Below, in pieces: positions 1-64,000 of a DNA stretch of 64,000 nt (its first letter is position 1; each line of letters begins with the position of its first letter). Source of the DNA: Udeniomyces pyricola (Eukaryota; Basidiomycota; Tremellomycetes; Cystofilobasidiales; Mrakiaceae); the NCBI GenBank assembly GCA_039545295.1, contig BCIK01000025.1:331603-395602 (forward strand). Reading direction: 5' to 3'. The notes beneath the pieces are model-generated. The model was not told the DNA's origin. It saw nothing but the letters and a program-made list of their open reading frames with translations, and did no database searches. A program made the position numbers and the translations under genes.

Positions 1-84
1 TTTTCCTTGCGTCGCGTATGAAACGATGCAAGCCGCCGACGGGCGATGACCTGCAATACAACGATGGATCGAGTAGGCTGAAAG

Positions 85-652
85 TCACAACGGACATCCG
101 CGAACTTGACTGTAGACAATCTTGGGCGGCAGAGGAGCAGACTTTTGCTTGCCGCCCGAAGTAGTCGGTACGACGGTGCCGAGCGCATCCTCGATGCTTC
201 CGACCGAGTCTTTCCACAGACCCAACATCTCTCGAATGCTGGCTCTCTTCCGTCCAGCAGCTTTGGCCTTGCCATCTGGGATGGATGCCCAGGTGACGTA
301 GCCTCTAGCTTCTTTCTCTTGCTCCCGACGCTTCTCTGCTTGCTTTTTGTATTTTTTGACTGCATAGAATAATGGGAACAGATCAACAGAAGCATGAGCC
401 GATGGGCTGCATATATGCATACCAGAGAAGGTGAGATGAGAGAGAATCACACGTACTCTCAGCGTCGGCGACAGCTTTGTCGTTCTCCAGCTCACAGATT
501 TTGGCCTCCGCCTCGACAAGTTTGAGCTTGTCAGCCGAGGGCAACTTCTTGGTGGGAGCCTTCTTCCTGCTGGTGGTCGTCTTCTTCCTTTGAGGGGAAG
601 TCGGCCCCCTCGAGACGGCCTGAGATTCGTTGGAGTTCCTTCTGGGAGCCAT
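85..652 (-). CDS. small basic coiled-coil protein, unidentified
   Basis: Two exons, 652..457 and 359..85, joined across a 97-bp GTACGT...GCAG intron, give an in-frame protein of 156 residues. The N-terminal 40 residues are Ser/Thr/Lys/Arg-rich. Residues about 40-85 are Glu/Lys/Ala-rich with heptad-like spacing (KLKLVEAEAKICELEND, then KKYKKQAEKRREQEKEA) and should form a coiled coil. The C-terminal part is basic and ends soon after a Pro-Pro-Lys stretch. I do not recognise the family. The start is the first ATG after a T-rich leader. It lies downstream of, and on the same strand as, a broken transposase, so it could be an accessory gene of that element or an unrelated nuclear protein. Confidence 0.55.
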
Positions 653-960
653 GACAGAGTTGGAGAGTGTTAGGTTTGAGATTGAGAGTGTTGAGGAGTA
701 GGAGAGTTGTAAGGGGAAAAGCTTGGAGACGAGCGAAGGGAGATGGGAGTTGAGGGAGATGTGGCAAAAATGCCGAGCCGATATGCGTCACGATCAATTT
801 TAAGTCCGTCTTGTTTTTGTAGCATTATTATTTCCACTCGCACCGTTTCCTTTGCCTATTCCACTCACAGTACATTATAATCTAGGAATATATCCCGTTC
901 GAAGAACCTCTTGCTTTCGTTCAGCCCACTATCCTCTCCCGTTTTCCCCTTACAGATCAT

Positions 961-1629
961 CTAATCGAAGATCAGGTCGACTTCCCCCCATCGTTTGTCA
1001 AACGCGAACCACGAGCCGTCGTGACCCAGAGCTCGACCAACGACCCCCCGTACAGCTCTCAGATCGACGACAACGAGGGAGGTGCTGTGCTGACCAAGCT
1101 TCATGTCTCGAAGGGGGTCTGTCCTTGGGCTGCCGATCTTGCAGGGACGCACGACCGCGATCGCGTGCTGTTGGCCGCGCCACTCGAAGCGAAAGAACCG
1201 GAGTACTCGACCGACGCCCTCTTCCCTGACGAGATCTTCCGCCGCGCTGGGTCTGTGGGCTGATCTGTCGATGGCTTGATCGTACTGTCGACCATTGGGC
1301 GCATACGTTGCATAGTGCAGATCAAACATCAGCAACAGGGCCGAAGTCAGCGTCACGAGGATGGATGTTAAGCATACCAAAATACGAGACATGTCCCGTT
1401 CAGCCCTCGCCTGCTCGTTCTTGTCCTCTTTGTCGAGGGTGAACTCGAGGGCGACACCGTGGGCAGCTTTCACCCGTTCCTGAGTATCGCGCATCAAGAT
1501 CGTTGAATGCGCGACAAAACTGATCTTTTCGATGTCCGAAGTCTGGATGCTGCGATCGTAGGAGATGGTTTGGAGATGGTTTCCGGGAACCGTATCGAGC
1601 CGAGTCGAGCAAGGATGGACTGAAGGCAA
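961..1629 (-). CDS. unidentified ORF with one hydrophobic segment
   Basis: A 222-codon open frame on the minus strand. It has a charged region (DTQERVKAAHG, then DKEDKNEQARAERD) followed by one hydrophobic stretch of about 22 residues (ILVCLTSILVTLTSALLLM) and then basic, less structured sequence. The frame overlaps the end of the Tnp2 remnant upstream. I cannot assign a family. It may be a degenerate part of the same element, an exon of an old host gene, or chance. Confidence 0.25.
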   Translation of the reverse strand: MPSVHPCSTRLDTVPGNHLQTISYDRSIQTSDIEKISFVAHSTILMRDTQERVKAAHGVALEFTLDKEDKNEQARAERDMSRILVCLTSILVTLTSALLLMFDLHYATYAPNGRQYDQAIDRSAHRPSAAEDLVREEGVGRVLRFFRFEWRGQQHAIAVVRPCKIGSPRTDPLRDMKLGQHSTSLVVVDLRAVRGVVGRALGHDGSWFAFDKRWGEVDLIFD

Positions 1630-2000
1630 AGGGCGTGGGATAAGTAAGGTCTATCATGTAAAGCTACTGAAGGAACGGCCAACATACCTTGCCAGTGATC
1701 CCGTGTTGCCTGATCAGGTCTTTCTTGTCCTTAGGCCTGCAATTCTCGATTTCGGTCGCGGCCTCGAGGAAATCTTGATGGGTGCGCGGGGTGGGGAGGC
1801 TGTTTTGATCGTACGTGGTGTATTGATCGGGCTCAGAGGTTTCGGGTAGGTCATCTGGTGGATGAAGTGGACAGTAGCTTGTCCCTCCTTTCCCTTCCTT
1901 ATCGAGTACACCAAGGATGTGGCAGTATCGACATGGTCGTCGTCCGTTGTGACCCGTCATTTTCATGAGCTTCGTAGGTCCAGTTGAAGAGCATCAGTCA
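1560..2000 (-). pseudogene. broken CACTA-type (Tnp2) transposase fragment
   Basis: The minus-strand frame starting near 1993 reads STGPTKLMKMTGHNGRRPCRYCHI, which resembles the Tnp2-type transposases of basidiomycete CACTA-like elements (a G-H-N-G plus C-R-x-C cluster). It continues through YTTYDQNSLPTPRTHQDFLEA and ends KDLIRQHGITGK. A stop lies just upstream of the motif. After GITGK the homology shifts frame, where LARLGSIRFPETI resembles the stretch that normally follows in the family. The catalytic core expected downstream is not visible. Frame breaks, the stop and the missing ends make this a dead remnant. Family assignment is from memory of the motif pattern and would need a profile search. 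Confidence 0.7.
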
Positions 2001-2424
2001 GTGAGGGGATCAAGGTATCGCGGCGAGGAAAAGGCTGTAGTTCTTGCTCCAGGTTCCTGGACTTGCATCTCGGCCCGGCCGAGATCAGGGGGGTCATCTC
2101 GCCCCACCAAAGGCAAGGGGTTTCTGTATCTCGCTGTCCTGTACCCTTTGACGCTCGTCAGACGGGGTGGTGGAACATAGGGATCCGGAGAAGCATCAAA
2201 GTTGGGCATGAGAAGGCGTTTGGTCGTTGCGTCGACAGGGTGGTAGTTGGAGGCAGCTGGACTTTGGAAGGCTCCGCGAGCAAGACCGATTCTGAGATCT
2301 CTCAAGTCCAGGATTTCCCACTTTCAGATGGCTATAACTTGCCTCATACTTAACAGATCCGGTCAGAAACTTTCATAGGGTCTTTGGCATGCCTAATGAG
2401 CTGGACTTCAGGTTCTATAGAAAA

Positions 2425-2569
2425 GCTTAGAATCGGCGCATTTATTCTGCGCCGATTCTGAGCTGATCGGCGCAGAATAAACGCGCCGATCCTGAACTGG
2501 AATAACTGCGCCGATTTCCAGAAATTCTGGATTGAGCGCACTATTTCTGCGCCGATGCTTCCCACAGTG
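2425..2569. repeat. subterminal repeat array and possible CACTA terminus
   Basis: Six copies of the octamer ATCGGCGC or its complement lie within 130 bp (about 2432, 2449, 2466, 2484, 2509, 2549) in both orientations, several extended to ATCGGCGCAGAA. The first two form an inverted repeat (AGAATCGGCGCA, 7-nt loop, TGCGCCGATTCT). The block ends at 2561-2569 in CCCACAGTG, that is CACTGTGGG on the minus strand, facing the transposase remnant. CACTA elements typically have CACT-type ends and short subterminal repeats bound by an element-encoded protein, so this is probably the 5' end of the element. The opposite end was not found. Confidence 0.55.
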
Positions 2570-4030
2570 TAGCCGGCCAATCGATATTCCTTGTTCTCAC
2601 ATTGTTTGTTGTACATTTGATGTTTCACTTCGACTCTTTTCGATCTCTTCCTCATCCGCGCTATCGAGACTGAAACGCACAAGCAAACCTATGCATATAC
2701 ATATATACGTCAGCAGGGCAACGACGCGTCCCACTGCGCGCAGACGCGCCGGTCCCTTCGCTCCCATCATCCTCTAACCTTTGTCCCTCGCGTCGCGTAC
2801 TTTTGTGAAACAACCTTCGCTTGCCTGATTCCTTGTGCTGTCCGTCATGCTCGGAGCTCCACAGCTGTCAGAGATACTTTTCACAACGTGCAAAAGACGA
2901 AGGTCTGCGACGGATTGAAAAGGATGCCCAGTGATCATCCAGTCTTTCACTTGCTTAAAGATAATCCTTCGGCCTTGGTACGCGCTACCTGGGCAGACGA
3001 TCTCAATCTAAGTCGTTGCACCTCATATACTCCTCTTCGTAAGTAGTTCAAATCAAGCCATGTCTTCACTTCGCGAACCCCAAGGCTGGTTCAATAGCAT
3101 TTTCCAACTTCGAGTCCCTACCTCAGTATTCTCAATCCTCGAGCGGACGGCTCCATTCTTTCCTTGCGTCGATTCATGCTGTCTGAGGTTTTATGGGGAT
3201 CTTCCTAATACATGCACGAGGCGTTATCGAAGGGGTTCGCAGGAATTTGATAACCACCAATATGTATCGTATTTTCGTCCTCATCGATCCTCATAATACG
3301 TTAGCACAAGAAACCTTGTCGACGCGGAGCACGAACGAACACGAATGATCGGGAAAAAAAGAACAAAAAAAAAGAATGAGGGGAAAAGGGATTATGGAGA
3401 CGAAAAAGGAAGTCTGGGCTTCTCTGCAGACGCTATTGGTCGCGCATGGACTGCGAACAGACGAGGAGAGCCGGAATAGAGAGGCGAGGAGGGGGGGGGG
3501 GAGGCGGGCTGAGAAAGAAAGGCACATCAGAGAGAAAGAGAAGAAGGAAGGAAAGGGGAACCTGAAACGAGAAACAGGATTCAAAAGAGAAAATACTGAA
3601 AGCACGAAGTCAAGGCAGGAAGAAGCCATGAAAGATGCAAAGGAAACGTGTAGTTGTTTATAGGATGATTGGCTGGTTGTAGATATGTGATTGATTTGTT
3701 TGTAAGTGATAGAAAGATGCGAGAGACAAATCGGTTCAAATCCAAGAGGAAAAGGAAATGGAAGAGAAGAGAGAGACAGGAATAAAAACGAAGCAGACCG
3801 CACGAGCCGGAGAGAGTCAAGAATAGACGAAGGAGAAGAAAACGATGCAATGTGCCTTGAAACGGATGACAAGGATGGGATCGCTAAAAAAGAAGCAACG
3901 AGAAGAGAAGAGAACAGACACAGGACGGAAGGAGGCGAATAGAAAAGAGAGACAAAGACAGAACTAAAAGAGACGTCACGCTCAGTCCAAGCGCATGGAT
4001 GAGAGAACCTTGACGGACGAGACAAATGCG
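2570..4030. other. no supported gene; purine-rich tract
   Basis: No frame here has convincing coding character. A 78-codon plus-strand ORF at 3060-3296 has no recognisable motif. From about 3350 to 3960 the plus strand is almost wholly A/G, with a run of ten Gs near 3491, and the long ORFs in it are low-complexity artefacts. Confidence 0.5.
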
Positions 4031-4033
4031 GCT

Positions 4034-4683
4034 CACTAAGTGGTCCTGATGAAGCAGGGATACCTTACGGGGCTCATCGGTCTCCAACAGGCGTTTCTGC
4101 AGCAGCGGGTGTTCTTCCACAGCCGCCGGCGGCAGCTGGCGTACGGCCGTTAGGCGAGGAGAAACACAGAAGATGCGCTATGAACCAACCTCTTTGAGTC
4201 GCTTGGCGTCGTTGAACGTCGGTCCTCCCGGAATGTCGTCTGGACGAGGCCGTTTGGTCTTTTTCTAAGGCAGCGGCGACATGGCTGAGGGTGAGCATTC
4301 GAAAACACAATATGTACGTAACCCCAACATCATCGGGAGGATACCGACTTTGGGTTTCGCCGGCTTTTCCTGGCGGACAAACATCGAAGGACCCTTTGCC
4401 TGACAGCACAAGCAAGTTAGACAAAGACGGCATCCCAAAGGCGGCAGCGGAGGTGAGAGCGACGGTCCGAGGCGAGAGCAAAAGGGAGAAAGAGGCACAA
4501 AAGTAGAGTGTTCAGACTCGTGTCCGTGACGACTAAACGCAAAGCATAGCAAAGCACGGCCAAGAAAGGTGATAATGGCGGGGGTCGGCAAGCAGGATGT
4601 ACCTCGGGCAGTTCCCCTTCGGCCAACCGCCAGCCGTATTGCTCGAGATCCGCTTTTGGGCTCTCGACCAAAAGTGCTCAACG
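4034..4683 (-). CDS. unidentified multi-exon coding traces
   Basis: Short minus-strand open segments separated by plausible GT...AG introns encode ordered peptides: VESPKADLEQYGWRLAEGELPE near 4.65 kb, GKGPSMFVRQEKPAKPKVG near 4.38 kb, KKTKRPRPDDIPGGPTFNDAK near 4.25 kb and PPAAVEEHPLLQKRLLETDEP near 4.1 kb. They look like real protein rather than random frame, but the joins are not unique. The start exon should lie between 4.7 and 4.95 kb and the 3' end is unclear. Exact limits are guesses. The family was not recognised. It could be an intact small gene or a relic next to the transposon debris. Confidence 0.3.
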
Positions 4684-5012
4684 CTCTTGACCCGGCACGT
4701 GTGCGTAGCCTCCAAATCTGCCTCTGCTATCTTTTTTCGTTGAGATAATCATCAGCACGCCGACGTGCGTTTTCTCCCAGGAAACAACTTGTGACGCTGA
4801 GTGGCGGATTGGTCGAACTGAACAGCACAGTCGGAATTTTCTCGGTCGTTTTCTTATTTGACTCTGGGTGATAAGAATCATCATGTCGATCAACGTGTGG
4901 AACCTACAACTAACGATACACACTCCGCCTCCCTACCGACCCTATCAATTCATCTCGGGATCGTAACGAGGTCTACTTTCTAATCTCACAAAACTTCCCC
5001 TCCTTGCTTTCT

Positions 5013-7045
5013 TTAGTCCTTGAAACCACGCTCCGTCGTCTTGCCATTGTCCTTCGGGCCGTCGATCTTGACGCCGAGTTCCCTTGCTCGTTCGACAGCC
5101 CAGTCCTTGGCTTTCAGACCGGTCGAGGCTTCGTACTCGGCGACGGAGACAGGTTTCTCTGCGGTAGGCGTCACTCGCTGATAGAAAGAAGGAGGAGGAG
5201 GGTAGGTGGGGTGAAGCAAAGGGTGGAGACGTAAACATGAGGAGAATCAGCCCCTGTTCATGCATCGGCTACCACACCTATCCCACCCAACATCTGCCAC
5301 GACATTGCAGACATCATAGGTAGCACAGTCAGTATGCAAAACATCACTCACGACACCATGCCTCTGCTCCGGGAAAAAGTCAAATAACGCCGAGTGATTG
5401 ACGACCCGGTTGTCCCACAAGACCGTCGTGCCCTTCTGCCAGTTGGCCCGAACCTGGAAGTCGGGCGACGACGTGAAGCCCCGGTAGAGCAACGCGAGGA
5501 TGGCGTCCGATTCCGTTTTGGGCACACCGACGATCCGACGGGTGAAACCCGGGTTGACAAAGACTGACTTGACGCCCGTCGCCGGGTGAACCCGGACGAC
5601 CGGGTGGATCGTCTCGACGGGCTCACGACGGACGTGTCGGCCAGCGGCTCGGGTACCGTTCGCCTGGTTGACGCCAGAATGAAGGGCAGAAAGCGACTCG
5701 AGATAGAGCTGGAAGCCTGGTGAGAACGACGAGTAGAGCGCCGCGCCGGACGAGAAGATGGTGTCACCGCCAACTTCGGGCACGGTGACGAGAGTGAGAG
5801 ACGTCTAGCGAAGGAAGAAGGCATGATTACATGATCCGGATCGGTCAGCACAGATTTCGAACTATGATAACGCATCATCTCCTAATAAAGTCATGATTTG
5901 CCATCTCCCACTCCATGCGAGCTCGCACGCTACACTCACCAGACCAGGAGGCTGAAGCTCGTACGTGACATCGGAGTGGTAGAGCTCCTCTTTTGCAAAC
6001 GCCGTCGTGTCGGGGCGGGACTTGGCATCGGCGCTAGATGGGACAAGAGCGTCACATGGTAGCGATGAGGCAGAAGTGGAGAGGTACATGGGTTATGTGA
6101 CAGACAGGATGAGCGCTGGAAACGAAGGGCGCTGCGGCTTGAAATGATGCCCGACTGTGCAATAGATGGCATAACAGGTAGAACTCACTACACAAGATGA
6201 ATCTCTTCAAGCCCTGCTTGGCGAGGAATGCCCGTGGTGGCGTGCTTGTGGAGAGGGCCAAAGTGTCGGCCAAAAGCGAGCTGGTCCTCGACCGAGATAT
6301 CGTTGTCTCGCACGATGATGACGCCAACCTGGCCACCGAGGAGGGCGCTGGAAAAGAGTGATGACACAGATGACACAGATGACACAGATGACAGAAGATG
6401 ATAGGCAGTGAGCGAGAAAGATATAAGCAGAGGTATCAGCACCGACACATGTTGGACAGTCCATCACGGTGATGTACGTGATGTGCGGTGACAAGCCTCA
6501 TGATCCTATCGCACGTGAATGATGGACGATGGTCAGATCAGCCCAGCAATTCACTCACAGGTCATCCTTTTCCTCTCCTGTCAACGTCTTGAGATCGATG
6601 CCGTGCAGCTCAACGCCGAGCGCGGGCGTGATCCATCGCCACTTGCTTGCCTTGCGGAGGATGAGATTCTCCTTTTTCGGCTTGCCGAGCGAGGGGGCAG
6701 ATAGTCCTCGGTCGACGACCGACTGAAGCTCGAGTTTAGGCCAAGAGACTTCGGGGTGAGATGGCTTGAGGTGGTTGAAAGGGTAAGAGGGATCGTCATC
6801 GACGGCCGATCCGGCTTCGCCGTTGTTAGGGTTGAAGTTGCTTGATGACACGAGGGCGAGCGATCCATATGCGGACGCGATGGCTGCGATGACATCGATG
6901 GATTTAGTCAAGTTGTCCTTTGTCAAAAGAAGGGCGCGCTCAGGCAAGCTGGCCGCCTACATCCCAAATGTAGGGAGATGCGCTCACATGACTCGTACGC
7001 GTTCTTCTGGGGAGAGGTGACGGTTGCGGTGGCGGTAGTGCTCAT
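5013..7045 (-). CDS. TauD/TfdA-family 2-oxoglutarate dioxygenase
   Basis: Six exons (7045..6988, 6883..6559, 6347..6189, 6033..5940, 5804..5352, 5177..5013) close in frame to 417 residues. The family uses Fe(II), 2-oxoglutarate and O2 to hydroxylate a substrate beside a leaving group, as in release of sulfite from taurine. The iron triad is visible: His200 and Asp202 in LYHSDVTYE, and His349 in WDNRVVNHSA. Arg360 and Arg364 (EQRHGVRVTP) sit 11 and 15 residues after the last His, the spacing in E. coli TauD of the Arg that binds 2-oxoglutarate and the Arg that contacts the sulfonate. No signal peptide is seen, so it is probably cytosolic. It is divergent from a permease gene. Substrate could be taurine, another sulfonate, or a different small acid. 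Family call is firm; substrate is inferred. Confidence 0.93.
6361..6393. repeat. short tandem repeat in a dioxygenase intron
   Basis: Three tandem copies of the 9-mer ATGACACAG plus a partial fourth, inside intron 2 of the TauD-family gene, just upstream of its 3' splice site on the coding strand. On the coding strand it reads as a pyrimidine-containing CTGTGTCAT repeat. Confidence 0.85.
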
Positions 7046-8068
7046 GATGAAGATGATAGATCGGAAGGGTGATGCCTGGATGTGGAAGTGAGCTTAGGGG
7101 GGATAAGGTATAACGTCGAGTATGATCAGGTCAAGGAGCTGAAGCGGACGACGGTGGCTAGGTGATGGACGGAAGGAAAGTTCAAAAAGTCATGAGTAGA
7201 AATAGGTAGATAAAAAGACGGGGCTAAGGGCGTTCATAAGCGGAGTTTCTGGTCAGTTGAACTGAATGGAGGGAGGAGTGTGAGGTAAGCGATGTGCAAG
7301 ATGGGGCAGGGATGATGCCTTGAGGTGGAGGGGACATGTCGGAGATGGGCGAGGGGGAGGTTCTTAACAGTGAGCGAGATGACGTGCGAGACGGTTCGAC
7401 GTTTGACGACGCGCCTAGACGTGCAGACGCGCAGACGGGCTGACGCGTAGACGCGAGCTGGTTTGGGAAGAGAGACTAACCTTTGATGCGGCGCGGCTTT
7501 GGCCGATACGCAATATGCAATATGGCCGACAGTGGCAAGGGGCAGCCGGACATGTCGCCATTCGGATTCGCCTTGGAACCATCAACTGATGAGTTCATCA
7601 CCCCGCGTGTCATTTTTAGTTTAGCCTCTTTGCTCTCTTTCTCACCCGCGGTTGCCAACAGTTGGATCGGATGACCTACTGATCCCGGCTAATGACACTT
7701 TCTAGAACACTAGGCTTATCTTGACCCTTATAGCTCGCGAGCTTCCAGCTTTATCATTCCTGCTTCGCTCGCCATCCTCGTCCGGATGAGAGCATCTTTT
7801 CAGCTTGACCCTGCCTTCGAGCTCCCTTTGACCTGACTGATGCGCGGCCCCTCGGGTCTGGATATTGGATGACGGCGCCATCATGAGCACATAATCTTGT
7901 ACCATATATCATGCAGCCAGATTCCACACCTTTTTCCACTCATTCACCCACCACATAGATCCTCACCGTCACGCCTGCAATACCGCGACTTGTGCTCCGG
8001 TCCTTGCCTCCTTCCTGTTTTCTTATCTATAGGTCTCCATCTCCGCCCCTCCATTCTCCAGTACCGCC
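7046..8068. promoter_or_regulatory. shared divergent upstream region
   Basis: About 1 kb separates the start codons of the dioxygenase (minus) and the permease (plus). No coding frame in it is convincing. It contains repeated GACGCG/AGACGCG motifs at about 7388-7455. A shared promoter would let both genes respond together, for example to sulfur or nitrogen source. Specific factor sites cannot be called from sequence alone. Confidence 0.5.
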
Positions 8069-10711
8069 ATGTCACCTCGCAACGAGATCGATGACGCTCC
8101 AGTCCTGTCTCAACACACAATCCCTGCTTCTACTCCACATCCCACTTCTCTCGTCGCCAGCCCTGACTCGGCAGATTCGAGATCCCTCGATCAGCTGAGC
8201 GACGATGAGAAGAAGCGCAAGGATAGCTGGCACTCTTCTGAAAACGACCTTGAATCTGTCGACAACATCTCGATTGAGAAACTACTGTACGTGTCGTGTC
8301 CACATGTCTCATATACTTTCAATGACGAATACTTCAAGCTCTTGCGGCTGATTCGAGTTCATGATTCGCTCTGCTCTACGCGCTTGCTCATAAAACACAG
8401 ATATGAGCCTATTGAGGGCTACGAGGGGAAGCATCGCTACGATCCTCAGGCGACGTGGACCGAGGATGAGGAGAAGAAAGTCGTCCGCAAGGTTAGTCGA
8501 GTCGTTTCACCTTTCTTATCCTTGTATGCGGTCGCTTGATGTCTATCTCGCCTATGCTGACTCAGCTGTTTTTTTTTGTGTGTCTTGTTGCCCTGCACAC
8601 GTCCTCATAACACTGCTCTCATCCTCCTCCTTTCTGTCTCTTCCACTTCCAGATCGATCTGCGCATCATGACGTTTGCTTGCCTCATCTTCTTTTGCCTC
8701 CAGCTTGACCGGGTCAACATCAGCTCTGCCCTGTCTGACAACATGCTCACCGACCTCAAACTGACGACCCAAGACTACAACAACGGGATGTCCATCTTCT
8801 ACGCCTGCTTCCTATTCGCCGAGCTACCATCACGTGAGTGTTCATCCTCTGAACAGGCGTTTGCATGATTTTGCTGATGAGGGCAGCGCGCATTGCTTCT
8901 TGAACGACAAACTGACGGACTCATACTTTTCTGCCTTTCATAGAACTGATCTCCAAGCGACTCGGGCCCGATCGCTGGGTGCCGATCCAAATTGTCCTTT
9001 GGTCAATTGTTACCATCAGCCAATCGACCATCAAGGGTCGTTCGACGTTCTTTGCCACTCGAGCTTTGCTCGGACTGACCGAAGGTAAGTGTCGTATCTT
9101 ATTCATCCTCCTTTTTCGTCTTCCGATCTGCCGCAACGTCATACTCATGACCGCATTCGTCCGTGTCTCTCATTTGCTTTTTCTAGGTGGCCTCATTCCC
9201 GACATCGTCCTGTTCCTCTCCTACTTTTACAAAACGACCGAGCTCCCCATCCGACTTTCCTTCTTCTGGGTTACCATGACTCTAACGACTGTCATCCAAT
9301 CCTTCCTCGCGTACGGCATCCTTCGTCTCGGTTCGCCCACCGGTTGGGAAGGCTGGCGCTACTTGTTTGCCATCGAGGGCGCTCTGACAGCGTCGATCGG
9401 GATCTTTGCTGGGTTCTATCTCCCACCTTCGCCTACTCAGACCGCTGGCCGTTTCCGAGGCAAGGCCGGCTGGTTCACGGAGCGAGAGGAAATTATCATG
9501 GTCAATCGTGTGTTGCGAGACGATCCATCTAAGGGTGAGTTTTAACGCGCTCGATGAGAAAATGACGCATTGGATGAATGCATCATGCAGTTCTGACGTC
9601 ATATCTTCCCTGTCTTCTCCTACCTTGCAGGTCAAATGCACAATCGTGAAGGTCTTTCCCTCAAGAATTTCAAGGAGTGTCTCTGCGATTACGACAACTG
9701 GCCGCTCTACCTCATCGGCCTGACCTCATACCAGCCTTTCGCTCCCCCTTCGCAATACCTCACCCTTACCCTTCGCTCGCTCGGCTTCAACACCTTTGAC
9801 ACGAACTTGCTCGTCATTCCATCGTCGGTGCTTTGGATGATCAACTGCTTTGGCGTCACGTTCCTGTCGCGCAAGCTCAAGGAGAAGACGTTTACCTCCA
9901 TGATCGCTCAGATGTGAGTGGTGGTCCACATGATTTGCTTGTGTCCTGATTGATGACACAAGTCGGCGACATCATCCGCTATCTTCAGTGACTGATTCTT
10001 TATCCTGATCCTCTCTCTTGAACCCTTCAGCTGGGGTCTTCCTCTCCTCATCGCATTGATCACTCTTCCCGATGGCGGCCGAGAGTGGATCCGTTTTGCC
10101 CTCATCTCACTCCTCATCGCCTACCCTTACGCCCATCCAATCCTTGTCGGCTGGAACTCGTCCAACTCAAACTCGGTCCGATTGAGGACAGTCTCGAGCT
10201 CGCTATACAACATGAGCGTCCAGATGGGTAGCATCATCTCGACTCAGAGTGAGTTTTGCGTCTTCTTTCTGGCTCAACGGGAATTAGATGTAGAGCATGG
10301 GTCTGTGTTTATGAGTCGTTTCCGACCCGCCGACCGACCAAAACTGATCATTGACCATCCTTCGTAATCTCGTTCAGTTTACCGAACCCCTGACAAGCCC
10401 TACTACCACAAGGGTAACAAGATCCTCCTCGGTCTCCTCATCTACAACATTGCTCTCTTCTGCTCTGTCAAACGTGAGCAACTTTTCAGAACCCCTTTCC
10501 TGCTCCGCTCTACACGACTGTTTTTTTTTTCTCTGTCTGAAAGCTGACGAGCTTTGGTCTTGTTCCCCTTTTTGCAGTTTACTTCATCTCGCGTAACCGC
10601 TGGAAGAGGAACCAATGGAAGAAACTCACCGTCGACGAAAAGGAAGCTTACCTCCGGGACGTAGCCCCGAAAGTCGGCAACAAGAGTCTGGTGTTCATGT
10701 TTGAGCATTGA
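8069..10711 (+). CDS. MFS permease, anion:cation symporter (Dal5-like) family
   Basis: Nine exons (8069..8286, 8401..8491, 8653..8833, 8944..9084, 9187..9534, 9631..9913, 10031..10248, 10378..10473, 10578..10711) join to 569 residues. The N-terminal 100 residues are cytosolic and acidic. Then hydrophobic spans begin at LRIMTFACLIFFCLQ followed by LDRVNISSAL, the D-R-x-N signature after span 1 in the allantoate/vitamin permease group. The TRALLGLTEGGLIPD segment matches the conserved span 4 motif. The protein should be a 12-span plasma-membrane symporter for a small organic anion. It is divergent from the TauD-like gene, which suggests it imports that enzyme's substrate. Substrate is inference. 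Confidence 0.92.
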
Positions 10712-11258
10712 TCTGGTTGATCCCCGTCGTGGTCTTGTCGAGTGTAGCATCAGTTTTTTTTCTTCTTCTTTTTTTCCTTAGATGAGCGTGTACTGAGCTG
10801 GCAGGCGGGGTGTTTTATGTGTTTTCGTTTTCTTCTTTGATTTTTCTTCTTTCTTTTTTCTCGATCTGTTTTGGTTGCTTGGTGAACCTGCACGATGCCA
10901 TGATGACTTGCGCTCTCCTCACTATCATTTAATGAGCAAGGATGAGCGCGAAGAAAAAAATCGACAAAGCTAAGCACGATTATATATAGGCAGGTTGATA
11001 GGCAGATTTCCATCGCACGATTGAACCTGACTTTAAATCACTTCCAGGCCGGATCAGTGAGGTTAGTAGTCGCCTGGGGAAACCTCGGGCATTCGCGATT
11101 GCTGCAATCGGACATCTCCTTGGCAAGTGCTCATGAATCGGGCAGTAACATCTCTCCACCACTTTCTTCTCGACGTCTTTCATCACTGTCGCACCATCAT
11201 CATTGAGACCTCACATCAGTTTTCTCTACTCGTCTCCTCCATACCCTCCACGCTCAAC
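10712..11258. other. intergenic, no gene seen
   Basis: T-rich terminator-like sequence follows the permease stop (10751-10860), then about 250 bp of upstream sequence for the next gene. No coding frame is supported. Confidence 0.6.
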
Positions 11259-12380
11259 ATGCCCATCCAAGTACGGTTTAATCTCGTACCATCCTTCCTT
11301 CTCTCTCGGCCCCTCAAAAGATACATCCATCTAGCCAGCTAATTAACCCCCCCCCCCCCTAACCATCGATCACCGACCCGGCTGGACCCTCCTTCCTTCC
11401 AGCACATCGTCGCCTTCGAATACGACCCTGCCAAAGTGACGTCTTCGACCTTGACGACCATCTCTCAAGCCTTTCTTGAGCTCCAAAAGACGTGTCTAGA
11501 TCGCAAGACGAATGAGCCGTACATTGTCAAACTCGTCGGTGGAAAGCAGGATAGTCCGGAGGGGAAGCATCAGGGGATGACGGTACGTTGAAGCATCGAC
11601 ACTTGATGACGAGTCGATGAAGCCAATGGACAAGTAGACAAATTGGGAACGCAAGTTGGGAACGGATTGGATTTGATCGCTGACGAGATGGAAATCTTGG
11701 ACCTAATTTTGGATACGCGGTAATGAATCGATATGGTGATTGGCTCTCCATGACGACTTACTACGCTACAGCATGTCTTTCTCGTTGAATTCAAGGTTCG
11801 TACCCTTGGGTGCCCATTCTGTTATTGACAAAAGCGATTTCTCGATCTTAGCATGTGCAGTATGTGATCGCCGTCGTTTTAGCAAGCTAATAACTCATAC
11901 CGGATCATCTTTCTTTCCTGCAATTTTTTCATCATGATGTTTATCTTTCGACCCTGTACATGTTGATCGTTCTGATCGTACCTGCTCCACACTCAATCAA
12001 ATCATACATATCGCCCCTTGAAACCGTGGACTTGTAACCGTCCACGTTATCGCAATCATCAGACGGAAGCCGACAGACAATACTACCTCGACTCCGATCC
12101 CGCACACATAGCCTTCAAGGTACCCTCTTTTCTTCTTTTTTTTTTCTTTTTCTTTTTCTTCTTCTTTTCTCTCGCATGTTCAAGGATCCTATGGATAGGC
12201 TTGATCGATATATCGTCCGGACGCAGAGACTTTCCTCATTAGGGGACATGAGCACCACATCGATAGCTGATCTCTAACCCCCCCCCCCCCCNTTGTTATC
12301 TTGTGTCTACACGGCAGGCCCTCGTCGGACCGACGTTAAAATCCGCCATCGTCTTGGATTTCACCCAGGACGCTTGGTGA
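11259..12380 (+). CDS. stress-responsive A/B barrel (Dabb) domain protein
   Basis: Five short exons (11259..11270, 11403..11582, 11772..11795, 12063..12119, 12318..12380) give 111 residues, all phase 0. The sequence is MPIQHIVAFEYD, then a helix rich in Leu, then HVFLVEFK, TEADRQYYLDSDPAHIAFK and a final strand ending in VLDFTQDAW. The HVFLVEF / YYLDSDPAH pattern and the length of about 100 residues are typical of Dabb proteins, small dimeric ferredoxin-like barrels in plants, fungi and bacteria. The exact function in fungi is mostly unknown; some relatives are polyketide cyclases. Intron 3 is long (267 bp). Intron 4 contains a C-run and one undetermined base at about 12292. Confidence 0.85.
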
Positions 12381-13115
12381 TGGATCGATTGATGGTTTTC
12401 GAAATTCGAATGATCGATGGGGGAGGCCAGATCGAATCCATATCTTGATATGATGGGAAAACCCAAAAGGAAAAAAGAAACCCAATATTTGATAATAACC
12501 ATGATAGCAAATCCCGCTGACGAATATATATATATGTATGTACTAAGCTGAGTGAAAGGGAGAAGGGGGGGGGGATCGGAAATGGGAGAATAACAGAACG
12601 CGTCTAACTGGCCCGGTCAAGATCGGAAAGAAACTGGATGGAACGTTCGTTCAGTGAGACGTTAGAATAGAGGATGAGAAGAAAAACATATGGTTGAGTA
12701 GGGACGATGATAATGAATGAATGAAGGAATGGGTTGCATCCATCACCTCGTCGAGATGGATGGAGGTTGATTATTTAATGGGAGCTCGCGATCGATTCGA
12801 TCCGATTCGATTCGATCCGATCGACCGAGATACGGGTCGGAAAGGAAGAAGTGAGAGAGAGTTGAATAAAGGTAAAATAAATAAATATAAAGTGAATGTG
12901 TGAGGGAGAGAGTGTGTATGTGTGTATGTGTAAAAGGTTTCAAGAGTTCTTCTAGGCGAACCGGTTTCAGATATATATATATATAAAGAGCAGGCCGACA
13001 GACCGCGGGAAGAAGAAGTAAGATTAAAAAAAAAGAAGCCAAGAGGCATGGGTTCTCTAGTGAAATCGAGCCGACAGGGGAAGAGCGGGGCGGGCAGGGA
13101 GGGGGTAAGCTTCGT
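12381..13115. other. convergent intergenic region with simple repeats
   Basis: Between two genes that end towards each other. It holds a GATTCGATC-type tandem repeat at about 12792-12830, TG-rich repeats at 12898-12935 and an AT repeat near 12972. The ORFs here are repeat artefacts; no gene is supported. Confidence 0.6.
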
Positions 13116-15539
13116 CTAGTATTTGTTAGCGCGGTAGGTGCACGTGCTGACGAGATATGGGAGGACTATTGGTAGCGATCGAAGAGGAAGGAACGCGAGT
13201 GTTTTTTTTTTTCAGGGGAAAGTGGGAAATGGAGGGAGAAGGCGTTAGATGATGTCGAGCATGGGAGGTGAGAGAGGAGGAAGCGCGGCGGAGGGGTGAG
13301 GGATTGATTGACGTACTGGAGAGGGAAACGAGGAGAAACGCGACCCAGGTCTAAATGAAGCGCAAATTTGGAGCGAGCAAAACATTCAAAATAAATAGAT
13401 AGATAAATAGATAGGATGAGGTAACATCGTAAACACAACGTCAGTAAAAGAAGGAACGAGAAAGGTGTTTCCTTTTCTTCCTTTACCCTCCCTCATTTGA
13501 GGTATCTGTCATGGATCAAGCAAACAAGAAGAGAGAAGGATAAAAGTGCGCACAAGGATGAGGCCGTTGCCGAACGAGGCTGAGATTCCAGTGGAGGTGG
13601 ACACTTGGCCGATCGATCGAGCCCTGCAACGAGAGAGGAGTGGAAGAAACACACAGGAAAAGTAAAGAAAAGAAAAAAAGCGAGGAGCGAGAGGAAGAGA
13701 GTCGAGACAAGGATGTGATGCAGGAGGAGGAAAGAGGAAAGAAAAGTTCAGTTAGGATAAGAAGGACACATGGAACGGGACGCTTTCTCGTTTCTCCTTG
13801 TATGGCCTCGAAATCCATAGCACGAGAAAGGGGTGTGGGAGGACAAGATGGTACGAACTTGATAAACGTCGACGTCCAGATGGCGGCTCCGATGACCAAG
13901 CCAATGGCCGAAACGATGCTCCAGAAGGAAGCGATGAGGAAGGTGACTCGACGGGGAATTACGCCAAAGATGAACGCGAGGAGGGCAGCACAGGACCCGA
14001 TCTGGTGTGGTTTGGGTTCGATTCGGTATGAATGGATTCACAAAGGGATTTTTGTTTTTGTTTTTGTTTTTGGAGAATGGGCCAGTTCAGTAATAATAAA
14101 AAAACCATAGCGGAAGAACGACGTGACCTCGAGGGCGTGAAGTAGCGATGTGGAGACGGATTGAGAACCGTCAAGAAAGAAAGACCCACGAAGATGCACC
14201 AAAACGCAGCGATGGTGAATCGGCCCTGTTTGATCAAGAAAGAGCCGAGTGTTAGCCCATGTGCTGGGTGTGGTGGTGTGGAACAAGAATCAGATGGACT
14301 CAAGCTTACGAGGCTGGCACTGTTGGTAAAGTCGGATGAATCCGGAAGACGGGTGGAAATTCTGAGGATAGTGGGGGTTTGTGGTCAAAGACGGCGCAGA
14401 GGTAGCGTAGGGGTGGGGTATGAGCCGAAGGAGAAGGGAACAGATGAAATCAACATCCCATCGGTATCACACATAGGAGTAGTGGTTGCGTCAAAGACGA
14501 ATCAAGCACTGTCAGTCAAGAGTCAACTGCGACCAAAGGACTGACTGGTTCCTGATTTGCTTGTTGGGTGCGTCAGCAAGGATGACCAGCTCCGGTTCGA
14601 AGCGCAGACCGAAATGCGAGTTGGCGCAGTTACCCTTGCCGTCTTCAACGCGTCGCGTCATAAGGATCAACAGAGTTCACCAACACGTCAGTCAGTCAGT
14701 CAGTCGTGTTTCATGTCGTCAGTGTGGATTGAGGAGACGCTCACCAATGTAACCACAGTAATTCATGAGACCCCATCGGTACTCGTCGCGAAGACCACCC
14801 ATTGTGCCGAGCGTGGTGAGGTTGGTGGAGGACGCATAGATGGAATTCGTGGCTGCAAGTCCACAAGAACGACCGAAAAACGTCATCGGTCAGAAAAGTT
14901 GGTCGTTGTGTTACTTTCGAGGAGAAGGTTCAGGGTAGACTGGGAGACGACCGGATAGTGCCAGACAGTGGATAGGTCCAGTAGATCAAGGAGAATTGTG
15001 CCAAGTCAACGCGCACGCCTTACCTCCGATCGCGGTTCCAACGCCGCCAGAGTGGATGGTGATCATCTCGATCATCTTGGGCAAGGAGCCGCTGTTGATC
15101 TGTCCGATATGGACAAACGCCATGAGGATACTGGCAGCCAGGCTGTGGAAGGGACGATAGCAGAGTGAGGGGGCGCCGTCGAAAAGTCGCCGAGATCGGG
15201 ACCAAACATGAGGCGAGTGAAATCGCAAGGCCAAGAGAAAGTATCGCCAGATCCGTTTGAGGACGCGAGGGAAGGAAGGGAGGGGGAGGGAGAGGTTAAT
15301 TAAAGAATGATGGAATGAAGAAGAGAGGGCAACGGCCGACGTACGTGAAGAACGAAGCCGCTCCGATGCAATCTGAGAGTCAGTTGAGGCAGAAAAGAAA
15401 AGAAAGGCGGGAGACAAGGCAGAATCCATCAGGTCTTGAGCGACGCGACGGGACGCGATCTGATGTACTGTATCATCAACCAGGACGAGGGCCGAGGGAG
15501 AAAGACAAAGAGAGTGGTGGCCGTACATTCGCCTCGCAT
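13116..15539 (-). CDS. SUR7/PalI-family four-span membrane protein
   Basis: Eleven exons (15539..15527, 15372..15345, 15142..15024, 14852..14745, 14642..14546, 14361..14310, 14225..14106, 14001..13859, 13623..13554, 13350..13317, 13165..13116) close to 277 residues. Span 1 is near the N-terminus (GAASFFTLAASILMAFVHI). A long external loop carries GLMNYCGYIG and GNCANSHFG cysteines. Then come FTIAAFWCIFVGLSFL, FLIASFWSIVSAIGLVIGAAIW and a last span ending SILPYLVSTCTYR. This four-span plan with a cysteine loop and a final LPY...CTYR resembles SUR7/Pun1/PalI proteins of plasma-membrane eisosome patches and pH sensing. The first two exons are very short, so the start is less certain than the rest. 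The donor of exon 7 (GTTTTT) is weak. Confidence 0.75.
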
Positions 15540-15902
15540 GATGAGCGGGAAGGTAAGAAGGATATGGGGAGTGGATGGGAAGTCGGGAGAAAGGCGAAGG
15601 GGAACGAGGCAAGAAGTCGGGAGGCGAAAGAACTGGAAAACAAGAGAGGGGGGCGACGTGAAGGGGAGAAGAGAGGGGCAGCTGCTAGCAGATAACTAGC
15701 CATCCGTTTTACACATTCCATTCACCGGTCTAGACCGCCCACCTTGGCCTACCATGCACCATGCACCCGCTCCCACTTGGTTCAATCTTTTTTTTTTCCT
15801 TTTTTTTTCTTTTGCTTCTTCTTTGATCCGCTTCTTCTTCGCCCATTCATCACTTAACCACATCCACAAAACTCATCCCCAGCGTTCAGTCCTAGCCTCT
15901 GA
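15540..15902. other. intergenic, no gene seen
   Basis: Lies between the start of the SUR7-like gene and the end of TSNAX, both on the minus strand. It has a plus-strand T-rich stretch at 15789-15835 that would be A-rich on the transcribed strand. No gene supported. Confidence 0.55.
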
Positions 15903-17870
15903 TCAGCTAGCGCTCGGCTTCTGTCCTCCCCTCCCCGCCGGTCGACCGCCCGCCTCTCCATCCGGCTTACGCTTACGATCCGATGATCCTCCACCACGCC
16001 CGCCTCCTCGAGCTCCACTTCCCCTCCCACTTCCACCTCGACTAGAGCCGCCGCTCTCGCTATGGCCGAGCCCTCCATCCTCGTCGCCTCCAGGGTTCCC
16101 TTCCGCCGCCGACGCCGCGAGACCTCGTCGGACCATCTCGGCCAAAACATCCTCTTGGCCAGTAAACTCTTGACGACGCAACGCCACTTGGTATGCCGCT
16201 ACATAGGGGAAAAAATAAGAAAAAGAAAAAAGAGGGAGAGAGAGAAGAAGAGAGAAAGCAGCAACAACGTCGAGTCAGAACATCCGGTTCTCATATAGGA
16301 AGAGGCGTCTCAAAAGAGGATGGTTCAGGATGGGAACTGAAAACTCACCTTTCTCAATCTTCTCCAGACTCTGAGATGTGATCTCGTTCTTCTTCCACAG
16401 GTTCGGAATGGTCGTCATGAGTTCCAGCTCTGATAAATGACAGATACGTGGCATACAAAATCCAAGATAAATCAGCCATCTGTCTTGCCAAGAAAGAAAG
16501 GAAGAAATACCAACTGCCAACCACAAGATGAAAAAGAAAAAGTGAGGGGAGAATTCGAGTTGAAGCAGGACGAACGGGCTTTCATATCCCGCACAAACGC
16601 CACGGTGCCGAGCGCCTTATCGTGTTGACCAAGACCGATAGCGTTGAGCGTGTATCGCATGAGCTCGCCTGTTCGTTGTCAATAAAGAGAGGGCCGAATC
16701 AACGTCTACTCACTTCACCGTTTAGTAAGCAGGATGAATTAATTGTACGACCCGCCCAACTCACCAGAGAGGTCACTCAAGCCGAGGATGTAATCTGCAC
16801 TCGTAACTTTAAAGAACTGAAGTGTGAGAGAAACAGATAGAAGTGAGAGACCCACGATACGAATGAACAAGTGAGTGAACGAGTGAGACCATGCGGCAGG
16901 GGGATGCGTGGGCGACAACGCATCGACCACAGTAAGAGAGAGAGATGTATGGGCACTCACGGGAACCCCCTCCGCGTTGGTGAGGCACGACTGGACGGTT
17001 TCCAGAGTGATGAGCCCTCCATCAGTCTCGAGGAAGTACATGAACGAGATTGCTTCAATGTACTCTTGCAAGCCCCCAGACCTTTATAAAATAAAATAGA
17101 AAAGAGGGCCAAAAACAAAGGTCAGAGGAAGGATCAAGGTTGGAAAGGTATATCAGCTTAGAATGTATGTCGGCGCGTTCAGACTGACGTCACCCATACG
17201 CCTTTTCGGCCCATCAGCATTCGGCCACCATCCGAACCCGAGATAGAGTTCTACGCACACATTTCGCTCGTACAACCAAAACTCTCCTTCGTCTCGAAAC
17301 TCTTCTCCGATTTTTTCAAAGAGCAAGCGGATCTCGGCGTCCTTCTGCTTGGGCTCGGCGAAAGGATCGAGCTTGAGCCGTTCTTGTTGCTGCTCGAGAC
17401 CGGTCAAAGAAGCCTCTCCGCTAGGTTCATCGACAGCCATCGCATGGGAGCCATCAGCAGCGATAAGAACAGGGTCTGGCTCCGAGACGGAAGGCACGCT
17501 AGGAGGATCGGAAGGAGGAGGAGCCGCGAGGGAGAGTCGATGCAATAGGAAGATGAGCTTCTTGGAGAGGGCCGTGATATCCCGACTCAATTTAATGAGG
17601 CGTTCACGCTTGTCGGTCTATCAGAAAAGACGTATGTTGCAGACGATGGTGATAGCCGATTGAGTATGGGTTGAGAGCGACCGGCCAAGATTGAGTGGGC
17701 AGAAGGGAACCGAAATGCAAGCATGAGCGCCTGCAGAAACGAAAAAGGGTTGAGGCAGGCAAACAAACGGAGAGACGTACGTGCGCATCAAGGTGACCCC
17801 TGAAGCGACCAAAGTCGGCGAGGATACGCTCCGAGCGGAGTAGAGATGGGTCAGGCGAGAGTTCGGTCAT
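15903..17870 (-). CDS. TSNAX: translin-associated factor X (TRAX)
   Basis: Seven exons (17870..17781, 17617..17259, 17081..16961, 16816..16765, 16668..16576, 16429..16349, 16198..15903) give 363 residues. Family signatures in order: HLDAH..DKRERLIKLSRDIT, then KKLIFLLHR, LLFEKIGEEF, GLQEYIEAISFMYFLETDG, DYILGLSDLSGELMRY and a final helix with NEITSQSLEKIEKAAYQVALRR. TRAX pairs with translin to form the C3PO-type complex that binds and cleaves small RNA, tRNA leaders and passenger strands. TRAX provides the acidic catalytic residues; the E-A and E-L-M-R helices are present. Two parts are unusual: an insert of about 60 Pro/Ser/Glu-rich residues after FLLHR, and a Gly/Arg/Ser-rich tail of about 65 residues with RGG-like repeats that could bind RNA. 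Confidence 0.93.
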
Positions 17871-18870
17871 GGGCGAGATGGTGACGAGATCGGAAGACGG
17901 GTGTGGGTTGGGACGGATTTGGGTGGGTGGATGACGGAAGGTGTTCGCGTGTAGCCGATCCAAATGTAACTGTTTAGTTAGATCGAGCTGCTTCAGGCTG
18001 CAGGCTCCATTCGATCGCGCATGATGCGCCTGCTCCAATATTGCAATTCAACATGTATATACAATCGCAGATCATGGTCATGCATGATGATGTACATGAA
18101 TGGTGCACTGCTCATATTGACGCTGAGCTGATACGAGCGGCAGTCTGCCTGCTCTTTACTTCACGTGTACACGCAATAGTCCTACGTAGCTGAAAGAAAT
18201 CGGAAACATGTTAATTAAATGGGCAAATTCCCCCACGTGAGTCGATCAACGTTCAACGTTCAAGAACCAGTACTCAAGCTCCGAGTGACCAATCTCGCTA
18301 CTTGATAGATACAGTTGCTGCAGACCGGTCAGACAGTCCAGCCGAGCCATTAATAAAGCGGTCATAGTTGACTAGTTTCATCTGGAGGAGTTCAAGATAT
18401 TCCACGAGGCACAGAGCAAGACGGCACACATGAATCGAGACCAGTATTAAAATATGGGCAAGAGTGTCCAAGGAAAAAAGCTGATGCAAAAGCGAAAGTG
18501 ATGATTAAAAAGGTGGTTTGGGGAAAGAAAGGATGGGTTGGTTTTAGAAGGAAGGGAAGCAATGTTAATGCCAAAGTTGTCGAGCTGGAAAGCGCAAGAA
18601 AATGAGAAGATCTGAACCAGCTGGATGCGAAGGAAGACAGAGAAATAAGAACCGAGTGTCCGTGTAACTATGATCTACCGGAGAGATTAAGAGAGGATAA
18701 GAGAGAGGAGCAAAGATTGAGAGAAAAGAAAGGCAAAAGGCCCGAGATGACTGAGAGGAATGAAGATGCTGAGATACGAGAAACCATAAAATGCTGAAAG
18801 ATGGGAAGAAGTTGAAAGGGAAAAGAAAAAAAAAGATGGAAGAGGAGGGCCTGTACTACGAGATCAAAGA
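17871..18870. other. intergenic, no gene seen
   Basis: One kilobase between the TSNAX start and the end of the next minus-strand gene. It has ATGCATGATGATG-type short repeats near 18075-18100 and the doubled AACGTTCAACGTTCAAG at 18249-18264. No convincing frame or RNA gene was found. Confidence 0.55.
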
Positions 18871-20342
18871 CTACTTGACCTGCAGAAGCATGGAAGCGGC
18901 CGACGAAGCCAAAGACTCGAGCGTGGAGACTCGAACGCAGCTGGCTCCATCGAGGGAGGCGGTGAAGCCTCGTCGGCAAGAGTGAATGACGCAGGATCCG
19001 TTAACGCAGGCGACGGAGTTGGTGTTGGGGAGCTCGGTGCAGTCCTGACCCTTGGCCTCGCCCTCGACGAGGGAGTATCGGCAACCACCGCCTGATGGTA
19101 GCAGAAGGAGGAACAAAGCAAAAAGCGAGAAAATCATCGTCAGTCATCCGATACTAATCTCTGATCCAAATGATCCCCTTCTATATCAGGGAATGTCACG
19201 TACAAGACTCGATGTTGGACTGGGTGTCGATGCACTCGAAGCCGGCCCTCGAAACAGTCTTGGCTCGGGCGGATCCAGGAACGCCACAAGCAGTTTGGAG
19301 GGCGGGGCAAGCACCGAGAGCTCGAGCGTGCATGTCGACTCGTCGTCGTCGCTGGGAAGCAGAGGTAGTGGCGCAGGTGTAGGTGGAGTCAGAGACGAGG
19401 GTGAGGGTTCGACCGTTGGGGCAAGCGTCGCAGACACCGTCGCAAGCTGTAAGGGATGAAGGAGGCAAAGGTCAGAGCGGAATACTCGGGCAGGCCAGAG
19501 GGGTTGCTGGCTGGGTCGGGCCTGCGGAGGCCAGGCCGGAGCAGTCGAAATGATGAGTACTCACTGAAGGTGCAGGCGACGGAGCTGCAAGTACCAGCGG
19601 TAGCGTTGTCAGGGTAGACACAAGACGACGTGGCGCCCTGAACGTTGGTCAAACCGACAGGCTCAAGAAGACCAATAGCGCCATTGAGGACTGGTGAGGT
19701 GGAAAACGAAGAGGAAAGAGAATTCGGCCGAAGCGCAAGTTAGCTCGGCGATCATCCCACGTGGCCCGCGCAAGTGTCGATCGATGTCCTTGATCGGATG
19801 ATCGTCGATCGCTGACTTCCTCCTGATCCTTCCACATGGTTGAAGATCACTCACGACTTCCGACCGAACCGAGGAGGCCAGTACCCTGGGCCTTCTGCTT
19901 GATCAGAGCTTGAGAGTCGACGGTCAAGCCACCGTTGACAACATCCTGAAGTAATATAGAACAGAGCCACAAAACCAATCAGCCACCAGCCGATCAACTC
20001 AGATAGTCGGCCAATCATCTGGGGCGATATATACAGGAGACAGTGGCCAAAAAAAAGACATTGACTCACCTCACAAAGACAGAGCGTTCCGAGGTCGATA
20101 GCTGGGACGACAAGCGTGATCAGGCCGGCGACAGGAAGGGTGGTTTTGGGGATAGCAACTCCAACGTTGGCCTGCGCATGAGATGGATGTAGACGAAAGT
20201 CAGACAGGTCGTCCTCGATAGCCTCAAAACAGCTTGAGCAAAGAGCTGTGGTCAAGGTGTTACTCACGCAGACTTCGAGGAGAGCAGCGTTGGCAACCGA
20301 AGCAGAAAGAATGAGGGCTGCAGCGAAAGTCTTGGCGAACAT
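18871..20342 (-). CDS. secreted Cpl1-like cysteine-rich protein
   Basis: Six exons (20342..20268, 20171..20070, 19945..19855, 19690..19565, 19446..19204, 19091..18871) give 285 residues. It starts with a clear signal peptide (MFAKTFAAALILSASVANA). The middle is a Gly/Val/Leu-rich segment, then come cysteine clusters, including CDGVCDACPNGRTL. The C-terminal module (QDCTELPNTNSVACVNGSC, then CRRGFTASLDGASC) matches the pattern of basidiomycete Cpl1-like proteins, named from a Cryptococcus protein with a role in capsule and host interaction. It is expected to be secreted or wall-bound. Thirteen or more cysteines suggest disulfide bonds. Function in this organism is not known. Confidence 0.85.
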
Positions 20343-22207
20343 GTTGACAGATGGAGAAGTCGAAGAGGTAAAAGTTGGCGAAGGGGAAATCAAAGAGCAA
20401 GGAAAGGGAGAAGGTGAAGTAGTCTATGTAAGGAAAGAGGTGAGAAGAAGATGAGAGAGGAAAGGTGTTGGGAGATAGACGATGAAGTTTTCGTGTTTTA
20501 TACGTCTCACCAGAGATACACTACGTATCCTCCATACCCATGCAAGAGTACGAATGCAAATCTGAGCAAACAAAAAACCCTAAGGATCGGCCGCCTGTAA
20601 TCTGGCTGAGTCTTCCGACGACTATCGACGACCCGTGAGGTCCTGAGGCTGCGTGACGCGTGGAGTTCTTTCTCCCACCCAAGGGTAGAAGGAATTGATT
20701 TGCAGCGAAACATCGAGAGGCTCAAATCCTCTCGAGATGTAGTCAGGGCATGCATACAATTCGAAGGGGGCTGCGGGATGGAGGGAAAAAGGTTAGCATG
20801 ATCATCGTGTTTCGCATGTTCTTCTAATCAATTGCCCATTATGATGCATAAGTTCCGCTTCGATCACCACGTTGATCGGAATCTGGAATAAGAATGCCTA
20901 TGTGAACGATCAAATCGATGAGAACGATGGAAGTAGACATGAATGGGTAAAGATCACGTTGGGGAAGCAAGGTTTTCGGCTATTCAAGAACTTAAGCTTT
21001 GGTGAGCCATTGCGACCGGAAATAAGATTATCCGTGCGGTAGATCCGATGAATGGGGCATCGCATGCGCGGCGCGCGATTGGACAAATCTCGTCAAGCCG
21101 TACTTAGCCGGTAACCGGTACTCAGCTGGGCCCGGTCGGCGAATTTGAGTGCCGCGCGCGCGACCGTATGTACAACGCAAAACCGAGTTTCCGCTACGAC
21201 TCTTTTCCCTCGGACGATCCGCGCTCCGAGGTCCGCACCATGGAAATCCGGAATCGTGATATTGCGATGCGAGACACGTTCCACAAATGAATGAGCATGA
21301 CCCATGAAAGCCGTCGTTTGACGTTTGTCACTGGTGTCAAGCTGGTCACCGGTGAGTGCGGTGAGCGCGGCATGAGCATGCTTGGATCCGACGGGCCATG
21401 CGGCTTGCTTGGCAGCGCGATCCACGATCCTCGATCCACGCCTGCTTGTATGAAGTACGTACTCAAAAGCAGCGTACGAAGCTATACTGAGTCAAAGAAA
21501 AATATATACACGAAACAAGGTGGAACAACCTTGCGTGTAAAGACAAAGGAAGAACAAAACAGATCTACGGTGGTGAGCACAGAGTAGCGATCATCTCGTT
21601 AGCTTGCATCCGAGGCAGCGATCATTGTAGATCGATGATGATCGATGCTAATCCTGGCCATCCTGATCATGATCGATGGTCAATCATCTAGTCAACCACC
21701 ATATTCGTCGACTCTATAGCATACGTATCATGAACTATGTTTAAGCATCATGCATCAAGCGTATCAGGTTCATATTTGATCGGTGATCGCTTACCCGCGA
21801 AGATGGATTAGGAATCAAACATAGCAGCCTACGCCGTGCGCGCGGCCCTGGACCCTGACTGCTTCGGTGCGACGTGTGAGACTTCGAGTTTCGAACCACC
21901 TCAAGGGCGAGCCGCGCCTACGTTCGACGTCGGAAGACGACCCGTCAAAGGAAGGTTATGACGGCGCCTACAAAGGTCAAAAAAGGCATGATCATCTCGC
22001 AGGCATAAAAGAGTATAGACACTAGGTGTCACGCAGTCAAAGGGTTCCGAATTCGGTAGCGAAGTAATCTCAAAAGGGAATAGAAGAGAAAAAAAAGTCG
22101 GACGCCGGGGGCAGCCGACGGAGGCCGAGTGTTTAAGGAAAGCGATGAACGTGGGGAGAGGTATACAGCATGCACACGGTATATACGTACGTCGCACGAG
22201 CTTTGAT
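20343..22207. other. gene-free stretch of 1.9 kb
   Basis: No frame has coding character on either strand. The sequence contains several GATCGATG/ATGATCGATC motifs and other palindromes around 21620-21700. A small repeat GGTGAGTGCGGTGAGCGCGG lies near 21350. It may carry regulatory DNA for the gene upstream at 20342, an unannotated RNA, or relic sequence. Confidence 0.5.
21620..21700. repeat. cluster of GATCGATG palindromic motifs
   Basis: GATCGATG or a close variant occurs about three times, with nested ATGATCGAT and TGATCATGATCGATGG palindromes, within 80 bp. The role is unknown; possibly protein-binding or chance in an AT-rich, gene-free stretch. Confidence 0.4.
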
Positions 22208-25200
22208 TTAGCTCCGCATCACCATCGCATACCCAAGAAGCAAAACCAACAAAGCAACGAGCCAATAGTAGAACGTCCTGCCGTCTTGCTTGGCTGTCCC
22301 CTTGATGCGGACGGTGATCTCGACTTCACGCTCAACCTTGGTCCATCGTTCCAAACCGTGATGAATCAGACGTTGTTCGGCTCGTCGCCATTCGAGCCGA
22401 CCTTCGGAGCACTCGAAGATGACGTCCTCGGCTGGGTTGCGGACACCGTAGACTCGAGATGGGAAAAAGATCTCCGTCTCGGTCGTGGTGAGTGGAGTGA
22501 CGGGAGGAGTCGAGTCGTGGTCGTTTTCGTCGCTGTCATCTTCCGGAAGAGTAGAGGGGATAGTGGCAGTTGGTGGAAGAATAAATTTGAGGGTATAAGC
22601 CGCGGTTGACGGGGTGTATAGCGATGAGATCGGCAGGCCGGCCAAGGCGATGGGATAAGGCCGCTACGAAGGTAAGAGAAAGACCCGTTAGTGGTTGGAT
22701 CAATGATTATTGATTGGGCACAACGGCACGCGCCGGTTGGACCGTAAATGAGTACGACACACTAAGTCTAAACAAAGAGAAGAAGAAAATAACCCAAAAT
22801 GAAAAAGAACCAGAGCAGAATCAAAGGAAAGGGGCATGCTCACGACGATGACTTTGAGCAGCCGGGCTCCTGCGTCCCACCAGCCGGCTTCGAGGTTTCC
22901 CTTTAGGAGAGCATTTGCAGATCGCTCTTCCTCCGCTCGGGCGTTGGAAAACCAAGAAAAGTTTTCTCCGTTCCACTTGTCGCCGTCAATGTCGCTGTTA
23001 CCCGGGTTGCTGTGGCGATCATGCAGTGCCGAAACAAAGGGGTGAGACGGACATATGAACATCAGCAATCGTTATGTGGGCCCACCACAAAAGTGCTCTC
23101 GTGGGTAACAACCAAGCTCTGATGACGTCAAGACGAGGCTAAAAAAATTCTGTTTTTGAAAACAGACAAGACGAGATAACGCACTAATTCCAGAGTGTGA
23201 ACCCGCAGCCGACCTTGTCTAGCGCCCCCAGGACGGCACCCATCATACGTTCCTGCCTTGCGAACCCTTCACCGTTGCCGCCATGCTCCAAAGATCCGTT
23301 GAGGTCCATCGGGATGCCAATCTCGCCAATGACGACGGGCCGCTCACCAAGCTGAGCGTGTGAGTGCGAGAGAATGTTCGACAGTTGATGGGTGTAGTTA
23401 GCGAGAGCGCCGGACGTGCCAAAGTAGAGGCAGGACAGAATGAATTTGCCCTAGAAACGTCGATCCAGGAACGTGATGGTGCCATCGGAATCAGCATTCG
23501 AGAAAGACCAGGAGAAAACGAGTCGATGACCTTAGATAGAGACAGAAAAGACACATCACTCACTCGGGATAGACCTTGCACATTGACTGTCATCCAGTTG
23601 AAGCTCTTGGTGAAGAGAGCGTTGAGGTCGTACCAGTGAGGTGCATAGATCATCTCCTTAGGTCGGTTGTGCTCGGGCCAGTCTGGGCAGAACTCGTTCG
23701 GGATTGCCTCAACAAACAGGAAAGGGGGAGGCGCGTTGATGATGTTCGAGTTGGGTAAGGAAGAGACAAGGTTGGACCATCGATTGACCTACCAGAGATG
23801 TTCGACGGTGGTTGAGAATGAGTTTGGTCGGGACCCAAGGGGTGCAAACAAGATGAGACAGAAGCGGGGAAATCAGGGACCAAATTGGTTTGTTGGCAAA
23901 GATTCACAAGTCTGTCAGCTGCTACGTATTCCAAGGCTTTATCTGACAGATGATTGCAGAGGCAGAACTGACGAATGGATAATACGCGTCCTTGTAGAAG
24001 TCGATCTCGCGCCCGTTGTCGAGTTTAGAAAAGTAATGCTCACGAAGCGCTACGGCCTCATTTTTGTTGTCATCCCATCCCCAGACCCCCATCATTTCCC
24101 ACAAGCATCGACCGGCAGTCGGTCCGTCCTTCTTCCAGACGCTACGACCGCTCGGGTTGACGAGCACGTCCGAGGTATGTCGTGTCGGAAAGGGCCATGA
24201 CCGGGTGTAGTGCGGAATGCTTGTCGGGTGACCAGCGCCTAGAGCGAACGAATTGAGGGCTGAAGGGGTGAGGGAGAGGTGAAGGTCGACGTTATAGTTC
24301 CAAGAGTGAAGGGAAGGAAGCGTGAGGTACCCAGGATGAGGCTCGTTGAGTAGCTGTCAGAAGATGGACAACGGGTAAGAAGGGACGTGTGAGACCAGGT
24401 ATCCATGCGAGACATGTGAATTATAGGCGACATAAAGGGCAAGCGAAGTCCCACCACACACGGGAGATCGTTTGGACTCACCTCAAACCCCAAGACACCC
24501 TCTAGATCGCCAACAGCATCGACGAGCTGCTTGAAAGTGTTGAAGAAGGCGTCCTGAAGGTAGGTCTGGATACCGACCTCTTCCGTCTCTCCGTCTGACC
24601 CATAGCGTGCAGGCCGAGTGACACGCAGCTTGGATGCCAGAAAGTCGCCCGCCCAGAAGCAGGTACTGAGCGTGAAGTAAACAGAGATATACGCGCATCA
24701 GTATTCAGTAGGATAAAACAGGCCAGTCAAGGTGACAAGAGAAAGATCAGGAAAGGGAGTCCGAGAAGGAACCCGGATCCTCACTTCATAGTTGCACTGA
24801 TCACGATATCAAAGACCGGAAAGACCATCAGCTTCAGACCAACAGCCACAACATACTAGCTAGGAAGTCCAGTGTCTGGTGGACGTACCAAACGAGTTTC
24901 TGATAACCCGTCGGCCAACGGCCTCGGTCGACCTTCATCTCTTCGCCCTCTCGGACACCTCCGAGGTAAGCTGCACCCGTCTCTTCGAGCAGGATCCCAT
25001 CATCACCCAAATCAAATCCGACGGCCTCCAAGGTCCACCCGGGTGCACCAGAGCCGCCAGAAAGTCGAGACCACTGCCGAAGAGAATGGCGATGGTTTGC
25101 TATGTCAGTCACACGTCAAAGACGCGTCGCGTGCGAACAAGGTGAGACGAGGCGGAGGCATGAAGCCCCAGTCGAACAGCGATTGAGACAGAAACTAGAC

Positions 25201-25772
25201 TGACCACGTCCTGATGCATAGCCACAAAGCACTTCAGGCCGTACTTGGGCAGGAGTGAAAGCAAAGACCGGAGGTAGGACAAGTACTCGGTGTCGTATAT
25301 GCCGTGCCCAGCGTGTTCAATAGCCTCCCACGTCACCGTGATCCTCACTGTCATGGATTGTCACACCCGCCCGCTTGGGTATCAGCTTGTGAGATCGTTC
25401 GGACCAGGTGGTCACGCGTGACTCGTGGTACGCACAAAGATTGAAGCCCCAAGACTGAAGTCGAGCGAGATGATCGTCGGCTTCATCGAGAGGGAAAGGC
25501 CGGTTCACATAGCTGACCTCACGGTGTCGATCGAGGGGAAGATGGGGGCTCTGAGGGCTGCCATTGGGCCATTGGTTCCATGTCAGTACGGTGGTAGAGC
25601 TCTAATATACGTGTGAGAGAATCGAGAGGTCATGGTGTATGGGCGGTAGAGTCGTGACTGACTGGGGTACTTTGCTGGCTGCCCCGACGTTGGCACCTCG
25701 AAGCCAGAGGACTCGGCCCTCGCCGTCGATAAAGTGCCTTCCGCGCGTGATGACGTTGGTAGGAGGCGACAT
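22208..25772 (-). CDS. GH5 (subfamily 12-like) steryl-glucosidase/glucocerebrosidase
   Basis: A multi-exon gene, about 757 residues after splicing. The first exons are 25772..25671 and 25601..25436; a tiny exon near 24.79 kb encodes only part of CATMN. Family marks: LWLRGANVGAASK, YVNRPFPLDEADDHLARLQSWGFNL, RITVTWEAIEHAGHGIYD, FVAMHQDVWSRLSGGSGAPGWTLE, acid/base Glu in FELLNEPHPG, APHWYDLNALF, nucleophile Glu in VVIGEIGIPMDL. It has the C-terminal beta-sandwich of GH5_12 enzymes such as fungal EGCrP1/EGCrP2 and yeast YIR007W, which cleave glucosylceramide or ergosteryl glucoside. There is no signal peptide. A last hydrophobic stretch (FYYWLVALLVLLLGYAMVM) looks like a C-terminal tail anchor, so the enzyme may sit on a membrane facing the cytosol. 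Substrate between the two is not settled. The start is the first ATG in frame. Confidence 0.9.
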
Positions 25773-26502
25773 AGGTGTCTGTGGTCGATCTATTGAGGAT
25801 GAGGAGGGAAGAGAGAGAGACAACCAGAAAGACTACGGAAGGGTATGACGCGTGAAGAGATCGAAGCGCAGAGATCTGCAAGCAGAGGGGAACGCGTGAG
25901 GGTCAAAGTAACGGCTGGAAGGACAAGATTCAAAGTGAGATCCGCAGCAGGTAGGCATGGCTGAGTGGGCTGTACGCTCTATCGTCCTGTATCGTCCTGT
26001 GCAATATATTGTCTTTGGAACGCGCTGATTACGGTGAGTTCATCTCCATCATTTTTGGCGACTCTTTTAGCTTAACTTACACTTTCAACGGAATCGTCGA
26101 TCGTTAATCATGCATGATCATCAGCACATATAGCATATCAGGCTGTATTGATCATGTGATATGAGCTTTGCTGTACTTGGACGGGCCAGGGTGACAGACC
26201 CACAGGTCGGCTGCAGTTTGCGCTGCTCTTGGCTCATGAGATACCGTATCGTTATATATTATATATATCATATATCTTTCGGGGACATGTCTTATATGGA
26301 CTGATACTTGTAGCTGACATGGATTTCCTCATCTCGGCTGTGCTTGCTTCCGAAACGTCTAACCACCCATCACCTTTGATTCCCCCTGTCCATCATCACC
26401 ATTAACCCCCGGCCCCTTTGCATCCACACTTGCCCATCCTTCGCCCACCCCCTCGTCCTCGCCCTTCGATCATCGCACTTCGCTCAAACACATTCGGTCG
26501 CC
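25773..26502. promoter_or_regulatory. divergent promoter region
   Basis: 730 bp between two divergent genes. It has an AT-rich palindromic stretch (ATATATTATATATATCATATATC, about 26255-26277) and ATGCATGATCATCAGC near 26109. CT/CA-rich leader sequence precedes the plus-strand ATG. Confidence 0.45.
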
Positions 26503-29500
26503 ATGTCGGCCCATCAACCGTCTGCCACGCGGAATCACTCGTTCCAATCGCAGCAGCAGTACCAACAGCATCAACTCACCTATCCCAATTCTATCCACCC
26601 GACCGCCGTCGAAAGCTCGTCCTCTTCGCAGCCTCCACCCACGTATCTCGACATTTTCGAAGCTCACTGCGCCCAGACAGAACAAGACTATCTCTGGTTC
26701 CTCACCGAGCGAGTCCGGCTCGAAGACAAGTTCGCCGACGATCTTGCCCTCCTCTGCGGACGAACCAAGGCGCTCGACAACGGCGTTGACTATACAAGCG
26801 GTCGTCCAGGGGGAATGGGTTTGTCGGGCAACCCGCTTCCGGGAATCAAAGTCGCGTGGCGAACGCTGAGAGAGAATACAGAGTATGGTAAGCAGCCGAT
26901 CCCTGCGCGCGCTAGAGCACTCTATCAATTAACACCCAATGTCCCGCGACCGGTAGCTGATGCTCGTCTGCTTATGGCCTCGACAGAAATTGAGGCGCGC
27001 CGAGCTTTTACCCATAGCCTCAAGGAGGAAGTCATCAAACCACTCGAGTCTCTCAAGGCGACACAGACGAGGATCGCGAGTCGCATCAAGCAGGACGTCC
27101 GCTCGAGCCACGAGGTCATTACTGTTCTCCCCTTGGCCCACCACCGATGCGACCAGCGATGATGTTGCTAAACACTGACGCATCCCGTTGTCACATGGTC
27201 TACATTCCTTATAGAAATACGAGGAGCAATCGAATCTACTGCTCAAGCTGCAAAGGACGTACAACAAGGCATCTGCGGCTTATGCCGACGCTCTTCCCCA
27301 TCCGTCAAGCCTTCCAGGCTTCCATCAGCCCGCATTGGGTTCTCCTCCACTCGCCCAGGTCACCAACTCATATGCATCGTCCTCGCGTGGTCCTAATTTT
27401 GCATCCGGATCAGACCATTCTTCACCTTCCTCTCATCATTCCTCCATCGCGCCGCTCGGGTCCCCTTCCGCATCTTCTCAGCATGCCTTCCATTCTTCGT
27501 CGTCATCTGGGGGTCTCACATCCTCCGGCAACCATCGAGGGGATTATACACACGGCCCTACGCCGAGTATCACTGATCAGATCCGGACCAGCGTCCAAGC
27601 GAGAGATCGCGAAGCCCTTGTTTCAGGCATCAACGAACTCGCCTTGACGGGCAAGAAGCAACTCAATTCATTCTTCACCGGCCTCCGAGACCGCAGCGAC
27701 AAGAACTTCAACGCCAATCCTTTGGAAGAAGCACCCGGAGGAATGGGAGGCGCTAACTCGTCGAGTCTTCTGGGAAACCGACTTCGATCAGGCTCAGCCT
27801 CCAACGGTCCCTTGGGCAGAGGAAGCTTTGATGAGGCTAGGGAAAGGGAGCGGGAAGAGGAGCGAATCAGACGAGAGAAGGAACGGCTCGATCGAGAGAG
27901 GGAAAGGGAACGAGAGAAGGCCGAACTCGGCGTCGCCAAGATTGGCAAGCTCAAGCGAGAGATGGAGGACGCCGACATCAAGTACCGCGCTGCCGTGTTC
28001 CATCTGGAAAGCCTGAGAATCAACATGGAAAAGGTTGAGAAGGGAGGCGTAAACTCGGCCATTGAATTCGTCAGCGAGCTCGTACGTGCACTGGCTGTAT
28101 GATGCGACCACCTATAAAGTTGTATCTCCTGAAATTCTGATCGCTGATCACCGTATTACCACTCGTTACGATCTTGGTAGATCACGACCCTCTCCGTCTC
28201 TTTCAACAGATATTCAGTCGGCCTACAGGCCACGAGCATGACCACAGCCCAGCTCGCCCGCCAATCCGAAGACGCCTCGATCCGGATTGATCACCGACGC
28301 GACCTCGAAACGGGCACAAATGGAATGAGGTGGAGTAGGGAAGTCCCGCTTGGCAAGGTCCTCTACCAAAACTACGTAAGTTTGGGTTTGACTATAAAGC
28401 GATATTCGATTGGCTTCGGCTTACATGTCCAATCCGTACAGTTTGTCGGCCCTTGCAAGGATCTCATATTTGGTGTTAGCCTCCAAGATTACGCTTTTGC
28501 TCGTCACTGGCGAGATCCGACTCACATCCCGCTCATTGTGGAAAAGTGCATCCAAATGATTGATGCCCGAGGTCAGTAAAGATCTATCCCTCTCAACATG
28601 CTCTTTTTGTCGTCATCATGCTCATATCCATGGCATCTGATGCGTGTGTTGTCTTGAAAAATCTTCTTGCCAGGCCTCGACAGCGAGGGTCTCTACCGCG
28701 TCAGTCCTAGGCACGCTCGGATTCAGGAGGTAAATTTGCCGAGCCTGTGTTCTTTAAGTTAGTGCAGAGTGTGGTCCTTCCGTAATACTGATTGGGCTAA
28801 TGCTTATACTTTCATTCACCCAACGCAGCTGCAACACCAGATCGAAATTGACGAGGCGGCCTTCCAGTTCTCAGCATCTGAAGAGCCGGCGACGGTAGCC
28901 GCCATCCTCAAGCTCTACCTTCGTCGTCTACCCGAGCCTTTGTTCCGATGGCCACTGCAGGAGAGAATTACCTTTTCCAAGGAGAGGGACGAGCACGAGA
29001 GGAACGGATTCGCCGCCCTCAAGAGAAAGCTTGGCCGTTTACCTGCGATCCATATCAGCACGCTCAAGGCGATGCTTCGTCACCTCTCCAAAGTCGCTTT
29101 CTCCTCCAACAAGATGGACGTCCGGGCTCTTTCCATCATCTTTAGCTCCATCTTCTTTGGTGAAGACGATCTGACCGATGTCGCTGCTCTCGGCTTGCTT
29201 CAGTCGTCGACCGACACCGCCTTTGAGGACTTACTCTCATACTCGACCATCCTCTTTGATTCGCCCGAGCCGACACCCAAGGTACAGCCACGGCCGCCGC
29301 ATGATTTCGGTCTGCCACCCGGCCGAGGAAGGGGGGGCGGAGGCTCGAGTGCGCCTCTTAGTCGAACGCATTCACTAAGGCAACCGTCTACCAGCTCATC
29401 GTCCTCGAGCAGCTCGCCGAGCTCGGTAGAGTACCAGTCGGGTCTCAGCCGAGCCAACACTTCTGTCCGTCCAATAGCCCATGGCGAGCCTTTCCCCCCT

Positions 29501-30451
29501 CGTTTTCACCCTGGATCGCAGCATCCTCACCCGCGATCACATCAGTACCCTCCTCAGCATGCCCGTTCTCAATCTGCCTCTACAACCCCACCCCACTCTC
29601 GTCAACATTCCAACAATGTGCCCTTAACCGCTTATGGAGCATCGCACTCCGCTGTGTCCATTCCACCACCCCCACCCCCTCCTCCTCCTCCATCTTCACA
29701 TATCCCTTTCCCGCCTTCCGTCAATTTCACTCCTCAATCTGCACCGCCTGCTGGATCCCTCCATCGTCGTAATCTGTCAGCTCAAGGCCAAGCCCAGCTC
29801 CAACAAGCTCCTCACTCCGATGGCTCGACAGCCGTAAGACCCATGGGATCTCCTCCACTGGGACCTAACCATCAAGCTCGCACGCCTTCTTACTCGGGTG
29901 CCAATTCTCCCTTGATTCCGTCTCAATCTTCGTCTCATCATGTTCGTCAACCCTCTCGCGAGATGAGTCCTCCTATCACTCTTTCCCGTCGACCGAGTCA
30001 CCAGCAATCGATCCATCTTCCTTGTCCACCACCTTCCATCACCTCTTCTATCGAAGCTCATCGTCAACCCAACTTTGTCGGAGCGTTCCTGCGTACCTCG
30101 ACTCCTCCTCTTTCGATTCCTTCCAAATCAATCCCTTCGTCACAATTCGCGGCGACAGAGCCCTATACCAAGCCCTTTACCGCGCGTCATCCTTCAGGTC
30201 CGCCACTTTCCAGGAAACCGTCGATGGCCGAACAGCTCACCTCTGCGACAGAAGATACTGGTGGACTGAGCCCGCAAACGGTGAAGCTTGGGTTGCAGGC
30301 GGACGCGGTCCTCGATAGGTTGACAGCTGGGGGCACGTCGCCCTTGGAAGTGGAGGCTGCAAAAATTGCAAAGAGAGACGCAAAAGGCGAAAGGCAGGAG
30401 GAAGAGGAGGGGGAGGAGAAGGAGGAATTGATGGTTTATCAGGCTGAGTAA
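26503..30451 (+). CDS. F-BAR and RhoGAP domain protein (Rgd1-like)
   Basis: Seven exons (26503..26887, 26987..27114, 27215..28081, 28181..28375, 28442..28571, 28674..28729, 28829..30451) give 1127 residues. After a Gln/Ser-rich start, residues about 45-170 open an F-BAR domain (YLDIFEAHCAQTEQDYLWFLTERVRLEDKFADDL). It is interrupted by a Ser-rich insert and resumes with a long charged helix (RRKERL... KYRAAVFHLESLRINMEKVEKG). The RhoGAP domain follows: HIPLIVEKCIQMIDARGLDSEGLYRVS, with the catalytic Arg in GLYRVS, then LKLYLRRLPEPLF and KMDVRALSIIFSSIFF. The C-terminal 330 residues are Ser/Pro-rich with a run of eleven prolines, likely SH3 ligands. It should bind curved membrane and switch off Rho-type GTPases in polarity or cytokinesis. 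The closest known architecture is yeast Rgd1. Confidence 0.92.
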
Positions 30452-31254
30452 AGTTCAAGGCGACAGGGGAGGAGAAAGAAGGGGTCAAACATCAAACGGC
30501 CGGTGCAGGTTGCATTTCGTTTGGTTCGGTGTTCTGCTTGATACGATCTAAATTACCTTAATTTTTATCTCACATCTCTCTACTACCAAGAAGTTGTATT
30601 GCTCCTGCTCAGTTAACCAAGTGTATCAGGAGAGTCTGAGGGTTGAGAGGCTTGCTAGTCCCGTACGTCTGCACGGAAGTATGACTTGGATCCAGCTGGT
30701 CCACGTCTTGAATCATCGCAACGTGCAAGACGCAGTCGCAAGGCCCTGACGGACTTGTCGGTTATGACGCTTCAATCCCTCTCTTTGATTGCCCGTAATT
30801 GCCCGGTGTATCAAACGACACTCTCGTATCAACGTCTCCAGCTCTCAAGGTTCAAGAGTCTTGGATTCTGATCGATTAATCCTCCTATCTCGCTCACATT
30901 CCCTTGTCAGGCCAACAGAGCGAGCTATCAAAGGTCGGCGGCTGGAAAGATAAGGATCTCTTTTCGCCGGCCCGACGATTGGATGTTGGCCGCGGCGGGG
31001 TGCCTCCGTCGTCTGTATCCGCCCGTCAACCTCTGCTGCTGCTTGCTATTCATACATTCAACGATAAATGTTCCTCGCTTGTTCTTTGCTTTCCGACCAT
31101 CATCATCACCATCATCCTTACTCTCCTCGTTTCGACATCTTATCGTCTCTGCTAGTCCTTCACAAACCCCTTCGATTGCCATCAATCCATCCTGTCGTCC
31201 TATACAGTCTCGGCCGACTCCGAAAACAACCGACCAAACAATATCAACACCGAC
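30452..31254. other. intergenic, no gene seen
   Basis: Contains the 3' region of the F-BAR/RhoGAP gene and the CA/TC-rich leader of the next permease. No further gene supported. Confidence 0.6.
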
Positions 31255-34200
31255 ATGTCCAACCAACACCCCGTCGAATACGACATGAAGGACGCCGAGG
31301 ACTTCAAAGGAGGTGACAATGCGGACGTCATCGTTCAGGAAGCCCTCGACTCGAATGAGGGCGATATCACCGAGGAGGAGGAGCGTCAGGTTCTTCGAAG
31401 GATCGATTGGTTCCTGGTGAGTAATCTAGACGATCGCTGCTACGGCATATGATGGACCAAGTTCGCAGGGTTCTTTTCTTGCTCGTCCGTCAGACATGAG
31501 TGATCTGCTCTCTCTACGGATCGACTTAATTTTAACGAGGATTACTGAACGCGCCTGTATTCCTTCTCGTTGGATTTCTCTGTCTATTCCTGTCGTGATC
31601 AGATGCCGGTCAGTGACTGCAACCATCTCACCGCCCATGATGCCTTATGGAGCTAGGATATATATATATATATTCACGCCAAGATTTCGTCTTTGACTTG
31701 CTAACTTGATATGTTTTTCCTCGCCTGACGTTGCCTACTTTCTCACAGACACTCATGGTGACCCAGCTATTAGGATACTGCGATAAATCGGCTTTGTGAG
31801 TTTCTACCATGGGAGGCCAGGGGACGAGGGTCATCGGGAGAGATGGACGATGTGAAGCATCGTATTCGTAGGCGTACAAATCAGTCGGGCTTACCTCGTT
31901 TCATCTTATTTCGTAGGTCATACTCTGCAGTTTTTAACCTCTCCAAGAACCTCAAGCTCAAAGGCAACGAGTATGCGAGTTAGTGTCCCACGTACAGAGC
32001 CTCTCTGCTCGTTATCATCTCATCAAAGGCGTAATACCTACTGATCATTCCTCAACTTTGACTGCCGATGTTTATAGCCTTGGGATCACTGTTTTATATC
32101 GGATACCTCATCGCGTCCTCACCTGCGTCATACTGCCTTCAGAAACTGCCGTTAAACTACTTTGTCCCCGCTATTGTCATCGTCTGGGGTGTGGTGAGCG
32201 CATGCCTCCAAACATGTTTGTCTGCTATCTAACCCCCTCCGCCACAACACCCTTCCTCTCCCCCCTCCCCACTTTCTCGAACCGGCCATCATAAACTGAA
32301 TTTTTCAATGCTCTGGTGTTGTGTTTAGATCCTGGCCTGCACCTGCTTGGGTAAGAACTTTACCGAGTTCGCCATCCTGCGCTTCTTCCTCGGCATCGTT
32401 GAGGCAGGCATCACCCCTGCCTTCCTGCTCATCACGGGTACCTATTACAAGAGAGAAGAACAACCGTTCCGAGGTAGGTTTTACTTTTATCATGTCATCT
32501 AGATTTCATACGCTCGTGAGACGTACTCGATGCGTTGGCACGCTTTTTGTTTTCTTCCCTGTCGCAAGTGAGGCTAAACTTTAGCCTGCTTCATCGCCCT
32601 CTCTTTCTCTCTCTTTCGTAGCTGGTATCTGGTACTCGTACGTTTCTGTTCTCGTGATCAATTTCTCTCCAAACCCTTTTCCGACCCATGATCCGACTCT
32701 AAACACCCCGATGGTACTCTCTCCTCCCTCGCGATGCCCTCTTACAGATGCAATGGTGTGGGCGCCACGCTTGGTGGTCTCATCTCTTATGGAATGGGAC
32801 GAGTCGCCATTCCCGGGCTGTACGCCTGGGGTGGAATCTACCTCTTGCTCGGCGTTCTCACCTCTCTGTGGGGTATCGTCCTCTTGTTCTTAATCCCCGA
32901 GAGCCCAATGAAAGGTTCGCCTCCATTCTCCCCCTTTACTGACACTACATATCGGTCCAAGCGAGAGAGAACCACATCCTGATGACTTTAAGCTGTTTGA
33001 ATCTCCATCCTTCATACAATGCTCGATACACGTAGCCCGATTCCTTTCTCCGCGTCAACGCGTCGTTGCCGTCCACCGAATCCGAAACAACCAAACGTCG
33101 CTGCCGACCAAGGAGTTCAAGTGGAAGCAAGCTCTGGAGATCTTTAGCTTACGAAACCCTCAGGGCTGGTTGCTCTTCATCTGGGTCACTGCGAATGAGG
33201 TACGTTCCTCGTCTACGTTTGGCGATTACCACCGTTGTTTCTCTCTTTACCTTCGGTTTGCTGATTTCTTGGCCATGTTTTGTTCGCTTTCGTCGATAGT
33301 GTGTCAATGGAAGCGCCGTATTCTCAAAGGTCAGTCGGTCACAGCTTCAGACATTGTCAAGTTTATGTATATTAGAGAACCTTAGAAAAACTGAACAGGA
33401 TGGCTCTTGATTCCGTTCATATCCGCGTAACAGCTCGTCATTCAAACCTACAACTTTGGCACGTTGAACACCGTCCTCCTCGGCATGCCGACTGGAGTCA
33501 TGCAAATCTTTTTCATCCTCAGCGGAACGTACATTGCCCGTCGATATAAGAACATGCGAATCTACACCATGATGGCGTATCTTTTGCCGTCCGCGACGAG
33601 CATCATCCTTCAACTAGCTCTGCCCCGTTCGCAGCGAGGCTGGCTCCTTGCGTCTATCTACTGCTTGTAAGTGCATAGCTAATAACCTCGCATCCATGAA
33701 CCTAAATTCTCCTCCTAACTGACCTGCTGGCCAACGGTTTTGATGTTGCAATCACTCTTTTTTTTTTTTCGACTTCCTTGGACGTCATCGGAAACAGAGG
33801 CTCCTTTGTCACTTCCCTCGTCATTGGTCTCTCCCTCCCAACTGCCAACGCCAGTGGCTACACCAAGCGAATCGCCTTCACCGGCTTCATCTTCCTCGGA
33901 TACTGGTACGTTCCCTACAACCTCTCACCCCTCAACCATATCATCGATCCAAAGAAAGAGAGAAAACCTCTGATCTGGATGGGCGTTTGGTTTTGCTTTT
34001 TCTTCTTCTTCTTCTTTTCTTTCCTCACTCTTTCCAGCCTCGGAAACACATTGGGACCCCAAGCTTTCAAGACGGGCGAGACGCCTCCTTACAAGTCTGG
34101 GTTCATCAGTGAGTTATCGTTCCACTCATTCAGTCCCCCTTTTTCCGCTTATCATCGGCGTCATGCTCTTCCTCCCTTTCAGATCTTGCTTCTTTCTTTC

Positions 34201-34471
34201 AAAAATGATAACAATAAAATCCTCTTGATCCCCTTTGACTGACCCTTACTTTCCTTTGTTCTTCTTCGTTTACTTCTTTCTGGCAGTGTGTATCTGCATG
34301 CAATTCGTCCAACTCACCTGCCTCGGTCTTCTCCGACTCTTCTACGTCCGCGAGAACGCCCGGCGGGACGTCCTTCAGGCGGAGCAAGCCGCCCGGGGCG
34401 AACTCGTTGTCTACGAGACGTTTGCCGACGTGACGGACATGGAGAACATGTCGTTCCGATACCAGTACTAG
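31255..34471 (+). CDS. MFS permease, Dal5/ACS type, with 6-nt micro-exon
   Basis: Fourteen exons (31255..31416, 31604..31609, 31749..31795, 31917..31978, 32078..32193, 32329..32473, 32622..32637, 32748..32914, 33036..33199, 33300..33329, 33434..33666, 33798..33905, 34038..34108, 34287..34471) give 503 residues. Exon 2 is only ATGCCG, with an AG before and GTCAGT after. It supplies Met-Pro in RRIDWFLMPTLMVTQLLGYCDKSAL, where allantoate-permease relatives conserve a proline. Other marks: KNFTEFAILRFFLGIVEAG, the span 4 motif, and PESPM at the central loop. It should be a 12-span symporter for a small organic anion or vitamin-like solute; substrate unknown. Exon 7 is also tiny (16 nt). The C-terminal tail is acidic. 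It is the second gene of this family in the window. Confidence 0.92.
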
Positions 34472-35221
34472 AAGGGGAAAAAGCAAACAAAAAGGAGGAT
34501 GCCTTCGTTTGCCTTTTCCTGTTTTTGTCTTTTGTTTTCGTCTTCTGAAGCGGCGAGAGAAAGAGAAAGCGCTAAGAGGGAGAACCTGGTCAATAAAATA
34601 ACATCTGGAACTTTTTTTTTTCCCCCTTCTTCTTTCCTGTTTTTTTTTTCTTTTCGTTCTCATCTTTTACGTTTGTTTCTATTTTGGGTTTCTGGTTGGG
34701 ACTCGAGTTTTTTTTTTTTTTTTTTTCCTTTCTACTTTCTCTCCCTCTCTTATCTTCCCTGATTGTATCCTGGAGTTGTACCTCATTCATATATATATGG
34801 GATTTACTAATCTCGGTTCGCACCTGAAAAAGGCTTCACATCGGAGAAAGAGAGAGAGAGAAGAAAAATGGGCGTACCATAAGACGATTGTCACTCGACG
34901 TACGTACGTGTATTACGTCGGTAGTAGTGTACGTAGTATCCATCATGAATGATGCCCAGAGCGTCCAGTAGCGCAACACATATATAAGTCATGTGGTTTT
35001 TTTTTTCTTCTCTTTTCTTTTTTTCTTTCTTTTCTTCTTCACTTTTTTTTGGTTTTTTTCTCTCTCTTTTGAATGCATGCTGGATTCCATCAAAAGCTGC
35101 AAGCGGCCACGAAAGCAAGCTTCCCCAGCGACGAAAACGACATGGCAATCCTCTCTTGTGCCAAAGGCAAGAAGAAAAAAAGGAAGAAAAAAAAATCCCC
35201 CCAAACAAGATAATCAAGACT
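34472..35221. other. convergent intergenic region, T/A tracts
   Basis: Between the stop codons of two convergent genes. It has many homopolymer T runs (for example 34710-34726 and 34998-35006) and a short ACGTACGTACGTG repeat at 34898-34910. No gene supported; it probably holds both 3' ends. Confidence 0.6.
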
Positions 35222-38200
35222 TCAATACGTCGATCCCCAATCGACTCTCCTCTTCAAGATATCCTCCACTTCCCTCGGTCCACCCTGTCCTCCCGTTCCG
35301 CCCAAGACCTGCAAAGCCAGTCCCTTCCGAGTCCCTTCCCAGCTACCCTCGTCCGCCGTGAGGAGAACGTCTCGAACGGCCGCCAAGCGAATATCTTCCA
35401 TCCCTAACAATCCCGCCATTTCCTCTAATCGTCGCCATGCTCGCCTCACCATTTTCTCACTCATCTTCGCCTTGGTGGTCACCTTCCCACCAGAAGAAGA
35501 CGAAGACGCTAACAAACCAGCCAACGACGCTTCTTGCCACGCCTTGACTTCCTCCCCAAACTCCTCGCCCCCTACCTGGGTGAACTTGGACCAGCCGGCA
35601 TAAACGGCTCGTTGAGCAATGTGATTCGTCAGGTGATCGACGATCGCCTTGTATACTGTCGTCAGCGCGGCCCAAGGAAGGTTCGGGGAGAGCATCGAGA
35701 GGTGGGCGGAGAGCGTAGTGAGTGGGCTGAGGAGATCAGATGGGAGTTCGATGTCTGACATGGTAGGTAAGGTATCCCACCGCCTGCAAGAAAGAAAATC
35801 AGAGGTGAACGATAACAAAGTTAAAAAAGAGAGAGAGGAGAAGAAATTCAGTCAGTATGTACACGTTCCAAGGCATGTCCAACTTCTCCATCTCAAGATT
35901 GAAACCGAAAAAAAAAAAAAAAAAAAGCCTCGCTCATGTCTATGGAAACAAACCCATTTCTGACATGCAGGGGGTTTTTTCTCTCCAAACTCACCTCGTG
36001 AGATGCGGTTTTAACTCGCCTTCGACGTCGCTTGAGACATGTCTGACGATCATCGCTTCGGCCTTCAACCGAATCGCTCTAAAAACGTCGATTTGCTTGT
36101 CGAACAGCGTCGAGGCAGCATCGGCCGTAGGGGAAGGCGTGAGGGTGATCGTGGGAAGATTAGGATCGTAGACAGCAAGCGTTCGCAAGGTTGGGGTGGT
36201 GAGGATGTCGGACCAAAGTTGAATGTAAAACTACAGAGAAGGGCAACGATAGAAAAAAAAAGGCAGAAGAAGAAAAAAAAAACGGCAAAGAAAAACAAGA
36301 CGACGTCAGCCAGAAAAAAAAAAAAAAAAAAAAAAAACACCCTTATACATTCAACACTACATGGACTCACCAATTCCTCTCCCAATGCCTGCAATCCCCT
36401 CTCCACCTCGCCTGCACTCAATCCGGCCTTCAACAAACTAAGTGTCCCATCGACGCCTCCAACCTTCTTCCCTTCCCCTCCTGCACCATCAGCTTTCCTA
36501 CCTCTTCCTTCTCCCCCAACCAACGCGCCCGGTAAGTGACTCGCGAACGACGAAGCCAACCTCTCAAACGCCTCGAGCGACGATCTCAACCGTCCAGCAT
36601 ACGCTCCGAGTAACGGCAGTTGGATCTGCAATAGGAACTGGGACCGCTGCGACGCATCTGGTAATGGAGAGTATCGATCGGTGATCTGACCAAAGAGCTT
36701 GAGGAGTCCAAACGAGCTTCGCGTGATGCGACCGCCCGTCGTAGAAGAAAACGTGGCTTGGTGGGGATCGGTCAGCAGCGTCAAACTGTCGGCATCGGCA
36801 TCGTCGCCTTCTTGAGAGAATTCAATGTCGGTCCGATCGAGGATGGCCCATGCGGCAGGAGTCCCAGTAATCTTTTCGTATTCGTTTTGGGAGACTGCAT
36901 GATGAAGGAAAGGGTCAGGACCGCCCACCCGAGGACAGGGTCCGTGTTCGTAGCATACGTATGCAATCAATGAGTCATCAGACCGAAGCAATTGGAAAAG
37001 CAGGGAGAGAGAGAAGAAAGGAGGAGTCAACTCACAGCTGATTTCTCCTTGAACCCATCCTTGAAACCACTCTTCTCTTCCTAATACCTCTCCCGCCAAC
37101 CCGTGCCATTCCCCTCTGCTTTCTCCTTGCTTCTCTCGTTTCTCGTTCCGTCCAGCCCACGTTTTTTCCAGAGCAAAGCCCGCGTCGCGGATGGACTCGT
37201 CAAAGAGGAGCGTTTGATGAATCGTGTGAGCGAGCAGCGCTGGGTGTTGAGGCGGGAGAAGGATTGGGATGCGGCTTTGAAGGAGACGTAAAGGCAAGGG
37301 AAGCATGGAAGCGATGAATTCGGACTAATGAAAGCAAATGGAGAGGATACATGTTTCAATGCGAAGCTCATCAAAGAACAACGACAAGGCAAAAAAAAAA
37401 AGAGAAAGAAAGAGAAAAAAAACGACAAAACCCATCTATCACTGACTTTGGGATCGACTCCAACTACACCACCTTTCTTGAGCAAGTTACCAAACGTATG
37501 AGCTATCGTGACCCGATGATCTTGAAGGAGGTTAAGCACGTTCTGAAACGCCCACTCTGGCTACATACGAGGTTCAACCAAATCGATATATATATATATA
37601 TCAAAACTTCAGCTTTTCTGTTTTTATTGATTCCATCTCGCTTCCTCTTTCCGGTACTCCAAGAAGGAGAAAAAAAAAAGAAAGAGAAACCATAGCTCAT
37701 GACGAACCTTGTCAAGTCGGTTAGTCGGTCGATCCGACTCAAAGTGGTATCGGAACCGTTGCTCGATGGGTTCCATGAGGGCTTCAAACGGATACAAACT
37801 ACTCAACGAAGAGGTCAAACTCTCGGTCCCATGGATCTTTTCCCCTCTAAAAAAAAAGAAGGCCCACGTAAAGTGAGCGCAAAAAAAAAAAACGAGGAAA
37901 CAAACCAAGGGTCAGCGAGCGTCCAGAAATGTTTTGAGCCTAAGGGGAAAAAAAAAATGAGGAGAAAAGGGCTGGAAGGACGAAACTCGAGTTGGAACTT
38001 GAGAAGCTCGAGGAAAGCTTGAGCAAAGGCGGCTTGAGCAGCTTGCGTAGGAGCTTGCTGGGGTTGGAGAGGCCAGCCCAGCGGTTTAGAGGCAGCAATT
38101 ACGTTGCTGAGAGAGACAAGGGAAACGAGGATCAAGCGATGCACGGAATGGATCAGCGGCGAGTCGACAGGAGTTAAAAACCCTAGAATTTTCTGGGATA

Positions 38201-39199
38201 CCATGCGAACGCACTCTGAAAGTTTCCTTTTGATACCCATCCATGTCTGGCGGGTGATGTCATATGCGAGACGGGGAAGGTTGATCTCGGTCGGGAGTGA
38301 TTGACCAAGAATCTCGGCGTAGGAATGGAGCGTGGCGTATGTTGGAAGAGCGTCGAGTGCTCTTGGATTCGACATAGCTTCCTCGCTACAGAAAGGAAGA
38401 GACAAGGAAATCATCCAATGGTGGAAAATCAGCATCAGGGCGGTGATGGTCAAGGTAAAAATCGCCTCCAAAGCAAGTTCATCTTCACGCAGGGACGCGT
38501 TTGGGGCTAACCTCAACGTCATTAGCTTCTCGAGTACGCTCAAGTATTCATCCCCAACCATGGCTTCTTCGAGCCGATCCAGCATCTCTTGTCCCTGACT
38601 CAACAAGCTGCTTTTCTTGGCTGACGATTGAGACGAGGTAGGAGAGGCAAGCTGGGATTGAAGCAGGGCGATGAGATCTAGCAGGTCGTAGCGGAAAAGC
38701 GAGACGGATTGGGCCGTCGATAGAAGAGAAGTCGTTCGGGAAAGGGCTGAATGCAGGAGGCTTGGAAGGCTCAAGGAGAGACTGTTAAGCTGAGAGAAGA
38801 AACAAGTCACGAATGAAAGGAAGGTATCGAGATAATCCAATGAATCGATCAGCATGGGAAGTAAGGTGATGATGCTGCCAGACACAGCTACGCGTATGTT
38901 CTCAGCTCCTCCCACATCTTCTTTCAACCAATGGAGAGAGCACATGTCGTGCGCTCTCGGAAGAACGATCCTCGCATCGGACCACAATGGCTAACCTTGC
39001 TCTCGAGATCGTCCGCATCGCCTTGCACACGATCGAGTTCCTGCTGAAGTGAATCGCCGCCTTTGACGAGGTCGTCCCACGAACGGTAACTCGTGCCGAG
39101 CGAGTCAACGGCAAACGCTTGGGAAGCTTCGTCGACGGGGGACGAAAAGAGCTGGGTGAGATCGTCACTGTAGGCGGCTTCGGGGATTGGATAAGGCAT
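35222..39199 (-). CDS. RINT-1/Tip20 family vesicle-tethering protein
   Basis: A many-exon gene starting at the ATG in PMPYPIPEAAYSDDL (39199) and ending 35222. Exon 1 runs to about 38999 and encodes a Gln/Leu/Asp helix, SWDDLVKGGDSLQQELDRVQG. Diagnostic stretches follow in order on the minus strand: a helical region at 38.9-38.0 kb; YPFEALMEPIEQRFRYHF and TNRLDK near 37.75 kb; FQNVLNLLQDH near 37.53 kb; ALLAHTIHQTLLFDESIRD near 37.2 kb; AAWAILDRTDIEF near 36.85 kb; LLQIQLPLLGAYAGRLRSSL near 36.6 kb; and the C-terminal helices at 36.2-35.2 kb. This matches RINT-1 (animals) and Tip20 (yeast), a subunit of the Dsl1/NRZ complex that tethers Golgi-derived vesicles at the ER. Internal exon joins were not all resolved, so total length is not given. 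Confidence 0.85.
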
Positions 39200-40125
39200 T
39201 GGCAGGGAAAGCTGCCGGAGAGAGGATGGATGTGGTCGGATGCGGCTGGATGGTAGTAGATGTAAGATGATAGGGGCAAGATGAGTATTGACTGTAATGA
39301 TGCATGCATGCGCGCACCAACATTGCGCGAGGCCTTGGGAGGAACAGGATCGATCCCGCAAGAAGCTGTGCAAAGCTGGGATTTCGATCGACGAGCTTGA
39401 GGATGTGTAACTGGGTTGTGATATTCGATATTAGCTATAGATCATTTTCATGGTTCCCTTGCAATGTTCCCGGCTCCTCGCCAAAGTCTGCTCGATAGAT
39501 CAGATCTCCGATCGCATAGCATGCCCATCGGCATCAAGTAAAAGTCACAAGTGCAAGAACAAAGAACAGAGAAGGGGGCAAGCAAGGAAAAGGAAAGGGA
39601 AAGAGGAGAAGCCGGACGCATTGAAACTGAAGTATGATGCACTGTAAGTGACCGAGAGCTAGGGCTGGATGAGAGAAGAGGAAAAGGGGGAGGAGAAGGG
39701 AGGGTATAACAAGTTGATGGTCGAGTCGAATCGACAACGAGAGAAAGCGATAGAGGAGGAAAAAAAAAAAGAGGAGGAAAAGTGCCAAAAAAGCGCGATA
39801 TAGAAAACAAACGGCATAGTGAGTGAGTGGAATGAGGAATCGAGACCACATGGGACGTGAAGGGAGCAGTTGAAAGAGGGGGGGGGGAGGGAGAAGAAAA
39901 AAAACGAAGAAAGGAAGAGAAGAAGAAGTGGAAAGGGGGCAAGTGAAAAGAGAGAAGGGGATCGTAAAGTAAAGGAACGGGCCGTGATGTGATAACGAAA
40001 AGAAAGAAGTCCATCCTCATTCCCTGCTCTTCTCCCTTCCCCCCCCCTTTCTCATTCTCAGAACCTCAATCCATATTCCCTCGATACGCGTGCTCGTCCC
40101 GAGTTTGCAAGGACAACTTCTCCTC
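39200..40125. other. intergenic, purine-rich, no gene seen
   Basis: The plus strand is strongly A/G-rich from about 39540 to 39985 (a run of ten Gs at about 39878) and then C/T-rich. Long ORFs on either strand are low complexity. It holds the promoter of the RINT-1 gene and the 3' region of the septin gene. Confidence 0.55.
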
Positions 40126-43100
40126 TCATTTGCCCAGGCCGAACCGCTTCTTGTTCGTCTGCGACTGGTGGAGCACGAGGACAGGCAAAAGAGATGATGA
40201 TCCAAAAGGAAGCGCAGAAGGAGACCGTTAGACCACTCATTCTCAACTTGACGCAAAAGACATCAAAGGAAAACAAGAGAAAACACAAAAGAAAGGGGAG
40301 GCACAAAAAAAAAAGCGAGAAAAGAACAGAAACCACTCACGCTGCTCTTCTCTGGCGTCAACGGTCGACCCTGTTCGACCCTTCGCTTCTTGTCTTCCAA
40401 CTCGAGCCTCTGCTTCTCGAGCGCCTCCTTCATTTCCCGGTGACGAGCGTAGAGTTCCTCCTCCGATTGCTTGAGCTTAGCCTCCTTTTCTTGGACTTTT
40501 TGCTGGAACACCATCTTCATCTCGGCCTCCATCTTGGCGAGCTTCGCTTCGTGCAGGTTGCGCTCTTCGACTTGCTTGGCGGCAGGGCTAGGAGAGATGG
40601 AAGGGGAAAGAAGGACAGGGAGAGAGAGATGACGATTGCATGTTCAACGAGGTAGAAAAGAGAACGAAACATGATACGCAAAGAAAAAAGCAATCAGCTC
40701 TCGTCCGACATTTCCTCCAAGCTATTCGATACTCTCAAAAGTGCAAAAGAAAACAGAAAGAAGGAAAGAAAGAAAAAGCCGCCCTGGCAAGTCGGTTCGC
40801 CAACTCACTTGATCTCCTTGAACACGCTCTGGTCCTGGGTGACACCCATCGTCAAGAGCTTATCGCTTCGGTATCGCTCGTACAGAACTTCGTTCGTATG
40901 CTCGCGAAGTTCCTCCATGTGCGTTCGAATGAGCATCTGTCGGAGCTTGACAAAGTCGCAGTGATCTTCGTTGTCGACCTCGACGACACCCCAAGGGTAG
41001 CGACGCCCGCGAACTTGGATCGACGGGTTCAGCGGCGAAGGAACGACCGTATCGGAACCAACAATGGCGAACGGAATCTTGGACTAAGCAGTACGTCGGA
41101 AAAAACGAGAAAGAGGGACAAGACGAGGCAGAGGTAGGAGAAGGAGAACAACGTCCATTGCGTCAGCTCATGAGGCCTCCAACAAGCCAAAGTCGGGGAT
41201 CTATCGTGCGAGCACATCAACCACCGAGCAGGCACCGTCACAACCCCCCCCCCCAAATATTTAAATAAATAAATAAAAATAAAATCGACCCGCTACGGAC
41301 CGTGATCTCCTCGTTCTCTGCAATCGTTTCTTCGTCCTCGTTCTCGTACAGTGGCGCCTGGAAGATCTTGATTTGATGGTAGTCAATGTCCGACAGAATC
41401 TATAAGGCGAAGGAACGAAGAACGAAGCAGTCTTCATCCATCAGTCCCACACATTACAACAACAAAAAAAAGAACATATGTATCCTGGGTACTCTTGGTG
41501 CACGAGACAAGTGAGGAAGTGTGGACGTACGCGGGCCTTGTAAGATCGAATCTCTTCATCCGTAAGGGTATCACTCTTGGCAATGACGGGGATAAGATTG
41601 ACCTTCTGGTGAAGACGTCGCATGAACTCAATGTCGATCGGCTTGAGCCTGAAGAGACAGCCAAAGAGGGGGGAAAACCCCAAGCACAGGAAGATCAGGA
41701 TTGTAGGAGGATCAGCCTCGACATTTTCTCAAGACAACACCCCAAAAAGAAACCAAACAAGACATCGATTCGATTCGAGAAGAGACCTGAACGCACGAGT
41801 GACCGGTCGGTTGGATGAAATAGATGCAAGCATGGACTCGGTTGTCGACGAGTTTGAACCGGTTGACGCGGTTCTCTTGCTCGAGGTAGGCGTCGTATCG
41901 CGCTTCGATATTATCGACAATCGGCTTCCACCTAAGGACGAAAAGACCATAGAAGACAGAAGAAACAGGAAACAATCAAATTGGCGATCAGACACAATCG
42001 ACGGTTTTCGTGCTGACGAGATGGACAGTAATCCATCCGCCCAATCCTACGAAGAGAAACGATAGAGAAACGAACAGCGAAGGAAAAAGAAGAAAAGAAG
42101 AAGAAAAAAAAAAACAAGACTCACGACTCATCGTTGTTGACGAAATCGCCAAAGCCAGGGGTATCAACGACGTTCAATCGAAGTCGAACACCCGATTCCT
42201 CGATATCTAAACAAATCAAAAGACAACCCCCAACAAGAAGGAGAGAAGATCAAGATAAACAAGACGAAAAAAAGACCCAAACAAGCCGTCGCAAAACGGT
42301 CCGCATCAGTCCAATCGTTCTATTCTTCACGCCTCAAGAAAGAAAACATGAGTCCCCGAGAGAGGGAATGAAAAAAAAACGAAAGACTGACCAGCTGAGG
42401 TGCTCTCAACCGCGACGGTCGACGGCCATTCCGTCCCGGGTGGAGGGTGAGATTTCCTTGGCTTGATGGACGTCGCGAAAAGGGTGTTGATGAGCGTCGA
42501 TTTACCGAGTCCCGATTCGCCTGATCAAACGGCCGACGACACATTGAGACGGGGAAACGAAAGAATAGATACGGTGAAAGTTAGTTACTAAGAACACGAG
42601 AGAGAGGGAGAGAGTATGTCTGCGAGAATGCATGGATTGGAGTCGTTATGAGCTGGTATTGGAACGACATTGCAGAACAACTCTCATGAGCAGTGATGAC
42701 ACTCGGGATGCAGGGGAAGAGAGGGAGAGGGAGAGAAAAGGGAGCGAGCAGAGCAAACGTCTCTTCCTACGGATCTTAGTATCTCTCCTCTCCGCTCTAA
42801 CATCTCCCCCATATCCTTCCTTGATCCCGCTCTCGCCCCCATTTCCAGCCGTTCATGAGCATGTCTCCTCAGACTCTCCAATCCTGACCTCATGCCTGTA
42901 AACCCATGATGTTCTTCGATCCCTGAAAGCCCGCCTTAGGGTCTTGCCCTCTTAGTCTGTTCCATCCGCAGCCGTTTGTACTTCTCTATCTATTCAGCCG
43001 TCGCACCTCTCCTCATGACCTATCTCCCAATCTTCTCTCCAAAAGAGAAAGCGCAAAACACTCTTTTTCTTCATCCGTTCGAGAGAGAACGACCTGGATC

Positions 43101-44170
43101 CTCGCTGTGAGGCGAGGAGAACACCCAGAGCGAGCCAGCCAAAGACCGCAGGGAGGAGAGAGGGACAAAGGGGGGGGGGGAACGTACCGACGACCATGGC
43201 AGTAAACGAGAAGCCCTTTCGAACACTTCAGATGTGAACCAGGGTATGATTGGAAAGGGCAGAAACAAGATGGGATGAAGTCGAGAGTGAGGATAGATGG
43301 ATAGAGGCGATGGAGACGATCAGGATGAGGAAGGGGGGGGGGGGGAGATGGTGTTTGAGAGAAGTCAGGACGTGTGTGTTTGTGAGATGGAGGATGTGGA
43401 GTGTGGATAGAGGCGGCGGCGGGGAAAGTATTTGAGAACCATCAAGGTGATGAAGAGCAAACGTCCGAGGAAATGACCCATAGCAAGTGAGTGATGGAAC
43501 GAATGTGTGAGATAGGGTAGGACCGGGGTTGAGAGAGCGAGAGATGGAAAGGAAAAGGAAGGGGGGGGGGGCAGAGAAGCGAGCAAGCAGGGAGACGAAA
43601 GGGGGAGGAGGGGGGAGAAAGGCAACAACGCGTAGTACGATGAGATCCGATTGTCATCGATCAGAGTAACGTCCAATCGAGTGCGTACGCGGATGCAGAT
43701 ATGTATGTATATGATAGGTTGTCGAGAGATGGGGAATCCAAGTAAGAGTGAATTGAGATAGCGAGAAAGTCACAAGGGGAGGCATAGAGGGCAAACGGGA
43801 AACACATCAGCTAGCTACCCTTTCCAAACCGTGTTTGCTTGCACTCGCCCTCCCCTCCTCCCCCTTGGTCTCTCGTTCCCGAGTCAAACACGCACCTCTT
43901 CCTGTGGACCTGATTCGGCAAGTTCGCAAACCCAACGTAGCCCATCAACTTCTTTCGAGCGATCTGACCGGCGCTCAAGCCACCGGTCGCGGCGGGAGCA
44001 GCTGCTGTCGGGGCTGCTGACGAAGGCAAAGGGGCCGCCGCTGGAGATGCATCTTGGACAAACGGTTCCTGATGGTTCTCATGGGGGTTCTCGAGCGAAG
44101 GTTCTTGTTGGTGATGGTGGTTGTTGCCGTTGGAGAAGGAGTCAGGAGGAGGAGAAGAGTGGTCGGACAT
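40126..44170 (-). CDS. CDC3: septin, Cdc3 type
   Basis: Ten exons, about 477 residues. Exon 1 (44170..43896) encodes a Ser/Pro/His/Gln/Ala-rich start and then [15 protein letters not shown]. Exon 2 (43225..43188) gives [14 protein letters not shown]. Exon 3 (from 42520) begins the G domain with the P-loop GESGLGKST. Later exons give DTPGFGD (G3), [24 protein letters not shown] (G4) and the septin unique element [18 protein letters not shown]. The C-terminus has a coiled coil of about 75 residues ([21 protein letters not shown]...), with a last 12-residue exon ending RFGLGK. The [10 protein letters not shown] and R-K-G-F motif place it in the Cdc3 group. It polymerises with other septins at the bud neck or septum. 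Confidence 0.95.
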
Positions 44171-45133
44171 GGTTGGAACTCTTTGGGAAAAGGGACCGAG
44201 GAAGGAATCAACGTGGGAGGGGGAAGGAAAGGAAGGGCAGAGAGATGGAGAGAACGGAACGACAAACAAGCTACGATTACTTGAAGCTGGGGCCAGGGGA
44301 CAGGCAGTTTCCCAAGGGAGGTTTCGATCGCAAGGCGCGTGCGCCCATCAGATCATCCTCCCATGCACCCATGATCCGCCCTTTAAATTCAGTCAAATCA
44401 AGAAATAAAAAAAACCAAAAGGGGGGAGGGGGGGGGGGGTTTAGTTCCAAAAGAGATTACTTTTGGGAGGCGTGTGATTTTCCTATTTGGTCTCGTGTCT
44501 TTCTTTCTTTCTTTCTTTTGTTGCTACTTTCTTTCTGCCTGATCTACAAAGACATCTGGAGCATATATAACACATAACAATCAACAGAATCATCAAGAGA
44601 CCATACATCGTTTCGAACCGACCCTCAACAGGATTGGAAAAGAAAAGCAGCAGGCCGCCAGTACGTAGGTGATCAGGGAGGGATAAGCAAGGAAAGACCT
44701 GAGGGGCGGAAGCAAGGTGGTAAAACCCTCAACTAAGAATGGAAACGAGAGGAGAGGGTTTTTTTAAAGGTCGAGGGTGACTCTGTCAAAAAGGCGCGAG
44801 GACCGAGTGAGCAGGAGAAGAAAAAAAAAAAAGGAAACAAGAAGGGACAGAATAGGCATAGCTGAGAGGCCACGCGTCGCGGCGAGCTGGGATGGAGATA
44901 AGCGCGGACCAATGAAGGGGGAGGGGAAAGGGGTATAATCAAGTCATCAGAGAGCATATAGAAGAAAAGACGAAAAGAAAAACGAGCAGAAGATCAAAAC
45001 AAAGAGACAAGGGCAACGGTAGTCCACTCGGAAGAGAGAAAAGAAAGAATGGAAGAAGGAGAGCGCGAGAGAAAGGAGAGAAAATTAACTACATCCTCTA
45101 CCAAGACATCCTCCTCCTTTTTTTTCTTTTGTT
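44171..45133. other. intergenic, no gene seen
   Basis: Upstream of the septin start and downstream of the next minus-strand gene. It has a broken G-run at 44421-44439, TTTC repeats at 44501-44518 and A-rich tracts. No supported frame. Confidence 0.6.
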
Positions 45134-46840
45134 TTAGACAGCGAGGACCATTCCCGCTCCGACGGCCAAGACACCGACGAGAGTTCCCCAGACGCCGCCT
45201 TTTGACGCCATCTCCTTCTGAGCAGCACTCAGGAGGCCCGAGCTCGAGCTTCCCGTCGAGCTGTCGTCTGCGCTGGATCCGATAGCAGCCGCCTGGATCT
45301 TGTTGGTCCAAGTCGATCCGCAGGTACCCGTTGCACCCTTCCAGAGCGAGGACTGCCCGCCGAGGATGGGCGAAGCCGAGAGGCCGAGGGCATAAGGCGT
45401 GTTGATCTCCCAAGTCGCGTAGGCGGAAAAGACGGCGGCAGCGCATGACGAGCAAATGACCGAGGCGGCAGAATCGTTCTGGATGAAGAGATAAGGCAAG
45501 TTGGTGTTGCGGTACGTCGTCGAGTTGGGGTAGGTGATGGCCGACGACGAGGCGTTGGCGGCGGTCGTCGTCGTCGCAAACTCGGCTCGCTTGACAAACG
45601 CCGGCGCGGTCTCGGGGCTGTACTGGACGGAGAGATACTGGGCCGCAACGTGCTCGGGCGTGTCAACCTCGTTCGGGATGACAATGGCCGAAATGACGGT
45701 CGCGTTGGAATTGGACGAGATGGTCGAGTTGGCGACGGACGTCGTCACGTTGGACGATAGCGCGGTCACGCAGTACTCGCCCGAGGTGGCGTCCTTGGTG
45801 CAGACGACCTCCTTGAGCGGGTGAACGACATAGAGGATATCGTAGATGCCTCGGACGGTCTCGTCGTAAGAACCTTCGGGGCCGTTGAGCTCGTTGGTGC
45901 AGTTGCCGTAGAATTGGGTGAGCTTCGATCGAAGGGTCGTAGCGGAGCAGCCGTTGGCGGCGCAGAGCTTCTTGAGTGAGGTCGAGAGGGAGGTCGCGTT
46001 GGAGTTGGCCGAGACGTCGGCGGCGGCAGACGTCAAGGTGAGAAGGGGGGTGACGCACGAAGAGAGGGTGCTGTCGGTGTTGAGCTCCGAGAGGAACGCC
46101 TGGCACGTTGACGAAACGGTCGAAGGGATGAGGGCTGAGGAAGCCGCCGAGGAGGAAGAAGATGCGGAAGCGGCAGAAGCAGACGAGGCCGTAGCGGACG
46201 CGACGACAGACGAGGACGCGCTTGAGGACTAAGAGGGTTGATCATGTGGGGAGAATGAGAGCATGGTAATGCGTCAGCTGCGACTTCGTTGTCGTCATAG
46301 CGAAAGACACGATTGAACACGTTGGGTGGTCATGTGAACAACGAGTGAAACGAAGAGGACGACGAAGCAAATCCGAACGAAGGGGGCAAGGAAGGAAGGA
46401 GATTGTTCTTGTTGATCGATCCGCCTCGCTTCCTGTCTTCCTTCGCCCCCTTGGCGTTCCATGTGCGAGCCTCGACTCCGCACGAGCCCTGCCACCAGGC
46501 CCTCACACGATCGTGTCCTCATCCTGACGTCCATACAGCACGACTAGTCGCACAGGTACAGCTCGTTCGTCTAGCATATATTGATGACTGCGTGACCGGC
46601 CTTGGGTGTGACCGCATTGTTTCCCTCTTCTCCCCTCGGTCCCTCTTCCCCCCCCTCCCTCCCTTCCGCGTACCCTCTTTCACTCGTTCATGATCCACAG
46701 GACGGTCCATGTGGAACGACACTCACGCTAGCAGAGACCACGATGGAGCTCTCGTTGTCCGTCAAGGAAGCCGAGCTGGAAGAAGACTGAGCGACGGCCA
46801 ACAAGGGCGCGACGAGGGTAGCGGCGAGTATAAACTTCAT
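45134..46840 (-). CDS. secreted Ser-rich surface protein, probably GPI-anchored
   Basis: Two exons (46840..46727 and 46228..45134) give 402 residues. Signal peptide MKFILAATLVAPLLAVAQ, then a Ser/Ala-rich region across the junction. The central module holds spaced cysteines (STCQAFLSELNTDSTLSSC, KLCAANGCS, FYGNCTNEL, VVCTKDATSGEYC), then CSSCAAAVFSAY and more Ser/Asn with many N-glycosylation sequons. The last 20 residues are hydrophobic (GVWGTLVGVLAVGAGMVLAV) after a Ser/Gly linker, which fits a GPI attachment signal. The cysteine pattern is common in basidiomycete surface proteins of unknown function (I believe listed as DUF7729, from memory). The single intron is 498 bp, long for this window. 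Confidence 0.8.
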
Positions 46841-47872
46841 CGTAGCGGGGTAAAGGAGGAGAGTGTTGTTCTTGACGAAGGAGGAAGTGGGAAACGCCGG
46901 AAGGGAACTTGGCTTGACGAGACCGGGACAAGGAGCGTGTAAGGACTGTTGGTGTGGTGTGTGGGAGCGTGCTGGACTGCGAGTGCGCTGAAGGAGTGTC
47001 TGGGTGGTCGAAGCGGAAAGCGAAGCGAGCGAGAGGGAGAGTGAGAGAGAGAGAGGGGGGGAGGGGGGGAGGGAAGGGGGTCAAGTCAAAGGTGGGAGGG
47101 TGGAAAGAAGGAGCCCCGTCCTCATGAGAGGAAATGGCTGATCATCCCTTTTCTTCTTCGTTATATTTCCCTGCACTCCCTCTGCCGTCAAACCATCCCT
47201 TCATGTATGCACCCGCCTAACCGACCCGCGCACAGTCGATCCGATATAGTGCTGTCCCTCACAAGCCAAACCCTCAACCATCAACCATTAATATCTACCA
47301 CTCAAGTATCTCAAAGAGGTTTGGAGAGAATAGCAATGCATGCGAGGACATCATGAGTACAAACATCATACGTCACCTAGCTGGTCAATACATGATTGCT
47401 TCAACATGACGACGTTGACTGCTCTGACACCGCACGCGCACGTACAACACCTTAAGCGGACCTACAATTCAAGTATGATAAGTGTGCCTTGTCGATCTCA
47501 GTATGATTTCTTACCCCATGCATGAGTCTGTCACCGCAAAACATGATCTTTCATCGCGGCCAGGAAAGATGTCGGAGTCGGAGACTATATACATATATAT
47601 ATATATATATGCAGTCTGGCGGGCTGAATCGAGGCACCGCGAGTCATCACGCGACACATGTGATCCTGTATGATTCCTTTTTGAATGTAGTATGCAAAGT
47701 GATCAAGTACGCATACACTGACGAATGATCACCACATCCAACAATGTACCACACCCAACGCTGTACCGGCGACAGCAGTACGTCAAGGGCAACTCAACCA
47801 TCGTCTCTATGACGTCAAGTCACGAGAAAAATAAAGGCAATAAAAAAAGAACAACATGATATGGGGAATATT
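46841..47872. other. intergenic, no gene seen
   Basis: Between two minus-strand genes. It contains an AT dinucleotide run at 47586-47611 and GA-rich leader sequence at 47020-47090. No coding frame supported. Confidence 0.55.
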
Positions 47873-49665
47873 TTACTCCTCTTTCACATCCTCCTCCTCC
47901 TCTTCCTCTTCTTCTCCAGACTTGGCCTGCTTCTCCGCTTCCACGTCACCGCTCTGCTTCTCTCCCTCCTTAGCCACAACCCCATTCTTTTTCGTCTTCT
48001 TCTCCTCTTCCTCAGGCATATGACCCTCCGCCAACATCTTCTCCAACCGCCTCACTTCAACCACACTCTGCGCGCCAGCAATCGCCTTTTTAACCTTCTC
48101 CCTTTCCTCATCCGACATCAACCTCCCCTTGTTCGATCCTCCATGCCCGTTCTCCGTTCCGACCGACTGCTTGGCGCCAGCAGCGGCGGAGCTCGTCGGC
48201 GTACAGAGCGCGACGGCGAGCGCGTTAGGTTGAGAGTTGGGAGGAGCAGTGAGGAAGAGATCGGTCGCGTTGGTACGCTCGGCATCCTTTATGCGATTAA
48301 AGTCGAGGACGTGAAGGCGACCGCCAGCGACCTGAAGAGAGTGAAGCGTCGAAATGTCAAAGGAAAGGGAACGTCAGACGTGAGAGAGAAAGAAGGGAAG
48401 GTGGAAGGGGGGAGACAGAAAGAACAAAGAAGAAGTGCCGAAAAGTACGCGTCAGCTTGATGCTTTGAGAAAGAATATACTCTTTCCCCCCCCCCTTGCT
48501 CCCCCCTCTTCCCCTTTCATATGTCCCCTGCATCAACACGCAGCACGTGATCACAGCCAAACCAGCTCCTGAAGTTTCACCTTCCAGATACAAAACTCGC
48601 GATAGTGCGATTCGTTTTTGACGGGGTTCCCCTGCAAGTTGAGGTACCGCAGGTTGGTGCATGATTCGAGCGGAAGGAGCGACGCGAGGGATGTTATCGA
48701 GTTGCCGCTCAGGGCTGATCGTTCGCAACAACAGAAAGGAGCAAGATGAAATGGCATCAGTGAGTCTGTCGAGACTGGGTGTTGGTCTGAAAGATAGACC
48801 GGGATAGTTGAGGAAAGGAAAAGCAGGAGATTGAGAGAGGGAAAGAGGGAAATGGAGAGCCAAGGGAAACGACGGACTGAGGGTGGTAAGGTTAGGGACC
48901 TGCAGTGGTTCGTCAAGGGTGACAGTGGCAAAACCGAGGGAATGGTAGGTTCAGTCCCAGCTTGACAGGTTCAAACACGCGAAAGGTGGCTAGTCGTGAG
49001 AAGAGCACAGGACGAGAGAGGACAGGTGGGACTGACGTTGGTCGAGATTGAAGAGGCTATCGAACTGATGGAGTTGTTTGCGAGCAGGATCGACCGCAGC
49101 CTGGTCGCTGGACCGCACGCGAGAGAGCAAAAGCGAGGAATGATGAGTACATGATGAGTGATGGGCTGATGGTGATGAAGGGTGACCCGAGTCCCGTCAA
49201 GATGGTGGGCGAAGCGAGTGGGATGGAAGGGTCAAAGAGGAGGGGGGAGGGGGGAAGGGAAGAGAGAGAAGGAACGCACATAGAGGCAAGTTGGCGAGCG
49301 TGGTGAGCGCGTTGTCAGAAAGGTTGAGGGCGTCGTACCCGCCTTGAAACGCGCCAAGGTTCTCGATCGTTTGGATGGCGAGACCACGGAGCTCGAGCTC
49401 GCGCTCCTTGAGGGGGTTGATGCGGGAAGGGGCGCGCGAGACGAACTGTTGAGGCGGGAGGGAGGGATGGATCGAGTTAGTTGGGCGTCGCGACAGATGG
49501 GTGGGTGGACGGAAGGGCCAAATGATTGAGTATGGGTGAGTGGGCAGAGATTGAAGCGATAGAAGAGGAGGAGCAGGGGGAGAATAATGCTGATGATGAT
49601 GATGAGGTGGATGAGTATGAGGATGAGGATGACGATGGACATACGTCGGGAGTGAGCTTGACCAT
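47873..49665 (-). CDS. LEA1: U2 snRNP protein A' (leucine-rich repeat)
   Basis: A multi-exon gene of about 280-290 residues. Exon 1 (49665..49645) is MVKLTPD. Then FVSRAPSRINPLKERELELRGLAIQTIENLGAFQGGYDALNLSDNALTTL, TRLRSILLANNSISSIASSI, VPNLTTL joined to LSGNSITSLASLLPLESC, and NLRYLNLQGNPVKNESHYREFCIWK. These are the leucine-rich repeats and the cap typical of U2A'. The next exon carries VLDFNRIKDAER. The C-terminus has SDEEREKVKKAIAGAQSVVEVRRLEKMLAEGHMPEEEE, the family's conserved helix, then an acidic tail of about ten Glu. The protein binds stem-loop IV of U2 snRNA with U2B'' and helps U2 recognise the branch point. The U2 snRNA gene itself is about 8 kb away in this window. Confidence 0.93.
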
Positions 49666-50029
49666 GGCGTCGAGGCGGGTTGAGCAAAGTAGCGAGAAGA
49701 AGGAAGGGGGGTGGTTCGGTGTAGGAAGTCGAAACTAGGAGGCGGCGATGTGATCTGGTGGTGCGCGTGTGGGTTGATTGGCCTGGGTTGGTTGGCCTGG
49801 GTTGGACAGACTGACTAGACTGACTAGACTGATCACCTCCGTTGGGATTGGAATTTGAAGCAGCAGCGCATGATGATTTCATGAAGAGCAACCACTCGAC
49901 TCGAATTATCGAAAGTGTAGAGATTTCCATATCCCACCTCGCCCCCTTTTCTTTTTCCTTTCCCATTCCAACTCGACTCCACTCCATTAATCACCACCAC
50001 CACAACCACCACTACAACTACCCCACCTA
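49666..50029. promoter_or_regulatory. short divergent promoter of LEA1 and a nucleolar gene
   Basis: Only 364 bp separate the start codons of LEA1 (minus) and the Bud21/Utp16-like gene (plus). It contains GGTTGG and GACTAGACTGACTAGACTGA direct repeats near 49780-49833 and CCACCACCAC just before the plus-strand start. A common promoter for a splicing and a ribosome-biogenesis gene is plausible. Confidence 0.5.
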
Positions 50030-51729
50030 ATGCCCGGCCTTTCTGCCCTTGCAGTCCGTAGACTCGCCTCCCAATCCCCCGTCTCCTCTCCCAAAACCAC
50101 CGACTCAGCCCCTCCTTCGTCTTCCTCCGCGTCGGCTGCTGCTTCTCCCTCCGTTCCAACTACCATCAAGGACACTCCCTCCAAGTCGCCCAAAGCTCCG
50201 ACGTCCGCCAGAAAATCCCGTCCCTCGCCCGCCGGGGCAACGACCCCCGCTTCGACCACCTCCAAACGAGCCCGCTCCTCCGCCCCGTCGCCTTCAGCGT
50301 TTCCTCCTCCTCCTCCCCCGTCTTTCACGCCCAACGCGACTGATTCCAAGAAGCCAACAAAGAAGGTCTTTGGGGACGACGATGACCAGGATGACTTTGC
50401 GACGTTTGAGATGAACCTCGACGAAGGTCCCTCGGCTGGCTTTGTTGGGAGTGAAGGCGATGCGGTCGAGAGTGGATCGGACATGTCGGATAGCGAGGAT
50501 GACGGCGACGACAGTCATGAGGAGGACAACAGTGATGATGACGATGATGATGAGGCCCCCGAGGAGGAGAGTATGGGCAAAGGTCGAGAAGAAGCTCAGA
50601 AAGAGGACGAGAAGCGAAGGTTGGCTCTTGAGAAGTACGTTTTGCTTTCTTCTTTCTTGGAGCTAGACGAAACGGCACGCGTCATACATGCTAATCTGTC
50701 GTGATTCCTTTCCTTCCCTCTTCTTTTTGGCTCGTCTGATAGGACCAAGCAAGCTCGTCGAACGGCCGCTTTGAAGCGTCAAGAGCAATCGACGTCCAAG
50801 CAGCAGCAGCAGCAGCAACAAGTCGCCTCGACCACAGCTCCCTCTTACCTCCCCGAGGAGCTCTTCACCGAAGCCGACGCCGCTCGAACCGAACGACTCG
50901 CTCAGGAAGCTGCTGACGAAGCGTCCAGAGTCAAGGAAGCTCGACGAGCTGCTAAGCTTGCCGCTGCGTCGACGGGCGCGGCCAAGAAGCGAAAGGCAGT
51001 CGACCAAGGAGAGAGGAGGATGTTGCCGTACGTCATGATCTGACTGGATCTTCTATATATACTTGTACCTATATCCCTACTCTTACGACGGTTCTTTGAG
51101 TTAACGCTTCCCTCTCTCCCTCCCTTCGTTACTATCCAACTGATCTTTGATACCCACAGAGGAGGCACCTCGATCCGACTCCTCACCGACGATTCCCAAG
51201 CCCCAACGCCTTCCCTCGCTACCTCTTCCTCTTCTTCCACCCTCACCGCCCCTTCTCGACGCGTCCGCAAGTTTCTCAAGACGGCGCACCAACTCAAGCC
51301 GGTCGAATCGGACCCACTCAAGTCCAAGATGGCGGTTGGCCCGACGGCAGCGTCGAGTAAGGATGGGTTTGGTCGAATGAGAGGTTGGGTCCGAAAGGAA
51401 TGTAAGTTTGACCTTTTTCTTTCAACAGAGCTCATCAAAAAGGATGCGGTATGGTTCGCCTTGTGGATCCGTTTCCTCGAGCCGAACACTTGGAGTACTC
51501 TTCCAACTGACTTTTCCCCTGCTTGTTTTTTTTTTTCTCCTTTTTCTTTTTACTGACCCATCTCGGTCTTTCTTCCCTTCTTCCCATGCATGGTCTCTTT
51601 TGTCGTCTCACTTCCGATTCAAATCTGCATCGCGCCATAGCCCACCTAACGGCCAGTCAGAAGAAGCGAGGGCCGGCTCTCAACTTTACGACGGGTCGAT
51701 TGGATCAGCACCCTCATCGTCATCTCTAA
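50030..51729 (+). CDS. Bud21/Utp16-like nucleolar protein
   Basis: Four exons (50030..50634, 50743..51027, 51160..51401, 51641..51729) give 406 residues. The N-terminal 120 residues are Ser/Pro/Lys-rich. A very acidic tract follows (about residues 140-185, many Asp/Glu). Then come a charged helix (EKRRLALEKTKQARRTAALKRQ), a Gln run of seven, PEELFTEADAARTERLAQEAA, and a basic C-terminus with RVRKFLKTAHQL and QKKRGPALNFTTGRL. The acidic tract plus LP.ELF, RKF and a terminal K-R-G-P-A-x-N-F motif resembles fungal Bud21/Utp16, a U3 snoRNP component in small-subunit processing. The match is by pattern only and other nucleolar proteins are possible. Confidence 0.55.
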
Positions 51730-52699
51730 ATGACCCATCGAGTTGGGAAGATCAAACCGCGTGCAAGGTAGTGAATACAGACCAATCCTGATAACACAAT
51801 AGTGACTTCAATTTAGAATGTGATTCACTGTTGGTTTTTCTCCTTCCTCGTTCCCTCTCTATCTTGCCTTTGCTCCTTTATCCCTCTTCTTCTTTTTGTT
51901 TTTTTGTTTCTTTTTGGTTTGCACGTCGTTTCAACACCCATCTCGTTTCTCCTCGCTCTTCCCTTTGGTTTGCTCCTCCCTTGGTTTGTTCGTCTCAATC
52001 CCCTTCCCCCCACACTACCCCCACTTCATATTTTCTCATCGTATTCTTTTTCTTCACGCCGCGTCCGGTTCCCATTCGCCTAGCTTGAGACGTACGTCGA
52101 CGGTCCCAATCCACCTCGGGCTTCCTCCATCTATCATCCATCGACTCCGTATCACAAGACGTCTCTTAGTTTTTTTTTTTCTCCTCTCTCTTGGTTTTTT
52201 TCTTCTTTTCTTTCTGTTTTTCTTCTTCTTCTGCTTCTATCTGATGTCGACTGGTTCCTTATCTGACATAATGCATGGTGCATGGATGAAATGAAGCGGA
52301 CATATATAGCTGAATACCGGTTAGTTGAGATTCTGTCGCGAGGACGGAGACTAGCTCATGGATGAGATGGTCATACGTGTATGGAATATATATGGCGAGG
52401 GAAGTTGAGGGAGGGAAATACGACTTGAAAAAAAAAAGTGTTGATATTTTTCGATCCGGACGCGCCGTTTGTTTGTCTGGCACGTTGCCATTTACCAGCG
52501 CGCGCGTCGTCTCTCTCCAACAGTCTGCTTCCATCCTCATAAACCACTTACATATCAGTTCAAGTCGCGTGTTCTTGATTGACCCCCATCCAATGTATCA
52601 CCCACATCATCTTCGCATGTGAACCAGTATCGACGCTCCCTTACTGTCCTTCCCACCTACCATCCTCTTCCGCTGGGCCGGCCCATATACATCCAACTC
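51730..52699. other. intergenic, T/C-rich, no gene seen
   Basis: Strongly pyrimidine-rich on the plus strand (51825-52250). The ORFs are low complexity. It holds the 3' region of one gene and the leader of the next. Confidence 0.6.
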
Positions 52700-54783
52700 A
52701 TGGCTCTTCTTCCGAACGTCGTTCCCATGGGTCAGCAGACGCGACGACAGCCTTCGACCTCACCCTCCCTCACCCCTGCAGCTCAGACAACCCCCGCCGT
52801 CGGCAGCATGGAGTCCAGTCTCTCATCGCTCCCACCACTACCGGCGTCTTTCTTGCTTCCTCTGGCCTCACTTTCAGACTCACAACCGACGATTCTCGTA
52901 CCTAATTCATCGTCCCAACCGTCTACAGAATATCTTGCCGAGCGCGATCCCTCGCAGCAACTGTACCACTCCTCCCATCATGGTGGAACTAACACCCCTC
53001 CGATCCGCTTACCCACAACCTCCAGCTCTTCGAGCTCCGCTCTGTCAGACCTTCCTTCTCTCCCTACATCCTCCTACTCTCTCCATGCCCCATTCGATCC
53101 CACCGCATCCACTTCAACCCTCTCACCACTACCGCCTGCCAATGACAAGGCATCACCCCTCTTCCTCGACCCTCCCTCTTCCCCCCTCACTCTCCTCCCA
53201 ACTTTCGCCTATCCTCCTCCCCTCGACTCGAATGACCCTTCCTCTTCTCCTTCTTCATCGTCCCCACCAGCTCACCATCAAGATCTACCTATGTCTTCCG
53301 ATCTTCAACCTTTTCAGACATCGTTACCGTATCCGACGATGCCGTCTCCTTCAGAGTACCAACCGACGTTTTTCGCCCGCGGAACGACCACTACCGCTAT
53401 CCCAAACCAACTTCCCACCTCGTCGTCGTCGTCGTCTCCGTTATCTTCATGGTCAGGCTTGGAAGGAACCCATCGTCATCGTCGGCCATCGATCGAGATG
53501 AAGAAACCGGCGAAATATTCGACGACGGAACCGACGTTTGGAGATCTGTTGGATGTGGCGTTTTTGAGATATCAGGCTTCTTTGGATGCTATTGCTGATA
53601 AATATAGGAACGTAGAAGAAGATGATGAGGATGAGGAGGGTGATGAAGAGGAGGAGGATGACGAAGAAGAAGAGGAGGAAGAAGAAGACGACGAAGAAGA
53701 GGACGACGAGGCTAGAAACCCCCGAGGACACGACTACAAACGGACCGAGGCTATCCCATCAAACCAAATACCCTCTTCTCTCACTCACAGCAGCAACAGC
53801 AACGGATACAGCAACAGTCGCCGTCGTCCTCGACATACCTGTCGAAGCGTCATTGTTCGGTTCGCAGACGTCCTCGAGCGAATGGTTGGAGGTCTCATGA
53901 CGGACGTCGAGGATGAAGCGGGAGAGGATGAAGATGGAGATGAATTTGCGGGAATCGGGAAAGAAGAAGGCGAGGATGAGGACGAAGGGAAAGAGGAAGC
54001 GATTGTCGTGAAGCTTGGAGAAGGAAGTGATGAGGAAGGAGAGGAGGAAGATGTCGACTTGGTGCTGACTCAAGCGGTTGCAGCGTCTGGTAGGGTTGAT
54101 GGAATGGGTAAAGCGAGACAAAGCGAGGGTGAAGGCTTGTTTGGAGCCCGATCAGGGTACGTCTTGACGGATGTAGAGGTTCCTGCTAACCTGGGTTCAA
54201 AAACTAATCAACACAGACCGCTGACGGTATTTTTCATTGGGTTTGTAACTTTCCTTGCGTCGTATGGTTTGTGCACTTGGGCAGTATTCCGACGTGGTGT
54301 TGGGTCGAGGAAGATACGCCCTCTACTTCTTCTGTCTTTTCGGCCCTCATGGTGCGTTGTTTTTCCTCCCTCCTGCATATTCCCAAAGCCATCTCCAAAA
54401 TTTCTTCAGGTGATGGAGCATAGATTTTAACGTTCCTTTATCCCTCTCTGATCATTTCTTTTCCTTCGTTTCCAGCAACACTCTGCATCTCTCACCCCCT
54501 CCCTCGCTTATGCGACCCACATCCTTCTCAACCTTCCCCCATCCCCTCTCACAGCGTCCTCTTCGTCGTCGGATCCTCTCCTCTCTCCTCTCCAGCGCTC
54601 TGTGCTAGAAGCCAAGAAACCGGAGCAGTGGGTCGTCAGCTTTGACTGGGTCAGAGATTGTTTGCGGACGGGGTTGAGGTTGGGCGAGGGAGCTTACGAG
54701 GTCAGATTGTTCGAACCGAGGAGGAAGGGGATGGGAGGAGAGAAGGGCAAAGGTAGAAGACTTGAGGTTGAAGACGAACGAAG
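52700..54783 (+). CDS. acidic BRCT-domain protein
   Basis: Starts at the ATG of MALLPNVVPMGQ. The first exon, to about 54159, is Ser/Pro/Thr-rich for 270 residues, then KKPAKYSTTEPTFGDLLDVAFLRYQASLDAIADKYRNVEE, a run of about 40 Glu/Asp, and a second acidic stretch. Short exons follow: GPLTVFFIG near 54.22 kb, IPTWCWVEEDTPSTSSVF near 54.3 kb, then from about 54476 HSASLTPSLAYATHILLNLPP and EQWVVSFDWVRDCLRTGLRLGE. The last has the conserved Trp and C-terminal helix of a BRCT domain, and the preceding hydrophobic exons fit its N-terminal strands. BRCT domains bind phosphopeptides or DNA ends in repair and checkpoint proteins. The gene may continue into the ORF at 55436-56605. The identity of the protein is not recognised. 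Confidence 0.6.
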
Positions 54784-55435
54784 GTGAGTCGTGTGTTTGT
54801 GGTTTATTTCTCTAGGTAGTAGGCGGGTTTGTTTCTTTTGGCTTCTCGGTAGAGATTTGGGCCTGCAAAGTCAATAGAAAAATCGATTTATCTGGTCATG
54901 ATCAAATATATCCTAACGTCTTCAATTGAGTCCCATCCCTTGCCACGTTGATTCCATCGAAACACTTCACTTCGCCCCAATATCGCATCAAACCCTCAGT
55001 CTCCCTCCCATCCCGGCTTTTCAGCCCTCATCGAATCGCCCTTCCCGCTCTTTGGCCGAGTGCACCGGTGCTCTAAAACCACCGCCATTTCCACTTCAAG
55101 GCGCCTGGGCAGCCCCATCCCGCGGGAGCAGCCGTCTCGCAGAGGACGACGAGGAGAGATACCACAACCGACTCCCACCATCGACGTGTCCGCCCAGGAT
55201 GCAACGGTCAAAAGAACATCTCGAGCAAGCGACGGCAATCTCATGGGTGAGTTGGGGAAGCCTAAAATCGAAAAAGGGGGGGGGGGGGGGGTCGATCCAA
55301 CCCGATCTACCTTTTCAGAGGAATTTCACTTCCTTCTTTCACTCACACAACCTTTCCTGTCGTCTTCTTGTATAACCCACGTTTTGTTCACTCGTTTGAC
55401 CGAATATTTTCACCATCAAGTCGCGAAGCGAAGTC

Positions 55436-56605
55436 TTGCCACAACCTGACGTGCCCCAATTCAATGCTCCATCCGTGACCTCGCCCGTCAAAACGATGAC
55501 GACGACGACGACGTTTGCCGCCACGACCGCGACGTCGGAACTCAATTCTGATGGCCCACATCCTTCATCTCCCCCATCGCCGTTTTTGCACGGCGTTCGA
55601 TCCAAACGTCCGAGATTCGACTCGCTTCCTAAATCTTCATCACTACTTCCTCCTCCTCCGCCGCCATTAGCAGCCCATCTGTCACGTGATGTCAGCACTG
55701 TGATCGACACTCACGAGAATTCGTTTCCCTCTTCAGGTTACATCACAACTTTCACTTCCTCCTCCTCGACCGTCTCATCCAAAACCAAACCTCCCCCAAA
55801 CCTACACCCAGCCACAGCCGAAGCAACAGGTCCTTCCACCATATCAACTTCAACCCATCGCTTCACTAAAAAGCCCATCTTTCGTCCTCCATGTACCACC
55901 ACGTCATCTTCTTCGACTTCGACTTCGACTTCTTTGCATGGTTCGAAACCAGTCCGATCCGGGAAGGATCGAATCATCCCCTCAAAGTTCCCTATCTCTC
56001 ACCTCCTTCCTCGACCTTTGACGACCACGCTTCCTTCCAAGACCCCTTTAGGTCCCTTTGAACCCACGAAGCGCAGGGTCATCGTCCCTCCTAGCCATCC
56101 CATCGTTCCTAACGTGCTCAACGTTTCGACATCTCCTTGTTCTTCTTCCTCTGCTTCTTCCAAGATCATCTCTTCCTTTTCATCCGATCCACTTTCTTCT
56201 TCTTCTTGCTCTTCTGCATCCTTATCATTCGACTCCCATTCGCGTATTCCCATTCCTACTCATCTCTCCTCAACCTCCCTTGGACCGCATACCATCGAGC
56301 CTCCCCCCGTTCCGGACGACGACGACGACGACGACAACGCTCAGTCTCTTCTCGCCCGTAGGGGTGGGACGTCCTCCTCGAAAAAGCCGGTGCAGCATCC
56401 GCTCCGATCGCTGTTGAGAGGACCGGGTCAATCGCGTCTAGCGAGGGTTCCACCGTTGCTCTCAACGATTCGGAATCGTCACGTTGGGACTGGGACTGGG
56501 ACCGGAACGGGGACGGGGACGGGGACGACGAGGGAGAGTCAGGGAGGTGGAGGGAGGAAGAGGATGAGGTTGAGGTTGAGGTTGGAAATGCAAGGGGATG
56601 AATGA
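55436..56605 (+). CDS. Ser/Pro-rich ORF, possible 3' exon of the BRCT gene
   Basis: A 389-codon open frame with no ATG at its start, so if real it begins at a splice acceptor upstream. It is Ser/Thr/Pro-rich with small basic motifs (RSKRPRFDS, TKRRVIVPP), an Asp run (PVPDDDDDDDNAQ), RHPLRSLLRGPGQSRLAR-type basic sequence and a Gly-Thr repeat. The composition matches the disordered parts of the BRCT protein just upstream on the same strand. The region between (54.78-55.44 kb) has two competing open frames and I could not choose a join. Either it is the C-terminal part of that protein or a separate disordered nuclear protein. Confidence 0.45.
   Translation: MPQPDVPQFNAPSVTSPVKTMTTTTTFAATTATSELNSDGPHPSSPPSPFLHGVRSKRPRFDSLPKSSSLLPPPPPPLAAHLSRDVSTVIDTHENSFPSSGYITTFTSSSSTVSSKTKPPPNLHPATAEATGPSTISTSTHRFTKKPIFRPPCTTTSSSSTSTSTSLHGSKPVRSGKDRIIPSKFPISHLLPRPLTTTLPSKTPLGPFEPTKRRVIVPPSHPIVPNVLNVSTSPCSSSSASSKIISSFSSDPLSSSSCSSASLSFDSHSRIPIPTHLSSTSLGPHTIEPPPVPDDDDDDDNAQSLLARRGGTSSSKKPVQHPLRSLLRGPGQSRLARVPPLLSTIRNRHVGTGTGTGTGTGTGTTRESQGGGGRKRMRLRLRLEMQGDE
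56490..56531 (+). repeat. GGGACN minisatellite coding Gly-Thr
   Basis: About seven copies of the hexamer GGGACT/GGGACG/GGAACG in a row inside the Ser/Pro-rich ORF, read in frame as a Gly-Thr repeat. Confidence 0.85.
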
Positions 56606-57461
56606 GGGTTGAGAGATTGGTATCGACGTCGTCATAAGGAAGAAGAAAGAAAGAAAGAAAAAAAAGGAAAAGAAGGGAAGAAACCAAAAAGGACTGCAGA
56701 CAGGAGGAGGACCGGGTCTTTTTTTTTTTTTTTTTCTTTGATAATAATGACAATAATAAACAATATCGCGCAGGCTTTTATATATATATATAGCTATAGA
56801 TGAATCGATCTAGAGTGACTTTCATTCTTTTTTTTCTTTTCTTGATGTGTAACGTATAAGTCCAGATTTGAAGATAAATTGATCATGACGACGTTTGATC
56901 ATGAGATGGAAATCGTGATCGCCTGTCGACGTGCAGGACAGGACAGAGGGAGATGTCTCATGATCCGAATCGAGCAGTACACGTGTGTACGTAGTAGTAC
57001 TGTAAGTTGAGGGTAGATGAAGCAAAGATGATTGCTTTACAGTGGCATGCAGCCTGAACTGACTTTGTGCGTGTTGTATTGAAGTAGTGCAGGCAGGTAT
57101 TGCCAGGCTGGCCACTATCAAGTGTCCTGTGAAGTTGAATCCGTGAAAAATGAGTGATGTCGTGCTATCACACACACACACACGTACAACAAATAACAGA
57201 TATCGCTCTGCGAGGGTCATCACGTATCGCGTCGGTGGGTAAGGTCGATTGTATTAGATCGAAGGGTGTGATGAATCGAGGACGACGTTATCGGTTCGCG
57301 ACTGAGAAGGTCGATCGGAATGGAGGGCAGAAGCTAGCCAGCCACATCGCCCTGCCATGGCCTTCTGAAGAGAAAGCCATGCCAGATGCCAAGTGGAGAG
57401 TGGGTAGAAGTAGGAGTGGGTAGGAGAAGTGGGAGGAGGAAGAGGGGGACCCCTGACAACA
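56606..57461. other. intergenic, no gene seen
   Basis: Runs from the stop of the Ser/Pro-rich ORF to the 3' end of U2 snRNA. It contains a T run at 56720-56734, an AT run at 56780-56790 and CA repeats at 57170-57183. The A/T-rich part just past 56.6 kb is probably a 3' UTR. No coding frame supported. Confidence 0.55.
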
Positions 57462-57639
57462 CAAGGCAAGAGTGCAGCGCCAAGGTCATCGTGCCGGGTC
57501 GCTCGTGCAAGCAGAGGAGCAGCCCGACGGGCAAGGCAAAAAGTACAAAACCAGATACGCTCGCGTAGAGCGTATAAAATCGGTTAAAATTTTAAGAACA
57601 GATACTACACATGATCTAAGCCAAAAGGCCAGAGAGGAT
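57462..57639 (-). ncRNA. U2 spliceosomal snRNA
   Basis: The minus strand from 57639 reads ATCCTCTCTGGCCTTTTGGC, then TTAGATCATGTGTAGTATC and TGTTCTT. This is the near-universal 5' end of U2, including the GUAGUA that pairs with the intron branch site. Expected structures follow. Stem I pairs UCUGGCC with GGCUUAGA. Stem IIa is TAAAAT/ATTTTA around TTTAACCG. Stem IIb is ATACGCTC/GAGCGTAT around TACGC. A U-rich Sm-like site, ACTTTTTG, comes next. A GCCC/GGGC hairpin follows, and the 3' domain contains CTTGGCGCTGCACTCTTGCC. The length of about 178 nt fits fungal U2. The exact 3' end is estimated. Its protein partner gene LEA1 is also in the window. Confidence 0.93.
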
Positions 57640-57676
57640 GAGGGAAAAAAGGATGGAGGCGAGGTTTCGAAAGGAA

Positions 57677-57682
57677 TTTATA
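57677..57682 (-). promoter_or_regulatory. TATA box of U2 snRNA gene
   Basis: TATAAA on the minus strand, about 38-43 nt upstream of the inferred U2 5' end. A TATA-like element at this distance is seen at other fungal snRNA genes. The initiation site is inferred, not shown. Confidence 0.55.
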
Positions 57683-57836
57683 CGGTGGAGAAAGGAACGG
57701 ACGGTGGTTTCGACAAGATCGTGACTCTCTTGCTCGCCGTTGGCTAGGCGATAGCGAGAAACTCTCGGCCCCGTGGACGACTCACAGCCCGTTGTGCTTA
57801 GCGAACTCGGAGGCTAGCGTCTTGTGACATGGGAAG

Positions 57837-57839
<3 letters not shown>

Positions 57840-57891
<52 letters not shown>

Positions 57892-57908
57892 CGGGGGGGG
57901 GCGGGGCA
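57840..57908 (+). repeat. very long poly-G tract
   Basis: 52 consecutive Gs (57840-57891), then C, nine Gs, C and four Gs. It is the longest homopolymer in the window and could fold as stacked G-quadruplexes. Length may be inexact because such tracts sequence badly. Confidence 0.9.
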
Positions 57909-58251
57909 GCCGGCGGAGGAGAGTGTGGACTCAGGTCGATTGAAATGGCGCCAGGCGCTGCTGCTGCGACGACCAGACGACATGACTGTAAATTCCCCTT
58001 GCATGCAAGATGTCCTGTTCTAATGACTGTAAACTGTCAGCGTTGCAAAGAAAATTCGATAGAGTCGCAGAGACTAACATATATACGTACACAAGCATCG
58101 AGTGGGCAGAGGATGATGGACTAGGGTGGGGTACGTACTGGACCAAACACAAAGCCAAGCCCCGAGCTCGAACCGCCGTTACTGCGCGTGGCAGATGGTA
58201 ATCGATTTGTCCGTCGACCCTGCCAGCTCTGTCCACACTTACATTATGTCG

Positions 58252-58288
<37 letters not shown>

Positions 58289-60148
58289 CCTTCTGCAGAT
58301 CGGGTTCTATGAGCTTTTTTTTTACACCTACAAACAACGTGTCAACGTTCCTCATCAGCAGGTCGGTAAGGCGAAGGACCGTCAGGCCTAAAGATTGAAG
58401 TCCGGCTGACGCGATTTTCCTCCTTATAGCACGCGGAACGTTCCGTGTTCAACGTTCAACCGGGGGGAATTGGTGACCGATAAACCTGTGTGGACATGAG
58501 TGGACATGAGTGAACATGTGTGGTGGTTTGATGTCGATCGATGTGCCTACAAAGACCACAGACCATCTCCTACCCGTCGAGAGTGATTGATACCTGATGA
58601 CTGCTGATGCGCTGATGATGGGGACCTGTCTGTACCTGGGTCTGTCAGAGATCTGAGATTACATCCCCTCATGTTACACTATTGAAGGCGACAGTACCAT
58701 GCAGGATGCTGTACCAACATGGAGCAGCCGATAGATATATGAATGTCGAAGCGACGTCTACAAATAAACGATTCTGAGGATCTGAGGGGGGACGACGAAT
58801 GAACACGAGCTCGTGCATGGCCGGTCCCCCAGACAACCCTTCTAACTGACAAATCACCTGCCCTTGAAAACGACTCGCCCCCCTTTCCCCCTTGCCCTTT
58901 TTCTTCCATCACTGGAGGAGGCTCCTTTAGGACCTCACTGCGGTTCCCTTCGTTTCTCCAAGAAGGGAGCCTTCCTGAACTTCAGGAGAACCACATTCCC
59001 CCCAACGTCGCTTTGTATATTGCTCCCTCTCTTTGGTCGTGTGCGCTCTTGGCTTACTACCTTGTGGCGTAGGGCCAGAGGTCCTTGGGAGTCTTCCCAA
59101 CCCAAGGGCTTTGGGAATGGACGTCGGACATCTTTTTGTTATGTCACGTTATTATCTCATGTTGCCTTGCTCCGATATATCACGTTATTGAATCAAAGTG
59201 GTTGAGGTCACGAAAATAACGATGAGGTTCTAGTTGGTATGACCAGCGGTCGCGATGTTTGAATCAGATCGAGCCAGTCGCGTCGGTGCTCTCAACTTTG
59301 GCTCGCATGCCAAGTTCATATGCGCGCTTGCCCCTCAACACGCTCGATCCTCTCATTCTTCCCCCACCGGTACTGCAGCTCTCTCATCATCGTCCCATGG
59401 CCCTCATCGACCGTCAATTAACCTCGTCTCATCTACACCTCGCAACAATCTCAACACAGTCATGCTTACGACTGTTACCTCACTCCGCGACCCCCGCACA
59501 CGTGTTGCCGAAACTTCGGCCTGCCAAAACTCCCCGAGCAGGACCCCCCTGTTTCGACCTGACTATTCCGGGCTCACACGTCCATGCCCAGGGCGACGTC
59601 GACTTCCCCAGGGCATGGAACCCCTTTTCTCCCCCCCCCCCCCCTCCTCCTTTACTTTCCCACTTGATGATGAACATGTCATGCATAAAAACAATCTCGA
59701 GAAAGAGTGTCGTTCTCATTGACTTTATACATCTTGGCTCTCTGGATCCAACGACCATATCTATCCTCTCTCTATATTGCTCTGTCCGAATAGTTGTTCT
59801 CTTGTTTCCCTCGCCCGGCACTCACGGGTGGTCGAGCCCCCCCTTTTTTGGCATCCCTTCACCGCGCAGTGGTCGACCGGCTGACCCCTAGATATCCCCA
59901 AGATCGCACTCCATATATACTCCCCTTACCAACGGGCCATCACCCATCACTCCTCGTTCCGACCTGCGAATCAGAACGTCATTGCTTTGGTATTACCTGT
60001 TTGCCCCTGCTCCCTTTTGAACCCCCTGTGCGAGCTGGCTCACATCTTCTTTTTCATAATCCGTTCGCTCTTGACCCACACTCCATCTTCACTGCCCGTC
60101 TTCACACACTTACGCCCCTCTTCGGTTGACCATCGCCGGCTCGGCAGC
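57909..60148. other. 2.2 kb without a supported gene
   Basis: No frame is convincing. Overlapping ORFs at 59255-59891 share the same DNA in different frames and look like CT-rich leader of the next gene. GTGGACATGAGTGGACATGAGTGAACATG is a short direct repeat at about 58490-58520. GGAACGTTCC with AACGTTCAAC lies at 58435-58460. No tRNA or 5S rRNA pattern was recognised. Confidence 0.5.
58254..58288 (+). repeat. poly-T tract
   Basis: 35 consecutive Ts, about 350 bp from the poly-G tract. A long A tail on the minus strand could mark a retrotransposed 3' end, but no recognisable element lies beside it. Confidence 0.9.
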
Positions 60149-61927
60149 ATGCCCACTATCGCACCCGACCCGGACTCGACACCTGCCACTGCGCCTTCGC
60201 CCGGCCTCGATGCGACCGTCGCAGGCTTCGCCCTCGGCATCGAAGATTCTCACATAACTCAGAGCCCTGATCTAACCTTTGGCACGAGATCGACCGAGTC
60301 TAAGGCGCACGAAGCAGGAAGTCTTTCCATCAAGCAACGACCCGCTCGCTCGCATTCATCCCCCTCACGCCCTAGCCCTGCTGGCTCATCAAAAGACCAA
60401 TTCCGTCACCTTGCTCCATTAGTATACCCCAACTCTACAGTACTCTCCAACGATATGTCAAACCCGACGTCAGCTTCTCAACCCTCCCCATCACTGTCTC
60501 GCCAACGTCCCTCGCTTCGAAGTCGGCATACGACCGCAGGCGCTTTCTTACCCCTCTCTCGATCGAGTTCCCCATCCCATTCGCCAACGCTGACTCTTCC
60601 GGTCGTGTCTCCGGGGACTTTCCCAGCACGTAACCCACCAACTTCTCATCAACCCATCGAATCGCCACCTCATCCTCACATGCTACGCTCTCGCAACCCT
60701 TCGGACCCCCGGTACGATCGATCGCGCTCGAGCCCGACGACTGCCTCCCCGACCTCGATCCATAACCCCACCTCTTCTAGTCCACGTATCATGGATAACC
60801 TTGCACCAGGAACACCTTCACAACATACATATCATCCTTCCCTCTCTGCGCGCGTCATCGAGACGCCAGTTCCACCTCGGCTCCTCTCGAAAGGCTGGCC
60901 GTCCGAGGAAACCGATCCATCCGTACCTGGCCCCGTCAAGCAGGAGAAGCGACGAAGCTTGACTCGACTCGTTTTTCAAGCGCCTCTGGTACGGAGCTCG
61001 GGTCCCTTGACGGGAACGACCGAGGGTGTTGTGTGCGCGCCGTCTGAAAATGGAGTCGAGTCGGAGTTAATTGTGGGAGGGGAACAGAAGCCGTCGCCAT
61101 CGCAGTCTCACGAAGCGTCGAACCCTTATCCTCCACATCGCCCACCCGTTCTCACTGAAGTCTCCCACATCAAAAATCATTCACCTCCGACCTGCAACAC
61201 GACCTTTGCCGCTGTTCATTCTACTCAACCCCAAGTATCCGGTGGTTCCGTCTCAACGACGCTTCTTCCATCGACTTCCTTTTTACCATCCTCCTCACCA
61301 TCTTCTACAGCCTCGCCTGGTTCCCCCCGCCTGCCATCGCTCGAGCATCGTCGTCGATCGAACCGTCGACAAACCATATCGCCCATCTCATCGTCATCAG
61401 CAGGATTAGCGTCGACAACGACTCCGACGTCATCCACGAGCAGTCCAAAGTTATATCACCGTCACTCTCCACCGGCGCCCCTATCTCTCCTCTCTTCGTC
61501 CTCGCTCGCCCATCCTATTCGCTCGAAATCCCTCATGATCCCTCGTCGATCGTACCATGCCACGCCCACGGTCCTTTCGAGGCATATCCAGGCGACCGAG
61601 AAGCTTGCCCAAACGACACCCACCGTCGAAGAGGCGGTCTCGGCATCGGTAGCGTTGGATCAAGGAGATGACGTCGCTGTCGTGGGGGATACACACCGTC
61701 GTATGAATGGTGGTGGTGGTGGAGGGAACGATGGTCAGGATGATGATGGGTGTCGTCGAGGGGCATCTCCGCCGGAAGCGTGGGTGTTTGAGCATCATCT
61801 TTTGCCAAGCCCAGTCTTTCAGAGGAGTGGGAAGGGGGAGTGGCAGTTGTGCGTTGGCGTGACCAGGCGGGATGAGACCAAGGGTGGGACGGATGGGGGA
61901 CATCGTCGGGCTAGAACATCAAAGTGA
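60149..61927 (+). CDS. Ser/Pro-rich protein of unknown function
   Basis: One uninterrupted frame of 592 residues from an ATG (MPTIAPDPDST) at the end of a CT-rich leader. Almost the whole protein is Ser/Pro/Thr-rich and predicted disordered. There are basic patches with SRSSSPSHSP, KQEKRRSLTRLVFQ, RRRSNRRQTISP and RSKSLMIPRRS, which look like kinase or 14-3-3 sites. Near the C-terminus are a run of Gly (NGGGGGGNDGQDDDG) and a more ordered end with EAWVFEHHLLPSPVFQRSG and WQLCVGVTRRD. The single exon is unusual here, where most genes have several introns. No family recognised; possibly a signalling scaffold or transcription cofactor. Confidence 0.7.
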   Translation: MPTIAPDPDSTPATAPSPGLDATVAGFALGIEDSHITQSPDLTFGTRSTESKAHEAGSLSIKQRPARSHSSPSRPSPAGSSKDQFRHLAPLVYPNSTVLSNDMSNPTSASQPSPSLSRQRPSLRSRHTTAGAFLPLSRSSSPSHSPTLTLPVVSPGTFPARNPPTSHQPIESPPHPHMLRSRNPSDPRYDRSRSSPTTASPTSIHNPTSSSPRIMDNLAPGTPSQHTYHPSLSARVIETPVPPRLLSKGWPSEETDPSVPGPVKQEKRRSLTRLVFQAPLVRSSGPLTGTTEGVVCAPSENGVESELIVGGEQKPSPSQSHEASNPYPPHRPPVLTEVSHIKNHSPPTCNTTFAAVHSTQPQVSGGSVSTTLLPSTSFLPSSSPSSTASPGSPRLPSLEHRRRSNRRQTISPISSSSAGLASTTTPTSSTSSPKLYHRHSPPAPLSLLSSSSLAHPIRSKSLMIPRRSYHATPTVLSRHIQATEKLAQTTPTVEEAVSASVALDQGDDVAVVGDTHRRMNGGGGGGNDGQDDDGCRRGASPPEAWVFEHHLLPSPVFQRSGKGEWQLCVGVTRRDETKGGTDGGHRRARTSK

Positions 61928-62395
61928 TAGGGTTGGTTCAAACCTAGCTGCTTGCATGTATAGAGTGGAGTATATGTAGCTGTGAAGGAAAGAGATGAAG
62001 GAATCGAGGGGGAGCTTGGTAGTGCAGATCCCGGCGATCAGTCAATTCTTGGTAGTTAGTTTTTGTTCTTGTCACTCTCTCTCTCTTGTGCTCGTTTTCT
62101 TTCTTGACGTTTTGAAACTGGAAGGATGTTTGAACGGTTTGATAGAATGGTTGGAATGCCATCGAATAGACCACCAAATGCAACTTTTGAAAAAGGCCAA
62201 AGAAAGATGGACGAGGAATCAAAGGTTACGTTAGCGTTATATATGTATTGGGGGATGGAAAATGAGGTGATTTCGGAAGGACAGCCGAACCGAAATCTCG
62301 CTCTGAACCAACTCGAAACTCACCCACGTCGTCTCGTCAAACACCAGATATCTTCCTCCTCCTCCCCTATTCTTCCTCACGTTCATCGCTCCATC

Positions 62396-63821
62396 ATGAC
62401 CCCCAAGCAGCTCGTCGTCTACGATTTCGATTGGTGAATCCAGCTTTTAGGTTTCTCTCTCCTTCGATGGCCCATCTTGGCCATCGCGTTTCTCTTGACT
62501 CATATCCCCCCCCCCCCCTGCCCCGTTGGACTCGCTCAGTCTCTGTCTTTCAAACGCGTCGTCGCTTCCTTGCTCCTTTCTCTTTCCCTTTGACTCACTT
62601 TGGCTTGCCATTCCCTTTTCACCTGACCCAGGTCCCTCGTCGACCAAGACACTGACCGATACGTCCTCGAGGCCCTCTCTACGCCCCTCCGAAGGGAGAT
62701 GGAGAACCTCGCCAAGGAAGGCGTTCAGTGGACTGATATCGTGTTGGTAACCCACCTTTCTCCTCCTCATCCCGCTCAATCCCGGGCGGCCCCCTTCCCT
62801 CACATGCTCACGTACCCATATCTTGCTCTTGCCCTTCTGAAAACCTCCCACATTCTCACCCAAACCCTTCTTACCCCTGCTTCTCCCCACACACACACAC
62901 TCTCTCTCTCGCGTAAATTATCCTTTCGGTTTCTTTCTTCAGCGCTCAGACCGTCAAGAAGCTTCAAGACACCAAGGGCACGACTCGAGCCGAGATTGAG
63001 GACGTCCTCAAGGGTCTCCCTTTCGTACGTCCTTGTGCTTGGAAGATGATAGAGGCCTAGGATAGATGGATAAATAGATAAGAAAGCTAAACGTGCTGTC
63101 TTATCTCTTCCTCCTTCGTCGATCCTGACCCTTAACCCCCTTTCTTTCCCTCATCTAATCATGCTTTGAACGCGTCTATGTGTGATGGAACGATGGGATC
63201 GATCAGCACCCAGCGATGAAGCGAGCGATCCTCGACTTGAAAGCGTGTCAATCGCCCGAATCGACGTTCTTTTGCTTGTCCAACTCGAACCAAGTCTACA
63301 TTGATGTCATCCTCAAGGTAAGCAAGCTGATTGATCATACGTTTCTCAAGTAGAGCATGAAGAGGAAGGAGAGCGTTGGGAGTCGATGGTGGGGTGAGGG
63401 GCCCGATGAGGAAGAGGGAAGGGAGAGACATCCCAGCCAAAAAAAAAAAACAAAAAAACAATAGAAGATTGTTTTTTTTTTTTTTGTTCTTCGCTAGATG
63501 CTCGAGAAGCTAACTCGGTTTTTTTCTTCTTCTTCCAATCCTCACGTGCTCCGCCCATGTCCCCGGCTACCTCACCTACCCTCTTTACAACCTCCCCCCC
63601 CCCCCTTCCCTGCCCCGTACTTGCCACCCCCATCCTTCTCACGCGCGTCACATTTAAAAAAAAAAAAAAACAGCACCACGACCTCTCCGACTTCTTCTCG
63701 CGCATAACGACGAACAAAGCCTACTGGACGGCCGACGACAAGTTGATCGTCGAGCGACGCGTCGATCGAAACGGCCCCCAACACGGATGTAAAGTCGGCT
63801 GCTCCGCTAACATGTGCAAAG
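62396..63821 (+). CDS. PHOSPHO-type HAD phosphatase, 5' part
   Basis: Five exons are visible: from 62396, then about 62632-62742, 62941-63025, 63208-63318 and 63674-63821. The start MTPKQLVVYDFDWSLVDQDTDRYV holds the HAD catalytic DxD (DFDWS; first Asp the nucleophile). Next come STPLRREME and WTDIVAQTVKKL, then GTTRAEIEDVLKGLPFHPAMKRAILDLK, TFFCLSNSNQVYIDVILK (HAD motif II Ser region), HHDLSDFFSRITTN and GPQHGCKVGCSANMCKG. The order fits fungal PHOSPHO1/PHOSPHO2-type proteins (pyridoxal-phosphate or phosphoethanolamine/phosphocholine phosphatases). The gene runs beyond the window; the last donor GTATAT at 63822 leads into an intron and motif III/IV is not seen. Substrate is uncertain. Confidence 0.85.
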
Positions 63822-64000
63822 GTATATATATATATATTCATATATTTATCGCGACGGGATGTTTCTTGTGTTTTTTTTTTCTTTTCTTGTGTTTTTGTTA
63901 TTCTTCTTCTTGTCCTTTTTTCTTTTCCAACAAACACAACAACAAGACATTTCGTGAGACCTTTTTTTTCTTTCTGGTTGGCTAACCCTTTCTTCTTTTT

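Follow-up and report, generated by a model that had tools for sequence, protein, structure and literature searches.

The U2 snRNA gene of Rhodotorula hasegawae, a basidiomycete, reportedly contains an mRNA-type intron, an observation said to go back to Takahashi et al. in 1993. In contrast, the U2 copy that we encountered on the minus strand of the window (the whole stretch of DNA analysed here, 64 kb in length) matches the Rfam U2 model from end to end with small insertions only, and therefore does not call for an intron. Six U2 genes with five isoforms have been described in Drosophila, together with concerted evolution of multi-copy snRNA genes (PMC4291461). The present genome resembles Drosophila in having several U2 copies that show few differences, but the host is a basidiomycete and the two main forms are set apart by two compensated pairs in stem IIb. 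Among the matches listed, we found no paper in the open-licence literature that, judging from its title or the opening of its abstract, deals with U2 genes of the Cystofilobasidiales or with linkage of U2 to LEA1. The analysis adds a well-supported U2 gene family for an apparently little-studied basidiomycete order. Besides a candidate U2 promoter element, this family offers natural stem IIb covariation in one genome and a decayed copy for comparison. With respect to splicing, the window copy is an ordinary, well-supported family member.

The U2 locus in the window

When all 64 kb were searched with Rfam (cmscan), U2 was the sole match at gathering level. The match (57448-57639, minus strand) covers positions 1-192 of the 192 in RF00004, is not cut off and scores 111.7 bits (gathering threshold 46, E 9.4e-22). 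This full-length match above gathering, which is the check that the earlier note had proposed for the minus strand, together with the pairing of the rebuilt stems, bears out its claim of a genuine U2 gene that has not decayed. The span it gave, 57462-57682, starts at the TATA box and stops 14 bases short of the 3' end of the model. The parts of the locus are as follows.

57448..57639, minus strand: U2 snRNA gene body, nucleotide 1 at 57639 (Rfam RF00004)
57603..57608, minus strand: GUAGUA, nucleotides 32-37, which we take to be the U2 branch-site recognition element (read from the sequence)
57589..57594, minus strand: 5' arm of stem IIa, UAAAAU, nucleotides 46-51 (Rfam alignment)
57575..57580, minus strand: 3' arm of stem IIa, AUUUUA, nucleotides 60-65 (Rfam alignment)
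57568..57574, minus strand: 5' arm of stem IIb, GCUC form, nucleotides 66-72 (Rfam alignment and copy alignment)
57556..57562, minus strand: 3' arm of stem IIb, GAGC form, nucleotides 78-84 (Rfam alignment and copy alignment)
57537..57544, minus strand: Sm-site-like run ACUUUUUG, nucleotides 96-103 (Rfam alignment to the consensus AUUUUUG, from which the run departs)
57677..57682, minus strand: TATA box TATAAA, first base 43 bases upstream of nucleotide 1 (sequence and copy alignment)
57701..57725, minus strand: conserved upstream element GTCACGATCTTGTCGAAACCACCGT, candidate promoter element (copy alignment)

All 192 model positions are represented in the window copy, which resembles RF00004 in its branch-site element, stem IIb and 3' stems and has standard pairs only in stems I and IIa. 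It differs from the model in that stem IIa is composed of A and U only, the loop reads UUUAACCG where the consensus has UUUAAuAu, the Sm-like run ACUUUUUG stands in place of AUUUUUG, and four model pairs are non-standard. The Sm-like run, aligned to the consensus of the Sm-binding site expected past stem IIb and ahead of the 3' stems, is the same in all six intact copies in the genome, as is GUAGUA, which the earlier note had rightly described as a perfect branch-site element; a decayed copy on contig C12 has GUAGCA instead. Nucleotides 1-10 of U2 (5' end AUCCUCUCUG) form Watson-Crick pairs at eight of ten positions with CAGAUUGGAU of the U6 encoded in the same genome, a pairing that was equalled in 1.4% of cases when the U6 tail was shuffled 3000 times (P 0.014). 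It occupies the position of U2/U6 helix II, between the U2 5' end and the 3' part of U6. On the basis of what is established for U2, the window gene would be transcribed by RNA polymerase II from its TATA box and conserved upstream element, and its RNA would assemble with Sm proteins, U2A'/U2B'' and SF3a/SF3b. In a functional particle GUAGUA would be expected to pair with the branch point, and the U2 5' terminus with U6 in its 3' part.

Stem I of the aligned window copy has standard pairs throughout. The earlier note regarded the A/U helix of stem IIa (UAAAAU/AUUUUA) as compensatory, and this holds against the Rfam consensus, from which three of the six standard pairs differ on both sides, but not within the genome, since all six intact copies carry the same stem, without covariation. 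Stem IIb was also said to be intact, and its pairs do hold save for the innermost model pair, which is non-standard. Here the copies vary at pairs 69-81 and 71-79, which remain paired in all seven full-length loci: the window, C14 and C12 have G69-C81 and U71-A79, the rarer form, and C3, C7, C10 and C19 have A69-U81 and C71-G79, as does a 3' piece of U2 on C13. These are copies and not independent events, and a single change followed by duplication or conversion could account for the two forms.

Stems IIa and IIb are both missing from the unconstrained minimum-energy fold of the 192-nucleotide RNA by itself, although protein-free folding of a single strand is a weak test; stem IIa by itself is barely stable (-0.6 kcal/mol at best), and an isolated 48-nucleotide piece folds into stem IIb with ACCG/UGGU predicted in place of stem IIa. 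Support for the predicted stems IIa and IIb is provided by the Rfam model and by covariation, not by folding energy. Stems IIa and IIc are described as exchanging and mutually exclusive in PMC8516221. The window RNA can form five contiguous pairs of stem IIc (AACCG/UGGUU), a number also reached by 18% of 20000 shuffles; the idea that a stem IIc toggle compensates for the unusual loop of stem IIa was dropped because this complementarity is not above chance.

U2 copies across the genome

The genome searched comprises 25.0 Mb in 38 contigs, and the counts of U2 loci are lower bounds. The Rfam model detected at least seven full-length matches, distributed over seven contigs, with scores of 113.5, 113.1 (four copies), 111.7 (the window) and 86.9 bits, so that the window copy ranks sixth of the seven and lies 1.4-1.8 bits under the other five intact copies. 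Querying the genome at DNA level with the U2 unit located at least ten places, namely the seven full-length loci, two 3' pieces (on C13 and C3) and one 5' piece (on C3), which we count as six intact copies, one decayed copy (C12), two copies cut by N runs and one fragment. Those other than the intact copies are listed here.

C13:483375-483531: 3' piece of U2, with the 5' part in an N run
C3:1008435-1008522: 3' piece of U2, with the 5' part in an N run
C3:1005846-1005973: degenerate 5' piece of U2, 2.5 kb from C3:1008435-1008522
C12:200016-200207, minus strand: decayed full-length U2, likely a pseudogene

The description of the window copy as "the functional gene" does not survive this census of at least seven full-length loci, six of them intact, in which five of the six others score 113.1-113.5 against 111.7. 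Most of the other copies found score slightly higher, as the earlier note had allowed for, but the window copy is itself intact. The C12 copy, which judging from its sequence is likely a U2 pseudogene, has 13 differences from the window copy, including the change of GUAGUA to GUAGCA and a base deleted at nucleotide 39.

An alignment of the seven full-length loci, with means calculated from the six intact copies, gave a mean pairwise divergence of 1.3% over the 186 columns of the RNA body. In the flanks, taken in blocks of 100 columns, the corresponding values were 22.8% next to the body and 27.5% farther out on the upstream side, and 20.3% next to the body and 16.6% farther out on the downstream side. 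Such low divergence in the body would be produced either by purifying selection on the RNA or by gene conversion confined to it. Similarity to the family in the 3' flank ends at about 300 bases in the window copy and at about 500-930 in the others, the flanks being shared patchily over about 0.5-2 kb, which segmental duplication fits. Besides contigs carrying U2 loci, two flank queries matched the end of C31 and, in two short stretches, C11. A mobile-element carrier for U2 was considered and rejected, as no element was identified in the flanks or in a Pfam search of ten window sequences (LEA1 and nine ORFs), where LEA1 alone gave matches. Rfam detected no RNA besides U2 in 12 flanking stretches (119 kb) of the six other full-length loci.

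The upstream regions retain common elements. TATAAA, which the earlier note had recognised as a TATA box at 57682-57677, is present in all six intact copies and is replaced by TATAAG in C12, and the 25-base element GTCACGATCTTGTCGAAACCACCGT is found with small variation in all seven full-length copies. A 14-base core of this element (with one N) has ten exact matches in the genome, eight of which are at U2 loci (one being the 5' fragment on C3); at the other two, the 46 bases that were searched show neither TATAAA nor TATATA. If one mismatch is tolerated, the core has 49 matches, including the ten exact ones covered by the TATA check, against 35 for a reversed-pattern control. Words of 7-9 bases occurring upstream of at least four U2 copies were also sought before U4 and U6. 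Those of the conserved element were absent from the stretches of 300 bases that precede the matches to U4 (two) and U6 (four), and a promoter element common to snRNAs was rejected, the words shared with U4/U6 being only C runs or short, for example CGCCTCC.

LEA1, the assembly and the alternative readings

The window also encodes U2A', as the earlier note had claimed in placing LEA1 within 8 kb of U2.

47873..49665, minus strand: LEA1 / U2A' gene, six exons, 290 aa (hand-built gene model)
49645-49665, 49280-49445, 49037-49107, 48878-48899, 48581-48714 and 47873-48331, minus strand: exons of LEA1

Among database proteins the product best matches Phaffia rhodozyma U2A', at 69% identity across 84% of the query, and then Mrakia frigida (67% identity); these matches put the fungus close to the Cystofilobasidiales. 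The Pfam domain LRR_9, an N-terminal leucine-rich repeat domain of U2A' type, is matched with 152.7 bits (cut-off 30.5), and the best nine PDB matches are all U2A' chains, among them 3jb9 chain j (U2 snRNP A', E 1e-44). Nothing notable differs from known U2A'; the C-terminal tail is acidic. A six-frame search found LEA1 in single copy, and since it matches nowhere else in the genome the other U2 loci are without it. The gap to U2 is 7783 bases, and within it the plus strand has three ORFs that begin with ATG (224, 576 and 369 codons), which are candidate genes.

It is highly likely that the window copy belongs, as an intact member, to a dispersed multi-copy basidiomycete U2 family and that its nearness to LEA1 is due to chance. 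Its membership is supported by the full-length covariance match, the other full-length loci in the genome, the constrained RNA body, the pairing stems (with IIb co-varying), the U2-U6 complementarity and the retention of the TATA box and upstream element in the intact copies; the points against this reading are a G at nucleotide 146 in common with the decayed C12 copy, the lower score, the short 3' flank, the off-consensus Sm-like run and the folds. A recently silenced copy or young pseudogene that still looks intact, with other copies supplying the U2 of the cell, would also be in keeping with G146, the sixth rank by score, the shortest shared 3' flank and a homopolymer of 52 bases about 200 bases upstream. 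This is unlikely, however, because the window body has few differences (one from C14 and five from each of C3, C7, C10 and C19 over 186 columns, four of the five being compensated changes in stem IIb), its promoter elements are intact, and decay as seen in C12 amounts to 13 differences and reaches the branch-site element. An assembly artefact, whereby U2 copies or flanks were misjoined at homopolymers or between haplotypes to create a linkage near the contig end, is very unlikely. It would find support in the homopolymers of 16 (55276-55291), 17 (56719-56735) and 52 bases (57840-57891), in the N runs that break two other U2 loci and in the last 1328 bases of C31 (C31:311000-312327), which match window positions 58274-59601 at 98.1% identity and stop in an A/T tract beside U2, about 0.6 kb upstream. 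This match would fit a duplication as well as a second haplotype or contigs that overlap but were left unmerged, and a further U2 copy may lie beyond the end of C31. On the other hand, U2 stands between LEA1 and the overlap, and no N is present between LEA1 and U2, the single non-ACGT letter of the window being at 12292.

Selection could instead keep LEA1 and a U2 copy together, for example for co-regulation of U2 RNA and U2A', and the presence of single-copy LEA1 so close to a U2 locus has a chance of only 0.4% (seven loci) or 0.6% (ten loci) if uniform placement is assumed. That chance nevertheless rises to 4-6% for any of ten U2 snRNP genes and to 35-46% for 100 spliceosome genes, both numbers being assumed; three plus-strand ORFs intervene, and the other U2 loci lack LEA1. 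Kept linkage is the least probable of the readings considered. Only slightly more credible, and slightly less so than an artefact, is the proposal that dispersed genes produce U2 in two isoforms, with stem IIb as GCUC/GAGC or ACCC/GGGU, and that the rarer-form window copy next to LEA1 might differ in expression or be dosed with U2A'. Under the family reading preferred here, the linkage, which the earlier note held to be unusual, is a mild coincidence given that there are seven or more U2 loci, and as it was picked after the fact it is treated as probably coincidental. It is a case of one of many U2 copies lying near single-copy LEA1, and a functional explanation is unneeded. Where an snRNA copy is found near a gene for a protein of the same particle, the other copies should be counted before a functional link is read into it.

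U6 and other small RNAs

Neither the Rfam U1 and U5 models, whose search controls were equally silent and whose families may be merely divergent, nor a pattern combining a TATA box with the U1 5' end gave a match in the genome. U6 is represented by four Rfam matches and U4 by two. One U6 and one U4 gene are 0.5 kb apart on the same strand (C18:115486-116209), and a second pair lies 4.3 kb apart on opposite strands (C18:9871-14444), the U6 match at C18:9871 being without a 3' T-run and damaged-looking. Downstream of two U6 genes, the 3' part of U6 is partly repeated within about 120 bases. A sub-threshold match to Fungi_U3 (43 bits, gathering threshold 95, E 7.1e-8) occurs about 0.8 kb from a U6 gene, at 411-660 on the minus strand of a U6-locus stretch.
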